Assembly (NCBI GenBank): GCA_015061945.1
Contig: SUVP01000006.1
Location: 1-64,000, forward strand
From: Opitutales bacterium
Lineage (GTDB): Bacteria > Verrucomicrobiota > Verrucomicrobiia > Opitutales > Intestinicryptomonadaceae
Direction: 5' to 3'
Length of the DNA stretch: 64,000 nt
Part shown: positions 1 to 64,000 of the stretch, in pieces
How the letters are laid out: every line of letters starts with the position of its first letter
Position numbering within the stretch: the first letter of the stretch is position 1
Translations under genes and position numbers: made by a program
The notes under the pieces: generated by a model
What the model saw: only the letters and a program-made list of their open reading frames with translations
Told to the model about the DNA's origin: nothing
Databases searched by the model: none

Positions 1-172
1 TTTTATTCTACCTCTTTGATATTCTATTGCCGTTATTGCCAGTGTAGTATGGCAATAACTAAAAATGTTGCACATTTTTACAATAGAATATCGGGGGAAT
101 GGCACCTACGCTTCCAGTCGATGTTTTACGGAGCTGAATACGATGAGTCGCAAGTTCCCACGCTTTTCTTTT
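1..172 (-). repeat. Module X, copy A, with a perfect three-way-junction fold
   Basis: One of three copies in the window (others at 394-570 and, inverted, 57091-57267). Bases 18-29 (GATATTCTATTG) pair perfectly with 81-92. Inside that stem are two further hairpins: 32-41 (GTTATTGCCA) with 50-59, and 61-68 (AAAAATGT) with 72-79. Only a few unpaired bases lie at the junction, which gives a three-way junction. The rest of the module (about 95-172) is conserved sequence without an obvious long stem. Confidence 0.85.
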
Positions 173-199
173 TTAGTCTATACGTTAGGATTTAAGATG

Positions 200-307
200 T
201 TGGGGAGGGTTGATTGCACCCTCCCCAAATCCCACGTAAGCAGGTGAGCCACCTGCACATCGTTGAAGGGGCTTTGCCCCTTACGGAGATTGCATTTGCA
301 ATGCTCC
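200..307. repeat. Module Y hairpin cluster, copy 1
   Basis: Four successive short hairpins. TTGGGGAGGGT at 200-210 pairs with 218-228, GCAGGTG at 240-246 with 250-256, and GGGGC at 268-272 with 276-280. GGAG plus ATTGCA at 285-294 pairs with 297-307 with one bulged base. The same four hairpins occur inverted at about 57350-57460, where the loops differ but the stems are kept. No open reading frame with a credible product covers the stretch. Confidence 0.8.
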
Positions 308-393
308 TATCCCTGTTCGGATTTTTATTTGATGTTTATAGTTATTTTAATGGTTTATTTTTTTAGAATAATAAAAAGAGGATGAATCGGTGC

Positions 394-570
394 TTTTATT
401 CTACCTCTTTGATATTCTATTGCCGTTATTGCCAGTGTAGTATGGCAATAACTAAAAATGCTTCACATTTTTACAATAGAATATCAGGTGAATGGCACCT
501 ACGCTTCCAGTCGATGTTTGCGGAGCTGAATACGATGAGTTGCAAGCTCCCACGCTTTTCTTTTTATTAG
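394..570 (-). repeat. Module X, copy B
   Basis: Second copy of module X. The outer stem is 411-422 with 474-485 and matches copy A exactly. The second inner hairpin has a changed tip (aaaaatg-cttca-cattttt) that shortens the stem by one pair. The copy is followed directly by the terminal arm 571-694. Confidence 0.85.
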
Positions 571-694
571 AAAAAACACCATTTAAAAAACTAAAACGAA
601 AAACTGGCAACGCTTTGCCAGTTTTTCTGTATAATTGTGCAACCCGAAATCAGCGAGCGATATTGCCTACGGCAATCGCTCGCCGGTGCCCGTC
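571..694 (-). repeat. Terminal arm of repeat element copy 1 (two hairpins)
   Basis: The arm holds a hairpin of about 8 bp around loop AACGCTTT (near 600-627), then a larger hairpin around 655-687. The latter pairs GAGCGAT with ATCGCTC and TGCC with GGCA, with an unpaired AT bulge. It aligns without gaps through the first hairpin to the reverse complement of 56968-57090. There the stem bases differ in five consecutive pairs, all compensatory, while loop and flanks are identical. It also serves as the transcript end of miaB and may act as a terminator on either strand. Confidence 0.8.
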
Positions 695-2083
695 AAGTAA
701 AAAACCTTCGAGGGCGGTTACGGTGGCGGAGGTGATTTTTACGTTGACGAGGGTTGCTATTTTGTCTGGGGTAGCGGGGAAGATTACTTTGCGGTGGGTA
801 CGAGTTCTGCCCATAAAGAGGTTTTCGCCACGTTTTGCTGGGGCTTCTACGAGGACTTCTTGGGTTGTTCCCACGAGGGCGTCGTGGTAGGCGATAGATT
901 GTTTTGCGAGGTCAGCCAAGAGGATTTGGTTGCGTTCTTCTTTAATTTCTTCGCTGATAGAGTCGGGTAGTTCTGCCGATTTTGTTCCCATTCTGGGACT
1001 ATATTTGAAAATAAATGCCATATCGAAGTTTGATGCTTTAAAAAGCTCACGGGTTTTTTGGAAATCCTCGTCAGTTTCGTCGGGATAGCCGACGATAACG
1101 TCTGTTGATATGGAGATATTAGGTTTTTTCTCGCGAAGTTTTTGTACAATTTCGAGAAATTTATCTGCACGGTATGGGCGATTCATTTCTTTTAAGATTC
1201 TATCGCTACCTGATTGCATAGGGAGGTGTACATATTCGCAAAGTTTTGGTATGGAAGCGTATGCGTCGATAAGGTCGTCGCCGAAGTATGAGGGGTGTGG
1301 GGAAGTAAAGCGTATTCTTGCGATACCGTCGATTTTATCGATTTCACGAAGTAGGCGTACAAATTCGGTAATTCCGTCTTTTTTACCTTTTTCGCGTCCG
1401 AAAGCGTTTACAACTTGTCCCAAAAGGGTAACTTCGCGGACACCTTGTTGTGCGAGTAGTTTAACTTCTTCGATAACATCTTCGGTTGGGCGAGAGCGTT
1501 GGGCACCACGAACTTTAGGAACGATGCAATAAGAGCAGTTCATTTGGCAACCTTGCATAATGGACACAAAGCCACACGCTTTTTTTGTTCCCAAATTGGT
1601 AATATGTTTTTTTATGTGAAGGTGTGATTCTTCGTTATCGGAGATGTCTACTTGTGCGATGCTTGTTTTAAAAGTACGGCGTCCGTTTGGTGGGAGTTCG
1701 GGATGAGTGATTCCATTTTTTCGGTCGTTAAAAATAGAAATAGCCAGTTCGCCGATACGATGAGTTTGTTTTGAGCCGGCGACAAAGTCTAAATCGGGGA
1801 TAAGTTTAACAAGGTCATTGCCTTTATTTTGAGCCATACAGCCGGTAACCCCAACGACTGGAGTGTGTGTGCCAATCGATTTTCTGTTCCAGACGAGACG
1901 TCCGAGTTTGCCGATTGCTTTTTGTTCGGCTTGTTCTCGCACAGAGCAAGTGTTGACGATACAGACGTCGGCTTGATTTTCGTCGTCAGTAAGTTCCCAA
2001 CCACGTTCGATAAATTGCATAGCGATGTCTTCAGAATCGCGGTCGTTCATCTGGCAACCGTATGTTCTAATATAAACTTTCAC
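650..2083 (-). CDS. miaB: tRNA-2-methylthio-N6-dimethylallyladenosine synthase MiaB
   Basis: Radical-SAM methylthiotransferase that adds a methylthio group to i6A37 of tRNAs, using two [4Fe-4S] clusters. The N-terminal UPF0004 domain carries three cluster cysteines (TYGCQMN, NTCSVR, VTGCMAQ). The radical-SAM motif is C-x3-C-x2-C in GCQMNCSYCIVP, and a TRAM domain closes the protein. I prefer the GTG at 2081-2083, which gives the usual start VKVYIRTYGCQMN and 477 residues; an upstream TTG at 2122 would add 13 unlikely residues. The last 14 residues (DGHRRAIAVGNIAR) are encoded by the arm of the adjacent repeat element and are not family sequence, so the natural stop has been replaced. The gene is divergent from the carboxyltransferase gene. 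Confidence 0.95.
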   Translation of the reverse strand: MKVYIRTYGCQMNDRDSEDIAMQFIERGWELTDDENQADVCIVNTCSVREQAEQKAIGKLGRLVWNRKSIGTHTPVVGVTGCMAQNKGNDLVKLIPDLDFVAGSKQTHRIGELAISIFNDRKNGITHPELPPNGRRTFKTSIAQVDISDNEESHLHIKKHITNLGTKKACGFVSIMQGCQMNCSYCIVPKVRGAQRSRPTEDVIEEVKLLAQQGVREVTLLGQVVNAFGREKGKKDGITEFVRLLREIDKIDGIARIRFTSPHPSYFGDDLIDAYASIPKLCEYVHLPMQSGSDRILKEMNRPYRADKFLEIVQKLREKKPNISISTDVIVGYPDETDEDFQKTRELFKASNFDMAFIFKYSPRMGTKSAELPDSISEEIKEERNQILLADLAKQSIAYHDALVGTTQEVLVEAPAKRGENLFMGRTRTHRKVIFPATPDKIATLVNVKITSATVTALEGFLLDGHRRAIAVGNIAR

Positions 2084-2252
2084 GATTTTTTTGTATAAAA
2101 ATTTGCTTGAAATCGGCAACAAAATTTCGATTGAATTAACAATGCGTAGATATTGCCGTAGTATATTTAGTAATGTTTACAGAAAATATTTACACACTTT
2201 TGAGAAAAGAAAAGTCAAAAAAACAAAAATAGGATTATTATTAAACAAATTT

Positions 2253-3698
2253 ATGAAACCAGTTGTATTTAATAATACAGTTTTGCGAGACGGTCACCAA
2301 TCGCTCGCAGCAACGAGAATGCCAACAGAAATGATGCTTCCAGCTTGTCCGATTTTGGATAGTATGGGCTTCGGAGCTCTTGAAACTTGGGGCGGTGCAA
2401 CGATAGACTCGGGTTTGCGTTTTCTTGGGGAGTTCCCATTTGATCGTCTCGACGCATTGAAAAAAGCGTGTCCAAAAACAAAACATATGATGCTTTTCCG
2501 TGGGCAAAATATGGTCGCATACGCACACTATCCAGACGATGTTGTGCAAGCGTTTGTCAATACATCGGCAAAGCATGGAATGGACATTTTCCGTATCTTT
2601 GATGCTCTTAATGACCCTCGCAATCTTGAATGTTCGATTAACGCAGTTAAGGCAATCGGCAAAGAAGCACATGGTACAATTTGTTATACAAAGAGTCCTG
2701 TTCACACGGTTGAATCTTTTGTGAAACTTGGTGCGACACTCGAAGATATGGGATGTTCGGCGATTGTCATCAAGGATATGGCAGGTCTTGTTCCACCTTA
2801 TGTGACATATCAAATTGTCAAGGGCTTGAAAGATAATATCAAGATTCCGGTGATAATCCATACTCACGAAACTGCTGGTATGGGTGCACCAACTTACTAT
2901 GCGGCAATCGATGCGGGTGTCGATGCAATAGATACATCAATTTCTCCATTTGCAAACGGAACTGGTCAACCTGATACAGCACGAATGCTCGCAATGCTCG
3001 AAGACCATCCACGCAAGCCTGATTACGACACCAAGAAGCTCGCAGAATTGCGTGAATACTTCCAAAGCGTTTACGATAAACTCGGTTTCTATGAAAATCC
3101 GAAAAACGAAGTTATAGATACCGACGCACTCATTTATCAAGTACCAGGGGGGATGCTCTCGAATTTCCGTGTACAACTTAAGGAACAAAAAATGGAAGAC
3201 AAGTTTGAAGAAGTCTTTGCAGAAGTTCCATATGTTCGTGAAAAACTCGGTTGGATTCCACTCGTAACACCGACTTCGCAGATTGTCGGTACACAGGCGA
3301 TGATGAACGTAAAGTTTGGTCGTTGGAAGATGTTTACACCACAAGCAATGGATATCGCACTTGGTTATTACGGACGTACTCCAGCACCAGTTGATCCGGA
3401 AGTTCGTGCTCTCGCACAAAAGATGTCTGGCAAAGATCCAATCGAATGCCGTCCAGCAGATTTAAAGAAACCTGGAATGGAAGACTTGCGTAAGGAACTT
3501 CGTGCAAAAGGTTTGAAAGATGACGACGAACATTGTGTAATCTATGCGATGTTCCCACAACAACTCGAAGACCTCTACTCGAAGCCACGCGACGCATTCA
3601 AACTCAAGTCGCCAGCCGAGAAAAAGCCATCGGGTGAACCTCGCAAGCTCAATATCACAATTGACGGCGTTTCAAAGAATGTTGAAATTGTCGGTTAA
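2253..3698 (+). CDS. Biotin-dependent carboxyltransferase subunit (oxaloacetate decarboxylase alpha / pyruvate carboxylase B / transcarboxylase 5S type)
   Basis: Transfers a carboxyl group between a biotinyl protein and pyruvate/oxaloacetate. An HMGL-like TIM barrel begins with LRDGHQS near residue 10. It carries the metal and carboxylated-lysine motif IKDMAG and the metal-binding HTHETAG. A conserved carboxylase domain follows to about residue 460. The ATG at 2253 starts the conserved MKPVVFNNTVLRDGHQ and gives 481 residues; the frame is open further upstream but unrelated. The C-terminus stops just after a short linker (LNITIDGVSKNVEIVG), and the biotinyl domain with its MKM motif that full-length OadA carries is absent. 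It must therefore work with a separate biotin carrier, as transcarboxylase 5S does. No carrier, biotin carboxylase or membrane beta subunit lies in the window, so the exact enzyme cannot be decided. Confidence 0.85.
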   Translation: MKPVVFNNTVLRDGHQSLAATRMPTEMMLPACPILDSMGFGALETWGGATIDSGLRFLGEFPFDRLDALKKACPKTKHMMLFRGQNMVAYAHYPDDVVQAFVNTSAKHGMDIFRIFDALNDPRNLECSINAVKAIGKEAHGTICYTKSPVHTVESFVKLGATLEDMGCSAIVIKDMAGLVPPYVTYQIVKGLKDNIKIPVIIHTHETAGMGAPTYYAAIDAGVDAIDTSISPFANGTGQPDTARMLAMLEDHPRKPDYDTKKLAELREYFQSVYDKLGFYENPKNEVIDTDALIYQVPGGMLSNFRVQLKEQKMEDKFEEVFAEVPYVREKLGWIPLVTPTSQIVGTQAMMNVKFGRWKMFTPQAMDIALGYYGRTPAPVDPEVRALAQKMSGKDPIECRPADLKKPGMEDLRKELRAKGLKDDDEHCVIYAMFPQQLEDLYSKPRDAFKLKSPAEKKPSGEPRKLNITIDGVSKNVEIVG

Positions 3699-3725
3699 TT
3701 TTGCATAAAAAACTTGAAAATTTAC

Positions 3726-3759
3726 AGCCGTATTGTCAGAAATGACGTACGGCTTTTTT
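3726..3759 (+). terminator. Rho-independent terminator after the carboxyltransferase gene
   Basis: AGCCGTA (3726-3732) pairs with TACGGCT (3748-3754), followed by a run of six T. It sits 27 bases after the stop codon. The T-run ends immediately before the ATG of the next lipoprotein gene at 3760, so the next gene has no room for its own leader unless transcripts read through. Confidence 0.75.
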
Positions 3760-4101
3760 ATGAAATATTTTAAAATTTTTCTCTTTTCTATTTTCTGCAT
3801 TCTACTTGTATCGTGTAGTTCGATTCTTGAACGCAGAAATGTGAAAATCGAGTTGCTTTCTGAGTCGGAAACTGAAATAGTTTTTAGTGGCTCTTGTTCT
3901 GAAAGTTCAAAGGTTGTTGAGAATATAGATGTTTTGTATCCAAATGAAGAAACAGCTATTGTCAATGCGAATGCGACTTTGGCAAGCTTTGCAAATGAAG
4001 ATTTAAAGGGCGACTTTATTATAAAAGTAAAAAATAATCCGAAATTAAGGTTTGTCTTGTTTGGGACAAAAAAACATATAATCTGGATAAAAAATAAATA
4101 A
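3760..4101 (+). CDS. Small predicted lipoprotein, unknown function
   Basis: A 113-residue protein with a short basic start, a hydrophobic stretch and a lipobox (LVSC at about residues 16-19), so probably lipid-anchored. The rest is polar with beta-strand character and no motif I recognise. The ATG at 3760 is chosen because it begins the signal peptide; an in-frame TTG at 3733 would place the terminator hairpin inside the gene. No Shine-Dalgarno is visible. It lies 4 bases before the next lipoprotein gene, so the two are probably cotranscribed. Confidence 0.7.
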   Translation: MKYFKIFLFSIFCILLVSCSSILERRNVKIELLSESETEIVFSGSCSESSKVVENIDVLYPNEETAIVNANATLASFANEDLKGDFIIKVKNNPKLRFVLFGTKKHIIWIKNK

Positions 4102-4105
4102 TTAA

Positions 4106-4990
4106 ATGGAAAACTTTTTGAGAGTCTTACAACTTTTACTCGTTGCAATAGTGCTTGTGGGTTGCCAAAGCGTGCAACGAAAAGTTGTAGTTGTGGATTC
4201 TCAAACAGGTGTTCCCGTTTCGGGAGCGTTTGTGTATGCGTATTCATACGATGCGTTTGACCCACTTGCGTCGCATGGTTTGTATCTTACCGATTCAAAT
4301 GGGGAAGTTGCTGTAAAAGAACGTTGTAGAAATTTTGCCGTAAGTGCTGGTAAGGAGGGATATAATTATGTCAAATATGCAGAACCAGCAGTTCTTGAAG
4401 GCAATACGTTGGTATCAAAACTGAAACTTACACCAGAAGAAATCAGTGGTAGGTATCCAGTCAGAATAGAAATGTTCAGAAAGTTCCCTTCAGACAGTAA
4501 GACGCAATCAATCGTCAAACAGATGTACAATTATTTCAACAAACGCAATATTTATATGGCGACAGTTGGCGAGCCATATATTGTGGAAGTTGAAGTTTAT
4601 GTAGTTGATGCCGACACAAATGAACCTGTTAACGATGCTATGCTTTTTGTCAGAAGTGGATCTTTTGCAAACGGACATTATGAAGATATTGTAGCGACAA
4701 ATTCAGACGGAATCGCAAAAGTTTCAATCGATTTAGTCTCGCCGAGTTTGCGTATAGATACAGGTAAAGAGGGTTATCAGCCGACAAAGAAATTCTGGAA
4801 AGATCAATATAAGCGTGGCTCGTATATTGTATATCTTTCCAAGAGTAAAAAATCGGGTTCAAAATCAATCGTGTTGGGTGATACATCGGAATTTTCAAAG
4901 CGTAAAACAAACATCAGATTGTGGGAAAGATTCAAAGCCTATTATCAGAAAGCCGGAGGCTCGTTTAAGTATTTACGTGAAACTCGATAA
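4106..4990 (+). CDS. Lipoprotein with two carboxypeptidase-regulatory-like (Ig-fold) domains
   Basis: 294 residues with a lipoprotein signal ending LVGC (about residues 17-20). Two similar segments follow, each with a VVDxxTxxPVxxAxxxV start and a D-S/T-x-G turn: KVVVVDSQTGVPVSGAFVY near residue 26 and EVYVVDADTNEPVNDAMLFV near 163. Each ends in an AGKEGY or TGKEGYQ motif. These are hallmarks of CarboxypepD_reg-like or similar all-beta domains found in envelope proteins. The C-terminal 50 residues are basic. No catalytic residues are visible. It is cotranscribed with the preceding small lipoprotein. The function is unknown and probably structural or adhesive. Confidence 0.65.
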   Translation: MENFLRVLQLLLVAIVLVGCQSVQRKVVVVDSQTGVPVSGAFVYAYSYDAFDPLASHGLYLTDSNGEVAVKERCRNFAVSAGKEGYNYVKYAEPAVLEGNTLVSKLKLTPEEISGRYPVRIEMFRKFPSDSKTQSIVKQMYNYFNKRNIYMATVGEPYIVEVEVYVVDADTNEPVNDAMLFVRSGSFANGHYEDIVATNSDGIAKVSIDLVSPSLRIDTGKEGYQPTKKFWKDQYKRGSYIVYLSKSKKSGSKSIVLGDTSEFSKRKTNIRLWERFKAYYQKAGGSFKYLRETR

Positions 4991-5109
4991 TCGTGTGAAA
5001 TTTTTTTGTTTTTTTGGTGTAATTGCGAATCGATGAAAGGTCGATTTGTTGTGTAAAAAAGTGTTGTATTCTTGGGGGTTGCTACTAATATTACAGCAAT
5101 TTTTTTATT

Positions 5110-5616
5110 ATGGACGATTTTACTCAACAAGGATTTGATGCCAAAAATGAGCAAGGTTTCGTTTATACGAAACTCGATGCTGCTATAAATTGGGTTAGAG
5201 CAAATTCAATATGGCCACAGCCAATGGGTCTTGCATGTTGTGCAATCGAGCTTATGGCAGTGGGTGGTTCGCGTTTTGATATCGCACGTTTCGGTATGGA
5301 AGTTATGCGATTTTCTCCACGCCAGAGCGACTGTATGATTGTCGCAGGAACAGTGTCGTACAAAATGGCTGGTTCTATAAAACGCATTTACGACCAAATG
5401 GCATCGCCTAAATGGGTGATTGCAATGGGAGCGTGTGCGTCGTCGGGCGGAATGTTCCGAACATACTCGACTTTGCAAGGCGTAGACAAAATTATTCCAG
5501 TTGATGTTTACGTTGCTGGTTGCCCGACTCGCCCAGAAGCGTTGCTCGATGCAATGGTTTCGCTCCAAAAGAAAATCGGACAGGAGCGTTCGACAAAAGC
5601 GTTGTTCAGCAAATAG
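5110..5616 (+). CDS. nuoB: NADH-quinone oxidoreductase subunit B
   Basis: Peripheral subunit of complex I that holds cluster N2, the last iron-sulfur centre before quinone. The four ligands are visible: tandem Cys43-Cys44 (LACCAIEL), Cys109 (MGACASSGG) and Cys138 ([10 protein letters not shown]). The length of 168 residues is normal. It is the first gene of the nuo operon here. The gene that normally precedes it, nuoA, is missing: only 119 non-coding bases separate nuoB from the lipoprotein gene upstream. The start sits after an AT-rich stretch without a clear ribosome binding site. Confidence 0.97.
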
Positions 5617-5627
5617 AAAGTTTTGTT

Positions 5628-6212
5628 ATGGAAATTGAAAAATTTGTTTCCGAGTTGCCCGCATTGAAAATCCGTAAAACTGCAGACGGCATTGCATCGT
5701 TCGATTGTTCGGTTGAAGACCTCGTTTTAGCGTCGACGATTTTGCGTGATAAATTCAATTTTGAAAGCCTCAATAATATATCGGCTCTCGATTTTGGCGA
5801 AGAGCTTACTGAAAATCGATATGGGGCAGTTTACCATTTTTACTCGCACGCAAATAAAGAATACGCAAGTTTGCGAGTAGTTTGCCAAAGCGTGAAAGAA
5901 CCGAAAATTCCGTCATTATGCCCAGTTTACAAAGGAGCAGATTGGCTCGAACGTGAATGTTTTGATATGATGGGAATCGTTTTTGAAGGGCATCCACGCT
6001 TGGCGAGAATTCTAATGTGGGACAATTATCCATACTACCCATTGCGTAAAGATTTTCCACTTGCTGGAAAAGAAGCACCACTCCCGCCGTCATTTGAAGG
6101 GAATGAAAATGCGACAAAGGTTGAACCTGCACCAGAAGAGGGCGGACCATTCCACGCACCGTCGAGTAGTACAGAGTTCTGTGCTCAACGAGAGCCACGC
6201 AGTGCCGAATAG
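5628..6212 (+). CDS. nuoC: NADH-quinone oxidoreductase subunit C
   Basis: The 30-kDa peripheral subunit of complex I, next to NuoD near the quinone site. It has the signature DWLERECFDMMGIVFEGHP and then ILMWDNYPYYPLRKDFPL, followed by a proline- and glutamate-rich tail of about 45 residues that is not conserved in the family. The ATG at 5628 lies 11 bases after the nuoB stop; upstream in-frame codons overlap nuoB and encode unrelated sequence. Length 194 residues. It is a separate gene, not fused to nuoD as in some enterobacteria. Confidence 0.95.
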   Translation: MEIEKFVSELPALKIRKTADGIASFDCSVEDLVLASTILRDKFNFESLNNISALDFGEELTENRYGAVYHFYSHANKEYASLRVVCQSVKEPKIPSLCPVYKGADWLERECFDMMGIVFEGHPRLARILMWDNYPYYPLRKDFPLAGKEAPLPPSFEGNENATKVEPAPEEGGPFHAPSSSTEFCAQREPRSAE

Positions 6213-6233
6213 AACATAAAAATTTTTTTGAAT

Positions 6234-7451
6234 ATGGAAAAAGAATTTACATATCCTGAACCAGAACATTTGGCAGACGATAGAATCGGGGAAAAAATGA
6301 TAGTCAATATCGGGCCGTCGCACCCTGCCACACACGGTGTTTTGCGAATGAAGCTTGAGTTAGATGGCGACTTAATCACTCGTGCCGATCCAATTATTGG
6401 TCAACTCCACAGAGGGCAAGAAAAGCTCGCTGAAAATATGACCTATAACCAGTTCATCCCTTTTACTGACCGACTCGATTATCTCGCACCAATTTGCAAT
6501 AACGTAGCATTTGCAACATGCGTTGAAAAAATCGCAGGCATAGAAATTACCGAAAGATGCAAAGCTATCCGTGTAATTTGTTGCGAACTTTCGCGTATTG
6601 CAAGCCACCTTGTCGGTTTGGCAGCATACGCAATGGACGCTGGCTCGTGGACCGGCTTTATGTATTGCTTTACTCAGCGTGAGAAAATCTTGACGCTTTT
6701 TGAACAACTCACAGGTGCGAGAATGACATCATCGTACGCACGTATCGGTGGGCTTTCTCGAGATATTCCAGATGGTTGGCTTGGCAATGTAAACTCGTTC
6801 TGCAATCAGTTTTTGCCAGCACTTGATGAAATCGACGCACTGATAACACGCAACCGAATTTTTGTAGATAGAGCAGCAGGTATCGGCGTTGTAAGCCCAG
6901 AACAAGCAATGCAGTGGGGCTTAACAGGTGCAAACTTGCGTGGTAGCGGTGTTGCAAGCGATCTTCGCAAAGACGTTCCATACTTGGGCTATGAGGATTA
7001 TGAATTTGATGTTCCCATTGGCGTGAATGGCGATTGCTACGATAGATGGCTTGTAAGAATTGAAGAAATGCGTCAAAGCGTACGCATCGTTCGCCAAGCG
7101 ATTGAGAAAATGCCAAATGGTGCAATCAATGTTTCAGACCCACGCATATCGCTTCCAAAAAAAGATAACGTGCTTAAAAATATGGAAGACCTTATCAACA
7201 ATTTCGTGTTGGTGACACAAGGTCCAGATATTCCAAAAGGCGAAGCGTATTTTGAAGCAGAAAATCCAAAAGGTGCGTTGGGCTTCTATGTGGTATCAAA
7301 TGGCGGAGGTGTTCCGTACAGAGTAAAAGTCAGAGCACCGTCGTTTGTAAGCCTTTCGGCAATGCAGGAAATTTTACCAGGGCATCATATGAGCGATATG
7401 GCTGTAATTCTCGGCTCGTTCGACTTTGTTCTCGGCGAATGCGATAGATAA
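6234..7451 (+). CDS. nuoD: NADH-quinone oxidoreductase subunit D
   Basis: The 49-kDa subunit of complex I, which forms the quinone pocket with NuoB and is related to the hydrogenase large subunit. The motif IGPSHPATHGVLR near residue 25 holds the quinone-binding histidine. It also has RGQEKLAENMTYNQ and ends with the usual LGSFDFVLGECDR. Start at ATG 6234; an in-frame TTG two codons earlier is less likely. 405 residues, normal length. It lies 21 bases after nuoC. Confidence 0.97.
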   Translation: MEKEFTYPEPEHLADDRIGEKMIVNIGPSHPATHGVLRMKLELDGDLITRADPIIGQLHRGQEKLAENMTYNQFIPFTDRLDYLAPICNNVAFATCVEKIAGIEITERCKAIRVICCELSRIASHLVGLAAYAMDAGSWTGFMYCFTQREKILTLFEQLTGARMTSSYARIGGLSRDIPDGWLGNVNSFCNQFLPALDEIDALITRNRIFVDRAAGIGVVSPEQAMQWGLTGANLRGSGVASDLRKDVPYLGYEDYEFDVPIGVNGDCYDRWLVRIEEMRQSVRIVRQAIEKMPNGAINVSDPRISLPKKDNVLKNMEDLINNFVLVTQGPDIPKGEAYFEAENPKGALGFYVVSNGGGVPYRVKVRAPSFVSLSAMQEILPGHHMSDMAVILGSFDFVLGECDR

Positions 7452-7468
7452 TTTTTTAGGAGTTTAAA

Positions 7469-8020
7469 ATGGAAATAACACCAGAACTTGAAAAGCAATG
7501 TGGCGAGATAATCTCGCAGTACCCGAAGAAACGTTCGGCTGCAATGATTATTATGCACCTAATTCAAGAAAAATTTGGGTATTTTGACGACGACGCAATT
7601 AAGTTTGTCGCAAAACAACTTGAAGTAGAGCCGATTGAAGTCTATGGAATGCTCTCGTTCTATCCGATGTACTCGCAAGAACCACGTGGACGTATCCACA
7701 TTAAAGTGTGCCGTACACTTTCTTGTGCGATGTCGGGGTCGGTCAAGTTGGGGCATGAGCTCGCAAAGAAAATAGGATGTCCGATTGGCGAGACACGTGG
7801 AATATATACACTCGAGTTTGTCGAATGTTTGGGCAACTGTGTCAAGGGTCCAAATGTTCAAGTTAACGACAAATTGTTTGAAAATGTCGCACCAGAAGAC
7901 GCAGAAAAGTTTGTCGAAAAGATTTCTGAAATGGATAAAAATGGCGAGCTTGAAGCAAAGTCGGCATTTGATAAACCACAAGGCGTGGGCGACTTTAACT
8001 CACCAGCATACAAAGGCTAA
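7469..8020 (+). CDS. nuoE: NADH-quinone oxidoreductase subunit E
   Basis: The 24-kDa thioredoxin-fold subunit carrying the [2Fe-2S] cluster N1a. The ligand pattern C-x4-C and C-x3-C is visible as Cys81, Cys86 (VCRTLSC) and Cys120, Cys124 (CLGNC). A Shine-Dalgarno AGGAG lies a few bases before the ATG. A tail of about 40 residues rich in acidic residues follows the domain. Together with NuoF and NuoG it forms the NADH-oxidising module, so this complex I is of the NADH-using type and not the 11-subunit ferredoxin type. Confidence 0.96.
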   Translation: MEITPELEKQCGEIISQYPKKRSAAMIIMHLIQEKFGYFDDDAIKFVAKQLEVEPIEVYGMLSFYPMYSQEPRGRIHIKVCRTLSCAMSGSVKLGHELAKKIGCPIGETRGIYTLEFVECLGNCVKGPNVQVNDKLFENVAPEDAEKFVEKISEMDKNGELEAKSAFDKPQGVGDFNSPAYKG

Positions 8021-8023
8021 AAT

Positions 8024-9388
8024 ATGGGTGCTCAACAAACGAGAATTATTTACGAGCATATCGATGTAGAAGGCTGGAATGCCTCGATTGAAAAATACAT
8101 CGAAGCTGGCGGATACAGAATTTTATCTGAAACAGTCAAACGTCCACAAGAGGAACTTTGTGCAGAGATGTTAAAGTCGAATTTGCGTGGTCGTGGCGGT
8201 GCAGGCTTTCCTGTCGGAATGAAGTGGAAGTTTGTAGATAGAAAAAGTGGAAAGCCAATTTATCTTATCGCAAATGCCGACGAATCAGAGCCAGGAACTT
8301 GCAAGGATAGACTTATCATCTATCAAGATCCACACAAGTTGATTGAGGGTATGATGTGTGCGGCGTATGCAATCGGTGCATCGCAAGCGTTCATTTATAT
8401 ACGTGGAGAATACATCAATGGTTATCGTGTGTTAATCAATGCAATCGAAGAGGCGAAAGCAAAAAATTATGTCGGCAAAAATATTTGTGGTTCGGAATAT
8501 TCTTGCGAGCTTACAGTTTGTCGAGGTGCTGGTTGCTATGTTTGTGGCGAAGAAACAGGACTTATTTCATCGTTGGCAGGTATGCGTGCATATCCACGAA
8601 TTAAGCCACCGTACTTCCCAGCTGTTATGGGACTTTACGATTGTCCGACAGTTGTAAACAACGTGGAAACTCTTTGTTGGGTACCAATCGTGTTCGATAA
8701 AGGTGGCGATGCTGTCGCACAAATGGGTTGCCCAGCAGACCCTGGAACTCACGTTTGGGGCGTTAGCGGACTCGTCCAAAAACCTGGTCGATACGAAATT
8801 CTCACAGGCTCATGCACACTCGGAGAACTCCTTTACGACCTTTGTGGCGGACCTTTAGTTGGCAGAAGATTTAAAGCAATCATCCCAGGAGGTTCGTCGA
8901 TGAAAGTTCTCAAGTGGGACGATAAATATAAAATCAAAAATGCCGACGGAAGCGAATCTGAAATACGCACAGAGGATATTCCGCTCGACGCAATCTCTTT
9001 CCAAAAGTGCGGAACAGCGATAGGCTCATGCGGAATTATCGTTATGGATAATACAATCGATATGCCCGAAGCTCTCGCAAATTTGGCACATTTTTATGCA
9101 CACGAAAGTTGTGGACAATGCACGCCTTGTCGCGAAGGAACATTGTGGATGTCGCGAATAACAAAACGCATTTGCGAAGGTTGGGGACGTAAAGAAGATG
9201 TCGAACTTCTCGCAAGTGTTGCCGACAATATGTGTGGTCGCACAATATGTGCTCTCGGTGAAGGTGCAGCGTGGCCAGTGCAAAGTAATGTCGCAAAATT
9301 TAAAGAAGAATATTACGAAAAAATCCGCTTGCAAGAAACGGTCGGCGGACAGGCGAGAGCCGATAACAACGCATATAGACTCATTTAA
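8024..9388 (+). CDS. nuoF: NADH-quinone oxidoreductase subunit F
   Basis: The 51-kDa flavoprotein that oxidises NADH with FMN. The glycine-rich NADH/FMN loop RGRGGAGFPVGMKW is near residue 55 and the FMN-binding NADESEPGTCKDR near 86. N3 [4Fe-4S] ligands lie in ESCGQCTPCREG (about 361-370) and MCGRTICALG (about 405). It starts 3 bases after nuoE. Length 454 residues, slightly longer than usual because of small insertions. Confidence 0.96.
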   Translation: MGAQQTRIIYEHIDVEGWNASIEKYIEAGGYRILSETVKRPQEELCAEMLKSNLRGRGGAGFPVGMKWKFVDRKSGKPIYLIANADESEPGTCKDRLIIYQDPHKLIEGMMCAAYAIGASQAFIYIRGEYINGYRVLINAIEEAKAKNYVGKNICGSEYSCELTVCRGAGCYVCGEETGLISSLAGMRAYPRIKPPYFPAVMGLYDCPTVVNNVETLCWVPIVFDKGGDAVAQMGCPADPGTHVWGVSGLVQKPGRYEILTGSCTLGELLYDLCGGPLVGRRFKAIIPGGSSMKVLKWDDKYKIKNADGSESEIRTEDIPLDAISFQKCGTAIGSCGIIVMDNTIDMPEALANLAHFYAHESCGQCTPCREGTLWMSRITKRICEGWGRKEDVELLASVADNMCGRTICALGEGAAWPVQSNVAKFKEEYYEKIRLQETVGGQARADNNAYRLI

Positions 9389-9390
9389 CA

Positions 9391-11049
9391 ATGGACAATA
9401 TTGTACATATCAACATCAACGGCGTAGATTACGAAGTCGTCGCAGGGCAAAATGTTCTTGAAGCGTGCCGAAGTGTCGGCGTGGAAGTCCCATATTTTTG
9501 CTATCATCCAAAATTGAAAATAGCAGGCTCGTGCAGAATGTGTTTGGTTTACACAGGTATGCCAGCACGCGACAGAGCAACGGGTGAGCTTATAAAAAAT
9601 GAGGATGGCTCGCAGAAAATTGCGTGGATGCCAAAGCCAGCAATAGCATGTGGAACAAATGTAGCCGAAGGGATGCACGTTATAACCGATAGCGACGCAG
9701 TGAAAAGTTGTCGCCAAGGTGTGCTCGAATTTTTGCTTTTGAACCACCCGCTCGACTGTCCTATTTGCGACAAAGCAGGCGAATGCAAACTGCAAGAATA
9801 CGCTCACGCTTACGGACACGCTGAATCTCGATTTGTTGAAAACAAAAACGTAAAGCCGAAAAAGGTTGAAGTTGCAGGTAAAATTATGCTCGATGCGGAG
9901 CGTTGTATTCAATGTTCGAGATGTATCCGATTCTGCAACGAATTTATCGGCAGAAGTATTTTTGGTTTCACAAAGCGTGGCTCAAAAACAGAAATCGCAG
10001 TTTATCCAAATGCCGATAACAACAGCAACTATCTTCTCAATGTTGTCGACGGTTGCCCAGTCGGTGCGTTGACCGAAAAAGCGTTCCGCTTCAAGATGAG
10101 AACATGGTTCTTGAAAGCAGTAGATAGTATTTGTGCAGAAAGTAGTGCAGGGGTAAACACAAGAGTTTGGTCTCGCGAAGGTATAATTTACAGAATAACT
10201 CCACGTCGCAACGACGCTGTAAATGATATGTGGATTGCCGATTCTGGTAGATATGTTTTTGAACGTTTTAAATCGGAAAATCGTCTACCAAGAGCGTGCT
10301 TGGATTCATCGCCTTGCGACATTTCTTACGCAATAAATAGATGCGTAGAAATTATGAAGCTCGGCAAAGTTGCAATAGTTGCAAACGCATGGCAATCGCT
10401 CGAAGAACAATATATTATTGGCGAACTCGCAAAGGCGACTGGTGCAAAAATTTATATGGCAAGCCACATCGGTGAAGACGACGGAAAGCTTGTGTCGGCT
10501 GACAAAACACCAAATATGCGTGGTGCGTTTGTCGCAGGTCTCATCTCGGAATATCCAAAAGCAGACCTCTCGGAGCTTGCCGAAAAAGTACGCTCGGGCG
10601 AAGTTGGCACAATACTTTGCTTGCGTGAAAACTTGCTCGAGCTTGGGTTTGATGCAAAAGATTTCAAAACAGCAAATATCATCTACGCTGGTGCTCTCAA
10701 AAATACATCGAGCGATATCGCCAAGATTTCAATTCCGCTCAGAGGCGAATTTGAAAAACGTGGTCTTTGGATAAATCGCCAGTGGAGAGTTCAAAAATTT
10801 GAAAAGGCAATAGAGCCTTTGGCAAACACAATCGACGACCTTGAGTTTTTGTCGACAGTGTTGCGTGATATTAGCGGAGCATCGTTTACGATTCCGTCGG
10901 TTGACGAGGTTCGCAAAGTGATGTCGGAAAAAATTGTGCAGTTGAAAGATTGTGCAAAAGTGGGGTCGCTCGGGAAACAAATTGACGCTTCGGCATGGTC
11001 GAATATCAAATTCCCAGAGGCAAATGCAATGCACTTCGACGTCAAATAG
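9391..11049 (+). CDS. nuoG: NADH-quinone oxidoreductase subunit G, short form
   Basis: The 75-kDa iron-sulfur subunit. Ligands for three clusters are intact. N1b: Cys37, Cys48, Cys51, Cys87. N5: His119, Cys123, Cys126, Cys132. N4: Cys172, Cys175, Cys178, Cys222. Where longer NuoG proteins carry a C-x2-C-x3-C motif for the off-path cluster N7, this one reads CAESSAGVN (248-256), with one cysteine left. The protein is 552 residues against about 900 in Escherichia coli, because the molybdopterin-type C-terminal domain is strongly reduced. A loop of about 25 residues is inserted between Cys51 and Cys87. It starts 2 bases after nuoF. Confidence 0.93.
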   Translation: MDNIVHININGVDYEVVAGQNVLEACRSVGVEVPYFCYHPKLKIAGSCRMCLVYTGMPARDRATGELIKNEDGSQKIAWMPKPAIACGTNVAEGMHVITDSDAVKSCRQGVLEFLLLNHPLDCPICDKAGECKLQEYAHAYGHAESRFVENKNVKPKKVEVAGKIMLDAERCIQCSRCIRFCNEFIGRSIFGFTKRGSKTEIAVYPNADNNSNYLLNVVDGCPVGALTEKAFRFKMRTWFLKAVDSICAESSAGVNTRVWSREGIIYRITPRRNDAVNDMWIADSGRYVFERFKSENRLPRACLDSSPCDISYAINRCVEIMKLGKVAIVANAWQSLEEQYIIGELAKATGAKIYMASHIGEDDGKLVSADKTPNMRGAFVAGLISEYPKADLSELAEKVRSGEVGTILCLRENLLELGFDAKDFKTANIIYAGALKNTSSDIAKISIPLRGEFEKRGLWINRQWRVQKFEKAIEPLANTIDDLEFLSTVLRDISGASFTIPSVDEVRKVMSEKIVQLKDCAKVGSLGKQIDASAWSNIKFPEANAMHFDVK

Positions 11050-11064
11050 GAAAGGTTTTTCAAA

Positions 11065-12186
11065 ATGCAAAATTTATCTGAAATTACAATTTTCGCATCG
11101 GGTTGGGGCGATGTCGCACTCGATGTTCTGATAAGAGTGCTATGCAGTTTGGGGGCGATAATGCTCGTGATGTGCTTTGCTGGTTTGAGCGTTGTAGCCG
11201 AACGCAAAGTTTGTGCATTTATCCAAGGTCGATGGGGTCCGAATCGCACAGCAATTCCGCTTGTTGCGGCAATTCCACTCGTTGGAAATTTCTTGAAAAA
11301 AAATGGTTTGATGCAACTTATGGCAGACGGACTTAAGTTCCTTTTGAAAGAAGATCCGTTGCCGAAGCATGTCGATAAATTCTGGTATATGCTTGCTCCA
11401 ATTATGGCGTTGACGCCAGTTTTGATTGCATCGTGCGTGATTCCATTTGGCGTGTATTGGTCGGACGGGCAGATGTGCCCACTTTCACCAGCAAATTTGG
11501 ATATCAGCTTGATTCTCGCATTGTCGATTGGTGCGTTAGGTGTTTATGGAGCATTGATGGCGGGTTGGTCGTCAAATAGTAAATTCCCATACATGGGAGC
11601 GATGAGAGCGTCGGCACAAGTGATAAGCTATGAACTTGCGATGGGGCTTTCAGTATTGCCTGTCGTGATGTGGGTCGCACGCACATCAGATAGCCCATTG
11701 AACCTTTTTGAAATAGCAAGAGCTCAAGAAAATCTGTGGTTTTGCATATCGCAACCACTTTCTGCATTGATATTCTTGATTGCTCTTTTTGCAGAAACAA
11801 ATCGATTGCCTTTCGATATGGCTGAAAGCGAAACCGACCTCGTCAGCGGATACCATACAGAATATGGTAGCTTTAAGTTCGGCTTATTCTTTGTCGGCGA
11901 GTATGGACATATGGTGTTGGGTTCGTCGCTATTTATCGTGTTATTCTTGGGTGGATGGAATCTTCTGCCTGGGGTAGCGTGGCCGGAATCGTGGGGTTGG
12001 GTAAGTACAGTGTTGTCGCTTCTAACATTTATTGTGAAGATAGCAATGATGCTATTCCTCTTTATTTGGGTGCGTTGGACTCTCCCACGCTTTAGATACG
12101 ACCAAGTTATGCGACTTGGTTGGAAAGCACTCGTCCCACTCGCACTTGTGAACTTCACTGCATATATGCTCTTTTTGGCAATTTAA
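11065..12186 (+). CDS. nuoH: NADH-quinone oxidoreductase subunit H
   Basis: Membrane subunit (ND1) that links the peripheral arm to the proton channels. It has about eight hydrophobic segments. Conserved loops include AERKVCAFIQGRWGPNR near residue 45, LKEDPLPKHVDK, and the quinone-chamber loop ETNRLPFDMAESETDLVSGY near 250 with its row of acidic residues. A GGAAAGG-type ribosome binding site precedes the ATG. 373 residues. Confidence 0.96.
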   Translation: MQNLSEITIFASGWGDVALDVLIRVLCSLGAIMLVMCFAGLSVVAERKVCAFIQGRWGPNRTAIPLVAAIPLVGNFLKKNGLMQLMADGLKFLLKEDPLPKHVDKFWYMLAPIMALTPVLIASCVIPFGVYWSDGQMCPLSPANLDISLILALSIGALGVYGALMAGWSSNSKFPYMGAMRASAQVISYELAMGLSVLPVVMWVARTSDSPLNLFEIARAQENLWFCISQPLSALIFLIALFAETNRLPFDMAESETDLVSGYHTEYGSFKFGLFFVGEYGHMVLGSSLFIVLFLGGWNLLPGVAWPESWGWVSTVLSLLTFIVKIAMMLFLFIWVRWTLPRFRYDQVMRLGWKALVPLALVNFTAYMLFLAI

Positions 12187-12200
12187 ATTTAAGGAAAACT

Positions 12201-12737
12201 ATGGCTATAGTAGTAGAAAGAAAACGTCTGAATTTTTGGGAAAGACTTTATCTGCCCCAAATTATCTCGGGCTTGTTCATTACTCTGAAAAATATTTTCA
12301 AACCACGTGTAACGCTTGAATATCCCGACCAGTCGCCAGTGCTACCAGTCGGATATAGAGGTGCACCGACATTGGTGAAAGACTCGCAAGGTCGTGAAAA
12401 GTGCGTATCTTGTCAGCTTTGCGAATTTGTGTGCCCGTCGAAAGCAATCCGTGTTACCCCAGGGGAAATATCGCAAGATAGCGAACACGCACATATCGAA
12501 AAAGCTCCGAAAGATTTTCAAATAAATATGCTTCGTTGCATCTTCTGCGGACTCTGTCAAGAAGTCTGCCCAGAAAAAGCGATTGTTTTGCAAAACGAGT
12601 TTTCCATAAACGGATATTCTCGTGATGAGTTTATCCGCCACAAAGAAGACTTATATGCACGCGGAGGCGTCCACCCAGACAAAATAATGAAGTGGAAAAA
12701 AGTAAAAGATAATGCTGAATTAGGAGGAGGACACTAA
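12201..12737 (+). CDS. nuoI: NADH-quinone oxidoreductase subunit I
   Basis: The 23-kDa ferredoxin-like subunit with two [4Fe-4S] clusters (N6a, N6b) that pass electrons to NuoB. Two C-x2-C-x2-C-x3-C motifs are present: CVSCQLCEFVC (Cys68-78) and CIFCGLCQEVC (Cys113-123). The ATG at 12201 follows an AAGGAAA ribosome binding site; the longer open frame overlaps nuoH and is not used. 178 residues. Confidence 0.96.
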   Translation: MAIVVERKRLNFWERLYLPQIISGLFITLKNIFKPRVTLEYPDQSPVLPVGYRGAPTLVKDSQGREKCVSCQLCEFVCPSKAIRVTPGEISQDSEHAHIEKAPKDFQINMLRCIFCGLCQEVCPEKAIVLQNEFSINGYSRDEFIRHKEDLYARGGVHPDKIMKWKKVKDNAELGGGH

Positions 12738-12739
12738 TT

Positions 12740-13276
12740 ATGCAAGATATAGTTTATTACATATTCTGTGGAATGTGCTTGGGCGGAGGGCTCGGTGTAA
12801 TATTGTTGCCAGGCTATGTGAACTCGGCAATGTCTATGCTGTTGTCGATGCTCGGTGTGGCAGGATTGATGTTGATGATGAAAGCGTATTTCTTGGCGTT
12901 CATTATGATTATGGTCTATGCCGGAGCAGTGCTTGTACTTTTCGTATTTGTAGTGATGCTTATCGGCGGAAAATCCGATGGTATATCTAATATAAGAAAA
13001 GGTATATTGCTCTTGCTTTGGGTCGGACTCGGTGCGGTTCTCGGATATTTTGAACCGCAAATATTCAAAAGTTGTGCCGTTGAACATTTGAAAACAACTG
13101 CCGAAACAGTTGCTCCACAATATGTTGAGGTGGCAAAAAATTATGGATTGATTTTGTTCACAAAATTTATGTTGCCGTTCCAAATTGCTGGAGTGCTACT
13201 CTTGGGTGCAATGGTCGGTGCAATCGTAATCGCAAAACAAAAAACAACACGCAAATCGCGTGGCGATATGGTATAA
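12740..13276 (+). CDS. nuoJ: NADH-quinone oxidoreductase subunit J
   Basis: Membrane subunit (ND6) with five hydrophobic segments. The conserved third helix contains the motif YAGAVLVLFVFVVMLI near residue 64. It begins 2 bases after nuoI, with the nuoI end (GGAGGA) serving as ribosome binding site. 178 residues. An extra-membrane stretch at about 85-130 lies between helices 4 and 5. Confidence 0.93.
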   Translation: MQDIVYYIFCGMCLGGGLGVILLPGYVNSAMSMLLSMLGVAGLMLMMKAYFLAFIMIMVYAGAVLVLFVFVVMLIGGKSDGISNIRKGILLLLWVGLGAVLGYFEPQIFKSCAVEHLKTTAETVAPQYVEVAKNYGLILFTKFMLPFQIAGVLLLGAMVGAIVIAKQKTTRKSRGDMV

Positions 13277-13286
13277 GGAGGCGTTT

Positions 13287-13592
13287 ATGGAACATACTTT
13301 GAATCAATTTTTATTTCCGGCGTTGATGTTGTTCGCAACAGGGTTGCTCGGTGCAATGTTCAAACGCAATTTAATATCAATCTTTATGGGAATCGAACTT
13401 ATGCTGTGTGGTGCGATGCTCGCATTTGTCGCATTTGCTTCGGTTTATAATAATATGGACGGTGCGGTGTTCGCATTCTTCATCTTGACGATTGCTGCGG
13501 CAGAAGTTGCTGTCGGGCTTGCGATAATCACACGTCTTTTTAAAGTGGAAAATACAATTTCTACAAAAGAACTAAATACACTCGGAGACTAA
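13287..13592 (+). CDS. nuoK: NADH-quinone oxidoreductase subunit K
   Basis: Small three-helix membrane subunit (ND4L). Both conserved membrane glutamates are present, in SIFMGIELMLCGAML and in TIAAAEVAVGLAI. A strong AAGGAGG ribosome binding site stands before the ATG at 13287. The frame is open further upstream into nuoJ but lacks such a site. 101 residues. Confidence 0.95.
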   Translation: MEHTLNQFLFPALMLFATGLLGAMFKRNLISIFMGIELMLCGAMLAFVAFASVYNNMDGAVFAFFILTIAAAEVAVGLAIITRLFKVENTISTKELNTLGD

Positions 13593-13596
13593 TTCG

Positions 13597-15504
13597 ATGG
13601 ATTTTCAACTATCTACAATTTTATTTTTACCACTGCTTGCTTCGGCGACAATAGTATTGTTTATGCGTGAATGTAAGTGGTCGGGGGCTGTAATATCGGT
13701 TGGTAGTGCGGGCATTTCGCTGATTGTCGCACTTACGGCAATTTTCTCGAGTGCACCAGCTGATGTCTATAAAACAGGATTCGAGTTATTTAAACTCGGC
13801 TCATTTTCAATGGATTTTGGGTTCTTGTTCGATTCGCTAACACGCAATATGTTATTTGTTGTGTGCTTTGTCGGTTTCCTTATCCACGTTTTCAGCGTTG
13901 GATATATGAACGATGACTCGGCAAAATCGCGATTCTTTGCGGGTTTGAGTTTCTTTATGTTCTCGATGACCGGCATAGTGTTGGCATCAAACCTCTTTAT
14001 GATGTTCTTATTTTGGGAACTTGTAGGTTTCAGCTCGTATGCTTTGATTGCTCATTATGCAGATACACCAATGGCTCGTGAGGCATCAAAAAAGGCATTT
14101 ATAGTAAATAGAGTGGGCGACTTCGGCTTTCTGCTCGGCATAATCTTCTGCCAATCATTGCTCGGAACGACTAATTTTTCAGAGTTGGCTCAAATATTCC
14201 AAGCCGATCCGACAAAAGCATCAACTGCAATGGGCTTGCTTATTATGTGTGGATTCTTGGGCAAAAGTGCACAATTCCCATTACACGTTTGGCTCGCAGA
14301 TGCTATGGCTGGACCAACTCCAGTTTCGGCATTGATTCACGCAGCGACAATGGTCGCAGCTGGCGTATTTATGATGGTGCGTCTTTCAACTATCGGCTTC
14401 TTAACACCTTGTGTTCTCGATACAGTGGCAATCCTTTGTGCGATGATGGCGTTTTTGGCTAGTCTTTGGGCTCTCGGTCAAAGCGATATCAAAAAGATTT
14501 TAGCGTACTCGACTCTCGCTCACCTCGGCTTAATGGGCGTCGGCGTTGGAATTGGTTGCGAGCTTGCAATGTTCCACTTGACAACGCACGCATTCTTTAA
14601 GGCAACTTTATTCCTCGTCGCTGGTTCAATTATCCACGCTTGCCACCACGAACAAGATATTTTCAAAATGGGTGGTATATTTAAGAGAATGCCTATTACA
14701 TCGCTCGTAGCACTAATTGCTTCGCTTTCAATTATCGCAATTCCATTCTTTTCAGGATATTACAGTAAGGAAGCTATCTTGACATCGGCATACGCAAAAG
14801 CTCAAGTTGGTTCTGTGTTCGACAATATCGTATTTTGGCTCGTTATGGGTGGGGCAGTGCTGACACCTATTTATATGGGTAGACTTTTCTTTAATGTGTT
14901 CCTCGGTGCTCCCAATTCGGAAACAGCTCAAAAGGCAAAAGAAAGCTCTTTGTTTATGACAATTCCGCTCGTGATTTTGGCGATATACTCGCTTGGCGGT
15001 GGTTGGAGTTTTGTCTCAAATATGCTTTGGGCAGACGGAAAAATGGATTGCTTAATTCCAACATCGGCAACGTTATTCATCGAGAGGGCGTTTACAGTTC
15101 GTACAGAGTTGTTAGAAAAAGTCTCGGGTATTCATACTCTTGAAACAATCGCACTTATTTCTACAATTTTGGGAATTGTAGTAGCATATATTCTGTACGG
15201 ACGCACAAAAGGATATGATATCGTGGAAAAGAAACTCCCATTCTTGTACGAAGCACTCAACAAACACGGTTGGTTTGATGATATATACAACTGGTACGTC
15301 GCAAAAGTACAACAACGTATTGCGACTTTCTTGGCGACTTTTGTCGACTTGTTGCTGGTCGAACTCTTGATTGTAAGAGGTTTGGGTATAGTTAGCTCGG
15401 TACTCGGTTATGGGTTTAAACGTATGCACGATGTATCTGCTAATTCGCAAGTTAAATGGCTTGTCGGAGGGGTTATCGTACTTCTGATTTTAATTTTCGC
15501 ATAG
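13597..15504 (+). CDS. nuoL: NADH-quinone oxidoreductase subunit L
   Basis: Largest antiporter-like proton-pumping subunit (ND5), with about 15-16 membrane segments plus the long lateral helix at the C-terminus. Family motifs are seen: FWELVGFSSYALIAHY near residue 138, the PTPVSALIHAATMVAAGVF loop near 242, and KKILAYSTLAHLGLMGVGVG near 303. 635 residues, normal. It starts 4 bases after nuoK. Confidence 0.96.
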   Translation: MDFQLSTILFLPLLASATIVLFMRECKWSGAVISVGSAGISLIVALTAIFSSAPADVYKTGFELFKLGSFSMDFGFLFDSLTRNMLFVVCFVGFLIHVFSVGYMNDDSAKSRFFAGLSFFMFSMTGIVLASNLFMMFLFWELVGFSSYALIAHYADTPMAREASKKAFIVNRVGDFGFLLGIIFCQSLLGTTNFSELAQIFQADPTKASTAMGLLIMCGFLGKSAQFPLHVWLADAMAGPTPVSALIHAATMVAAGVFMMVRLSTIGFLTPCVLDTVAILCAMMAFLASLWALGQSDIKKILAYSTLAHLGLMGVGVGIGCELAMFHLTTHAFFKATLFLVAGSIIHACHHEQDIFKMGGIFKRMPITSLVALIASLSIIAIPFFSGYYSKEAILTSAYAKAQVGSVFDNIVFWLVMGGAVLTPIYMGRLFFNVFLGAPNSETAQKAKESSLFMTIPLVILAIYSLGGGWSFVSNMLWADGKMDCLIPTSATLFIERAFTVRTELLEKVSGIHTLETIALISTILGIVVAYILYGRTKGYDIVEKKLPFLYEALNKHGWFDDIYNWYVAKVQQRIATFLATFVDLLLVELLIVRGLGIVSSVLGYGFKRMHDVSANSQVKWLVGGVIVLLILIFA

Positions 15505-15516
15505 GAGACTCCAAAT

Positions 15517-17028
15517 ATGGAAATGAACGAAATTTGTAAAATATTGATAAACGCATCGGTGTATGCTCCCATAATGGGTGCAGTTTTACTTGCGATATTT
15601 TTCCCATTCTTTGGGAATCGAGGTGCGAGAGTTGTCGGCGTCGGAGCATCGATAATTTCTTTTGTATCGGCAATAGTGTTATGGTTTGAATTTGCTGGTA
15701 ATTATTCTGTTGGAATTACCTTTGTATCAACACCTTTGCTTTTTGATATCCCACTTCCACCATTAGGGGTTAATGCAATTTCTATGCCAATGCTTGCGTT
15801 GGCTGGGATAGTTGGGTTGGCGTCGGCGTTGTGGGCGTCGCGTACTGACATCGGCAATGCTCGCCTTTATTTCTTACTATTGTTGGTTATGCAAGGTGGG
15901 TTGATGGGTGCGTTTGCTACAACAAATGTCCTTTGGATGTATATGTTCCACGAGTTTGCACTTGTGCCGACATTCGTAGCGACAATTCTTTGGGGCGGAG
16001 CAGGCAAACGTATGGCATCTATGCAAATGGCGATTTATTTGACATTGGGTGCGTTAGTATCGCTCGTTGGAATAATTGCACTTTATGCACAACTCAATGC
16101 GACAGATTTCAATCTTTACTCTTTGGCAGTTGCACTTGCGAAAAGTCCACTTTCGGCAGGTTGGCAGTATAAGATTTTCGGATTGTTGATGTTTGGTCTG
16201 GGTACGCTTGTATCGTTATTCCCATTCTACTCATGGGCTCCACGAGCATATTCTGCCGCTCCGACATCATTTGCGATGCTTCATGCGGGAGTCTTAAAGA
16301 AATTTGGTCTTTATGTTTTGATTCAAGTAGGGCTTCCGTTCTTGGCAGGTGGTTGCTTGGATTGGTCAAAAGTTATGGCAATACTTGCATTGTTTAACGT
16401 GATATTTATCGGGCTTGTAACAATGGCACAAAAAGATTTGAAGTTGATGATTTCATATTCGAGTGTCGCACACATGGGTCTTTGTTTCTTGGGTATTGCA
16501 ACGATGAGTGTTTTAGGTATCGGCGGTGCGATATTGTTGATGTTCGGACACGGCGTGAGTGTTGCATTATTGTTTATGCTTTCAAACGCAATAGTGAATC
16601 GTTCAGGACAATGGGATATGTCGCAGATGGGTGGTTTGTATAAGCAAACGCCAGTGTTGGCATCGTTCTTCCTCGCTGGGACACTCGCAAGTTTGGGCTT
16701 GCCGATGTTTGCAAACTTCTGGGGCGAGCTAACAATTTTGACAAGCCTTTGGGATTTCTCGCCAGTAATTTGTGCATTGGGTGCTACTGGATTGGTAATA
16801 TCGGCAATTTACGGATTGCGTGCATTTGCAAACATCTTTATGGGAAGTCCATCCGAAAAACTATCGCTTAAAATTCGTTCGATAGAAGATTTAAATTGGA
16901 AAGAAAAATTGTCAGCAGTTGTTCTTTTGTCGGCATTGGTTTTCGTTGGGTTCTGCCCGAGTTCGATAACAGAATCGCTGAATGCAAATCTTTCACAGCT
17001 TTTGACAACAACAATACAATCAAAATAA
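15517..17028 (+). CDS. nuoM: NADH-quinone oxidoreductase subunit M
   Basis: Antiporter-like membrane subunit (ND4) with about 14 helices. Conserved sites include the MYMFHEFALVPTFVATILWG helix with its glutamate, and QKDLKLMISYSSVAHMGL around residue 305. An AGGAGA ribosome binding site precedes the ATG at 15517. In the usual PTSFAMLHAGVLKKFG region, aspartate/serine variants replace some typical residues. 503 residues. Confidence 0.95.
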   Translation: MEMNEICKILINASVYAPIMGAVLLAIFFPFFGNRGARVVGVGASIISFVSAIVLWFEFAGNYSVGITFVSTPLLFDIPLPPLGVNAISMPMLALAGIVGLASALWASRTDIGNARLYFLLLLVMQGGLMGAFATTNVLWMYMFHEFALVPTFVATILWGGAGKRMASMQMAIYLTLGALVSLVGIIALYAQLNATDFNLYSLAVALAKSPLSAGWQYKIFGLLMFGLGTLVSLFPFYSWAPRAYSAAPTSFAMLHAGVLKKFGLYVLIQVGLPFLAGGCLDWSKVMAILALFNVIFIGLVTMAQKDLKLMISYSSVAHMGLCFLGIATMSVLGIGGAILLMFGHGVSVALLFMLSNAIVNRSGQWDMSQMGGLYKQTPVLASFFLAGTLASLGLPMFANFWGELTILTSLWDFSPVICALGATGLVISAIYGLRAFANIFMGSPSEKLSLKIRSIEDLNWKEKLSAVVLLSALVFVGFCPSSITESLNANLSQLLTTTIQSK

Positions 17029-17034
17029 ATTTTT

Positions 17035-18477
17035 ATGGAAAACATTACATCATTTGAATGGTGGGCAGTAGCATCGGAAGCATCGATGGTAGCCTTTGCG
17101 ACCTTGACTTTGTTCGCATGTGGAGCATTTTCCAAAAGCTTTGCCAACTGGATTTCTCTCTTTGCAATCTTTGGCATAACTGCAACGCTCGCAATCGAGA
17201 TACTGACAACCGCACCGACATTCTCATTTGGCGGAATGCTTGGCGGAAAATCTACATTTGGCGTGTTTGTGTATGCTTGTGCACTTTTGACCGCATTGAT
17301 GTCGTTCAATTATTTCACAAAGGGCGGAAAACATCGCAACGAGTTTTTTGCAGTTGTGATGATTTGTACTGTCGGGTTGTCGATTTTTGTAAGGGCGAAT
17401 AATTTGATGCTCGCATTTGTCGCATTAGAATGTGCAACAATTTGCCTTTATATTTTAACTGCGTGGAGCAAAAATTGTGGGTCGTCGCTTGAGGCTTCGG
17501 CGAAGTATATCGTCATAAGTGGCGTTAGCGGGGCAATGATGTTGATGGGTATTGCGTTCGTTTACGGAGCGTCGATGGCAACAGGTAGAGATTTGCTCTG
17601 TTTTGAGAATTTCTCGATGGGATTAGTCAACCCAATTTTTATTGCGGGCTTGGCGTTAATCGTCGGAGGTTCGTTGTTTAAGATTGCATCGTTCCCATTC
17701 CAATTTTGGTCGCCAGATGTGTATCAAGGTGCACCGACTCCGGTTTCAGCATTTTTTGCAGTTGCATCGAAAGGTGCGGGGATTGTGTTCCTCGGTAAGA
17801 TTTGTATGAGTATCGATTTTGCGTCGATGGGCTTGTTGGCTTATCAAGATAAGGCGGTGCTTGTGATGTCGATTATCGCTGGTGCTACGATTATCGTAGG
17901 CAACCTCGGTGGTATCACTCAAATTAACACAAAGCGTCTGACTGCATTTTCGGGAATATCAAATGCTGGATATTTGCTTGTTTTAGTAACAGCACTTTTG
18001 AAATATCGTGGTATTTCAGGCTTGTTTGAGCCAGTACTATATTTCTACTTGGCATCGTATATGTTCGCAAATTATGGAATATTTTTTGTGATGAACAGTT
18101 TCCAAGGTATCGACGATTACGACCAAACATTAGCAGATTATCGTGGTGTAATGAAAAAAAATCCGATTATGGGTGGATCGCTTATTGTCAATCTTGCATC
18201 TCTTGCGGGTATTCCGCCAACAGCTGGTTTCTTCGGTAAGGTTTTGATACTTATCCTTGCGTGGTATGCACAACTTTACTGGCTAATGGGTATTATGATT
18301 TTAGGTTCGGTTGTTTCAATCTACTACTATTTTGCGTGGATTCGTGCATCGCTTGAATCGCCCGACGGCAACGAACGCAAACTTGAACCACTGCCATTCC
18401 TTTATCCGACAATTCTCGCACTCGCAATCTCGACACTTTTGTTGGGTGTTGTTGTCTTATATAAATATGGTTTGTAA
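17035..18477 (+). CDS. nuoN: NADH-quinone oxidoreductase subunit N
   Basis: Third antiporter-like membrane subunit (ND2) and last gene of the nuo operon. Landmarks are FVALECATICLYILTAWSK near residue 128, FQFWSPDVYQGAPTPVSAFF near 222 and NTKRLTAFSGISNAGYLLV near 297. 480 residues, about 14 helices. It starts 6 bases after nuoM. No strong terminator follows within the 27 bases before the next lipoprotein gene, so read-through into the downstream genes is possible. Confidence 0.95.
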   Translation: MENITSFEWWAVASEASMVAFATLTLFACGAFSKSFANWISLFAIFGITATLAIEILTTAPTFSFGGMLGGKSTFGVFVYACALLTALMSFNYFTKGGKHRNEFFAVVMICTVGLSIFVRANNLMLAFVALECATICLYILTAWSKNCGSSLEASAKYIVISGVSGAMMLMGIAFVYGASMATGRDLLCFENFSMGLVNPIFIAGLALIVGGSLFKIASFPFQFWSPDVYQGAPTPVSAFFAVASKGAGIVFLGKICMSIDFASMGLLAYQDKAVLVMSIIAGATIIVGNLGGITQINTKRLTAFSGISNAGYLLVLVTALLKYRGISGLFEPVLYFYLASYMFANYGIFFVMNSFQGIDDYDQTLADYRGVMKKNPIMGGSLIVNLASLAGIPPTAGFFGKVLILILAWYAQLYWLMGIMILGSVVSIYYYFAWIRASLESPDGNERKLEPLPFLYPTILALAISTLLLGVVVLYKYGL

Positions 18478-18504
18478 TTTAAAAATCAAAATAGCATAAA
18501 AAAG

Positions 18505-18873
18505 ATGAAAAAAATCCTCACATTGATAGCGTTGACAGGCTTGCTTTGCTCATGTCAGACAGAAGAAAAAGAACTTTACTCTCGCTCGATTGATGTTGTG
18601 AGCGTTCCAGAAGGTGCACCGATTATCGTCGATGGCTTGAAGATTGGCACTGCACCATTGAGCATAGGTGTTGAAACAAATGAAGACGGATATTTTGTCC
18701 GCAAAACTGTGATTACAGCGATTCCACAAAAAGAGTCGATGCACACACAGATTATAACATTCCCAGAATATTTGGCGTCGAACCCAGAAAAGAGTAGAGT
18801 CCCAGAAAAGATAACTTTCTATATGGAAAAACCACCCTCGCAAAGCGATGGTGTTGTGGTAGAGTACGAATAA
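18505..18873 (+). CDS. PEGA-domain lipoprotein
   Basis: 122 residues with a signal peptide ending at a lipobox (LLCSC, cysteine near residue 17). The mature part carries SVPEGAPIIVDGLKIGTAPL, a clear PEGA motif, so it probably forms one small beta-domain exposed at the cell surface or in the periplasm. It follows nuoN by 27 bases on the same strand, but nothing links it to complex I. Its exact role is unknown. Confidence 0.75.
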   Translation: MKKILTLIALTGLLCSCQTEEKELYSRSIDVVSVPEGAPIIVDGLKIGTAPLSIGVETNEDGYFVRKTVITAIPQKESMHTQIITFPEYLASNPEKSRVPEKITFYMEKPPSQSDGVVVEYE

Positions 18874-18909
18874 TTTTAGGCGTATCTACAAAATTTTTTT
18901 CGCAAATAG

Positions 18910-20319
18910 ATGATGAAATTTTTTGCAAAGTTGGGAATTATATTTGCGTGCTTATCGCAATGTTTTCTCGCATATGCTGATGTTGGGCAGACTTATGAGC
19001 ATATAGCAAAACAACTTTGTAATATGATGGATATGGATTGTGCGACGTCGTTAAAGCTCGATATGGCAGGCGTCGAAATTCTCAAGAAAGCATCATCTAA
19101 AGGCGATTCAAATGCGACATCGGCTCTCGGAGCGTGTTATTATTTGGGCGTTGGCGTTGCAGTCGATAAAAATAAAGCCTCGGAAAATTTTGCGAAATCG
19201 GCATTCAGTGGGAATGTCTATGGTATGTGGGGCTTGGGCGTTTGTATGCTCGATTCTCTAAACGAAAAAACTGCATTTTCATTTTTCAAAAAGGCATCAG
19301 ACAAAAAATTTGCAAACGCCGTAAATTCTCTCGGTTATTGTTATTACAAAGGAATTGGCACAAATTCTAATCAACGTAAAGCAGTTGAATTGTTTGAAGA
19401 AGCAATAAAACTTGGGTCGAACAGAGCAAAAGTTTCGCTTGCTCGTGCGTACATTGAGGGCGGTGGTGCTGTCAAAAATATGAAGAAAGCAAAAGCTTTG
19501 CTCGAAGAATCGGCAGAGGCTGGCAATGCGGTTGCACAAAATAATTTAGGTGTATTTTATCTCGAAGGACTCGATGGCGAACGCGACGAATTTTCAGCAA
19601 TGAAATGGTTTGTCGAAGCATCAAAAAATAAATATCCGCCAGCGATGCTTGTTTTGGGAATGGCGTATTTACAGGGTGTTGGTGTTGAGCAAAATTCCGA
19701 AAAAGGATTTCTCCTGATAAAGTCATCGGCTGATGCGGGGAATGCAGAAGCCCAAAATACGTTGGGTGTTTGCTATGCGAGCGGATATGGAACAGAAATA
19801 AATTTGGTATCGGCTTTTCGAGAATATAAACGTTCGGCGTTGCAAGGCAATGCGGTTGCACAAAATAATCTCGGTGATTGTTATTTCAATGGGACAGGTT
19901 GTGCAGAAGATAAAAAAGAAGCTGTGAAATGGTATCGCCGTTCGGCTCTTCAAGGTGATGTGTTAGCACAAAGCAATTTGGGATATTGTTATCTTGAAGG
20001 CTATGGTATCGGGAAATCTAAACGCGATGCAATCAAATGGTTGAAAAGGGCAGCGGATGCGGGCGATGTTTCGGCACAAAGTAATTTAGGGACGTGTTAT
20101 GTCAACGCAGTCGGCACAGAACAAAATCTTTCAGAGGGAATAAAGTATTTGAAAATGTCGGCTGAAAAAGAAGATCCGCAGGCGATGGCGACGCTTGGAG
20201 CGTGTTATTACAATGGTATCGGGGTAGAGAAAAATACGCTCAAAGGAATTGATTTACTTCGCAAGGCATCGAAAGCGGGGAATAAAGAAGCACGCAGGGC
20301 ATTGTCGAGAATCAGATAG
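18910..20319 (+). CDS. Secreted Sel1-repeat (tetratricopeptide-like) protein
   Basis: 469 residues. A signal peptide (about 1-23, ending AYA) is followed by eleven consecutive Sel1-like repeats of about 36 residues and a partial twelfth. Typical units read NAVAQNNLGVFYLEG...A..W...A...G. Sel1 arrays form alpha-solenoids used as protein-protein interaction scaffolds, often in the periplasm. No catalytic domain is attached. A second ATG one codon downstream (18913) is an equally good start. It is encoded on the same strand as the PEGA lipoprotein before it. The binding partner cannot be read from the sequence. Confidence 0.85.
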   Translation: MMKFFAKLGIIFACLSQCFLAYADVGQTYEHIAKQLCNMMDMDCATSLKLDMAGVEILKKASSKGDSNATSALGACYYLGVGVAVDKNKASENFAKSAFSGNVYGMWGLGVCMLDSLNEKTAFSFFKKASDKKFANAVNSLGYCYYKGIGTNSNQRKAVELFEEAIKLGSNRAKVSLARAYIEGGGAVKNMKKAKALLEESAEAGNAVAQNNLGVFYLEGLDGERDEFSAMKWFVEASKNKYPPAMLVLGMAYLQGVGVEQNSEKGFLLIKSSADAGNAEAQNTLGVCYASGYGTEINLVSAFREYKRSALQGNAVAQNNLGDCYFNGTGCAEDKKEAVKWYRRSALQGDVLAQSNLGYCYLEGYGIGKSKRDAIKWLKRAADAGDVSAQSNLGTCYVNAVGTEQNLSEGIKYLKMSAEKEDPQAMATLGACYYNGIGVEKNTLKGIDLLRKASKAGNKEARRALSRIR

Positions 20320-20343
20320 TTTTGTTTAGTTCGGTTTATGCGT

Positions 20344-20371
20344 TTGACAAATTTGTCGGGAGCTTCATTAT
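20344..20371 (+). promoter_or_regulatory. Candidate promoter of murJ with an overlapping palindrome
   Basis: A perfect -35 box TTGACA (20344-20349) is followed after 16 bases by CATTAT (20366-20371), which matches four of six -10 positions. The -35 box overlaps the perfect 12-bp palindrome GACAAATTTGTC (20346-20357), which could be an operator. The start codon of murJ is 17 bases downstream. Confidence 0.4.
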
Positions 20372-20387
20372 TTAGATAAAAAATATT

Positions 20388-21923
20388 GTGGGCAGAGACA
20401 TTAAAAATATAGCAAAAGTCGCGTTTGCAACTGTCGGGTCAAGAGTACTCGGATTGATTCGCGATTCTTTTACAATGGCGTATATGAGTATTGGTGCAGT
20501 TAGTGCGGCATATACGTTTGCTTTCACTCTTCCAAACTTGTTCCGTCGATTACTTGGCGAAGGTGCGTTGACCTCGGCAATGATTCCAATCTTCACGCAA
20601 ACTTTAAAACAAGACGGCGAGCAAACTGCATTTTCGTTTTTAAATAAAGTCTTTACACGAGGTGCGATTTTGATGTTGGGAATTTCTCTCTTGGGGATGT
20701 TGATTGCATTTGTTGCATCGATATGTCTTGAGGGCGAACAGCAACGATTTGTGTTGAGTGCAAATTTTTCGATAGTGTTGATGCCTTACTTAACACTGAT
20801 TTGTTTGGCTGCAGTTTTTACGGCGGCACTTAATGTGTTGGGTTCGTTTGGCGTGCCGTCGATTACACCAGCAATTCATAATGCGACAATTATTGGCGGA
20901 TTATTCTTTGGTGTATTTTTCTTCGGAGCAAAAGATACTGTTGCAATAGCATATTGTATGTGCGTTGCGTGGCTTGTCGGCGGAGCGTTCCAGTTGGGAC
21001 TTCCAGCGTATTGGCTTTATCGACAAGGTTGGCGATACTCGTTCGATTTGCGACCAAGTAAATCTCTTGCGGAGTTGTATGCACTTTTTGTTCCAGCGTT
21101 GTTGGGTGCGGCAGTGTACCAACTAAATGTTTTTGTCTCAAAAATGCTTGCGTTGTTTATCGACAACTCGGCGTTGCCGTCGCTGTATTTGTCGAGCAGA
21201 ATTATCGAATTTCCGCTTGGTGTGTTTACGCTTGCTATTGCGACAGTTTACTTCCCGAAGCTCGCAAAAATGGCAACGGGCGAGTCGGGTACAGATTTTC
21301 TGCGTGAGTACACTAACGGATTTATTATGACAATGTGCATCGCAATTCCCGCAACTTTTGGAATTATTGCGACCGCACCTGATATTATATCTCTACTATT
21401 CCAGTGGGGGCTTTTTAATTCAGCCGATTCTAACATTTGCGTGCCTGTGTTGATTGCAAGTTCGTGTGGATTGCCTTTCTTTGCATTGTCGACTTTTGCA
21501 ACACGGGGATTTCACTCGCACAAAGACACTCGTACACCAGTGAGGATTTCATATTGGTCGTTCGGGGCAAATATAGTTTTGTCGATTGCGTTGATGGTTC
21601 CGTTCGGTGCAGTTGGGCTCGCATTGGCAAATGTATTGGCGACAATGTTGTTTGCTGTTATGCTCGAATTGCGAATCTCAAAAATGCGTGGTCGCCTAAA
21701 TGAATGGGGTGAAGTCGTCAAGATTGTGCTATCGGGTGCGTTGATGGCGATTATCGTGTGGGCATTGAGAATGTGCCTTGCAGACTATATCGACGGCAAA
21801 GCCTTGGCGATTATCGTTTGTGCCGGACTGATTCCCACAGGCATTTTGATATACATTATACTTTTGAAAATTTTGAAATTCAGAAGGCTTGAAAACCTCA
21901 AAAAAATGATATTAAGAAAATAA
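20388..21923 (+). CDS. murJ: Lipid II flippase MurJ
   Basis: Inner-membrane flippase of the MOP superfamily that moves lipid II outward for peptidoglycan synthesis. It opens with the family signature KVAFATVGSRVLGLIRDSF and FTLPNLFRRLLGEGALTSAMIP, containing the conserved arginines of the central cavity. About 14 hydrophobic helices follow over 511 residues, the normal length. The start is a GTG; no ATG lies in frame before the signature. It is followed after 1 base by hemE. Confidence 0.93.
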   Translation: MGRDIKNIAKVAFATVGSRVLGLIRDSFTMAYMSIGAVSAAYTFAFTLPNLFRRLLGEGALTSAMIPIFTQTLKQDGEQTAFSFLNKVFTRGAILMLGISLLGMLIAFVASICLEGEQQRFVLSANFSIVLMPYLTLICLAAVFTAALNVLGSFGVPSITPAIHNATIIGGLFFGVFFFGAKDTVAIAYCMCVAWLVGGAFQLGLPAYWLYRQGWRYSFDLRPSKSLAELYALFVPALLGAAVYQLNVFVSKMLALFIDNSALPSLYLSSRIIEFPLGVFTLAIATVYFPKLAKMATGESGTDFLREYTNGFIMTMCIAIPATFGIIATAPDIISLLFQWGLFNSADSNICVPVLIASSCGLPFFALSTFATRGFHSHKDTRTPVRISYWSFGANIVLSIALMVPFGAVGLALANVLATMLFAVMLELRISKMRGRLNEWGEVVKIVLSGALMAIIVWALRMCLADYIDGKALAIIVCAGLIPTGILIYIILLKILKFRRLENLKKMILRK

Positions 21924-21924
21924 T

Positions 21925-22974
21925 ATGACGGAAAATTTTATACCCGATTCTCGAGAACTTTTTCACGCAACTTGTGCTGGCGTGCGATTTACACGTCCAC
22001 CATTTTGGATGATGCGTCAAGCAGGGCGTTATCTTCCGGAGTATCGTCAACTGAAAGAGAAGTACGGATTTTTGGGGATTGTGCAAACTCCAGAAGTTGC
22101 AGTAGAAGCCGCTTTGCAACCTATGCGACGTTTCGACTTTGACTGTGCGATAATTTTTTCTGACATACTTGTCGTTTCTGAAGCACTTGGATTCCCTTAT
22201 AAATTCAAGGATGCGGGCGGTATTATGCTCGAAAGAAAAATACGCAATGCAAACGATGTAAAAGAAGTTCGCAAAAATATTGGTGCAATCCGTGAGCGTC
22301 TTTCGTACGTTGCCGATAACGCACGCTTGCTCCACAAAGAACTTCCTAAAAAAGCGGTACTCGGTTTTTGTGCAGCACCATTGACGTTGGCGTCGTATAT
22401 GCTCGAGGGCGAAGGTTCGGTCGATTTCCCAGCGTTGAAAACATTTGCAAAAGAGTCGCCAGAGTTGTTTGGCGAGCTTATGGATTCTCTCGCAGAAGCG
22501 TTGGCAGAATATCTGAAAATGCAAATTGAATGCGGGGTTGACGGCATTCAAATATTCGATTCACACGCATCGATAACGCCAGAAGGGAAATTCGATGAGA
22601 TGTCGGGGCAGTGGGTTCGTGGAATAATTCAAGCACTTGACGGACGCACACGCACAATATTTTTCGCACCAAAAATGTCGAAACGTTTTTCGGAAATATC
22701 AACACTTGGTGCCGACATTTATTCTGTTGATGATGCGTGTAAACTTTCGGAACTTCGTTCGTGCGGAGGGCAACCATACGGTTTGCAAGGTAATTTGAAT
22801 CCAGATTTACTTTCAACTTCTACACCTGATGAAGTGTCGAAAAAAACGCATGAAATAATTGCCGATATGTCGATGTTCGGTCGCCATATTTTCAATTTAG
22901 GACACGGAATAAAGCCTGATGCAAAAATCGAAAATGTCGAAGCGTTGTGTTCGGCTGTAAAAAATTTTAAATAA
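21925..22974 (+). CDS. hemE: Uroporphyrinogen III decarboxylase
   Basis: Cytosolic haem enzyme that removes four carboxyl groups from uroporphyrinogen III to give coproporphyrinogen III. The invariant N-terminal motif RPPFWMMRQAGRYLPEYR is near residue 28. FSDILVVSEALGF supplies the catalytic aspartate, and GHGIKP lies near the C-terminus. 349 residues. Its stop codon overlaps the ATG of hemN, so the two haem genes are translationally coupled. Confidence 0.95.
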   Translation: MTENFIPDSRELFHATCAGVRFTRPPFWMMRQAGRYLPEYRQLKEKYGFLGIVQTPEVAVEAALQPMRRFDFDCAIIFSDILVVSEALGFPYKFKDAGGIMLERKIRNANDVKEVRKNIGAIRERLSYVADNARLLHKELPKKAVLGFCAAPLTLASYMLEGEGSVDFPALKTFAKESPELFGELMDSLAEALAEYLKMQIECGVDGIQIFDSHASITPEGKFDEMSGQWVRGIIQALDGRTRTIFFAPKMSKRFSEISTLGADIYSVDDACKLSELRSCGGQPYGLQGNLNPDLLSTSTPDEVSKKTHEIIADMSMFGRHIFNLGHGIKPDAKIENVEALCSAVKNFK

Positions 22975-24314
22975 TGGAAAATTTAAAAGATTTAATCTCA
23001 AAATACGAAACGTCTGGTCCTCGATATACATCGTACCCGACAGCTCCTCACTTTACTCCAGATGTCGACAAAGCGAAGTTGAAATCGTTGGCACTTGCGA
23101 GCGACTCGCCTCTTTCGTTGTATATTCACATTCCGTTTTGCCAGTCTTTATGCTGGTTTTGTGGTTGCACCTCGAGCGTGTGTCGAGACTGGAAACTTGT
23201 CGACGATTATCTCGACCTAATCCAAAAAGAATTAGAGTTGTGGCGTGATAATGGAATGACAAAACGCATTCTCAAACAAATTCACTTCGGTGGCGGAACG
23301 CCAAATTTCTTGAATGTCGAGCAGATTTATAGACTCGGTGAGATTATCAAAAAATATTTTACCATAGATGATGATTGCGAGTTTTCGGCAGAACTCGACC
23401 CACGCACATTAACTCAAGAAAAGGTCGAAGCCTTTGTAAAAATCGGCATAAACAGGGCGTCGATTGGTATTCAAGATACGAACGCAGATGTTCAAAAGGC
23501 GATAAATAGAATTCAACCACACGAGAGAAATCTCGACGCAAGCAGATGGTTACGCAACGCCGGTGTGAAAGAGTTGAATATAGATTTGATTTACGGGTTG
23601 CCTTTGCAAACTTCGACAACTTTTGAAAAAACACTTTCCGATGCAATGGAAATCCAACCGACACGAATTGCGTTGTTCGGTTATGCTCACGTTCCGTGGA
23701 TGAAATCGGCACAGAAAAATTTAGAGAAAAATCCATTGCCGACAGGCGAACAAAAAGTTGATATCTTTGTTTTGGCAAAAAAATTCTTTGAGCAAAATGG
23801 TTATGAGTATGTTGGGCTCGACCACTTTGCAAAGCCAGATGATGCACTTATTCAAGCACGCAAAAATGGGACTTTGCACCGAAATTTTCAAGGGTACACA
23901 ACACATGCTGGACTCGATAATTTTGCGATTGGTTTAACTTCAATATCTGAAACAAAAACATCGTATCGCCAAAATTTTAAGTTGATGGACGATTATAAAA
24001 AATCTGTTGAAGCAGGAATTTTACCAATCGAACGTGGGATAATTCTCAATGCTGACGACATATTGCGTCGTGGTGTGATTATGGATATTATGTGTTCGCT
24101 AAAAGTTCGCTATGGCAACTATGGTGTAGATTTTAAGAAGATGTTTGAATCGGCATTTCCAAAACTTTTTGAAATGGAAAAAGATTCTCTTGTGAAGTTG
24201 AACGATGATGGATTCGAGGTTCTTCCACTCGGTCGATTGTTCCTCCGCAATATCGCAATGCTTTTCGACGGACGCCTATCGCAAGGCACGCAACGATACT
24301 CAAAAACAATATAA
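22974..24314 (+). CDS. hemN: Oxygen-independent coproporphyrinogen III dehydrogenase
   Basis: Radical-SAM enzyme converting coproporphyrinogen III to protoporphyrinogen IX without oxygen. RYTSYPTAPHF near residue 17 and the cluster motif C-x3-C-x2-C-x-C in PFCQSLCWFCGC near residue 54 identify true HemN rather than a HemW-type relative. GGGTPNFL and the 446-residue length agree. The start overlaps the hemE stop by one base pattern (TAATG). With hemE this suggests haem synthesis under anoxic conditions. Confidence 0.93.
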   Translation: MENLKDLISKYETSGPRYTSYPTAPHFTPDVDKAKLKSLALASDSPLSLYIHIPFCQSLCWFCGCTSSVCRDWKLVDDYLDLIQKELELWRDNGMTKRILKQIHFGGGTPNFLNVEQIYRLGEIIKKYFTIDDDCEFSAELDPRTLTQEKVEAFVKIGINRASIGIQDTNADVQKAINRIQPHERNLDASRWLRNAGVKELNIDLIYGLPLQTSTTFEKTLSDAMEIQPTRIALFGYAHVPWMKSAQKNLEKNPLPTGEQKVDIFVLAKKFFEQNGYEYVGLDHFAKPDDALIQARKNGTLHRNFQGYTTHAGLDNFAIGLTSISETKTSYRQNFKLMDDYKKSVEAGILPIERGIILNADDILRRGVIMDIMCSLKVRYGNYGVDFKKMFESAFPKLFEMEKDSLVKLNDDGFEVLPLGRLFLRNIAMLFDGRLSQGTQRYSKTI

Positions 24315-24323
24315 AGGACGCTT

Positions 24324-24824
24324 ATGAAATTGTTTCTGTTAAGACACGCAACTGCTCGCGACACTTTCCCTGACAACGAAAGACAGTTGTCTGATTTTGG
24401 GCAGGAACAAGTTGATACGCTCTCAAAATTTATCGATAGCACACATTTTTGCGATGTTGCACAAATCTGGCATAGCCCATATTTGCGTGCTGTGCAGACT
24501 GCAAATTTGTTCAAAGAAAAAGTAGGGGTAGATTCTCCGACAATGGAAATATCGACCATTACGCCTGAAGATAATCCGTACGAAGTTGCGAGAATGATAG
24601 CGTCGTTATCGTGTTTCGGGAAAGACTTGATGATTGTTTCGCACAATCCACTTTTGGAAAATCTCACCGATATTCTTCTCGATGGAGCTCGTCGTGGTGG
24701 CAGAGTAATTTTCGATACTTGTGCACTCGCATGTTTGACTCTCGAAGATCTCCCCGCAACAGAAAATGATTACGGCGTGTGGTCGCTCGATTTCTTAATT
24801 TCTCCAAAAATTATACGAACATAA
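24324..24824 (+). CDS. sixA: Phosphohistidine phosphatase SixA-type histidine phosphatase
   Basis: Histidine-phosphatase family protein of 166 residues. The catalytic RHA motif is in MKLFLLRHATARD, and the second histidine lies in MIVSHNPLLENL near residue 112. The short length and sequence fit SixA, which removes phosphate from histidine phosphotransfer domains. It starts 9 bases after hemN, with an AAGGACG ribosome binding site. The substrate here is not shown. Confidence 0.8.
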   Translation: MKLFLLRHATARDTFPDNERQLSDFGQEQVDTLSKFIDSTHFCDVAQIWHSPYLRAVQTANLFKEKVGVDSPTMEISTITPEDNPYEVARMIASLSCFGKDLMIVSHNPLLENLTDILLDGARRGGRVIFDTCALACLTLEDLPATENDYGVWSLDFLISPKIIRT

Positions 24825-24876
24825 ATAATAATTTTGTATTGAAAGTTATTTCCAAAAAATCCACCATAATCAAGTT

Positions 24877-25665
24877 ATGAATAATACGCAATTTGACGCA
24901 AATTCAATATGGCAATCAATCCGCACTGAAGCTTCAGAAATTTCTGCAAGCGAGCTTATGCTTGCTCCGCTTTTGAAACTCACAGTGCTCGACTGTTCTA
25001 CGCTGTTTGAATGTGTCGCATTGCGTATATCACGAAAACTTGGCAGAAACGCTGTGTCGGCACAAGATTTTCAACGTGTATTTATGGAAGCTTTTGATGC
25101 CGATGAGATAATCCGCAAAAATATTGTCGCCGACCTTGTCGCAATCAAATTGCGAGACCCTGCGTGCGATTCGTTTTTGACGCCAATCTTATATTTCAAA
25201 GGTTTTCAATCTATCACAACATATCGTGTTGCACACTGGCTTTGGCAAAACGATAGAAAAGCGTTGGCTTACTATTTGCAGAGTTTGTCGAGCGAAGTTT
25301 TCGGCGTTGATATTCACCCAGCGGCAACTTTTGGAGGTGGAATTTTGCTCGATCACGCGACATCATTTGTCGCAGGGGAAACGAGTGTCGTTGAAGACAA
25401 TGTGTCAATTCTTCACGAAGTAACACTTGGTGGAACTGGAAATGCAACTGGCGATAGACACCCCAAAGTGAAGTCGGGCGTGCTTATTGGTGCTGGTGCA
25501 AAACTTATCGGTAATATCACAATCGGCAAAGGTGCAAAAATTGGTGCTGGCAGTGTCGTTCTTGAAGATGTTGCCGAACACACAACTGTTGCAGGAGTCC
25601 CCGCAAGACCTGTTGGAGTACCGCAAGAAGAAACGCCCGCAACAAATATGAATCAAAAAGTATAA
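24877..25665 (+). CDS. cysE: Serine O-acetyltransferase
   Basis: First step of cysteine synthesis: acetyl-CoA plus L-serine gives O-acetylserine. An N-terminal helical SATase domain (about 1-110) contains LLKLTVLDCSTLFECVALR. It is followed by left-handed beta-helix hexapeptide repeats with IHPAATFGGGILLDHAT and LHEVTLGGTGN, holding the catalytic histidines, and GAGSVVLEDVAEHTTVAGVP. 262 residues. It converges on the gene at 25685. Confidence 0.95.
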   Translation: MNNTQFDANSIWQSIRTEASEISASELMLAPLLKLTVLDCSTLFECVALRISRKLGRNAVSAQDFQRVFMEAFDADEIIRKNIVADLVAIKLRDPACDSFLTPILYFKGFQSITTYRVAHWLWQNDRKALAYYLQSLSSEVFGVDIHPAATFGGGILLDHATSFVAGETSVVEDNVSILHEVTLGGTGNATGDRHPKVKSGVLIGAGAKLIGNITIGKGAKIGAGSVVLEDVAEHTTVAGVPARPVGVPQEETPATNMNQKV

Positions 25666-25684
25666 CAAAAAAAGGTAAACAAAG

Positions 25685-27475
25685 CTACTTTTTTGAGTCT
25701 TTGTTATCTTTGTCTTCCTTGTTTTCAGTGTCGTTTTTGTCGCTTGCTTTATCGCCTTTTTTATTCTTCTCTTTCTTCGGTTCTTTTGGTTTTTTCATAT
25801 CATCATAGAGCTTTTTGGCAGACTCTTTTAACGATGAATCGCGCGCAGACGCACCAAACATACTTGCGACTTTTTGTGCCGAGCGATAATCTTCTGCATC
25901 GAAGAATAGTTTTGCCAAAGGTGTTACTATTTTTTTGAAGCACTCACTTTGGCAAGGAACTGAATTGCGAAGAATATCTTGGTAGTAAGGGAAGACTTCG
26001 GTTTTATCGGTGGAGCGTTCAAAAATATCTGAAATTTGTTCTGAATAAATTTCAATTCCCAACCCTGGAGTATCTTTCATTACGCCACGCATTTCAGCTA
26101 CAAACAGCCTATCGGCTTCTTTAGCTTTTCGCAAAGCGATAAGATTTTCACGATAGAAATTTAACATCTGAATGCACATATCTGGGTAGCGTCTGAATGC
26201 TTCGTAAGATTTTCTCCAGAAGGCATCGAGTTCCGACGATGGTGCGCCGGAGCGTGCGTGTGCGTTGATGAATGCGATGTATGCTTCCCAGTTTTCTGGA
26301 TTTTCTTTTATCGATTTTGTGGCAAAAGTTTTCGCATTTGTATATTTGTTGTTTTCATAAAGCATTCTTGAAATACGGAGGAACGCTCTTGAGAGAACAC
26401 CGCTTTCTGTCAATATATGACGACGGATTAACATTTCGATATCAAAATGTTTTGATGTCTTCCATGTTTGTGGATCGATAGGTCTGCCAAAGGAATGCTT
26501 TGCTTCTTTAGCTCTTGCGATATCAAAACGCCAAACTGATGGACGCGACATATAGGCGAGCCACGCATATGTTGTAGATCCAACTTTTTCAGTGAAGAAA
26601 AGACATGGTATACCGTTAGCATTTGCTATACGCCATGCACAATAAGTTTTTTCAAAAGGCGAACCACCAAATTTCAAAATATTTTGTGGGGTGAAATCTC
26701 GTTCATTTGTGTCCCACTCGAGATATTTTCTCTTTTCCATTCTTTTGCGATCGTCTTTGATTGATGTTGTGAGCTTTTCAATCGCAAATGGTTCGATATT
26801 TTTATTTTTTAATGCACGCAATTCGTCGAGAGGTCCGGCGACTCCGAAAATCCAAATCAACTCGCCGATAGTTAATTTATCCATTGGGAAGACAAATGTT
26901 GTAGGGTCTTCGATGAAGATATTGAATACTTCTTCGGGTTGTTGCAATGGAACAGGGTCAGACGGCGTATTGCAGATTGGCCAGCCAACTTGTGGCGGAA
27001 CATCGTAAATCAATGCGACTGCATAAGCACTTCTCAAATACTTTTTGAAGTTGTCGGGATACACTTTGTAAATTTGAGACAATACTTTGCAAAAGCCTGC
27101 CATATTGTCTTCGGGCTTAATTTGTTCAAACAGATCGCAAAGTGCTGGAACATCAAGTAGCATTGTGCGTTTGATATCCAAGTTTAAATCTTTACCTTCC
27201 TTTGAGAAAAGATCTGATGCACAGTAGATATAAAGCCAGCTCGAACATTCTTTATAGAATTGTTTTGATGCTAAATCCAACGCTTTGGCTTTGCATTCTT
27301 GTGCGTATTTTTCCCACGCTTCAGGAGTGTCGTCTGCAAGGAGTTTGTCTACATCAGCTTTTTTCAAGACTGATACAGGGAATTTTGGCATCTCTGGAGC
27401 AGTATTTTCGTTGTTGGCAAAAGTGCTAACCGATAAAGTCAAACCGACTAAAACAGTGAGTAATGTTTTAAACAT
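25685..27475 (-). CDS. Exported protein with a degenerate transglutaminase-like segment and lysine-rich tail
   Basis: 596 residues. A Sec signal peptide ends near residue 20 (STFA-N). The middle (roughly residues 275-325) has an arrangement like the transglutaminase/protease core: a cysteine-bearing helix YCAWRIANANGIPCLFF, then a strand with YAWLAY and W-RFDIA, although the usual histidine is not evident. Helical, TPR-like sequence follows (about 365-550). The last 45 residues are almost wholly Lys, Glu, Asp and Asn. It lies downstream of a lipoprotein gene on the same strand, separated by a terminator-like hairpin. Function is unknown; the transglutaminase link is inference. Confidence 0.6.
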   Translation of the reverse strand: MFKTLLTVLVGLTLSVSTFANNENTAPEMPKFPVSVLKKADVDKLLADDTPEAWEKYAQECKAKALDLASKQFYKECSSWLYIYCASDLFSKEGKDLNLDIKRTMLLDVPALCDLFEQIKPEDNMAGFCKVLSQIYKVYPDNFKKYLRSAYAVALIYDVPPQVGWPICNTPSDPVPLQQPEEVFNIFIEDPTTFVFPMDKLTIGELIWIFGVAGPLDELRALKNKNIEPFAIEKLTTSIKDDRKRMEKRKYLEWDTNERDFTPQNILKFGGSPFEKTYCAWRIANANGIPCLFFTEKVGSTTYAWLAYMSRPSVWRFDIARAKEAKHSFGRPIDPQTWKTSKHFDIEMLIRRHILTESGVLSRAFLRISRMLYENNKYTNAKTFATKSIKENPENWEAYIAFINAHARSGAPSSELDAFWRKSYEAFRRYPDMCIQMLNFYRENLIALRKAKEADRLFVAEMRGVMKDTPGLGIEIYSEQISDIFERSTDKTEVFPYYQDILRNSVPCQSECFKKIVTPLAKLFFDAEDYRSAQKVASMFGASARDSSLKESAKKLYDDMKKPKEPKKEKNKKGDKASDKNDTENKEDKDNKDSKK

Positions 27476-27513
27476 ATCTATATGGAAATTGTAAAAAGTA
27501 TTGTTTACTAAAA

Positions 27514-27539
27514 TCGGCTGAAAAACTCAGCCGACTATT
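27514..27539 (-). terminator. Terminator after the minus-strand lipoprotein gene
   Basis: TCGGCTGA (27514-27521) pairs with TCAGCCGA (27527-27534) around a five-base loop. Read on the minus strand the hairpin follows the lipoprotein stop and ends in a short T-run. It separates the lipoprotein gene from the 596-residue gene, which begins 39 bases further on. Confidence 0.6.
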
Positions 27540-27542
27540 GTA

Positions 27543-28187
27543 TTAAAGATTTTGTTTTTTCTCGCGATCTTTTATCAAGACTTCTTTGAATGGATTTTCT
27601 TCTGCTTGAATTTTACGTTCTTTGCGTTCTTTCTTTATAACAGAAAGTCGGTCCGGATTTTTTTCAGGCGGGAAATATTCGAGACACCAACGTACTTGTT
27701 CGACGATGCTTGCCGTTGTTGCACGCATTGGCGACATCAATTCAGGCGAGAAGCCACGCCACGACCAAATATCGCCACTTTGCGGGAGAATTGCTTGTAT
27801 TTCGAGCATAAGATAAAGTTGCGAAGAGGTCGATGAGCCAATTCCCAACGGTTGTGTCGTTTTTTGCAAAGGTGCAATCTCGGCAAATTCTGGTTGACGG
27901 TATGACGCATTCCAAAGTGGGCGGAATATGATTTGTGCGTCTGCTTTATTTTCGACAGAATCGAAACCTTTAGATTCAAGGTTTTCAATAATTGCGTTCC
28001 TCAATGTTTGATTAACATCAGTAATATTACCTGTCTTTGAGAAAATTTCTTCAGCACCAACTGGATTTTCTACATAGACTTTGAACAAGCCTTCAAACGA
28101 TGCGTTTTCTTTCATTTCTTGCGTTACAGAGCAACCGCAGAAAATCAATGTTATAAATGAGAATACTACTACTAATAATCTTTTCAT
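27543..28187 (-). CDS. Predicted lipoprotein, DUF4136-like
   Basis: 214 residues from the ATG at 28187. The signal peptide ends in a lipobox IFCGC (cysteine near residue 18). The body has LRNAIIENLESKGFDSVENKADAQI, typical of small outer-membrane lipoproteins that pair a helix with a strand carrying A-D-x-x-I/V, as in the DUF4136 and LptE-like groups. The last 40 residues are highly charged. An upstream ATG (28223) would put 12 polar residues before the signal peptide and is rejected. No function can be assigned. Confidence 0.6.
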   Translation of the reverse strand: MKRLLVVVFSFITLIFCGCSVTQEMKENASFEGLFKVYVENPVGAEEIFSKTGNITDVNQTLRNAIIENLESKGFDSVENKADAQIIFRPLWNASYRQPEFAEIAPLQKTTQPLGIGSSTSSQLYLMLEIQAILPQSGDIWSWRGFSPELMSPMRATTASIVEQVRWCLEYFPPEKNPDRLSVIKKERKERKIQAEENPFKEVLIKDREKKQNL

Positions 28188-28312
28188 AGTTTTAGAATTT
28201 ATGTTTTGAGAGATTATTTTCAAATAAATAATGAACTTTTGTTATCATTTTTTTTGTTGAGTGAAAGCGTGTAGTGCTTTACGTTATGATGTATTCAATT
28301 TATTTAAACATT

Positions 28313-30169
28313 ATGAAAAAAATATTGTGCATTGTAATGACGATGTTTGTTGCGATATTTGCAAACGCTCAATTTGCGACTGTCGAATTTACATCAAATA
28401 AAAAAACAAAACAGATGCGAACTTTTGAATTAAAGCGTGTATCTAAAAACACGTTGCGTTTGGTTGTACCAAAATCAAATATGCCGATAGAGATTGAAAA
28501 AGTCGATGTATTGGCAGATTTTGCAACAGCACCAGTCGGGTCGGAAGGTTATTATTTGATGCCTCGAGGTGAATTGATAGATTTTAATGCTCCTCAAGGC
28601 GAACTTATCGGTGGTAAAATCTCGATGCCATTTGTGGCAATGAAGACAAATCAATATGTCTTCTGGGCTCACATAAGAAAGATGCGACACGAAGCGTGGA
28701 GCAATGCAAGAGTTGATAAGAAAAATTTTAAAGCAGTCATTTCTTTCAGATTTAATCAGACTCCAGCAGGTGCTTACGACGATATTGTTATAGATTTTAA
28801 TTTTCTTCCGCTCGATGCTGGATATGTTGAAATCGGCAAAGCATACAGAAATTTTCTTCTCGAAAGAGGTATCGTAAAGCCGATAAAAGAGCGTATGAAA
28901 ACTGCTCCACACTTGGAGTATATGGCAAAGTCTATTCCTGTACGCATTCAATTCCACGGCTCAAAACCTCGCCAAGACAAAGATTTTACTCCAGATAATG
29001 AGCCAGCAATAGTGCCTGTTCTCGACTTCAAGAAGTCGATTGAATTTGTGGATTCTTTCAAAAAGCACGGCGTTGGCGAAGTGACATTTTGTTCGGCAGG
29101 TTGGCAAAGTGGCGGTTATGATGGACGTTTCCCAGACCTATTCCCAATATCAGATGAACTCGGCGGGGAAAAGGCATTGCGAGAATTTATTGCTCACACA
29201 AAAAAGCTCGGTTATATGATTCACGCACACACAAATTCAACCGACTGCTACACATGTTCTCGCCGTTGGAATGGTGGCGAAATTGTCGCAAAGAAAAGAG
29301 ACGGCTCTGTTCAGCGTGGATACTACTGGGGTGGTGGTAGAGCATATAATCTTTGTGCAAAACACGCATGGGAAAATTATCTCAAAGAAGACTTGAAAAA
29401 AGTTAAAGAACTCGGGTTCCAAGCTCCGCATTATATCGACGTTTTCTCGGCTCTCCCTCCATATTATTGTGCTGATAAAAATCACAGTGCGACACCTGAA
29501 GAAATGGCACAAGTACAACGCGATATATCCGAATACTGCAAAAAACTCTTTGGTGGGTTTGCAAGTGAAGGTGGTTTCGACCACATCTGTGGTCAGCTCG
29601 ATTATATCAACTATATTTCGAGCAGAATGAATCGCTGGGTTTTGGCAAAACAAGGTAAGGAAAAAGAAAATTCATTCTATGGAAAAATGGCAAAATATGT
29701 AGATAGATTTGTTCCGCTTTGGGAAATTGTCTATCATGGAATCATATTGAGTAATCCCGACCGTTTGACGCAAAACCATACAACTGGCAAAGCAAAAACA
29801 GACGATAGTGGAGACTTGCGTTTTAACGAAAGAGATGGCGTACAAGATCCATACGCAACACTTAAACTCTATGAGTTTGGTGGTCGCCCGATTTTCTATT
29901 CAAGCAATTTTAAAGATGTCCCGAGAATCAAAAAAGCGTACGATGAGTTTTTGCCATTCCGCCATTTACAACTTGAGTTTATGGAAGATCACAGAAATCT
30001 GACAGACGATGTAACGCTTACTTTGTTTAGCAATGGCGAAGCAATCATCTGCAACTACGGCAAAGAACCATTTGAATTCCAAGACAAAATAATAAAACCG
30101 ATGGGGTTTGAGTTGGTGCGAATACAAAATAAAAAGCGAAAACTTTTTAAACGTAGAGCAATCTTTTAA
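28313..30169 (+). CDS. Secreted glycosidase-like protein (DUF5696/GH101-like TIM barrel candidate)
   Basis: 618 residues from the ATG at 28313, with a cleavable signal peptide (ending FANA, about residue 19) and no lipobox. The central part looks like a (beta/alpha)8 enzyme: VTFCSAGWQSGGYDGRFPD, MIHAHTNSTDCYTCSR, PHYIDVFSALPP and FASEGGFDHICGQLDY supply aspartates and glutamates at strand ends. The overall pattern recalls DUF5696/GH101-like polysaccharide enzymes. It stands directly before three large lipoproteins with glycosidase features but is separated from them by a terminator. The family assignment is an inference. Confidence 0.55.
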   Translation: MKKILCIVMTMFVAIFANAQFATVEFTSNKKTKQMRTFELKRVSKNTLRLVVPKSNMPIEIEKVDVLADFATAPVGSEGYYLMPRGELIDFNAPQGELIGGKISMPFVAMKTNQYVFWAHIRKMRHEAWSNARVDKKNFKAVISFRFNQTPAGAYDDIVIDFNFLPLDAGYVEIGKAYRNFLLERGIVKPIKERMKTAPHLEYMAKSIPVRIQFHGSKPRQDKDFTPDNEPAIVPVLDFKKSIEFVDSFKKHGVGEVTFCSAGWQSGGYDGRFPDLFPISDELGGEKALREFIAHTKKLGYMIHAHTNSTDCYTCSRRWNGGEIVAKKRDGSVQRGYYWGGGRAYNLCAKHAWENYLKEDLKKVKELGFQAPHYIDVFSALPPYYCADKNHSATPEEMAQVQRDISEYCKKLFGGFASEGGFDHICGQLDYINYISSRMNRWVLAKQGKEKENSFYGKMAKYVDRFVPLWEIVYHGIILSNPDRLTQNHTTGKAKTDDSGDLRFNERDGVQDPYATLKLYEFGGRPIFYSSNFKDVPRIKKAYDEFLPFRHLQLEFMEDHRNLTDDVTLTLFSNGEAIICNYGKEPFEFQDKIIKPMGFELVRIQNKKRKLFKRRAIF

Positions 30170-30181
30170 ATGAAATTTTCG

Positions 30182-30213
30182 GGCTGAAAGGCGTGTGCTT
30201 TTCAGCCTTTTTT
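30182..30213 (+). terminator. Rho-independent terminator after the secreted glycosidase-like gene
   Basis: GGCTGAAA (30182-30189) pairs perfectly with TTTCAGCC (30200-30207), followed by six T. It lies 12 bases after the stop codon and isolates this gene from the three-gene lipoprotein cluster. Confidence 0.85.
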
Positions 30214-30259
30214 GTAATATATATTTAATTTTTTTGAAATATATTGACTTTTTTATAGG

Positions 30260-30277
30260 AAAGAAAATTTTTTCTTT
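30260..30277. promoter_or_regulatory. Palindrome upstream of the three-lipoprotein operon
   Basis: AAAGAAAA (30260-30267) and TTTTCTTT (30270-30277) form a perfect 8-bp inverted repeat in the only leader region of the cluster, 37 bases before the start codon. It could be an operator, but the sequence is of low complexity and no convincing -35/-10 pair accompanies it. Confidence 0.25.
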
Positions 30278-30314
30278 AACATGACGTGGATTACGTTTAA
30301 AAGTGTATTTAATT

Positions 30315-33002
30315 ATGAAAAAAATAAATCTATTATTATCTGTACTTGCATCGGCAATATTGTTGTCTGGGTGCGATGATATTGGGAAGAAAAAGTATGC
30401 AGTAAAAACTATAGATGGGGCTCCGTTTTTGCATGTTGACGGCAAGCCTGTTCGCAATCGAATGTTTTATAGCAACGTACCGGGGACAAAATATCAAAAT
30501 ATTGATACTCAAGAAAAGGTTTATAATACCGACTTTACTTCGCCTATCGATACCAAAGATGCGACAATCTCGTTGAATTTTGGTGCTGTGATAAAAGACA
30601 TTTGGTTGAGCGAATTGACGCTTGAAAATCTAACCGACAAGACAAAAAAATCGGTTTACGATTTTAACGCATCGCCAGTTGATAAAAATCTTTTCTCGAA
30701 TTGGACTGTGAAAGCACTCGAAGCTTGGCGAGATTACTCGCTCGGTTTTAAAAATCACGCACTCGACCCAAAGAAATATTCAGACACGCCATACAAAGCT
30801 AAAAACGAAAATGGCGTTCTGCATATCGATAAAGAGTTTGTCAGCAGAACTGCAGGTTTGAGCGATCTCGAACGCTTGAATTTCTGCATAAAAAATATCG
30901 AGTTTGAAAAGGGCAAAAAATATCGCTTGGTTGCAAAAGTTCGTGCAAATACAAAAGGTCGATTTGAGACAATGGTGTACGACACAAAGTCGCTCGAGCT
31001 AATTGGTACGAACACGCAAGAAACGTTTATGACAACCGAAAAGTATGCGTCGGAAGTTGGTGTAGACTTTATCACGTTTGGCGTTCCTGCATTTTGGAAA
31101 GATGATGAAACTTGCAAAAAGCTTACGGATTCACGTTTCAAGCCAGTAATCGAAGCGAATCCGAATGTAAAAATAATTGTTCGTCTTGGGCTTGAACCAA
31201 CTGATGAATGGCTCGATGCACATCCGGATGAGCTTATGCGTAACGCCGACGGCACACTGATTGTTCGCCACCACGTTCGTTTCCCGTTCCCTGGGTCTGA
31301 AGTGTATCGCAACGATGCTGTAAAGGCGATGAAGAAATTTATCAAGTATGTAGAAGAAAAATATCCGAACAATATTGCGGGTTATCATCCGTCAGGTGGG
31401 AATTCAAGTGAATGGTTTTATCCGAGCCGTGGCGACGCTTTCAATGGACATTCAGTAGCAGTAAAAAGATGTTGGAAGAAATGGTTAAAAGAAAAATATA
31501 AGACCGACGAAGCTTTGCAAAAAGCATGGCGTAACCCAACTGCTACAATCGAAGGTGCGACACCACCAACAGAGAAGGAGCGTCGCAACGCACACTTCCC
31601 ATTGATAAATCCTGAAACAAGCAAACACGTTTCCGACTTCAACATCTTTATGCAAGATGCGATGAGTGGGATTGTATTGCTTGCTGCAAAGACAATCCGC
31701 GAGTGTGCTCCGCACCGCCTTTCTGTTGTCTTCTATGGTTATGGTATCGGCTTTGCGGGCAATTCCAGAGGTCCGGCATATTCAGGACATTTTGCAATGA
31801 AGAAAGTTTTAGACTCTCCATACGTTGATATTATCACTGCTCCTATCGCATATTCAGAAAGACATTTGGGCGGAATGAAATGTTATGTGGTGCCGACTGA
31901 ATCTGTGAGAGCCTCGGGTAAATTGTGGGTTGATGAAGACGATAACAGAACATGGCTCGCACCAGAATCTGGCTCCCCGCCATACGTTTTAGACTTCTCG
32001 CAAACAGACAGAGAGAAATCAAAAATGGTAATGCGTCGTAATATGATGCAAGAAGTCTTGAAAAATCACGGCTCATGGTGGATGGATTTGTTCGGCTGTG
32101 GTTGGTTTAATGACCGTGAACTGTGGAATGTTCAAGATGAATTTAAAGAAATTGAAAACGACTTCATAAAAAATCCATCTGTATATTCACCAGAAATCGC
32201 AGTTTCGTACGATGATTATTCTTTGTGTCAAGTTTCTGCAATGCCTTATTCATCGCGAGTTGCCGCACAGATGATTGGTCAGTTGCCCAGATATAATTTG
32301 GTTAACGGGACGACTGTCGGATATTATTTGTTTGATGATATCATCAACGGTAAAGCAACTCCAAAAATTCACTACGTTTCGGGTGCGTATGCGTTAGATA
32401 AAAAACAACGCGAACTTTTGCGTAAGGCTGAAGAACGTATGACAAATGTCTATATGTGGACAGTTGGTTATATCGATAAAGATACGGACAAATTTTCGCT
32501 TGATGCAGTTGAGAAAGCAACTGGCTTTAAGGTCGAATATTTGGGGGAAGACAACGCAACAGCATATCCGACTGACGTCTTAAAGAAAGCTGGGATAACT
32601 GAAGATATCGGTAGAAAATATAAAGTGCCGTTGTTCTCTCCAGCGTTGCAACAAGGCGATGTTGTGCTTGCGACGTATAAGAATGGCAAGCCAGCAATAG
32701 TCGTTCGCAAGTCTGGAAAACATCCGCAAATTTTCTGTGGTATCACAGCTCTCTCGACAAAATTGTGTGCGTATTTCGACTCGCTCGTTGGTGTTCATAG
32801 CTATGTTGATAATTCTGCAGTGGCGACAGCAAATGGAAAATATGTCGGCTTTAATACCACAAAAGACGGCAAGCATACGCTCACACTCAAAGAAGAAGTC
32901 GAAGTTTACGACGTTCTGGAAAACAAAAATCTCGGACGTTTTAAAACAAAAGTTTTCGACTTAAAAAAGGGCGATGTAAAATTATTTAAACTTAAAAAAT
33001 AA
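30315..33002 (+). CDS. GH42-like (clan GH-A) glycosidase lipoprotein, paralogue 1
   Basis: 895 residues with a lipobox (LLSGC, cysteine near residue 20). An N-terminal beta-rich region (about 25-240) is followed by a TIM-barrel-like core from DFITFGVPAFW near 253. The core has ends-of-strand motifs GYHPSGGNSSEW (Glu366 a candidate acid/base) and LWVDEDDNRTW (Asp540-Asp543, candidate nucleophile region). GSWWMDLFGCGW and a C-terminal beta-domain ending VFDLKKGDVKLFK follow. The arrangement resembles beta-galactosidases of family GH42. It is the first of three tandem copies. Residues about 65-275 are encoded by DNA nearly identical to that of paralogue 2. Confidence 0.65.
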   Translation: MKKINLLLSVLASAILLSGCDDIGKKKYAVKTIDGAPFLHVDGKPVRNRMFYSNVPGTKYQNIDTQEKVYNTDFTSPIDTKDATISLNFGAVIKDIWLSELTLENLTDKTKKSVYDFNASPVDKNLFSNWTVKALEAWRDYSLGFKNHALDPKKYSDTPYKAKNENGVLHIDKEFVSRTAGLSDLERLNFCIKNIEFEKGKKYRLVAKVRANTKGRFETMVYDTKSLELIGTNTQETFMTTEKYASEVGVDFITFGVPAFWKDDETCKKLTDSRFKPVIEANPNVKIIVRLGLEPTDEWLDAHPDELMRNADGTLIVRHHVRFPFPGSEVYRNDAVKAMKKFIKYVEEKYPNNIAGYHPSGGNSSEWFYPSRGDAFNGHSVAVKRCWKKWLKEKYKTDEALQKAWRNPTATIEGATPPTEKERRNAHFPLINPETSKHVSDFNIFMQDAMSGIVLLAAKTIRECAPHRLSVVFYGYGIGFAGNSRGPAYSGHFAMKKVLDSPYVDIITAPIAYSERHLGGMKCYVVPTESVRASGKLWVDEDDNRTWLAPESGSPPYVLDFSQTDREKSKMVMRRNMMQEVLKNHGSWWMDLFGCGWFNDRELWNVQDEFKEIENDFIKNPSVYSPEIAVSYDDYSLCQVSAMPYSSRVAAQMIGQLPRYNLVNGTTVGYYLFDDIINGKATPKIHYVSGAYALDKKQRELLRKAEERMTNVYMWTVGYIDKDTDKFSLDAVEKATGFKVEYLGEDNATAYPTDVLKKAGITEDIGRKYKVPLFSPALQQGDVVLATYKNGKPAIVVRKSGKHPQIFCGITALSTKLCAYFDSLVGVHSYVDNSAVATANGKYVGFNTTKDGKHTLTLKEEVEVYDVLENKNLGRFKTKVFDLKKGDVKLFKLKK
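30511..31135 (+). repeat. Near-identical block shared by lipoprotein paralogues 1 and 2 (copy 1)
   Basis: About 625 bases match 33197-33821 with three mismatches and no gaps at a constant offset of 2686, whereas flanking coding sequence of the same genes is clearly diverged. The matching even covers synonymous sites. This points to recent gene conversion rather than selection on protein sequence. Confidence 0.9.
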
Positions 33003-33006
33003 AACT

Positions 33007-35694
33007 ATGAACAAAATATTACTACTACCACTATTGGCATTACTCGTGTCGGTCTCTGGTTGCAAGAAAGCAAAGCACGAATACACTGTTGAAATGCGTA
33101 ATGGCGTGCCATTCTTGCACGTTGATGGCAAGCCTGTCCGCAATCGTGTTTTTTATAGTAATGTACCGGGGGCAAAATATCAAAATATCGATGCGCAAGA
33201 AAAGGTTTATAATACCGACTTTACTTCGCCTATCGATACCAAAGATGCGACAATCTCGCTGAATTTTGGTGCTGTGATAAAAGACATTTGGTTGAGCGAA
33301 TTGACGCTTGAAAATCTAACCGACAAGACAAAAAAATCGGTTTACGATTTTAACGCATCGCCAGTTGATAAAAATCTTTTCTCGAATTGGACTGTGAAAG
33401 CACTCGAAGCTTGGCGAGATTACTCGCTCGGTTTTAAAAATCACGCACTCGACCCAAAGAAATATTCAGACACGCCATACAAAGCTAAAAACGAAAATGG
33501 CGTTCTGCATATCGATAAAGAGTTTGTCAGCAGAACTGCAGGTTTGAGCGATCTCGAACGCTTGAATTTCTGCATAAAAAATATCGAGTTTGAAAAGGGC
33601 AAAAAATATCGCTTGGTTGCAAAAGTTCGTGCAAATACAAAAGGTCGATTTGAGACAATGGTGTACGACACAAAGTCGCTCGAGCTAATTGGTACGAACA
33701 CGCAAGAAACGTTTATGACAACCGAAAAGTATGCGTCAGAAGTTGGTGTAGACTTTATCACGTTTGGCGTTCCTGCATTTTGGAAAGATGATGAAACTTG
33801 CAAAAAGCTTACAGATTCACGTTTTGAGCCAGTTATAAAAGCGAATCCGAAAGCGAAGATTATTGTGCGTCTCGGGCTCGAACCATCGGACGAATGGCTC
33901 GATGCACATCCGGATGAACTTATGCAAAACGCCGACGGCACACCGATTGTTCGCCACCACGTTCGTTTCCCATTCCCTGGTTCAGAAGTGTATCGTCGCG
34001 ACGCGATGGAAGCCGTGAAAAAATTTATCAACTATGTAGAGGAAAAATATCCTGAAAATATTGCGGGTTATCATCCGTCGGGTGGTAATTCAAGTGAATG
34101 GTTTTATGGTGCAACTTTTGAACCAAACTTTAATGGATTCTCGCCAACCACGCAAAAGGCTTGGCGAAAATGGTTGAGACAAAAATATCAGACCGACGAA
34201 GCGTTGCAAAAAGCGTGGAGAAATCCGAATGCAAAAATTGATGAAGCAAAAGCACCGACGGAAAAAGAACGTCGCAATGCTCACACTGCTTTGATTGACC
34301 CTGAAAAATCTTCGCATGTTGTAGACTTTAATTTGTTCTTACAAGATTCAATGTGCGACATCATTTTGCTCACTGCAAAAACAATCCGTGAGACTGCTCC
34401 AAAGGGACGCTTGTCGGTTGTATTCTATGGTTATGGAAACATCTTTGCATGTACGACAAAAGGTCCGGCATACTCGGGGCACTATGCGTTGAGAAAGGCG
34501 TTGAACTCGCCCGATATTGATGTCTTTACATCACCTATCGCATATTCCGATAGACAATTTGGTGGAATCAAATGTACACAAGCCCCAACAGAAACGGCTG
34601 CACTTTCGGGTAAGTTGTGGCTCGATGAAGACGACAATAGAACATGGCTTGCTCCAGAATCTGGCTCACCGCCATACTGTCTCGACTTTAAGCAATCGAA
34701 TCGTGAAATCAGTAAAAAAGTTATGCGTAGAAATATGGCACAACAGACACTCAAAAACGTCGGTTCGTGGTGGATGGATTTGTTCGGTTGTGGCTGGTAT
34801 TGCGACCGTGAACTTTGGAATGTTCAAGAAGAATTCAAAGAAATTGAAAACGACTTCATAAAAAATCCGTCCTTGTACAAACCTGATGTCGTCTTAACTT
34901 ATGATGAAGATTCAATGTGTTATGTGGGCGGACTCCCGTATGTCAGCCGTTCGACTGTGCAATCTATGGTTGTCCTTCCACGATATGTAGCTCCAAATGG
35001 TGCGACGTTGGGATATTATCTTTTCGACGATGTCCTCGAAGGTAAGATTACACCAAAGATTCATTATGTTTCGGCATCGTTTGCGTTAGATAAAAAACAA
35101 CGTGAGCTTTTGCGTAAAACAGAAGAACGTATGACAAATGTTTATCTGTGGAATGTCGGTTATATCGACAAAGAAAGTCGCAAGTTCTCTCTTGAAACAG
35201 TTAAAGAAGCAACTGGGTTTGAAGTTGAATATGCTGGCGTAAACAAAGCTCTTTCTATCGCAACTGACGCTGGAAAGAAAATGGGAATGGTAAATTGTGG
35301 ACAAAATTTTGATCTCGAACCACTCCTTTCTCCGAAGGTTCAAAAGGGAGATATTGTGTTGGCAAATTACTCGAACGGAAAGCCAGCGGTAGTTGTTCGC
35401 ACATCGGGTAAGTATCCACAAATTTTCTGTGGTGTACCTGCACTCAACCGAAATGTAACAAAGTGTTTCTCAAAAATTGCTGGTGTACATTTTTATGTTG
35501 ATAACGACGCAGTGGCGACTGCTAACGCAAATTATGTTGGTTTCCACACAACAAAAGACGGCAAGCATACGCTCACGCTCAAAGAAGAAGCAGAAGTTTT
35601 TGACGTTTTGGAAAACAAAAATCTCGGACGTTTTAAGACAAAAGTTTTCGATTTGAAAATGGGCGATGTAAAGCTCTTTAAGCTTTCAAAATAA
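33007..35694 (+). CDS. GH42-like (clan GH-A) glycosidase lipoprotein, paralogue 2
   Basis: 895 residues, the same architecture as its neighbours: lipobox SVSGC near residue 19, beta-rich N-terminal region, and TIM-barrel-like core with GYHPSGGNSSEWFY and KLWLDEDDNRTW. GSWWMDLFGCGW and the C-terminal beta-domain ending VFDLKMGDVKLFK follow. Compared with paralogues 1 and 3, the barrel carries substitutions around loops such as RRDAMEAVKK and GATFEPNFNGF, which may alter substrate choice. It starts 4 bases after paralogue 1, so both share a transcript. The candidate catalytic residues are conserved in all three copies. Activity is inferred, not shown. Confidence 0.65.
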   Translation: MNKILLLPLLALLVSVSGCKKAKHEYTVEMRNGVPFLHVDGKPVRNRVFYSNVPGAKYQNIDAQEKVYNTDFTSPIDTKDATISLNFGAVIKDIWLSELTLENLTDKTKKSVYDFNASPVDKNLFSNWTVKALEAWRDYSLGFKNHALDPKKYSDTPYKAKNENGVLHIDKEFVSRTAGLSDLERLNFCIKNIEFEKGKKYRLVAKVRANTKGRFETMVYDTKSLELIGTNTQETFMTTEKYASEVGVDFITFGVPAFWKDDETCKKLTDSRFEPVIKANPKAKIIVRLGLEPSDEWLDAHPDELMQNADGTPIVRHHVRFPFPGSEVYRRDAMEAVKKFINYVEEKYPENIAGYHPSGGNSSEWFYGATFEPNFNGFSPTTQKAWRKWLRQKYQTDEALQKAWRNPNAKIDEAKAPTEKERRNAHTALIDPEKSSHVVDFNLFLQDSMCDIILLTAKTIRETAPKGRLSVVFYGYGNIFACTTKGPAYSGHYALRKALNSPDIDVFTSPIAYSDRQFGGIKCTQAPTETAALSGKLWLDEDDNRTWLAPESGSPPYCLDFKQSNREISKKVMRRNMAQQTLKNVGSWWMDLFGCGWYCDRELWNVQEEFKEIENDFIKNPSLYKPDVVLTYDEDSMCYVGGLPYVSRSTVQSMVVLPRYVAPNGATLGYYLFDDVLEGKITPKIHYVSASFALDKKQRELLRKTEERMTNVYLWNVGYIDKESRKFSLETVKEATGFEVEYAGVNKALSIATDAGKKMGMVNCGQNFDLEPLLSPKVQKGDIVLANYSNGKPAVVVRTSGKYPQIFCGVPALNRNVTKCFSKIAGVHFYVDNDAVATANANYVGFHTTKDGKHTLTLKEEAEVFDVLENKNLGRFKTKVFDLKMGDVKLFKLSK
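33197..33821 (+). repeat. Near-identical block shared by lipoprotein paralogues 1 and 2 (copy 2)
   Basis: Partner of 30511-31135, with three mismatches in about 625 bases. Part of it (near 33572-33750) is also almost identical to 36267-36445 in paralogue 3, so conversion seems to involve all three genes. Confidence 0.9.
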
Positions 35695-35696
35695 AA

Positions 35697-38384
35697 ATGA
35701 AAAATTTTTCGATATTAACATTTTTATTTTTTATTTTCTTATCGGGTTGTACGGGAAGTTCGTCAGACTATTCCGTACAACTCAAAGATGGCGTACCGTT
35801 TATTCATATAGACGGCAAACCAGTTCGAAGCCGAATGTTTTATAGCAACGTTCCCGGCACAAAATATCAATATATTAATAAGAATGAGAAAGAGCATTGC
35901 GTAGAGTTCAGTCCTTCGTTTGACACCAAAAATGCAACAATATCGCTGAATTTTGGTGCAGAAATAAAGGACATTTGGATTAGCAAATTGACGCTTGAAA
36001 ATCTGACCGACAAAACAAAAAAATCGCTTTACGATTTCAGTGCAAATCCAGTTGATAAAAATCTTTTTCACAACTGGACTGTCAAAGCACTCGAAGCATG
36101 GCGAGACTATTCTCTCGGTTTTAGCGACACAGCACCCGATACAACGTTGTATCCAACTGCACCATATTCCGCAAAGAACGAGAATGGCGTGTTGCATATC
36201 GACAAAGCGTGTATCGATATGAGCATTCCTAAAAACAGGTGGAATATTCACGATATTGAACTTTTGAATTTCTGCATAAAAAATATCGAGCTTGAAAAGG
36301 GCAAAAAATATCGCTTGGTTGCAAAAGTTCGTGCAAATACAAAAGGTCGATTTGAGCTGATGGTGTACGACACAAAGTCGCTCGAGCTAATTGGTACGAA
36401 CACACAAGAAACGTTTATGACAACCGAAAAGTATGCGTCAGAAGTTGGCGTGGACTTTATCACTTTTGGCGTCCCAGCGTTTTGGAAAGATGATGAAACT
36501 TGCAAAAAGTTGGTAGATTCACGTTTTGAGCCAGTCATAAAAGCGAATCCAAATGCGAAGATTATTGTTCGTCTTGGGATCGAACCACCTGATGAATGGC
36601 TCGATGCTCACCCAAACGAGCTTATGTGCGATGTCGACGGAAAGCCTGTAATTAGAAAACATGTTCGTTTTCCATTTCCTGGTTCAGAAGTATATCGCAA
36701 CGATGCAATGCAGGCGATGAAGAAATTTATCAAATACGTTGAAGAAAAATATCCGAATAATATTGCCGGATACCATCCTTCAGGTGGTGGTACAAGCGAG
36801 TGGTATTACACTGGCGACGCTTTCAACGGCTATTCTGATGTCGTAAAAAAATGTTGGCGAAAATGGCTTAAGCAAAAATATCAAACCGATGAAGCGTTGC
36901 AAAAAGCTTGGAGAAATCCAAATGCAAAAATTGATGAAGCAACTGCTCCAACTGAGAAAGAGCGACGCAACGAACACTATCCGTTAATCAATCCGGAAAA
37001 GAATTATCACGTTGCCGACTTTAATGTATTCTTACAAGACGCTATGAGTGGAATTGTGTTGCTTGCAGCAAAGACAATCCGCGAGTGTGCTCCCAATAGA
37101 CTTTCTGTAATATTCTATGGTTACGGATTTGGTCAAGGTTATGTCAGACGAGGTCCAGCATATTCAGGGCATTATGCGATGCGAAAAGTTCTCAACTCGC
37201 CTTACGTAGATATTATTACTTGCCCAATATCTTACCAGAATCGTCAGTTTGGCGGATTAAAGTGTTGTTCTGCTCCGACAGAATCGACAATGTTGTCGGG
37301 CAAATTGTGGCTCGATGAAGACGATAACAGAACATGGCTTGCCCCTGAATCTGGCTCGCCACCTTACGTTTTAGACTTCTCGCAAACAGACAGAGAAAAA
37401 TCGAAAATGGTAATGCGTCGAAATATGATGCAACAAGCGTTGAGAAATTACGGCTCATGGTGGATGGACTTGTTTGGCTGTGGCTGGTATTACGACAGAG
37501 AGTTGTGGAATGTTCAAAGTGAATTTAAACAAACAGAACTTGATTATATAGAGAATCCAAATCTCTATACTCCCGAAGTTGCTGTATCCTATGACGAATA
37601 TTCAGTGTGCCAAGTTTCTGCAATGCCGTACGTTCATAGCTTAACCACGCAAACTTTGCAACAGGGGGTTGTACATCGTGAATTAAAGACTGGTTCGGCG
37701 ATTGGATATTATCTTTTTGGTGATATCATAAACGGTAGTGCAACTCCAAAACTTCACTACGTTTCTGCAAGTTTTGCGTTAGATAAAAAACAACGTGAGC
37801 TTTTGCGTAAGTCGGAAGAGCGTATGACAAATATCTATATGTGGCGAGTCGGTTATATCGACAAAGATGAGCGTAAGTTTTCTTTGAAGACAGTCGAAGA
37901 AGCGACAGGTTTTAAAGTCGAAGAATTGGGCGAAATGGAAGCAGAAGTATTCCCGACTGATGTTCTCAAAAAAGAGGGCATAACAAAGAAATTTGGGAAT
38001 TTTAAACTTCCGTTGCTTTCGCCGGTTCTGCAAAAAGGTGATGTCGTACTTGCGACGTACAAGAATGGGAAGCCTGCAATAGTTGTTCGCAAAACAGGTA
38101 AGTATCCGCAGATTTTCTGTGGCATTACTGTTCTCTCAACCGAACTTTGCAAGTATTTCGGCAAGCTTGCTGGAGTTCACCATTATGTAGATAACAATGC
38201 GGTTGCGAGTGCAAACGGCGATTATGTCGGTTTTAATACGACAAGAAACGGCAAGCATACACTCACGCTCAAAGAAGAAGCCGAAGTTTTTGACGTTTTG
38301 GAAAACAAAAATCTCGGACGTTTTAAGACAAAAACTTTCGATTTAAAAATGGGCGATGTAAAACTTTTCAAGCTTTCAAATTAA
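35697..38384 (+). CDS. GH42-like (clan GH-A) glycosidase lipoprotein, paralogue 3
   Basis: 895 residues, lipobox FLSGC near residue 18. It shares the same domain order and the candidate catalytic motifs GYHPSGGGTSEWYY and KLWLDEDDNRTW with the two preceding genes. It is the most diverged of the three in its N-terminal half, with an insertion-like stretch around DMSIPKNRWNIHDIE, yet carries a block of nearly identical DNA at 36267-36445 and near the 3' end. It starts 2 bases after paralogue 2 and is closed by a strong terminator. The identical length of all three proteins suggests an ancient duplication with strict structural constraint. Confidence 0.65.
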   Translation: MKNFSILTFLFFIFLSGCTGSSSDYSVQLKDGVPFIHIDGKPVRSRMFYSNVPGTKYQYINKNEKEHCVEFSPSFDTKNATISLNFGAEIKDIWISKLTLENLTDKTKKSLYDFSANPVDKNLFHNWTVKALEAWRDYSLGFSDTAPDTTLYPTAPYSAKNENGVLHIDKACIDMSIPKNRWNIHDIELLNFCIKNIELEKGKKYRLVAKVRANTKGRFELMVYDTKSLELIGTNTQETFMTTEKYASEVGVDFITFGVPAFWKDDETCKKLVDSRFEPVIKANPNAKIIVRLGIEPPDEWLDAHPNELMCDVDGKPVIRKHVRFPFPGSEVYRNDAMQAMKKFIKYVEEKYPNNIAGYHPSGGGTSEWYYTGDAFNGYSDVVKKCWRKWLKQKYQTDEALQKAWRNPNAKIDEATAPTEKERRNEHYPLINPEKNYHVADFNVFLQDAMSGIVLLAAKTIRECAPNRLSVIFYGYGFGQGYVRRGPAYSGHYAMRKVLNSPYVDIITCPISYQNRQFGGLKCCSAPTESTMLSGKLWLDEDDNRTWLAPESGSPPYVLDFSQTDREKSKMVMRRNMMQQALRNYGSWWMDLFGCGWYYDRELWNVQSEFKQTELDYIENPNLYTPEVAVSYDEYSVCQVSAMPYVHSLTTQTLQQGVVHRELKTGSAIGYYLFGDIINGSATPKLHYVSASFALDKKQRELLRKSEERMTNIYMWRVGYIDKDERKFSLKTVEEATGFKVEELGEMEAEVFPTDVLKKEGITKKFGNFKLPLLSPVLQKGDVVLATYKNGKPAIVVRKTGKYPQIFCGITVLSTELCKYFGKLAGVHHYVDNNAVASANGDYVGFNTTRNGKHTLTLKEEAEVFDVLENKNLGRFKTKTFDLKMGDVKLFKLSN

Positions 38385-38392
38385 AAACAGAA

Positions 38393-38423
38393 AGAGAACG
38401 GAATTGCCCGTTCTCTTTTTTTT
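38393..38423 (+). terminator. Terminator closing the lipoprotein cluster, possibly bidirectional
   Basis: AGAGAACGG (38393-38401) pairs with CCGTTCTCT (38408-38416), followed by a run of T to 38423. On the other strand the hairpin lies just after the stop of the small FmdB-like gene and is followed by a weaker T-tract, so it may serve both convergent transcripts. Confidence 0.85.
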
Positions 38424-38685
38424 ATTTCTCAAAATATTTTCCACTAATTTTATCTTTCTCGAGAATACGGAATCCAGCTTTTTTAATGCGTGTTATATCG
38501 GAAAGCGATTTCTCTTTTCCTTGCGTGTATTCAATGTTGATATTTGGTGCGTCGAAAATTCTTTTTACAGGTTTGTTATTTTCGGGATGAACTGTGATTG
38601 GGTCAGATTTTATAGATTGTTCAACCTCGAAAATTTCGCCTTCGGAGCCGTCTGGCTCAATAGTGATATATTTGTATATTGGCAT
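38422..38685 (-). CDS. FmdB-like small protein without zinc ligands
   Basis: 87 residues starting MPIYKYITIEPDGSEGEIFEVEQSI, which follows the FmdB zinc-ribbon pattern (MPIYEY...FE...) and has a -P-V-K-R-I- segment where the second half of the ribbon would be. None of the cysteines is present, so it cannot bind zinc in the usual way. It is the last gene of a minus-strand group with a site-2 protease and a TPR lipoprotein. A canonical FmdB homologue is encoded at 40289-40519. Function is unknown. Confidence 0.6.
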   Translation of the reverse strand: MPIYKYITIEPDGSEGEIFEVEQSIKSDPITVHPENNKPVKRIFDAPNINIEYTQGKEKSLSDITRIKKAGFRILEKDKISGKYFEK

Positions 38686-38690
38686 AATTT

Positions 38691-39362
38691 TTATTTTATA
38701 ATTTCAACGATAAGCCCAGCAATCAACAAGAAAATTGTCGCAAGGAATTTTACGAGCATCATAATGATTCTCGAAGTGAACGGAATATTTATCAATGCAA
38801 TAAGAATGACGATTCCCCAGCGTGCAATTGTATAGTAAGTCTCGGTACTAATTTTCGAGAAGTACTTTAAGAAGACACTGCCGTCGAGCGGGGGAACGGG
38901 AATCATATTGATTACAAAAAGTACGCAATTTAGGTATATTGAAGTTAAGGCGATTTGCGAGAAGTCGGGCATTGCTAATATCTCGAAGATTGCAAGTAGA
39001 ATTGCCGAAACCAACGCAATAACAAGGTTCATCGAGACTCCACCCATTGTAGAGAGGATGTCGATTCTCGCACGCGTTTTAGGATCGGCGAGCATAACAT
39101 TTACGGGCTTCCCCCAACCAAAGACCATTGGGAAACCGCTCCCCATAGAAAGTGCGATTGTCAGAATCGGCAGAATGACAGTTCCCATTGTATCGATGTG
39201 TGCCATTGGGTTTATTGTTACCCGACCTTCTGCTCGAGGCAATTTATCGCCGAGTTTGTCGGCAAATAGGGCGTGTCCATACTCGTGCATTGTGATTGCA
39301 ATGAGTAGGAGAATATAGAGAATTCCGCCTTCGCGAATTTGTGAAAGTAAATCCATTTGCAT
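38691..39362 (-). CDS. Site-2 protease family (M50) membrane metalloprotease
   Basis: 223 residues with five to six hydrophobic segments. The zinc site HEYGH is at about residue 27 and the second motif NMIPVPPLDGS at about 150 supplies the third ligand. This is the compact form of the rhomboid-unrelated S2P family, which cleaves membrane-embedded segments of regulatory proteins. No PDZ domain is present, so it is not RseP. The start is at 39362 or, two codons later, 39356. Its gene begins 1 base after the TPR lipoprotein stop. Confidence 0.85.
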   Translation of the reverse strand: MQMDLLSQIREGGILYILLLIAITMHEYGHALFADKLGDKLPRAEGRVTINPMAHIDTMGTVILPILTIALSMGSGFPMVFGWGKPVNVMLADPKTRARIDILSTMGGVSMNLVIALVSAILLAIFEILAMPDFSQIALTSIYLNCVLFVINMIPVPPLDGSVFLKYFSKISTETYYTIARWGIVILIALINIPFTSRIIMMLVKFLATIFLLIAGLIVEIIK

Positions 39363-39363
39363 A

Positions 39364-40281
39364 TTATTTTTTTAACTTTTTCTGTTTTGCACTTTCAATG
39401 ATAAACATCAACTTTTTTATGTCGGGCGACAAATTTTTTAAATCAATTTGTTTTAAAATTTCTTCGGCTTGGGAATCTTTGTTTAACTCGATTAGCACAC
39501 GTGCTTTGTTTGCCAAAGCCGTTTGCTTGTCGATATTAAGCGGTGCAAAATTTTGCAAAATATTATCCCATTGGGCGAGTGCTTTTTGCCAATCGGGCTT
39601 GCCGATATCGTAAAAGAAACGAGCGTATTTCCATTGAATCTTTGAATTTTTCGGCTCAAGCTTAGATGCTTGTTCGATTGCACCAATCATTTCAGCGTCA
39701 ATTTTTTCTTGTGTGAAAATTTTTCTAATCAAAAATTCTTCACGATATACAAGTAGCAAGTCGGCAAGTTGGATATAGTAGATTGCAATTTTCCCGTCGA
39801 GAGCAATTGCCGATTTCATATTTTGGTATGCGTCGGTAGGCATACCATGTTCGGCTTCATAATTTGCCAGCTGTTGTTTTACAACTGCGATATTTGGATT
39901 GATTTTATCGGCTTCTAAAAAGCGTTTATATGCGGTATCGGGGTCTCCAGTTGCACGGAGAAATTTGCCGTTGATGATAAGTGCGTTTGTGTCGGTTGGG
40001 AATGTCGCCAAATATTCTTCCCACAAAGAATCGATTCTACTTTTTATTGAGAGTGCGTCGGAACGGCTCATCCGAGATTTTGATTTTATGCGTTCAAAAA
40101 ATCTGTTCTGTTGGTCGATTATATACAGAAGTTTTTTTTCAGCCAACGTGTATGTGTGAACTGAGCGGTCAGACTTTTTTGCATCGGGCGAGGGTATCGG
40201 TTTTTCGGGGTACGACGAACACGCCGATAAAATTATTATCGCTAAAAAAATCGAACAGAGTTGAAAGAATTTTGTAATCAT
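39364..40281 (-). CDS. TPR-repeat lipoprotein
   Basis: 305 residues from the ATG at 40281, where the signal peptide MITKFFQLCSIFLAIIILSAC ends in a lipobox. The rest is helical, with TPR-like units such as DPDTAYKRFLEADKINPNIAVVKQQLANYEAEHG and DIGKPDWQKALAQWDNILQ. The frame is open to 40407, but that part overlaps the fmdB gene in another frame and is rejected. It lies immediately before the site-2 protease gene, which suggests a common transcript. It is probably an envelope assembly or scaffold protein; no partner can be named. Confidence 0.7.
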   Translation of the reverse strand: MITKFFQLCSIFLAIIILSACSSYPEKPIPSPDAKKSDRSVHTYTLAEKKLLYIIDQQNRFFERIKSKSRMSRSDALSIKSRIDSLWEEYLATFPTDTNALIINGKFLRATGDPDTAYKRFLEADKINPNIAVVKQQLANYEAEHGMPTDAYQNMKSAIALDGKIAIYYIQLADLLLVYREEFLIRKIFTQEKIDAEMIGAIEQASKLEPKNSKIQWKYARFFYDIGKPDWQKALAQWDNILQNFAPLNIDKQTALANKARVLIELNKDSQAEEILKQIDLKNLSPDIKKLMFIIESAKQKKLKK

Positions 40282-40288
40282 AAAAAAA

Positions 40289-40519
40289 TCAATGGCAACC
40301 GCCACAACAACACCCACCGCAACAGCCGTGTTTTTTTGGCGAGTCGCATCTTCTACCGCAAGCCATTCTCGCTTTTCTTTCGGATACTGTCGAAAAGCCC
40401 GACACAAGTTTTTTCAAACTCTTCGAGCTACACATTGGGCATTGTGGTTTTTCTGAACCGCGAACGAGCAATTCAAAGGTTTCACCACATCTTTTACATT
40501 TATATTCGTAAATTGGCAT
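40289..40519 (-). CDS. FmdB-family zinc-ribbon protein with Cys/His-rich tail
   Basis: 76 residues. The zinc ribbon is complete: MPIYEYKCKRCGETFE and CPMCSSKSLKKLVSGF give a C-x2-C pair twice. The tail is unusual, rich in cysteine with histidine and glycine (CGRRCDSPKKHGCCGGCCCGGCH), which suggests extra metal binding. FmdB-type proteins are small putative regulators of unknown role. First gene of a minus-strand group that continues with the TPR lipoprotein and the site-2 protease. Confidence 0.8.
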   Translation of the reverse strand: MPIYEYKCKRCGETFELLVRGSEKPQCPMCSSKSLKKLVSGFSTVSERKARMACGRRCDSPKKHGCCGGCCCGGCH

Positions 40520-40594
40520 TGAAATTTTAAAATTGTTGAATGTTTCAAAATAATCTCTTTAATTAACAGACTATATATAATAAGGTAAAGTTCA

Positions 40595-43180
40595 ATGGCA
40601 AAGAGCGAAAAAAAAGGCGAGAAAATAACTCCGATGATGGAGCAATACTGGAGTATACGCAATACACTTGCGAGCGATACACTGCTATTGTTTCGTCTGG
40701 GCGATTTTTATGAAATGTTTTATGAAGATGCAGTTGAGGGTTCTCGAATACTCGGCATAACGCTTACAAAACGTCAGAACTACCCAATGGCTGGCATTCC
40801 GTATCACGCTGCCGACCAATATATCCCAAAGATTTTACAAGCTGGTAAAAAAGTTGCAATTTGCGACCAAAACGAGATTCCAAAACCTGGGCAACTTGTA
40901 AAACGTTCGCTCACACGCATTCTCACTGCAGGCACGACAATCGAAGATAGTCAGCTCGATAGCAAGAGTGGAAATTTCACAATGGCTATTGATATAGATT
41001 CTTCTCGAAAACTTTTTGCGTCGTGGCTCGATTTGAGTACGGCAGAATTTTATTGTGCAGAGTTTGAAAAACCCGAAGATTTTTTGCCGATTCTGTCGGC
41101 GTTTAATCCAAAAGAAATTATCTTGCCCGAAGATGCATCAAGACGTTGGGCAGAAAACGCAAGTCTTGCAACGTGGTATGCAATGTTCCGCAGTGTGATT
41201 GATATAACACCCGTAACACTCTTGCACGATTACCGATTTGAACCATCGTGGGGATCGGCACAAATACAAGATACACTCGGTGTTTTAACCCTCGAAGGTT
41301 TCGGTATAGAACGCAACTCGCGTCTGACTGGACCCGCAGGTGCTTTGATTTTTTATGCGACCGAAAACTTGCGTCAACGTCCACAAAATTTGAGAACCTT
41401 GCGTCGATTCTCTGGTAAGAAGTGCGTATTGATAGACCCTGCAACACAACGCAATCTTGAAATATTCCATTCTACAACAGGTTCACGTGAGGGTAGTTTG
41501 ATTTCTGTAATCGATAGAACACGAACTCACGCTGGGGCACGCTTGTTGGAAACATATTTGTCGACACCGTCGCTTGATGTCGATGAAATTTTCCGCCGTC
41601 AAAATATTGTATGGGAATTGTATTCAGCTCCGACAGAGTGTTCGCATTTGGAAGATAAACTTTCGCAAGTTCGAGATATTCCACGAATCTTATCTCGCTT
41701 GCAAAATCGTGTACGCAACCCTCGTGAGCTTTTGGCGTTGCAAATTACAATAGAGCAATTTGAGCCGATTAAAAAAGAATTGAAGAATGTCGGTGGTAGA
41801 TTGTGTTCAAAGCTTGCCGATGAAATTGGCGATTTTTCCGAGCCTTTGCAACTTTTGCAAAATGCACTTTCCGATGACGTGCCTTCAAAAATTCAAGAAG
41901 GCGGAGTTATCCGACAAGGCTTCGATGAAGAGCTTGATAGATTGCGTTCGCTGTCAAGCGACAATATGACGTGGCTTGCCGAATTGGAGCAGTCGGAACA
42001 AAAGCGTACTGGTATAAAAAATCTTCGTATAAAATATAATGGTGCGTTTGGGTATTTTATCGAAGTGACAAAATCGTATCTCGACCTTGTCCCACCTGAA
42101 TATATCCGCAAGCAAACAATGACAAATGCGGAACGTTTTACGACCGAAGATTTGCGAACAAAAGAACGTGAAATCTTGCACGCCGAAGAGCTTTCAAAAC
42201 AACGTGAAGAAGAACTTTTCCAATGGCTTGTTGAAAATTTGTTGCAGTATTCCGACGCACTCGCAGATGTTTCCGCAATACTCTCGCAAGTCGACGTATT
42301 CAGAGGCTGGGCAGAACTTTCTCGTGAGTGGGATTATTGCAAGCCAACTATTGACGAATCGGATACGATAGAAATTTTTGACGGCAGACACCCTGTTGTC
42401 GAACAGATGTTGCGTCGCGATAGAATCGGTTTGGCACGTTCAGAATCGTTTGTGCCGAACGACACTTTTCTTTCATCGACAAGCGAACAAATCGCACTGA
42501 TTACTGGTCCGAATATGGCTGGTAAATCGACGTACATTAGGCAGATTGCATTGATCGCATTGATGGCACAAATCGGTTGTTTTGTGCCAGCAAAAAAATG
42601 TACGATGGGTATTGTCGATAGAATTTTTAGTCGTGTTGGTGCATCGGACGAACTCTCACGAGGAAACTCGACTTTTATGGTCGAGATGAATGAAACTGCA
42701 AATATTCTCAACAATGCAACAGATCGCTCGCTAATTATCCTCGACGAAATCGGTCGTGGAACAAGTACGTACGACGGTTTGAGTATTGCGTGGGCAGTTG
42801 TAGAGTTTATCCATGGGGGTGGTTCAAAAGGTCCGAAAACATTGTTCGCAACACACTATCATGAAATAACCAAGCTCGACGATGCTTTGCCACGCTTGGC
42901 GAATTATCGTGTCTGTGTGAAAGAATGGAACGACGAAATTATTTTTGTTAGAAAGATTGAGAAAGGTGCAGCAGATAAATCATATGGTATTCAAGTTGCA
43001 CGTTTAGCTGGTCTCCCGCAAAAAGTAATTGATAGGGCAAAACAAGTTTTGTCTGAACTCGAGTCTGAAGGTGGGTCGATTGCGGTGAATCTCGGGGCGG
43101 TATCTCGTCCGAAACAGAAACGCAAAGAAAAAAATAATCCAGACGGCGAAAGCAATTTCAAACAACTCTCACTTTTTTAA
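40595..43180 (+). CDS. mutS: DNA mismatch repair protein MutS
   Basis: Recognises mismatched bases and starts repair. All domains are in order over 861 residues: mismatch-binding domain with the F-x-E motif (LGDFYEMF near residue 35), connector, core, clamp, and the ABC-type ATPase. The ATPase has Walker A GPNMAGKST near residue 640 and Walker B with LIILDEIGRGTSTYDG near 715. A perfect TATAAT lies at 40576-40581, 14 bases before the start, but no matching -35 box is seen. No mutL lies nearby. Confidence 0.96.
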   Translation: MAKSEKKGEKITPMMEQYWSIRNTLASDTLLLFRLGDFYEMFYEDAVEGSRILGITLTKRQNYPMAGIPYHAADQYIPKILQAGKKVAICDQNEIPKPGQLVKRSLTRILTAGTTIEDSQLDSKSGNFTMAIDIDSSRKLFASWLDLSTAEFYCAEFEKPEDFLPILSAFNPKEIILPEDASRRWAENASLATWYAMFRSVIDITPVTLLHDYRFEPSWGSAQIQDTLGVLTLEGFGIERNSRLTGPAGALIFYATENLRQRPQNLRTLRRFSGKKCVLIDPATQRNLEIFHSTTGSREGSLISVIDRTRTHAGARLLETYLSTPSLDVDEIFRRQNIVWELYSAPTECSHLEDKLSQVRDIPRILSRLQNRVRNPRELLALQITIEQFEPIKKELKNVGGRLCSKLADEIGDFSEPLQLLQNALSDDVPSKIQEGGVIRQGFDEELDRLRSLSSDNMTWLAELEQSEQKRTGIKNLRIKYNGAFGYFIEVTKSYLDLVPPEYIRKQTMTNAERFTTEDLRTKEREILHAEELSKQREEELFQWLVENLLQYSDALADVSAILSQVDVFRGWAELSREWDYCKPTIDESDTIEIFDGRHPVVEQMLRRDRIGLARSESFVPNDTFLSSTSEQIALITGPNMAGKSTYIRQIALIALMAQIGCFVPAKKCTMGIVDRIFSRVGASDELSRGNSTFMVEMNETANILNNATDRSLIILDEIGRGTSTYDGLSIAWAVVEFIHGGGSKGPKTLFATHYHEITKLDDALPRLANYRVCVKEWNDEIIFVRKIEKGAADKSYGIQVARLAGLPQKVIDRAKQVLSELESEGGSIAVNLGAVSRPKQKRKEKNNPDGESNFKQLSLF

Positions 43181-43191
43181 CAAACGCAAAA

Positions 43192-44682
43192 ATGGACGAA
43201 AAAGAACAATCGCTCAAAGAGAAAGTTCGCAAGCTTCCAACTTCAAGCGGAGTTTATGTGATGAAAGATAAACTCGGGAGCGTTATATATATCGGCAAAG
43301 CAAAAAATTTGCGTCAACGTGTTCGCTCATATTTTATGCCGTCGTATAGAAATAGAGTGAATCCAAAAATTGTATCGCTGACAAAATGTATTGCCGATTT
43401 AGAATTTCATACAACTCGCGACGAACAGTCGGCACTCGTTCTCGAAAGTCAGCTTATCAAGAAGTGGAAACCTCGTTATAATACGCTCGAAAAGGATAAT
43501 AAAAATTTTTTGCTATTGCGTGTCGAAATGTTCCGACCTCTTCCACGATTCACTTTTGATAGAAATAAACGTGAGGATAACTCGCTGTACTTCGGACCAT
43601 ATTTGGATACAAAAGCACTTCGCAGTGCCTTACAAGAAATCAAAAAAAATTTTGGTATACTTTTGTCGGACGCAAAACCAAAGCAAAATGACGACGGCTT
43701 GTGGATTTTATACGATGACGCTCGTAGCGAAATATCGAAGTTTCCAAACGTCGTCAGCAAGGAAGAATACGCTGAACGTGTCGAAAAAGCTCTCGACTAT
43801 TTGCGTGGCAAAGATAAAGAACGCATAGAAGAATTGCGAAAAAAAATGTTGGAAGCATCTGCCGAAGAAAAATTTGAATTGGCAGGGAAATTCCGAGATT
43901 TAATTTTCGCAATAGAAGAAACTCGCAAGGGAAATGCTCGAGCTAATCAAGATGTTGATATTTCACGAACATCGCCACGCATTGCAATGCTCGCACTCGA
44001 TTCGCTGAAGAAAACACTTCAAATGGAAAAAGAGCCTCGCAGTATCGAGTGCTTTGATATCTCGCATATTTCAGGAAGTTTTTGCGTGGCGTCGTGCGTG
44101 CATTTTGATGACGGCGAACCTGCAAAAAATAAATATGTTCACTTTAAAATAAAATCGTTTATCGGCAACGATGATTATCGTGCTATGGAAGAAGTTGTCG
44201 GCAGACGCTATCGTCGCCTTGTAGACGAGGGAAAACCTTTGCCAGATTTAATCCTAATCGACGGCGGGAAAGGGCAGGTTTTTTCGGCAATGAAAGCTTT
44301 TGACTCGGCAGGAATAAAACCGCCAACACTTGCAGGTCTCGCAGAAAAAGAAGAAATAATTATAACCGAAAATTTTGAAGAGAAAAAACTATCGAGACGC
44401 CACGAAGGCTTGAAATTACTTCAAAGAGTTAGAGACGAAGCACACCGATTTGCTAATTCATTTAATGCGTCGTTGCGTTCAAAAAAAATTCGAGAAAGTA
44501 TACTCGACGATATTTCGGGACTCGGCGAAAAAAGAAAAAACGCACTTTTAAAATATTTTGGATCTATCGCAAAAATAAAAAGTGCTACTATCGAAGAATT
44601 GCGTAAGGTTGAGGGTGTCGGCTTTGAAACAGCATGCGTGATACGCGATTTTCTCGACGCAAATTTCCCTCCAGAAAAATGA
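43192..44682 (+). CDS. uvrC: Excinuclease ABC subunit C, short form
   Basis: Makes both incisions in nucleotide excision repair. An N-terminal GIY-YIG nuclease domain (GVYVMKD...VIYIGKAKNLRQR, about residues 20-95), a UVR motif (EKFELAGKFRDLI near 224), and the RNase H-like UvrC domain (IECFDISHISGS near 289, LILIDGGKGQ near 359) are present. Paired helix-hairpin-helix motifs close the protein. It has 496 residues against about 600 usually; the middle region between GIY-YIG and UVR is shortened. It follows mutS after 11 bases, a natural repair pair. Confidence 0.93.
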   Translation: MDEKEQSLKEKVRKLPTSSGVYVMKDKLGSVIYIGKAKNLRQRVRSYFMPSYRNRVNPKIVSLTKCIADLEFHTTRDEQSALVLESQLIKKWKPRYNTLEKDNKNFLLLRVEMFRPLPRFTFDRNKREDNSLYFGPYLDTKALRSALQEIKKNFGILLSDAKPKQNDDGLWILYDDARSEISKFPNVVSKEEYAERVEKALDYLRGKDKERIEELRKKMLEASAEEKFELAGKFRDLIFAIEETRKGNARANQDVDISRTSPRIAMLALDSLKKTLQMEKEPRSIECFDISHISGSFCVASCVHFDDGEPAKNKYVHFKIKSFIGNDDYRAMEEVVGRRYRRLVDEGKPLPDLILIDGGKGQVFSAMKAFDSAGIKPPTLAGLAEKEEIIITENFEEKKLSRRHEGLKLLQRVRDEAHRFANSFNASLRSKKIRESILDDISGLGEKRKNALLKYFGSIAKIKSATIEELRKVEGVGFETACVIRDFLDANFPPEK

Positions 44683-45515
44683 GCAACGCAAAAATATATC
44701 GTGGACGTATCGCTCCTACTCCGTCTGGATTATTGCACATCGGACACGCTCAAACTTTTCGCATTGCGTGCCAACGTGCGAAGGAGAACAACGGGAAAAT
44801 TATTTTGCGAATTGAAGATATAGATTCTGCTCGTTGCAAAGAAGAATATGTGAATTCAGCGATAGAAGATTTGAAATCTATCGGGCTGGACTGGGATGAG
44901 GGCGATGACAAAGGTGGAGAGTTTGCCCCGTATACGCAGAGTTTACGTCTCAATTATTATTGGTCGCTCGTCGAAAAATTGTCAGAGAAAAAATGTATTT
45001 ATCCGTCGTCGGTATCGCGTATGCAGATAAAATCTATGGGGAGAAATCCGGCTCGTGAATTTGATTTCTGCGAAACTGAACAAATTTTCCCCGAGGAATT
45101 GCGTTCCACTTCGCAAAGAACAAGTGATGTTGAAAATGCAAAGAATTTAAATTGGCGTTTTGCTGTTCCAAATGGTCGGGTTGTGAAATTTGTGGATAAC
45201 AATTTTGGCGAAATGGAATTTGTAGCTGGCGAAGATTTTGGCGATTTTCTTGTGTGGCGTAAAAGTGCAGAGCCGTCGTATGAGCTTGCTGTTGTCGCCG
45301 ATGATGTGGCGATGAAAATTACTGAAGTTGTCAGAGGGAAAGATTTGTTGCTTTCAACAGCTCGACAAATTTTACTTTATGAAGCGTTGGGTTTTGATGT
45401 GCCAGAATTTTATCACTGTGAGCTTTTGCGTGGCGAGAATGGCGAAAAAATCTCGAAGTCGTCGCTACTAAAAAGCGGGGAGAATCGCTGGCTTATTCGC
45501 AATTTGCACAAGTAG
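44679..45515 (+). CDS. gluQ: Glutamyl-queuosine tRNA(Asp) synthetase
   Basis: Truncated glutamyl-tRNA synthetase paralogue (278 residues) that attaches glutamate to queuosine in the tRNA(Asp) anticodon. It keeps only the catalytic Rossmann domain: IAPTPSGLLHIGHA contains the HIGH motif, RIEDID follows, and EKISKSS is the KMSKS equivalent. The anticodon-binding half of GluRS is absent. The zinc-ligand region found in Escherichia coli GluQ is largely replaced here (KCIYPSSVSRMQ). The start overlaps the uvrC stop (ATGA). Its 3' end overlaps the convergent gene by 23 bases. Confidence 0.88.
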   Translation: MSNAKIYRGRIAPTPSGLLHIGHAQTFRIACQRAKENNGKIILRIEDIDSARCKEEYVNSAIEDLKSIGLDWDEGDDKGGEFAPYTQSLRLNYYWSLVEKLSEKKCIYPSSVSRMQIKSMGRNPAREFDFCETEQIFPEELRSTSQRTSDVENAKNLNWRFAVPNGRVVKFVDNNFGEMEFVAGEDFGDFLVWRKSAEPSYELAVVADDVAMKITEVVRGKDLLLSTARQILLYEALGFDVPEFYHCELLRGENGEKISKSSLLKSGENRWLIRNLHK

Positions 45516-46563
45516 AAATAAACTGAGCGATACGTTTTGCGTCGTCCGTAGAATGTCTGAAATCAAGGGGGATTGCAAGCAAGGTGTCGCACTCTTGGTG
45601 TGCTTGTTTTGATACTTCATTTCCTAAACCGCCCCAATAAATTGAGGGCATTGCACCAATTTCAAAAAGTGCGTTGTGGCACTTGTCTCGCAACTGCATA
45701 GACGAAAATTTTAGGATAGGATTAAACGCACTTGCAGGGTCGTCGGTATTAAAAAATTTTCTATTAAGTTCGATACAAACATTTGAATCTGCAAAATTCT
45801 CGCAAAATATTTTAATGTTATCGGATGTCCTTTTTGCGATTTTAGCAAGGTCGAGTTGTTGCAAAATTTCAAAAGAAAATTTTGATATACGAGAAACAGA
45901 GTGCTTGCCGTCGAGCTTGTTTTCGCCCGAATAATAGAGTTTATTGACTACTTCGTTGTAGCCATTTGTGCTTTGTAAAGCCGAAGCCAAAAGCATATCT
46001 GTTGCGAAGTCGGCAGTGTCTCCACCCGATTGAAATATTTTTTTAGGCGACATATTTTTTGCTCGCAAATATCCGCCGTCAATTAACGGAAGCGATTTGC
46101 GAAGCGACGCAAACGTGTAATCGGCTTGCGAGTTCAACGCCCATTGCGAGAATGGTGCGTGCGAGTGGTCTTCAATTACAATGAGTTTTTTGTTTTGCGA
46201 TGAAAGCCAATCTTGCCAAGTTGCGAAACGTCGCAAACCGAAAAAATTTACAATCAAAATGGCATCGTTTTCGTTTGGCGTTAGCGATTGAAAATGTGGT
46301 TCTTTTTCCGACGGATAATCGAGATAAAATTTTATATGTATAAGTTTCTTTAGCGTGCGAACGACGCTTGGGCAGAAATATTCAGGTATCCAGAGTGTTT
46401 GCGAATCTGAAAAATTCTCGATTTTTAAAATTCTGAACAAGGCATCACGTCCGCTTGAAAGTAATTCAAGAGGTGTGAGTATATCGCTCGATTTATCATT
46501 TTTCAAAAATGTGCCGTTTGGCAAAGGCATAAACCAAGTGATTTTTTCTGAAAATTTTTCCAT
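45493..46563 (-). CDS. DegT/DnrJ/EryC1-like PLP-dependent aminotransferase family protein
   Basis: 356 residues with the fold of sugar aminotransferases. A strand with IVIEDHSHAPFSQ supplies the PLP-ring aspartate. ADYTFASLRKSLPLIDGGYL has a lysine where these enzymes carry the Schiff-base lysine, followed by the usual GG after an acidic residue. Sequence is diverged, and the lysine context (LRKSLP instead of the usual H-x-x-K) is unusual. It is encoded alone between convergent gluQ and the divergent helicase gene, without sugar-synthesis neighbours. The substrate is unknown, and a non-catalytic role is possible. Confidence 0.6.
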   Translation of the reverse strand: MEKFSEKITWFMPLPNGTFLKNDKSSDILTPLELLSSGRDALFRILKIENFSDSQTLWIPEYFCPSVVRTLKKLIHIKFYLDYPSEKEPHFQSLTPNENDAILIVNFFGLRRFATWQDWLSSQNKKLIVIEDHSHAPFSQWALNSQADYTFASLRKSLPLIDGGYLRAKNMSPKKIFQSGGDTADFATDMLLASALQSTNGYNEVVNKLYYSGENKLDGKHSVSRISKFSFEILQQLDLAKIAKRTSDNIKIFCENFADSNVCIELNRKFFNTDDPASAFNPILKFSSMQLRDKCHNALFEIGAMPSIYWGGLGNEVSKQAHQECDTLLAIPLDFRHSTDDAKRIAQFISTCANCE

Positions 46564-46605
46564 AATTATGTTGCAAGTGATAGCAAATCAAAGATGCTCA
46601 TTCAA

Positions 46606-46628
46606 TCGCATTTTTATTTTTAATGCGA
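46606..46628. promoter_or_regulatory. Inverted repeat in the divergent intergenic region
   Basis: TCGCATT (46606-46612) pairs with AATGCGA (46622-46628) around nine A/T bases, between the divergently transcribed aminotransferase-like and helicase genes. It could be an operator or a small hairpin. No clear promoter pair was identified beside it. Confidence 0.25.
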
Positions 46629-46682
46629 GTGTGCGAATTTTTATTTTGATAAATTCAGTGCGTAAATTAAAAAATTTTTATT

Positions 46683-48155
46683 ATGGAAAATAAAGAAAAA
46701 TCCACATTCAAAAATCTTGGACTTTCAGAGAAAATCTTGCGTGCTGTTGAAAATGCAGGGTACGAAAAACCGTCGCCAATTCAGCAAATGGCGATTCCGT
46801 CGATTTTAAAAGGTCGCGATATTTTCGGTTGTGCACAGACTGGAACTGGCAAAACTGCGGCGTTTGCGTTGCCCATTATGCAAATGCTCGATGAACGTGG
46901 AAATTATCCGCAACCAATGCAATTTAGAGCTTTGATTTTAACGCCTACTCGTGAGCTTGCCGAACAGATTGCATCAAATATTTCAGTGTTTGGCAAAGGT
47001 ATGGATTTTTCGATATGCAAGGCGTATGGCGGAGTATCGCTTAATCCGCAAATAAAAATTCTTGCGAATGGAGTTGATATTTTGGTTGCAACACCAGGGC
47101 GTTTGCTCGACTTGTTTGCACAAAAGAAATTGAACTTTGGCGGAGTGGAATATCTTGTCTTGGACGAAGCTGACCGAATGCTCGATATGGGCTTTATTAA
47201 AGACATCAAAAAGATTTGTACAGCGTTGCCAAAAGAGCGTCAATCTATGCTTTTTTCGGCTACTCTTTCGACCGAGATTGAGTCGCTCGCAAAAGGGATT
47301 GTTCGCAACCCAGAAAGAATTTCTGTTTCTCCCGACAAGCCAACGGTAGAAAAAATCTCGCAGAAAATTGCATACATTGAGTTGGAAAACAAATTTGCAC
47401 TTCTCGAAAAAATGATGAAAGCAAGAATCTCGAAACAAGATGATTCTCTTGCTTTGATTTTTTGCAGGACAAAACACGGAGCAAATAAACTTGCGAAAAG
47501 GCTTTGTAGAATTGGGCTTAATGCTGATGCAATTCATGGCAATAAATCGCAATCGGCACGTCAAAATGCGTTGAACCGATTTAAGCGACGTGAAACTCGC
47601 ATACTTGTTGCGACCGATATTGCGGCACGCGGAATCGATGTTAAAGATATGTCGCTTGTGGTAAATTTTGACTTGCCCGAAGAAGCCGAAACTTACGTTC
47701 ACAGAATTGGTCGAACAGCGAGAGCTGAAGCAGACGGCGAAGCAATCTCTTTTTGTACCACTGACGACGCACATCTTTTGCGTGCAATCATCAAATTTAT
47801 AAAAAAGGAAATTGCTACGCTTGTAGATAATCCGTATCACTCGGATTCAGCAGAGAAAGCGTCGAACTTAAAAACGATTTTATCGAACAAAGCACAATCG
47901 GTTGCAAAGAAAATTACACAAATTGCCGATGCCCCAGCACGCCGAAAAAATGGAGGCAAAACAGATTTTTCTGGAAGAAGAGAAAAGTCGACAAAAACAA
48001 ATTCTCGCAAGAAATTTTCAGAAAAGAAAATCGGTGGAGTGTTGAAACAAAAAATGAAACGTGCGTCTTCAAAAGATTTTCAAAAGACGCACGGTGCAAA
48101 AAAATCAATATGGTCAGCCTTAAAAAATAAAGCTGGAAAATTTAAAAAGCGATAG
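46683..48155 (+). CDS. DEAD-box ATP-dependent RNA helicase
   Basis: 490 residues with all helicase motifs in order: Q-motif PSPIQQMAIPSIL, motif I AQTGTGKT near residue 57, PTRELAEQ, motif II VLDEADRMLDMGF near 158, motif III FSATLS. ATDIAARGID and motif VI HRIGRTAR follow. A basic tail of about 110 residues rich in Lys, Arg and Ser probably binds RNA. The pattern is closest to the RhlE group. Roles in ribosome assembly or mRNA turnover are typical of the family. The stop lies 2 bases from the stop of the convergent receptor gene. Confidence 0.92.
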   Translation: MENKEKSTFKNLGLSEKILRAVENAGYEKPSPIQQMAIPSILKGRDIFGCAQTGTGKTAAFALPIMQMLDERGNYPQPMQFRALILTPTRELAEQIASNISVFGKGMDFSICKAYGGVSLNPQIKILANGVDILVATPGRLLDLFAQKKLNFGGVEYLVLDEADRMLDMGFIKDIKKICTALPKERQSMLFSATLSTEIESLAKGIVRNPERISVSPDKPTVEKISQKIAYIELENKFALLEKMMKARISKQDDSLALIFCRTKHGANKLAKRLCRIGLNADAIHGNKSQSARQNALNRFKRRETRILVATDIAARGIDVKDMSLVVNFDLPEEAETYVHRIGRTARAEADGEAISFCTTDDAHLLRAIIKFIKKEIATLVDNPYHSDSAEKASNLKTILSNKAQSVAKKITQIADAPARRKNGGKTDFSGRREKSTKTNSRKKFSEKKIGGVLKQKMKRASSKDFQKTHGAKKSIWSALKNKAGKFKKR

Positions 48156-48157
48156 AA

Positions 48158-50197
48158 TTAGAATTTAATTTCTATCCCACAACGTAAAGTACGACCAGGG
48201 TCGACATACCACGATGTTAAGGCTCCGCCTGTTTGCCAATCGAGATAGGTTGACGCATACGAGCAATTCATATGGTTTGTGAGGTTTGACACTGCAAAGA
48301 AAAGGCGTGCGTGTTCGCAAGGATAGATGTTCACAGTTAAGTCTAAACTATAACTTTCTGGAATTTTATCTGTCGATACATTTCCCAAGTCGGCATAATT
48401 TTCTTTGTATTGCGAGCTATTCCAAATGAAATTTAATTCAACCATAAAGTAGTCGATAGGCTTTACCCACAAGCCCGACTTCGACATAATATCTGGCACC
48501 ATTGCAACTGTCTTATTTTTGTATGGCCCTGAATCGTATTCGGCATCGACAAATGTCCACGAGGTGAACGCTCCGACTTTCTTTTCATAATCATATCCCA
48601 AACGGAATTGTGCACCGTAGCGATTTGTATCGCCAATATTCTTGTTTGCAAACGTTGTGCCGTCGTAAGCGATTTCGTCGTTCAAGTGCATATAGAACAA
48701 ACTTGTATTAAATACGAATCCGTCTTTTGAAAAGTTTGTGCCTATTTCATAATTTTGTCCGTGTTCGGGATCCAAATTAGAATTGTTATATTGGGGTCCC
48801 CAACCGTGAAGACTGAACCGTTCGTCGACTAATGGATAGTGATAAATTTGGTCGAAACGAACATAGACATTCCATTGTTCGTTGATTTTTGCATTCAATC
48901 CGAGTTGACCTGCAAAACCATTTACTAATTCATCATCGCTGAGAGAATCGTAGTTTGATGTCATATCGTTGACGACGGCTTCGTAGCGTCCCGACGCATT
49001 TATAGAAAATGTATCGTTGAGTTGTGCTTTACCGGCAACCCAAGGTGCGACTGTGAATCGGTCGATTTTAGAGTGGAGCGTTTTGTAATATGTACCCCAA
49101 TTTGTGTATGGACTTCGAGAAATACTGAGATGGTCGTAAGTGAAGTCGACACCACCTTCGGCATAACTTTCATCTTCTTCGCCTAAATAAATTCTATATT
49201 TGGGATCAAAGGAGAGCGTATACAATGTAGGTTCTGAAGTATACGAATATCCGTACGATTTTACATAATCATTAAAAACGGAATTATCTTTTATGTTTAA
49301 ACCCAAGTGAGCAGACCCTTCGCCAAAGGCAGTGTTGTTTTCCCACGAGAGCGATGCAGTGATGTAATCAACGCTATGTTCTTCTGTTTTTGTGAGATTA
49401 TTTGGATACAAATCTTTGAGTTCGGCAGCAGTGCCAGCAGTGATATATCCGGGCCACGATATGAACATATTGCCAAAGTTTATGTAAAGCCCGAGTTCGT
49501 TTTTTGTGTCGAGTTTTGCACCTGCACTAATTGTTACCGATTTATTCCAGTTGAGCGAGTCTTCAAAAAATCCGCTATCGTGAAAATAATTTGCACTGAC
49601 TGATGCGTAATAATCTTCCGTTGAATAATTGACAGTTCCATAGAATGAGTACTCGCCATATTCTCCGTATGTCGCACCGAAAGTTCCACCATTTTTGCCC
49701 CATTTTTTTGTCGTGATTTTTATCACACCACTTTCGGCGTAGTTGCCGTATGTTGCCGTTTGCGCGCCATAGAGAACTTCGATATTATCGATATCGTTAA
49801 CTTGAATTTGTCCCCAGTTAATACCACGCATATCGATGTTATTTAAACGTTGTCCGTCCAACAAAACGAGTACTCGCGATTGGCTATTTACGCCGAAACC
49901 ACGCATAGATGGTTGTCCCATAAAAGTACCACCACCAGTGTTGCGAATGAAGACATCGGAGTACCTATTGAGTACTTGCGAGGTGCTTGAAAGATTGCTA
50001 TCGGATATTTGTTCGGCACTGATATTTGTTGCGTTTACGGGCGACTCATAAAGCGAGTCCGAAAAACGCATTGCACTCACTTCGACAGGTGTGAGTTCAT
50101 CTGATGTATTGGCGATTTGCGTGTTTGTGTCGTCTGCAAAAGTTGAAAAACTTGCAGATAGAATTAAGCCACAAAAAGCAAGGTATTGTATATTCAT
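48158..50197 (-). CDS. btuB: TonB-dependent outer-membrane receptor, BtuB-type (cobalamin uptake)
   Basis: 679 residues from the ATG at 50197, preceded by GAGGAAAG. A signal peptide (about 1-21) is followed by a plug domain with SQVLNRYSDVFIRNTGGGTFMG, VLVLLDGQRLNN and NIEVLYGAQTATYGNYAESG. A long beta-barrel ends in RTLRCGIEIKF with the terminal phenylalanine. On sequence alone the ligand would be uncertain. The cobalamin riboswitch directly upstream on the same strand makes vitamin B12 or another corrinoid the likely cargo. A typical N-terminal TonB box is only weakly visible (DELTPVEVSAMRF). No btuCDF genes lie in the window. Confidence 0.85.
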   Translation of the reverse strand: MNIQYLAFCGLILSASFSTFADDTNTQIANTSDELTPVEVSAMRFSDSLYESPVNATNISAEQISDSNLSSTSQVLNRYSDVFIRNTGGGTFMGQPSMRGFGVNSQSRVLVLLDGQRLNNIDMRGINWGQIQVNDIDNIEVLYGAQTATYGNYAESGVIKITTKKWGKNGGTFGATYGEYGEYSFYGTVNYSTEDYYASVSANYFHDSGFFEDSLNWNKSVTISAGAKLDTKNELGLYINFGNMFISWPGYITAGTAAELKDLYPNNLTKTEEHSVDYITASLSWENNTAFGEGSAHLGLNIKDNSVFNDYVKSYGYSYTSEPTLYTLSFDPKYRIYLGEEDESYAEGGVDFTYDHLSISRSPYTNWGTYYKTLHSKIDRFTVAPWVAGKAQLNDTFSINASGRYEAVVNDMTSNYDSLSDDELVNGFAGQLGLNAKINEQWNVYVRFDQIYHYPLVDERFSLHGWGPQYNNSNLDPEHGQNYEIGTNFSKDGFVFNTSLFYMHLNDEIAYDGTTFANKNIGDTNRYGAQFRLGYDYEKKVGAFTSWTFVDAEYDSGPYKNKTVAMVPDIMSKSGLWVKPIDYFMVELNFIWNSSQYKENYADLGNVSTDKIPESYSLDLTVNIYPCEHARLFFAVSNLTNHMNCSYASTYLDWQTGGALTSWYVDPGRTLRCGIEIKF

Positions 50198-50262
50198 TTT
50201 GTCTTTCCTCATTACTTCGATTTGGATTTTTTCGAGGAAAGAATATTTCTAACTTTCGCTAT

Positions 50263-50490
50263 AAAACAAAAAGTGGATAGCGAGCAGTCCGTAAATCCTT
50301 TTCTCGAGATTATTGTTGGACTATCCTACACACACGTCTTCTGGCTTATTCCGTACCTAAAAATTAGGTGCAACCAACCTTCCCATTTTTCAACAGTGGT
50401 TTATTTGGTTGCTTCGAAAAATTACAGCGGCGAGACCGCGCTTGATTTTCACAAGTCTTCCGTTTGAGTAAGGATTTTTATTTAAAGAAC
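50263..50490 (-). promoter_or_regulatory. Cobalamin riboswitch upstream of the receptor gene
   Basis: On the minus strand the conserved B12-box core is clear: GGAAGACTTGTGAAAATC, then GCGCGGTCTCGCCGCTGTAA (50443-50424), and further on AAGCCAGAAGACGTGT (50346-50331), matching the aptamer consensus segments in the right order. The expression platform can form a stem between GGATAGTCC (50326-50318) and GGACT...ATCC (50290-50275, with a bulge). It is followed by ACTTTTTG, so binding of cobalamin probably ends transcription before the receptor gene. Confidence 0.88.
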
Positions 50491-50498
50491 GTAAATCG

Positions 50499-50525
50499 AT
50501 TTTAAATGTTGTCTATTTTTGTCAA
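50499..50525 (-). promoter_or_regulatory. Candidate promoter of the riboswitch-btuB transcript
   Basis: On the minus strand, a perfect TTGACA (50525-50520) stands two bases after the larB stop codon. It is followed by a 15-base spacer and TAAAAT (50504-50499), five of six -10 matches. The aptamer begins about 10 bases further on. This lets btuB be transcribed independently of the lar genes. The spacer is shorter than the ideal 17. Confidence 0.5.
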
Positions 50526-50527
50526 GG

Positions 50528-51271
50528 TTATTTCAAAGAGTTGATGAGATGTGCGTTGTAGCCAGCACCAAAGCCGTTGTCGATATTGACAATACTTACG
50601 CCATTCGCACACGAGTTTATCATAGATAGAAGAGCTGTTACCCCCCCGAAATTTGCTCCGTACCCGACACTTGTCGGCACTGCGATAACGGGCGATTTAA
50701 CAAGCCCCGCAAGTACACTCGCAAGTGCACCTTCCATTCCAGCGACTACAATTATTACTTTCGCTTTTTTGATTTTGTCTATTGCATTTGCGAGCCTGTT
50801 TAATCCCGCAACTCCACAGTCGTAAAAAGTTTCAACTTTATTCCCAAAAAACTCTGCTGTGAATTTTGCTTCTTCCGCTACACGCATATCTGATGTTCCC
50901 GCACTGACAACGGCAATCAATCCTTTTAATTTGGGCTGAGTATCTTTGTAGATTGCAACCATTTTGGCGATGTCAGAAATTTTCGCTTTCGGATATTTAT
51001 CTTTTAAGGCGAGGATAGCATCATCTGATAATCGAGTCGCCAAAACGTTTTGACCGTTTTCCAGCAGAGTTTCCGCTATTTCTAAAATTTGTTTTGTCGT
51101 TTTCCCCGCACCATAGATAACTTCGCCAGCACCTGTTCTTTCTCGACGTTGTAAATCAACTCTTGCATGTGCAAGTTTCACAAGCGAGATATTGCCAACT
51201 TGTTTTTTTGTCTCTGCAAGACTCGTTTTGCCCGATTTAAAATCTTTTAAAATTTTATCTAATTGTTTCAT
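50528..51271 (-). CDS. larB: Nickel-pincer cofactor biosynthesis protein LarB
   Basis: Carboxylates and hydrolyses nicotinic acid adenine dinucleotide to pyridinium-3,5-biscarboxylic acid mononucleotide, the first step to the nickel-pincer nucleotide (NPN) cofactor. The C-terminal half is PurE-like: AVVSAGTSDMRVAEEA near residue 120, CGVAGLNRL, and VVAGMEGALASVLAGLV. 247 residues, normal. It overlaps larE by 17 bases and is the last gene of a larC-larE-larB operon. Confidence 0.93.
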   Translation of the reverse strand: MKQLDKILKDFKSGKTSLAETKKQVGNISLVKLAHARVDLQRRERTGAGEVIYGAGKTTKQILEIAETLLENGQNVLATRLSDDAILALKDKYPKAKISDIAKMVAIYKDTQPKLKGLIAVVSAGTSDMRVAEEAKFTAEFFGNKVETFYDCGVAGLNRLANAIDKIKKAKVIIVVAGMEGALASVLAGLVKSPVIAVPTSVGYGANFGGVTALLSMINSCANGVSIVNIDNGFGAGYNAHLINSLK

Positions 51272-52055
51272 CTTTTTTATTCATTGAACCACGCGAATAC
51301 CCTGATAAATCAAGGGAAGCGTGTTTAAAGCCTAATTCTTGCATCTTTTTTGATACATTAGAAAATATTTCTTCTTGGCAGAATTTATTAAAATCTATTT
51401 TTTGAATTTCTATGCGAGCACACTCGCTGTGTAGGCGTACACGCACGCCATTAAAACCAATCTCTTTTAAATATTGTTCGGCTAAATCAATACGTTTTAA
51501 CGATTCTTTGTCGATTGCTTGATTATGTTCAAGCCGAGTTAACAAGCATGCGTATGCAGGCGAAAGCTCTATTGAATATTGCTTTGCGAGTTCTGAAATT
51601 TCGGTTTTGCCGATGTTTGATTCAAGAAATGGGCTTCGTACACCAAGTTCTTTTATTGCTTTCATTCCTGGTCGATAATCTGACAAATCGTCAAAATTAG
51701 TGCCGTCGCAGAGTGTTGAAAAACCATGTTCGATTGCAACTTGTTGTAGTTTTGAAAAAATATTTTTTTTGCAAAGATAACATCTGTTTGACGGATTATT
51801 TTTTATCTCATCTGAAATTTCAACCGACACAAAAATTTGTTTTACGCCTAATTTTTTGCAGAGAGATTCTGACTTGTTTGTTTCAGATTGCATCATATAA
51901 GGCGATCTGATTGTCAGTGCAATGCTGTTGTCGACGCCGAGTTTATCGACGCAAAATGCGAGCAGTGTCGAGCTATCGAGTCCGCCCGACAACGCAATTG
52001 CAATCTTGCCGATTTTTTTTACGACAAATTCAAGCTCACTTATTTTTAAATTCAT
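51255..52055 (-). CDS. larE: ATP-dependent sulfurtransferase LarE, three-cysteine type
   Basis: Converts the two carboxylates of the NPN precursor into thiocarboxylates. The PP-loop SGGLDSST (residues 23-30) activates the substrate with ATP. Cys170 (SPAYACLLTR) corresponds to the sulfur-donating cysteine of lactobacillal LarE. Two more cysteines, Cys92 and Cys95 (RCYLC), complete the three-cysteine set of LarE proteins that hold a [4Fe-4S] cluster and transfer sulfur catalytically. 266 residues from the ATG at 52055, which overlaps the larC end by 20 bases. An upstream TTG (52076) is less likely. Confidence 0.92.
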   Translation of the reverse strand: MNLKISELEFVVKKIGKIAIALSGGLDSSTLLAFCVDKLGVDNSIALTIRSPYMMQSETNKSESLCKKLGVKQIFVSVEISDEIKNNPSNRCYLCKKNIFSKLQQVAIEHGFSTLCDGTNFDDLSDYRPGMKAIKELGVRSPFLESNIGKTEISELAKQYSIELSPAYACLLTRLEHNQAIDKESLKRIDLAEQYLKEIGFNGVRVRLHSECARIEIQKIDFNKFCQEEIFSNVSKKMQELGFKHASLDLSGYSRGSMNKKDETIR

Positions 52056-53292
52056 TTCTGATATTTTCGGCGACAATATCTATTGGTGTATTTGTGCAAT
52101 CTGCGATTTTTTTGCAATCGTCAAATTCAGGTTTAATGCGTTTGATGTCCGAAAAAATCGAGGTTTTCAGTCGGACATTTCCGTATTTGCTTTCAAAGTT
52201 TTCGATATTTCTTTTTATCGAAAGTCGTGTTGTTTCTGTTTTTCGCAATCCTAATGTTGTTGAATTTTTGAAAAACGTTTCGGCGATTTTCTGTGAATTA
52301 TCTTCTCGGCAAAGAGCAGAAACTTTAACTGCGAGACGATTTTTCTTCATCACAATACTTTCTTGCCAAACGTCGAGTGCACCAGTGTCAAAAAGTTTTT
52401 GGCAAAGTTCAGCGAGGTGTTCTGCGGTCATATCATCAATGTTTGCGGATAGCTCGAACATTTTTTCAGACTTAATTTCAGAAAATATTTCATCTTGAGT
52501 TTCGATAATCGAGACTCGCAAAATATTCGTCAATTCGTGTGAATCACGATGCCCAATACCAATTCCACTTGCGATAATTTTGCCGTTGATTTTTGGCGAG
52601 AAGTCGGAACACATTGTCGCAATGATAGCCGCACCAGTCGGTGTGGTACACTCGTGCATAGCACCACCCAACTTTGATGGGAAATCTTTTGCGATAAGTG
52701 CAGTTGCAGGTGCTGGAACAGTTAATACCCCATGTGCACACTTGACAGTTCCGCCACCCAGCTCGACTGCAGTTGAAACGGCTTTATCGATACCGAGCAA
52801 TTCAAATGCTATCGCACAGCCGACAATATCTATGATTGAATCGACAGCACCAACTTCGTGAAAATTCACATCGGTTATATCTTTGCCGTGAATTTTTGCT
52901 TCGGCTTCTGCAATTTTTTGGAAGATAGCAAGAGATTTTTTCTTTACGTTTTCCGAAAGCGTAGAGTTGTTTATGAGTGTTGCAATGTCAGAAAATTTTC
53001 GGTGCTCGTGGTGATGATGCTCGTGCGAGTGTTCGCAGTGGTGGTGATGATGTTCGCAATGTTCGTGTTCGTGGTGATGATGGTGTTCGTGCGAGTGTTC
53101 GCAAATCACATCGAGGCGTGTTCCAAAAATGCCATTCTTTGAATCTTTTGAAATTTTCAGCGACCAGCCGTCGAGATTTAATTTACGCAACTGGACTTCA
53201 AGTGCGACTGGGTCAAGCCCAGCGTCGATTAGTGCCGAAAGGTTCATATCGCCACTAATACCTGCAAAACAATCGTAGTATAAAATCTTCAT
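52036..53292 (-). CDS. larC: Nickel-insertion protein LarC with histidine-rich segment
   Basis: CTP-dependent cyclometallase that inserts nickel into the pincer nucleotide. It begins KILYYDCFAGISGDM, the family signature. It contains GRxxxDVNFHEVGAVDSIIDIVG near residue 145, ELGGGTVKCAHGVLTVPAPAT near 176, and TPTGAAI near 214. Residues 64-98 are a stretch of His, Glu and Cys with about 20 histidines, a likely nickel reservoir. 418 residues, one continuous frame without the programmed frameshift known for larC of Lactobacillus plantarum. First gene of the larCEB operon, divergent from ilvB. No larA is in the window. Confidence 0.93.
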   Translation of the reverse strand: MKILYYDCFAGISGDMNLSALIDAGLDPVALEVQLRKLNLDGWSLKISKDSKNGIFGTRLDVICEHSHEHHHHHEHEHCEHHHHHCEHSHEHHHHEHRKFSDIATLINNSTLSENVKKKSLAIFQKIAEAEAKIHGKDITDVNFHEVGAVDSIIDIVGCAIAFELLGIDKAVSTAVELGGGTVKCAHGVLTVPAPATALIAKDFPSKLGGAMHECTTPTGAAIIATMCSDFSPKINGKIIASGIGIGHRDSHELTNILRVSIIETQDEIFSEIKSEKMFELSANIDDMTAEHLAELCQKLFDTGALDVWQESIVMKKNRLAVKVSALCREDNSQKIAETFFKNSTTLGLRKTETTRLSIKRNIENFESKYGNVRLKTSIFSDIKRIKPEFDDCKKIADCTNTPIDIVAENIRNEFKNK

Positions 53293-53298
53293 ATTTTC

Positions 53299-53326
53299 TT
53301 TTTAACATTTGCAAAAAAACAATCAA
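53299..53326 (-). promoter_or_regulatory. Weak candidate promoter of the larCEB operon
   Basis: On the minus strand TTGATT (53326-53321) is followed after 16 bases by TAAAAA (53304-53299), just before the larC start. Both boxes deviate from consensus, so this is only a candidate. Confidence 0.25.
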
Positions 53327-53408
53327 CTTAAAACAGACTCACTTTTTTGTTGAAGCTTGGGCGATGAGTGTGTAGGCTATGAGTTTTTAATATAGGAATA
53401 ATAGCGAT

Positions 53409-55232
53409 ATGAAAAAGACAAAACAAAATACGAAAACTAAAACGCAATCATCTAACTTGATGAAAGGCGTAGATGTGGTCGTAAAATGTTTGGAAAATGA
53501 AGGCGTGGATACGATTTTCGCTTACCCCGGTGGGTCGATTATCGATATGCACAATGCACTTACACGCACAAATAAGATTAGAGTTGTTCTTCCGCGTCAT
53601 GAACAGGGCGGAGGTTTTATGGCACAGGGCTACGCACGCTCTACTGGTAAGGTCGGCGTGTGCATGGCAACAAGTGGTCCTGGAGCAATGAATTTGCTCA
53701 CAGCGGTGTCAGACGCATATATGGATAGCGTTCCACTTGTGGCAATCACAGGTCAAGTGTTCCAAACTCTCATCGGTAAAACGGCTTTCCAAGAAACAGA
53801 TGTTTTTGGAATGACTTTGCCAATCGTCAAACACAGCTATCTCGTGCTCGACGCAAATGATCTTCCACAGATTATTAAAGAAGCATTCCTTATCGCAAAG
53901 TCGGGTCGCCCAGGTCCTGTTCTTATCGATATTCCAAAGGATGTTCAACAGGCTATGATTAACCCTAACTTCGACGCAAAGCCAGATTTGCCCGGTTTGC
54001 CAAAGATCCCATTTGCATCTGACGAAAAACTTATGCGAGTACTCGATCTTATCTCGAAGTCGAAAAAACCAGTTATTTACGCTGGCGGTGGAATCATCTC
54101 GGCTGACGCATCGAAAGAGCTCGATGCATTCTCAAAATATTTCAACATTCCAGTTGCAACAACGCTTATGGGCGTCGGTTCGGTCGATCCTCTCGAAGAT
54201 AAAAATCTCTATTGGTTCGGTATGCACGGCACGTTCGCAGGCAATAGTGCAGTATTGAATTCTGACCTTTTGCTCGCATTCGGCACACGCTTTAGCGACC
54301 GTATCACAGGTGCTGTTTCAAAATTTGCCCCGAACGCAAAAGTTGTTCACCTTGATATCGACTTCGCTGAACAAAACAAAAACGTTAAAGTTGAATGTGG
54401 TGTTTGTGGAGAAATTAAAGATGCGTTGAAGCGTATGCTCGCTCTCGCAAAAAAGAATAAAGTTCAAAAGCCTGACCTCAAAAATTGGCTCGAACATATT
54501 AAATGCTGGAAGTCGCAACATAAGTATCCATTCACAAGCAAACGCAGAAGAAACCTCACTTCACAAGAAGCTATTGACTCTCTCTACCGTGTAAGCAAAG
54601 GCGATGTGTTGGTAACAACAGGAGTAGGGCAACACCAAATGTGGACTCCACAAAACTTCGTGTTCTCAAAACCTCGCCAGTTTATCAGCTCGCTCGGTGC
54701 AGGCACAATGGGTTTTGGCTTGCCTTCGGCAATCGGGGTGAAAGTTGCATGTCCAAATAAAAATGTTGTCGATGTAGACGGCGACGGCTCTTTCCAAATG
54801 AATATTCAGGAAATGGCAACCGCTGTAATGGAAAATGTTCCCGTAAAAGTTCTGTTGCTAAATAATCAATTCTTGGGAATGGTTATGCAATGGGAAGATA
54901 TGATGTATGGCGGAACTCGTGGAAATACCGTGCTTTCAAAAGATCCAAAAAATCTTGCAGGTCCAGATAATATCGAAGCTGTTTACCCTGACTATCCGAA
55001 AATCGCAGACGGATATGGTTGGAAAGCAAAACGTGTTCACAAACGCGAAGATTTAGATAAAGCTATGAAAGAAATGCTCGATTCAAAATCGCCATATTTG
55101 CTCGAAGTAATCGTTGAACACGATGAACACGTCTTGCCATTTATCCCCCCCGGAAAATCGGCAAACGAAATTATTGTTGAATGTGCAAATTGCCCAAAAT
55201 TTGCTGAATGCGAAATTGCTAAACACAAATAA
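53409..55232 (+). CDS. ilvB: Acetolactate synthase large subunit
   Basis: Thiamine-diphosphate enzyme of branched-chain amino acid synthesis: two pyruvate give acetolactate. The N-terminal domain has DTIFAYPGGSIIDMHNAL with the active-site region, and RHEQGGGFMAQGYARSTGKVGV with the catalytic glutamate nearby. The TPP/Mg motif GDGSFQMNIQEMATAV...NN is near residue 457. It is longer than many homologues, with a basic N-terminal extension of about 16 residues and a C-terminal tail ANCPKFAECEIAKHK. No ilvN regulatory subunit gene is adjacent. Codon use is strongly biased towards C-ending codons, like nifJ, which suggests high expression. Confidence 0.93.
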   Translation: MKKTKQNTKTKTQSSNLMKGVDVVVKCLENEGVDTIFAYPGGSIIDMHNALTRTNKIRVVLPRHEQGGGFMAQGYARSTGKVGVCMATSGPGAMNLLTAVSDAYMDSVPLVAITGQVFQTLIGKTAFQETDVFGMTLPIVKHSYLVLDANDLPQIIKEAFLIAKSGRPGPVLIDIPKDVQQAMINPNFDAKPDLPGLPKIPFASDEKLMRVLDLISKSKKPVIYAGGGIISADASKELDAFSKYFNIPVATTLMGVGSVDPLEDKNLYWFGMHGTFAGNSAVLNSDLLLAFGTRFSDRITGAVSKFAPNAKVVHLDIDFAEQNKNVKVECGVCGEIKDALKRMLALAKKNKVQKPDLKNWLEHIKCWKSQHKYPFTSKRRRNLTSQEAIDSLYRVSKGDVLVTTGVGQHQMWTPQNFVFSKPRQFISSLGAGTMGFGLPSAIGVKVACPNKNVVDVDGDGSFQMNIQEMATAVMENVPVKVLLLNNQFLGMVMQWEDMMYGGTRGNTVLSKDPKNLAGPDNIEAVYPDYPKIADGYGWKAKRVHKREDLDKAMKEMLDSKSPYLLEVIVEHDEHVLPFIPPGKSANEIIVECANCPKFAECEIAKHK

Positions 55233-55242
55233 AAATAAAATT

Positions 55243-55719
55243 ATGAACGAAAATACATTTGTAACTCTTAAAACAAATCAAGGCGATATTAAGCTCCGCC
55301 TCTATCCTAAAGTAGCTCCAAAAAGTTGCGAAAACTTTGTTAAGCTCGCTCAAAAAGGATATTACGACGGCATCATCTTCCACAGAGTCATTAAAGACTT
55401 TATGATTCAAGGTGGCGACCCAACTGGAAGTGGTTGCGGCGGAGAATCTATCTGGGGTAAACCATTTGAAGATGAGTGCGACCCTAACGTCTCTTTCGAT
55501 AAAGTCGGTCTCTTGGCTATGGCAAATGCTGGTCCTGGCACAAACGGAAGCCAATTCTTTATCACCACAACTTTGACACCATGGTTGCATATGCACCACA
55601 CTATCTTCGGCGAAGTAGTTGAAGGTTATGATGTCGTCCAAAAAATCGAAAATTGCGAAACAGGTTTTATGGACAGACCTGTCAAAGAACAAAAAATTCT
55701 TTCTGTCGTCGTCGAATAA
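55243..55719 (+). CDS. Peptidyl-prolyl cis-trans isomerase, cyclophilin type
   Basis: 158-residue single-domain cyclophilin without signal peptide, so probably cytosolic. Active-site motifs are GIIFHRVIKDFMIQGGDPTG near residue 46, NGSQFFITTTLTPWL near 105 with the Trp/Phe pocket, and HTIFGEVVEGYDVV. The ATG at 55243 is chosen; a longer open frame overlaps ilvB with unrelated sequence. It lies 10 bases after ilvB. Confidence 0.93.
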   Translation: MNENTFVTLKTNQGDIKLRLYPKVAPKSCENFVKLAQKGYYDGIIFHRVIKDFMIQGGDPTGSGCGGESIWGKPFEDECDPNVSFDKVGLLAMANAGPGTNGSQFFITTTLTPWLHMHHTIFGEVVEGYDVVQKIENCETGFMDRPVKEQKILSVVVE

Positions 55720-55760
55720 TCTAATTCCAAAATTATATATTAAACGGAAACTTAAAATCT

Positions 55761-56960
55761 ATGAAAACATTATATAAAATTCCTTTTGTTTTATTGTTGT
55801 CTCTCACTATGTTTGTTTGCGGTTGCAAACAAGAAACTCATTATGTGGAAACTGCATTGAAACCACATGTTGAGTCGGGAAAACTCCCTGGTGTGATTAG
55901 CGTGCTTGTCGACGAAACAGCAAATAAGCAAGATGTCGCAGTTATGGGTTGGGCAAATGTCGAAAAAAAGACTCCAATCTCGATGGACCAAATGTTTATG
56001 CAATGCTCGCAGACAAAAGGTTTCTGCGGTGTAACTATCGCTATGCTTGTCGAAGAAGGTAAAATTTCTTTGGACGAACCAGTTTCAAAATATCTTCCAG
56101 AATTTAAAGAAATGAAAGTTCTTGTTAAAGACAAGAAAACTGGCAAGACATCTTTAGTTCCAGCTAAAAATCAAATCACAATCAGAATGGTAATGAACCA
56201 TACTGCTGGTTTCCCATTTGAAATCCCTTCAAAAAAAGTAAAAGGTTGGCCAGGGCTTTCGCTCCGCGATACAGCTAAAGAAGCCGCTTCTGAACCACTC
56301 TTGTTCGAACCTGGTACAAGAACTCAATACTCGAACACTGGTATCGATATCGGTGCAGCTGTTATCGAAGTTGTAACAAAACAACCTTGGGATGTCTTCT
56401 TGAAAGAACGTGTTTTACTCCCACTCGGTATGAAAAATACAACTTTCAACCCATCAGATGAACAACTCAAAAATGTCATCTCGATGTACAAAATCAGCAA
56501 GAACAAAGCTCCTGAATTTACTCTCTTTAATAAATGGATGCCTTTGCCTCACAATGGTCCAACCGTGTTCCCTTCAGCAGGTGCAGGCTTGTGGACAACC
56601 GCTAACGACCAGTTGAAATTCTACAAAATGCTTATGAACCTCGGTGTTGGCGACAATGGCGTAAGAATCATGAAAGAAGAAACTGTTAAAAACTTGCTCG
56701 CAACGTCAACTCGCCCAGAAAAAATGGAAAAATATTCTCTCGGCTTGTCTGTTCAAGGTAATGGATGGTTCGGACATGGCGGTGCATGGAACACAAATTG
56801 TAAAGTAAATTGGCAAACTAAACAATTACAACTCTGGGCTGTACAACTCCTTAACCCAAAAGATGGTACTTGGCACAAAGATTATAAAAAAGCTGTCGAC
56901 CAATTCTTCAACGGCAATGCCGAAAAAGGCGAAGATAAATACGTAGGCAGAATGAAATAG
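55761..56960 (+). CDS. Serine hydrolase of the beta-lactamase class C / esterase family, lipoprotein
   Basis: 399 residues. The signal peptide ends at a lipobox (FVCGC, cysteine near residue 22), so it is membrane-anchored. All three active-site motifs are present: S-x-x-K in MQCSQTKGFCGV near residue 82, Y-x-N in TQYSNTGIDIG near 194, and H-x-G in GWFGHGGAWN near 339. Members of this family include EstB-like esterases, D-aminopeptidases and peptidoglycan-active enzymes. True AmpC-type lactamases are rarely lipoproteins, so resistance is not implied. The stop codon lies 7 bases before the repeat element that begins at 56968. Confidence 0.85.
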   Translation: MKTLYKIPFVLLLSLTMFVCGCKQETHYVETALKPHVESGKLPGVISVLVDETANKQDVAVMGWANVEKKTPISMDQMFMQCSQTKGFCGVTIAMLVEEGKISLDEPVSKYLPEFKEMKVLVKDKKTGKTSLVPAKNQITIRMVMNHTAGFPFEIPSKKVKGWPGLSLRDTAKEAASEPLLFEPGTRTQYSNTGIDIGAAVIEVVTKQPWDVFLKERVLLPLGMKNTTFNPSDEQLKNVISMYKISKNKAPEFTLFNKWMPLPHNGPTVFPSAGAGLWTTANDQLKFYKMLMNLGVGDNGVRIMKEETVKNLLATSTRPEKMEKYSLGLSVQGNGWFGHGGAWNTNCKVNWQTKQLQLWAVQLLNPKDGTWHKDYKKAVDQFFNGNAEKGEDKYVGRMK

Positions 56961-56967
56961 TTTATTT

Positions 56968-57090
56968 GACGGGCACCGGCGGACATTGTCTAACGACAAT
57001 ATGTCCTTTGAAACAGGTTGCCGAATTATACAGAAAACTCTCCAAAGCGTTGGAGAGTTTTCGTTTTAGTTTTTTAATGGTGTTTTTTCT
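56968..57090 (+). repeat. Left terminal arm of repeat element copy 2 (covarying hairpins)
   Basis: The first hairpin pairs GGACAT (56981-56986) with ATGTCC (57001-57006) and TGTC (56987-56990) with GACA (56995-56998), leaving an AT bulge. The second pairs ACTCTCCA with TGGAGAGT around the same AAGCGT-type loop as the other arms. Stems differ from the arms at 571-694 and 57474-57575, yet remain fully paired, while loops, bulge and outer sequence are the same. Confidence 0.85.
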
Positions 57091-57267
57091 AATAAAAAGA
57101 AAAGCGTGGGAACTCTTAACTCATCGTATTCTCAGCTCCGTAAACATCGACTGGAAGCGTAGGTGCAATTCCCCCGATATTCTATTGTAAAAATGTGCAA
57201 CATTTTTAGTTATTGCCAAATTACACTGGCAATAACGGCAATAGAATATCAAAGAGGTAGAATAAAA
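57091..57267 (+). repeat. Module X, copy C (inverted), with three-way-junction fold
   Basis: The outer stem GATATTCTATTG (57176-57187) pairs with CAATAGAATATC (57239-57250). Inside lie AAAAATGT-gca-ACATTTTT and GTTATTGCCA-aattacac-TGGCAATAAC. All three stems are perfect. Base changes relative to copies A and B within this fold fall in loops. Confidence 0.85.
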
Positions 57268-57349
57268 GCACCGATTCATCTCTTTTATTATTCTAAAAAA
57301 CTAAATCATAAAGACTGCAACACACACAAAATAAAAATCCGAACAGGGA

Positions 57350-57460
57350 TAGGAGCATTGCGAATGCAATCTCCGTAAGGGGCAACGCCCCTTCAACGAT
57401 GTGCAGGTGGCTCACCTGCTTGCAGTGGGGTTTGGGGAGGGTGCAACCAACCCTCCCCAA
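57350..57460 (+). repeat. Module Y hairpin cluster, copy 2 (inverted)
   Basis: Four hairpins in reverse order to copy 1: GGAG...CTCC with the inner GCATTGC/GCAATC pair, GGGGC-aac-GCCCC, GCAGGTG-gct-CACCTGC and TTGGGGAGGGT (57432-57442) with ACCCTCCCCAA (57450-57460). Loops differ from copy 1 (ttt to aac, tgattgc to gcaacca), stems do not. Confidence 0.8.
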
Positions 57461-57473
57461 GATCTATTAACTC

Positions 57474-57577
57474 CTAAAAACGAAAAACTGGCAACGCTTT
57501 GCCAGTTTTTCTGTATAACTCAGCAACCCGAAATCAGCGAGCGATATTGCCTACGGCAATCGCTCGCCGGTGCCCTT
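57474..57577 (-). repeat. Right terminal arm of repeat element copy 2
   Basis: Nearly identical (three to four differences) to the arm 590-694 of copy 1, including the AACTGGCA/TGCCAGTT hairpin and the GAGCGAT-type hairpin with AT bulge. Its outer part encodes the C-terminus of QueC on the minus strand. The hairpin with flanking A and T runs could end queC transcription. Confidence 0.85.
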
Positions 57578-58204
57578 CTGATAAAAAAATTGGAAGGCTT
57601 GGTCTCTTTCTATGCAGGTTGCACATTTGTGGCAAGGTTCGTCGAGTCCGTTGTAGCAGGACCAAGTTAGATCGAAGTCGACACCGAGTTTGTATCCGAG
57701 GGCGATGATATCGGTTTTGGTCATATTCACGAATGGGCGTTCGAGTTTAATTGGGGTGTAGTGGCAGATGCCGAGAACGTTATTGAGTGCGTCTGCAAAT
57801 TCTGGTCGGCAATCGGGGTAGATGGAGTGGTCTCCGCTATGGGCGGCGTATGCGACGGAGTCGGTTCCTAGAGCGATAGCTCGTGCAGTTGCGATAGCGA
57901 TGAAAATCATATTGCGGTTTGGCACGACAGTTGTCTTCATATTAGACTCGTCATAATCGCCAGTTGGGACATCTACGTTAGGGTTTGTTAGGGCGTTGTC
58001 TCCGAACAGGTGTGATAGTGAAGATATATCGGCGATATCGAGTTTTACGCCTAATTTTTCACAATTAGCCTTTGCACAATCAAGTTCTTTGAGGTGCCGT
58101 TGTCCATAGTTGAACCAAAGTGCACCGTCTGCACGACCTTGTTTTGCGAGATAGTGGAGTAGGACTGTTGAATCGAGTCCACCAGAATATACAATTAGAG
58201 CCAT
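57551..58204 (-). CDS. queC: 7-cyano-7-deazaguanine synthase
   Basis: Makes preQ0 from 7-carboxy-7-deazaguanine, ammonia and ATP, an early step to queuosine. The PP-loop SGGLDSTVLLHYLAKQG is near residue 7. The zinc site has four cysteines in SCYNGLDEPCHKCATC near residue 190, and RNMIFIAIA lies near 98. 217 residues. The final residues (GTGERLP) come from the arm of repeat element copy 2, in a different frame from that used in MiaB, so the original end has been replaced. It is divergent from the phosphate transporter gene. GluQ, the last queuosine-modifying step, is also encoded in this window. Confidence 0.94.
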   Translation of the reverse strand: MALIVYSGGLDSTVLLHYLAKQGRADGALWFNYGQRHLKELDCAKANCEKLGVKLDIADISSLSHLFGDNALTNPNVDVPTGDYDESNMKTTVVPNRNMIFIAIATARAIALGTDSVAYAAHSGDHSIYPDCRPEFADALNNVLGICHYTPIKLERPFVNMTKTDIIALGYKLGVDFDLTWSCYNGLDEPCHKCATCIERDQAFQFFYQKGTGERLP

Positions 58205-58274
58205 AAAAATAAAAAATTATTTCCTTGCAATAAACTTTATTTGATACAATTTCAACGCCAAATTTTCATTTAAT

Positions 58275-60020
58275 ATGAATACAGTATTTCAGATTATAGG
58301 AAGCCTTGGGGTATTTTTATATGGAATGAAACTGATGAGCGATGCTCTTCAGAGATTATCGGGCGAGAAACTTCGTTTGATTATGCGTTCGATGGCGAGC
58401 AATCGCTTTAAGGGGATTTTATCTGGAACGCTTGTTACATCAATCATACAGAGTTCGTCGGTGACGACTGTTATGGTTGTTAGTTTTGTGAACGCTGGTT
58501 TGCTCACGTTAAGAGAAGCAATCGGTGTGATTATGGGGGCAAACCTTGGTACGACAGCTACTGCGTGGATTGTCGCAATTTTAGGATTCAAATTTTCGTT
58601 ATCTTCTATTGCGTTGCCAATCGTTGGTGTCGGTATGATTACAACGTTCTGCAAAAAGCCTGGTTGGCGAAGTACGGGCGAAATGATGATTGGTTTTGGT
58701 TTGCTCTTTATGGGGCTCGATTTCTTGAAAGCATCGGTTCCAGACATTGGGGCGAATCCAGAGGCGTTGGCGTGGATATCGCACTATTCAAATATGGGCT
58801 TTCTCTCGACGTTATTATTTTTAGTATTTGGGATAATTTTGACATTGATAGTTCAGTCTTCAAGTGTGGCAATGGCGATAACGGTCACAATGGCTGCAAA
58901 GGGGTGGATATCTTTTGAAGCGTCGGCGGCGATTGTGTTAGGCGAGAACATTGGTACTACAATTACTGCACTTTTGGCATCTATACCAGCTGGACTCACA
59001 GCGAAGCGTGCGGCAATCACGCACACAACTTTCAATGTATTAGGTGTTGTATGGATGCTTGTAGTTTTCCATTGGTTTACAGATTTAGTGTGTTATCTTG
59101 TTCCACTCAACGATGCCCCGACAGCTGATACCCTCAAGGCGATGGGTATAACAAATTTTGATACGCTTACGGGAACAGCAAAGACTATGGCAATGGAGCA
59201 AATCGCGTTGCCTTCACGCGTGGCATTGTTCCACTCTATGTTTAATTTGACCAACATTTGCATATTAGTATGGTTTGTTCCAGTGATTGAAAAAATTGCG
59301 TGTTGGGTACTCAAGGGCGATGCACATAAAAATCAGACATCGGCACAGAAAGTTGATTATTTGGCGGCGAACATTCATGAAATGGGCGAGCTTGCTTTAT
59401 TTGAAGGGCAAAAAGAGTTGGTAAAATTGTCGCGTATTTCTGGTGATATGTTCAATGGATTTGTTCACGTTATTCAAAATCCTGATAAAGACTTGAGTTC
59501 GGCGGTTGCAAAACTTCGCGATATGGAAGAAGAGTCCGATACACTTGCAGTGTCGCTTGCAAACTTCTTTGTCAAGTGTGCTGCTCACGATTTGAGTAAG
59601 AACAGCATCAAGATTGTAACTCGCAATATGATTATCGTGCCAGAGCTTGAGGAAATGTGCGATTCTTGCTATCGCTTGATAAAGCTTGCTCGCAAACGTT
59701 ATCGCAAGCAGTTGTTTGATGCTATGCTTGAATCGGAAGTGTTCTTGGATTTCTGCGAACAGATGAATAAATTTGTTCAATTTGCAGATAAGAGTTTGGA
59801 TAAGTCGTCAATTTCGGAAGAAGTGCTTGAAGATTCAGTCAAGATGCGTGAAAAGCTCGATTCATTGAGAAAATCACTCCGCAAGGAAGCGATACGTCAA
59901 ATGGAAGCGACAGGGGTAACAAAGGGAGGAATTTTGTTTATCGAAATACTTTCTGCTTGCGAAAGAGTAAATTCTCATGCTATGAATATCCTTGAAGCGA
60001 TGAATCCGCGACTCATATAG
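58275..60020 (+). CDS. Na/Pi cotransporter family protein with PhoU-like domain
   Basis: 581 residues. The membrane half contains the two family repeats with QSSS motifs: SIIQSSSVTTVMVVSF near residue 55 and LIVQSSSVAMAITVTM near 195, each followed by a glycine-rich G-x-N-x-G-T-T motif (MGANLGTTAT, LGENIGTTIT). The C-terminal 200 residues are helical and PhoU-like, with acidic and basic residues. Such proteins resemble the sodium-phosphate symporters NptA/YjbB; transport or export of phosphate is the likely role. A TACAAT box lies about 25 bases before the start. Confidence 0.88.
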   Translation: MNTVFQIIGSLGVFLYGMKLMSDALQRLSGEKLRLIMRSMASNRFKGILSGTLVTSIIQSSSVTTVMVVSFVNAGLLTLREAIGVIMGANLGTTATAWIVAILGFKFSLSSIALPIVGVGMITTFCKKPGWRSTGEMMIGFGLLFMGLDFLKASVPDIGANPEALAWISHYSNMGFLSTLLFLVFGIILTLIVQSSSVAMAITVTMAAKGWISFEASAAIVLGENIGTTITALLASIPAGLTAKRAAITHTTFNVLGVVWMLVVFHWFTDLVCYLVPLNDAPTADTLKAMGITNFDTLTGTAKTMAMEQIALPSRVALFHSMFNLTNICILVWFVPVIEKIACWVLKGDAHKNQTSAQKVDYLAANIHEMGELALFEGQKELVKLSRISGDMFNGFVHVIQNPDKDLSSAVAKLRDMEEESDTLAVSLANFFVKCAAHDLSKNSIKIVTRNMIIVPELEEMCDSCYRLIKLARKRYRKQLFDAMLESEVFLDFCEQMNKFVQFADKSLDKSSISEEVLEDSVKMREKLDSLRKSLRKEAIRQMEATGVTKGGILFIEILSACERVNSHAMNILEAMNPRLI

Positions 60021-60079
60021 TTGCGAAAAATATAGTTGCTTGTGAAACTTTTTTAGCGTATACACGTTTTATAGAATAA

Positions 60080-61153
60080 ATGGCAGGTAAATTTATATTG
60101 GCGGAGGATAGTGCGTTTTTCGTAAAGACGATTGACGTACCTTTGGGCTTGTCTGATTCAGACGCACGCGATTTTATTTCTGTATGGATTGAAAATTCGT
60201 CTCCTATGCCTGTCGAAAAATTGCGTTTCGGGTTTGTTAGAAAAGCCGAAAAGGCGACCTTGTTCGCTGGGCTTGACGAACGTGTATATGCAGATATTGA
60301 AGGCGATGATGTCGCAACAGCAGACCACTTTTTGCCAGCGTCGGCATTGTTATTACTTTGTGGTTTTGAGGACGGAGCATATTTCTTTAAGTCGGGCAAA
60401 TCGATATCACGAATTGTGATAAGTGGCGGATTGATTGCCGAATATGCGTCGGCACAGATGTCGGAAAATTTATTAGAAGATATAAAATCGTTGCGTGTAT
60501 CATCTGTTGGCGGAGAACGTTTTATTGCAGTCTCAAACATAACGTTGGCAAGTCGCATAAAGATTGAATTTTCTGAGTTCGATGAAGATTCATTTGTAAG
60601 AGGCAATGCAGAATCGGCAAAGGTTATCGATAAATTTTTGCAAAAGAAACAGCTTGTGTCGGCAGATGTTCGCAATCTTGAAATAATGCGTAAAATGGCA
60701 AAAAAGCGTCGTTCGGCAGAATTGCGTACGCTTATGTATAAGGCAGTGCCAGTAGTATTTATTTTGCTTTTTATCTCGCAAATTTTCCTTTGGATAAAAG
60801 GTGCAAATAAAAATTCACTCGAAGCAGAATATACAGCGATTGCTCCACACGCAAAACAGATAGAAGCCGAAAGCGAAAGACTTGCCGAGCTAAAAATGTT
60901 TTCCGAAAAACAACTGCATTCAATCAGTGCACTTGCATTGATTAACGATGTTCGCCCTGTCGAAATCAGATTTTTGCGTTCGCAACAAACATCGCCGTTT
61001 GACTTGCAAATTCAAGGCACGGCACCGACAATCGGGCAAGTACACGAGTTTGTTAGTGCGTTGCAAAATTTAGAATCGGTGAAGTCGGTCGAGCAAAAGA
61101 CAGAGATTGCACGTGGGGCAGCACGCTTTAATTTAGATATTAAGTTGAAATAG
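60080..61153 (+). CDS. GspL/PilM-PilN-like bitopic assembly protein
   Basis: 357 residues. A cytoplasmic N-terminal part of about 210 residues has an actin-like (PilM/GspL cyto) pattern with ILAEDSAFFVK and VISGGLIAEYASAQ. One membrane helix lies at about 221-240 (AVPVVFILLFISQIFLW). A periplasmic part has a coiled coil and a ferredoxin-like PilN/GspL domain (IQGTAPTIGQVHEFVSALQ). This layout is that of type II secretion GspL or a PilM-PilN fusion. It is followed after 2 bases by a GspM/PilO-like gene. No secretin, ATPase or pilin gene is in the window, so the machine it belongs to is undecided. Confidence 0.65.
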   Translation: MAGKFILAEDSAFFVKTIDVPLGLSDSDARDFISVWIENSSPMPVEKLRFGFVRKAEKATLFAGLDERVYADIEGDDVATADHFLPASALLLLCGFEDGAYFFKSGKSISRIVISGGLIAEYASAQMSENLLEDIKSLRVSSVGGERFIAVSNITLASRIKIEFSEFDEDSFVRGNAESAKVIDKFLQKKQLVSADVRNLEIMRKMAKKRRSAELRTLMYKAVPVVFILLFISQIFLWIKGANKNSLEAEYTAIAPHAKQIEAESERLAELKMFSEKQLHSISALALINDVRPVEIRFLRSQQTSPFDLQIQGTAPTIGQVHEFVSALQNLESVKSVEQKTEIARGAARFNLDIKLK

Positions 61154-61155
61154 TT

Positions 61156-61683
61156 ATGTTCGCAAAAATTTCAGCCTTTTACGCAAAACGCAACTCGAGA
61201 GAAAAAGCGATGTTGTGGTGTATAATTTTGGGCGTAGCGTTTGCATGGATGTCGTCGCAGATGAAGGCAAATTCAAAACTCAACGCTGAAATATCCGATT
61301 ACACGACAAAAATAAAAGTCGCCAAGACAGCAATCGCCCAAGAGCCAATTATCAAAAAGGAACTCGAAGATGTGTTGAAGTCTTTTGATTCTTCAAAAAC
61401 ACTTTCGGCAGTATCGCTCCAGATTGCAGTTGAAAATTGTGCTCGCAACGCAGGTCTTGTATACTCGCTTTCAAATGCGTCGACAAAAGATGCTGGCAGA
61501 TTCAATATAAATTCAATTTCGTTATCCTGCCAAAAAGGTGCATTGAAAAATTTGGCTGCATTTGAATGGGAAATGCGTCAGATAGAACCCTATGTTATGT
61601 TTGCGAAGTCGTCGATAGAAGGTTCTAACTCGGGCGAAGTATCGGCAAAATACGAGATAATCTCGTTTGAAAATAAACAGTAG
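61156..61683 (+). CDS. GspM/PilO-like protein
   Basis: 175 residues: a short basic cytoplasmic start, one membrane helix (about 20-37, AMLWCIILGVAFAWM), a coiled-coil stretch (SKLNAEISDYTTKIKVAKTA), and a small periplasmic domain. NFxSISLSCQKGALKNLAAFEWEMR there fits the ferredoxin-like fold of GspM/PilO. Its position directly behind a GspL-like gene supports this more than the sequence does. It probably forms the inner-membrane platform of a type II secretion or type IV pilus-like system with its neighbour. Confidence 0.6.
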   Translation: MFAKISAFYAKRNSREKAMLWCIILGVAFAWMSSQMKANSKLNAEISDYTTKIKVAKTAIAQEPIIKKELEDVLKSFDSSKTLSAVSLQIAVENCARNAGLVYSLSNASTKDAGRFNINSISLSCQKGALKNLAAFEWEMRQIEPYVMFAKSSIEGSNSGEVSAKYEIISFENKQ

Positions 61684-61750
61684 TAAAATTTTTATTTTTG
61701 TCAGTTTTCCGATATAGTCTCATACGATTGAGATTTCTTTGCTTTTTAGG

Positions 61751-61778
61751 TTGACGAAACCGATTTTTTTGAGATAAA
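61751..61778 (+). promoter_or_regulatory. Candidate promoter of nifJ
   Basis: TTGACG (61751-61756), five of six -35 matches, is followed after 16 bases by GATAAA (61773-61778), four of six -10 matches. It lies in the 170-base non-coding stretch before nifJ, leaving a leader of about 70 bases. Nothing else was recognised in that stretch. Confidence 0.35.
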
Positions 61779-61853
61779 TTTGAAGTAATTTTTTACACTA
61801 TCCGCATATAAACGGGTGGTTCAGTAAATATATATTTAAAGCAACCAAAAAAT

Positions 61854-64000
61854 ATGAAAAGTAAAAACAGCGTAATCACGGACGGTAACGAAGCAGTAGC
61901 ATCGGTAGCGTTCAGAGTAAGTGAAACAATCGCTATCTATCCTATCACACCATCATCTCCAATGGCAGAATCGTGTGAAGAATGGGCGGTTAAAGGCAAG
62001 AAGAATATCTGGGGTATAACTCCATCGATTAGCCAACTCCAAAGTGAAGGTGGCGTTGCTGGTGCAGTACACGGTGCTCTTCAAACAGGTACTTTGATGA
62101 CAACATTCACAGCATCGCAAGGTTTGTTGTTGATGGTACCAAATATGTACAAAATCGCAGGTGAGCTCACAAGCTTTGTAATGCACGTTTCTGCTCGTGC
62201 CCTCGCACACAGCGGATTGTCGATTTTTGGCGACCACACAGACGTAATGGCATGCCGTCAAACAGGTTTTGCAATGCTCTGCTCGAACAGCGTACAAGAA
62301 GCACACGATATGGCTCTTATCGCACACGCATCGACACTCTTGTCTCGTGTACCATTCTTGCACTTCTTTGATGGTTTCCGTACTTCGCACGAAATTAACA
62401 CATACGAACCTATTTCAGACGATATTCTCAAGGAAATGATTTCGTACGACAAGGTTCTCGAATTCCGTGGTCGTGCACTTTCTTGCGAAAACCCAAATAT
62501 CCGTGGTACAGCACAAAACCCAGACGTATACTTCCAAGGCTGGGAAGCACGCAACCCATACTACACGAAGTGTGCTGAAATTATCGCTGAACAAATGGAA
62601 AAGTTTGGCAAGCTTACTGGCAGAAATTATAAGCCATATCAATATTATGGTGCAGAAGACGCAGAACGTGTAATCGTAATTATGGGCAGTGGCGTTGAAA
62701 CAACTGACGAAACAGCAAAAGTTCTCAACGCAAATGGCGAAAAAGTTGGTGTACTCAGCGTAAGAATGTTCCGTCCATTCAGCGTAAAGATGTTTATGGA
62801 CGCATTGCCAAAGACAGCAAAAGTTATCACAGTTCTCGACAGAACTAAGGAACTTGGCTCGATGGGCGAACCACTCTTCCAAGAAGTATCTTCAACAATC
62901 GCAGAAGCACGCAACACAGGTATTGTTCCACGTTCGTTCGACCCTGTAATCCTCGGTGGTAGATATGCTCTCGGTTCAAAGGAATACACCCCAGCAATGG
63001 TCAAGGGTATTTACGACAATATGAAGTCGGCAACACCTAAGACACACTTCTCGGTTGGTATCATCGACGACGTAACAAATAACTCAATTTCTTACGACGA
63101 ATCTTTCAAGCTCGACGATTCAGAAGTAAAGAGTGCAGTATTCTACGGTTTGGGTTCAGACGGTACAGTTGGTGCAAATAAGAACTCGATTAAGATTATC
63201 GGTAACGAAACACCAAACTACGCACAAGCATACTTCGTTTACGACTCAAAGAAGAGTGGTGGTATAACAGTATCACACTTGCGTTTTGGTCCAAATGCAA
63301 TCCGTGCTCCGTACCTCGTACGCAACGCACAATTTGTTGCATGCCACCAATTCTCATTTATGCAAAAGTACAAGGTGCTCGACTGCGCAGCAGAAGGTGC
63401 AGTGTTCCTCTTGAACTCAATTTACGACAAAGATACAGTTTGGAATCACCTCAATAGAGACGTACAACAAACAATCATCGACAAGAAGATTAAGTTCTAC
63501 GTTATCGACGCATACAAGGTTGCAAAACAAACAGGTATGGGTGGCAGAATCAATACGATTATGCAAACTTGCTACTTTGCAATTTCAGGTGTTCTCCCAC
63601 AAGATGAAGCAATCGCAAAGATTAAGGGAGCTATTGAAAAAACATACAGCAAGAAGGGTCAAGACGTTGTTGAAAAGAACTTCGTTGCAGTTGACGCATC
63701 TGTTGCAAACCTCTTCCAAGTTGAAGTTCCATCGGCTCCAACAGCAGAACAAGGTTTCCCACAAACTGTTTCTGACAAGGCTCCAGACTTCGTAAAACGC
63801 GTAACAGCTGTTATGATGCGCGACGAAGGCGATAAGCTCCCAGTTTCAGCACTCCCAGTTGACGGCGTATGGCCAAGCTCAACAACACAATGGGAAAAGC
63901 GTAATATCGCAATCGAAGTTCCAGAATGGAACCCAGATTTGTGTATCCAATGTACAAAGTGTGCAACAATTTGCCCACACGCAGCAATTCGTGCAAAGTT
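61854..64000 (+). CDS. nifJ: Pyruvate:ferredoxin (flavodoxin) oxidoreductase, N-terminal part
   Basis: Homodimeric PFOR that oxidises pyruvate with CoA to acetyl-CoA, CO2 and reduced ferredoxin. The first 715 codons are present; the frame runs past the window end (full length is usually near 1170). Domain I has ITDGNEAVASVAFRVSETIAIYPITPSSPMAE. Domains II and III (VIVIMGSGVETTDETAKVL near residue 277) and the gamma-type domain with GLGSDGTVGANKNSIKIIG near 432 follow. The first ferredoxin motif DLCIQCTKCATICPHAAI appears at the very end. The TPP domain lies outside. Codon use is strongly biased (AAC, TAC, GAC, AAG), as expected of a very highly expressed gene. Confidence 0.96.
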   Translation, partial: MKSKNSVITDGNEAVASVAFRVSETIAIYPITPSSPMAESCEEWAVKGKKNIWGITPSISQLQSEGGVAGAVHGALQTGTLMTTFTASQGLLLMVPNMYKIAGELTSFVMHVSARALAHSGLSIFGDHTDVMACRQTGFAMLCSNSVQEAHDMALIAHASTLLSRVPFLHFFDGFRTSHEINTYEPISDDILKEMISYDKVLEFRGRALSCENPNIRGTAQNPDVYFQGWEARNPYYTKCAEIIAEQMEKFGKLTGRNYKPYQYYGAEDAERVIVIMGSGVETTDETAKVLNANGEKVGVLSVRMFRPFSVKMFMDALPKTAKVITVLDRTKELGSMGEPLFQEVSSTIAEARNTGIVPRSFDPVILGGRYALGSKEYTPAMVKGIYDNMKSATPKTHFSVGIIDDVTNNSISYDESFKLDDSEVKSAVFYGLGSDGTVGANKNSIKIIGNETPNYAQAYFVYDSKKSGGITVSHLRFGPNAIRAPYLVRNAQFVACHQFSFMQKYKVLDCAAEGAVFLLNSIYDKDTVWNHLNRDVQQTIIDKKIKFYVIDAYKVAKQTGMGGRINTIMQTCYFAISGVLPQDEAIAKIKGAIEKTYSKKGQDVVEKNFVAVDASVANLFQVEVPSAPTAEQGFPQTVSDKAPDFVKRVTAVMMRDEGDKLPVSALPVDGVWPSSTTQWEKRNIAIEVPEWNPDLCIQCTKCATICPHAAIRAK

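Follow-up and report, generated by a model that had tools for sequence, protein, structure and literature searches.

Modular folded repeats of the BOX and BIME type are well described in a few model bacteria. The BOX element of Streptococcus pneumoniae (boxA-boxBn-boxC) is modular, strongly folded and intergenic, and can be up to 637 bp long; the SPRITE element of the same species resembles a Rho-independent terminator and is enriched at the 3′ ends of convergent genes (PMC3049150). BOX, RUP and SPRITE are all over-represented in the gaps between convergent genes, which has been interpreted as a possible sign of mobile, parasitic elements (PMC3049150). Here, a repeat of this kind is described from a gut member of the Opitutales (Verrucomicrobiota). 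Its organisation, T-X-B-T′, matches that of the pneumococcal modular folded repeats (PMC3049150), and module X is therefore read as the core of a modular, MITE-like repeat: X probably forms the folded, conserved core of a new, lineage-specific, modular and non-autonomous interspersed repeat, which is BOX/SPRITE-like and MITE-like.

The genome comprises 2.5 Mb in 15 contigs and is about 97% complete, and the window, i.e., the whole stretch of DNA analysed, is the first 64,000 nucleotides of one contig (C8:1-64000). By its EF-Ts neighbours, the organism falls among gut Opitutales/Puniceicoccaceae. Modules were counted by searching the genome. Alignment of the loci places X in a composite of about 630 bp, T-X-B-T′, with the general formula T-[X-B]n-T′, where n is 1 or 2. 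X with all three stems of its junction occurs in 11 full copies genome-wide, three of them in the window: copy 1 (1-172, + strand), with which the contig starts; copy 2 (394-564, + strand); and copy 3 (57095-57267, − strand), found by the genome search. X-B is doubled in tandem at the window start (copies 1 and 2), and B alone is doubled at C11 and C4. There is also a partial X at the end of contig C12 (C12:1-109), with 100% identity to window bases 1-109; this overlap suggests that C12 and C8 are adjacent contigs broken at the X repeat. One X remnant (C14:307718) has no junction at all.

All 11 junction copies lie inside the composite, beside B and T, and the X junction is the only module never found outside it; B and T also occur without X. 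Module B is rich in hairpins and in G+C, and searches place it at 186-393 (− strand) by X copy 2 and at 57268-57476 (+ strand) by X copy 3. The B core is also present in genomes of the same genus, one of which carries it as a tandem array, roughly 72-bp (L097, G001:C2:703125-703735); G000:C3:2916-3197 holds a short array like it. In the link between X and B, a possible competing pairing (AGAGG/CCTCT) was rejected, as it is not kept across copies.

The junction of X is a near-perfect, three-armed structure of 75 bases. In copy 1 (18-92, + strand) it runs from GATATTCTATTG through CC and two hairpins, the first of 10 bp and the second of 9 bp, to CAATAGAATATC; by folding and alignment, an outer stem of 12 bp without mismatch (18-29/81-92) encloses stems of 10 bp (32-41/50-59) and 9 bp (60-68/72-80), and the only unpaired bases at the junction are C30 and C31. 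The corresponding structure lies at 411-485 (+ strand) in copy 2, by folding and alignment, and at 57176-57250 (− strand) in copy 3, where it folds with RNA and with DNA parameters. The first-pass annotation had described this fold in the same three copies, and re-folding agrees with it on the perfect outer stem, on the 10-bp hairpin and on the presence of the fold in copies 2 and 3, the latter in inverted orientation relative to copies 1 and 2. It gave the other hairpin as 8 bp, which holds for copy 2 but is 9 bp in copy 1; it was right that few junction bases are unpaired, but its "about four" overstated the two that are.

As RNA, 18-92 has a minimum free energy of −30.2 kcal/mol, compared with −10.4 ± 2.6 in dinucleotide shuffles (z −7.7; 0 of 5,000 as low), in which perfect end stems reached 8 bp at most. 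When 1.28 Mb of random sequence (20 × 64 kb, first-order) was scanned for two perfect hairpins of 7 bp or more enclosed by a perfect outer stem of 6 bp or more, none turned up, and across all loci examined, including those of other genomes, the only matches to this pattern were the X copies of this genome. The shuffling comparison had been proposed in the first-pass annotation, and both results bear out its claim that such stems are improbable by chance. So stable a fold speaks for X being all or part of a structured non-coding RNA that is expressed from the intergenic composite and acts in trans or, together with B, as a long structured RNA. We consider this explanation unlikely, and one point against it is that the strands are equal in fold (−30.2 versus −30.1): as both fold alike, no single transcribed strand is indicated by the sequence. 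With DNA folding parameters, copy 3 has a z of −8.5 relative to shuffles. This strong DNA fold and the perfect inverted repeats would suit X as a putative DNA site, kept in the gaps between convergent genes, where a nucleoid, topoisomerase or recombination protein of the host would bind a cruciform or hairpin, e.g. for supercoiling; BIME-gyrase sites have a proposed role in dealing with supercoiling. With just 10 loci in 2.5 Mb, such a site appears rather improbable.

The 11 junction copies, all from one genome, are 94-98% identical, and in their alignment five columns vary (41, 47, 49, 68 and 70), each of which is in a loop or a loop-closing pair. Thus, the earlier statement that copies differ mainly in loops holds. 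Disrupted stems in copies elsewhere, which the first-pass annotation had named as a refutation, do not occur: in none of the junction copies is a stem broken beyond one loop-closing pair. For copies that share ancestry, the chance that all five variable columns would be unpaired is about 4e-4 (17 unpaired columns, 29-pair model), and under a 31-pair model, in which only three of the five are unpaired, about 0.03, again for copies of shared ancestry. This loop bias is suggestive of a constraint on pairing, and it is among the points in favour of an RNA, as is the high conservation of X within the composite. No stem pair has changed on both sides among the seven distinct junction sequences, which offer hardly any variation to judge by. 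The X stems are without covariation, which counts against an RNA, but the copies are too alike to judge; thus, selection on pairing can be neither established nor refuted from this alignment, and recent spread could by itself account for the perfection of the invariant stems.

Possibly, a small palindromic element once inserted into the composite and X is only its trace, which owes its perfection to recent copying or gene conversion and has no present role. The near identity of the copies, the lack of compensatory change and the restriction of X to this species among those searched would fit such a history, but conservation is uneven across the copied unit: mean pairwise diversity is 0.021 in the junction versus 0.083 in the remainder of X (its right half), and is also several-fold below that of the linkers (0.06-0.14). 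We therefore regard a mere trace as very improbable. Elsewhere in the composite, diversity is 0.023-0.039 in the B hairpins and 0.14-0.29 in T. The junction is among the best-preserved parts of the repeat.

The T module, about 110 bp long, carries TTTATATGACGGGCACCGGC together with two hairpins: one has a conserved bulge, and the other is terminator-like and ends in TTTTCGTTTTAG. T′ is an inverted copy of T, and the two arms, which are 77-86% complementary, form a long inverted repeat. By X copy 3, the left T module (56961-57067, + strand) has GACGGGCACCGGC, a variable hairpin and a terminator-like hairpin at 57033-57062, and the right, inverted T′ module (57477-57585, − strand) has its terminator-like hairpin at 57511-57482; the T′ module of the copy-2 composite (593-694, − strand) adjoins a 490-aa open reading frame (ORF; 650-2122). 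Direct inspection revealed several versions of the T stems in which pairing is kept (CTCTCC/GGAGAG, ACTGGC/GCCAGT, ACTGCC/GGCAGT and GACCACC/GGTGGTC), i.e., the T stems show compensatory covariation. This covers both the hairpin and the terminator (57016-57067 and 57477-57528 in the window), with about 20 distinct T modules genome-wide. A scan of the composite for promoters and terminators found exactly two terminator-like hairpins, one in T and one in T′, and one promoter-like site, compared with 1.4 expected. Both results weigh against X as an RNA, which would be expressed with terminator-like hairpins at both of its outer sides.

The 10 composite loci comprise six convergent gaps (the sixth counted on the assumption that C12 and C8 are neighbours), four co-directional loci and no divergent ones. 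That convergent genes flank six of the 10 loci would accord with a DNA site kept in such gaps, but tolerated insertions predict a convergent bias equally well (PMC3049150). T often starts within a few bases of a stop codon, and in several loci the stop codon lies inside T. Some flanking genes end within T, which provides or changes their C-terminus and stop codon, e.g. a queC-like ORF (window 57551-58204, − strand) and those at L015 and L020. The lone T copies examined were, by eye, downstream of a gene and in the sense orientation. Three of the four co-directional composites have T at both ends, one of which serves no gene; thus, the composite acts as a single unit. The fourth (C4) is without its B-side T. 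At the C12, C2 and C5 loci, T ends are kept although no convergent gene there needs a terminator. The X side of all four co-directional composites is turned toward the 3′ end of the upstream gene, and this counts against random insertion, which does not predict such a bias (n = 4). PEP-CTERM-like tails, for instance VPEPAEWAMLLGAIALGLAIYRRRK, are encoded by several genes that adjoin a composite or a T module (L017, L019, L229). The window also contains a cobalamin riboswitch (50315-50509, − strand), which scores above the Rfam gathering score and lies upstream of a 684-aa ORF (48158-50212, − strand).

Outside this genome, X was absent from 13 genomes of the same genus (DNA and covariance-model searches), from phage and plasmid searches, and from viral contigs and GTDB genomes in an exact-pattern scan. 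Among 373 genomes of the order there was no true copy, the only weak matches coming from one distant genome (G023); these were rejected as homologues of X, as they belong to a different family of long-hairpin palindromes. In that multi-copy family (L140-L145), a very long perfect hairpin, CCGATAGGCGATTTTTA...TAAAAATCGCCTATCGG, precedes another hairpin, and its sequence is unrelated to that of X. The absence of X from the same-genus relatives searched counts against both the RNA and the DNA site. The Rfam search that the first-pass annotation had proposed gave no match at the gathering score, just chance-level ones, so a known RNA family was rejected for X. That annotation had placed a functional RNA or a cruciform protein-binding site inside the repeat; a structured element is indeed there, but the functional RNA is without Rfam match, promoter signal above chance or covariation. 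As X never occurs outside T-X-B-T′, its likeliest meaning changes: most likely it is not an independent RNA gene but the folded core of a small interspersed repeat, and an RNA or protein-binding role for it is possible.

At the composite edges, which are T/A-rich, no target-site duplication is evident by eye. In the relatives with readable tsf and ybaB ends, these genes have plain terminators or an operon partner downstream, and no clean empty site for the composite was seen. The Y1 transposase (PF01797, RAYT-type) has no match in the genome (about 97% complete), while five control genomes were positive, so a RAYT/REP origin of X was rejected. In one T-bearing stretch of 15 kb and in four short regions with T, a look over the ORFs revealed no obvious transposase; an autonomous transposon bounded by T was likewise rejected, as the stretches inspected proved to be T copies at gene ends, with no obvious transposase. 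Since neither a target-site duplication, nor a partner transposase (Y1 being excluded), nor a clean empty site was seen, we can only infer that the composite was mobile in the past.

If X is the folded core of such a repeat, the inverted T ends, which bear terminator-like hairpins, would allow copies to be tolerated at the 3′ ends of genes, chiefly between convergent genes. The three-way junction would probably serve the repeat itself: while the repeat spreads or is maintained, a hairpin or cruciform would be recognised there in DNA that is single-stranded or supercoiled. Its active form would then presumably be DNA rather than RNA, and it would be recognised by some host or element protein. 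More tentatively, and with doubt outweighing belief, the composite may be a new type of element, the inverted ends of which are working transcription terminators that plug into gene 3′ ends and sometimes provide a stop codon, with a conserved three-way-junction core that is a specific nucleic-acid ligand needed either for its spread or for some RNA function in convergent gaps.

Compared with known systems, the composite is like MITEs in being short, non-coding, intergenic and multi-copy, with inverted ends (the terminal inverted repeats of MITEs corresponding to T/T′, with their 77-86% complementary arms) and strong secondary structure; it is unlike them in that no target-site duplication was seen by eye and no partner transposase identified, and in that B is G+C-rich rather than AT-rich. 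Like REP/BIME with RAYT, it has palindromic units in mosaic intergenic clusters, but the genome is without a Y1 (RAYT-type) transposase and there is no short single-hairpin REP unit. The T module is like SPRITE, a terminator-like hairpin repeat at the 3′ ends of convergent genes, but has an extra covarying hairpin and brackets an inner X-B cassette. The composite shares with BOX its repeated inner modules, strong predicted fold, intergenic position and bias to convergent gaps, a likeness of organisation only. In BOX, a variable number of inner modules lies between two different ends; here, at about ten loci, the inner unit X-B is present once or twice, and a single terminator-bearing module supplies both ends as inverted copies. 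The repeat is a clear test case for whether such repeats persist because terminator ends make gene-end insertion harmless or useful. What distinguishes the Opitutales repeat is an unusually strict three-armed core, combined with terminator-bearing inverted ends that have covarying stems.
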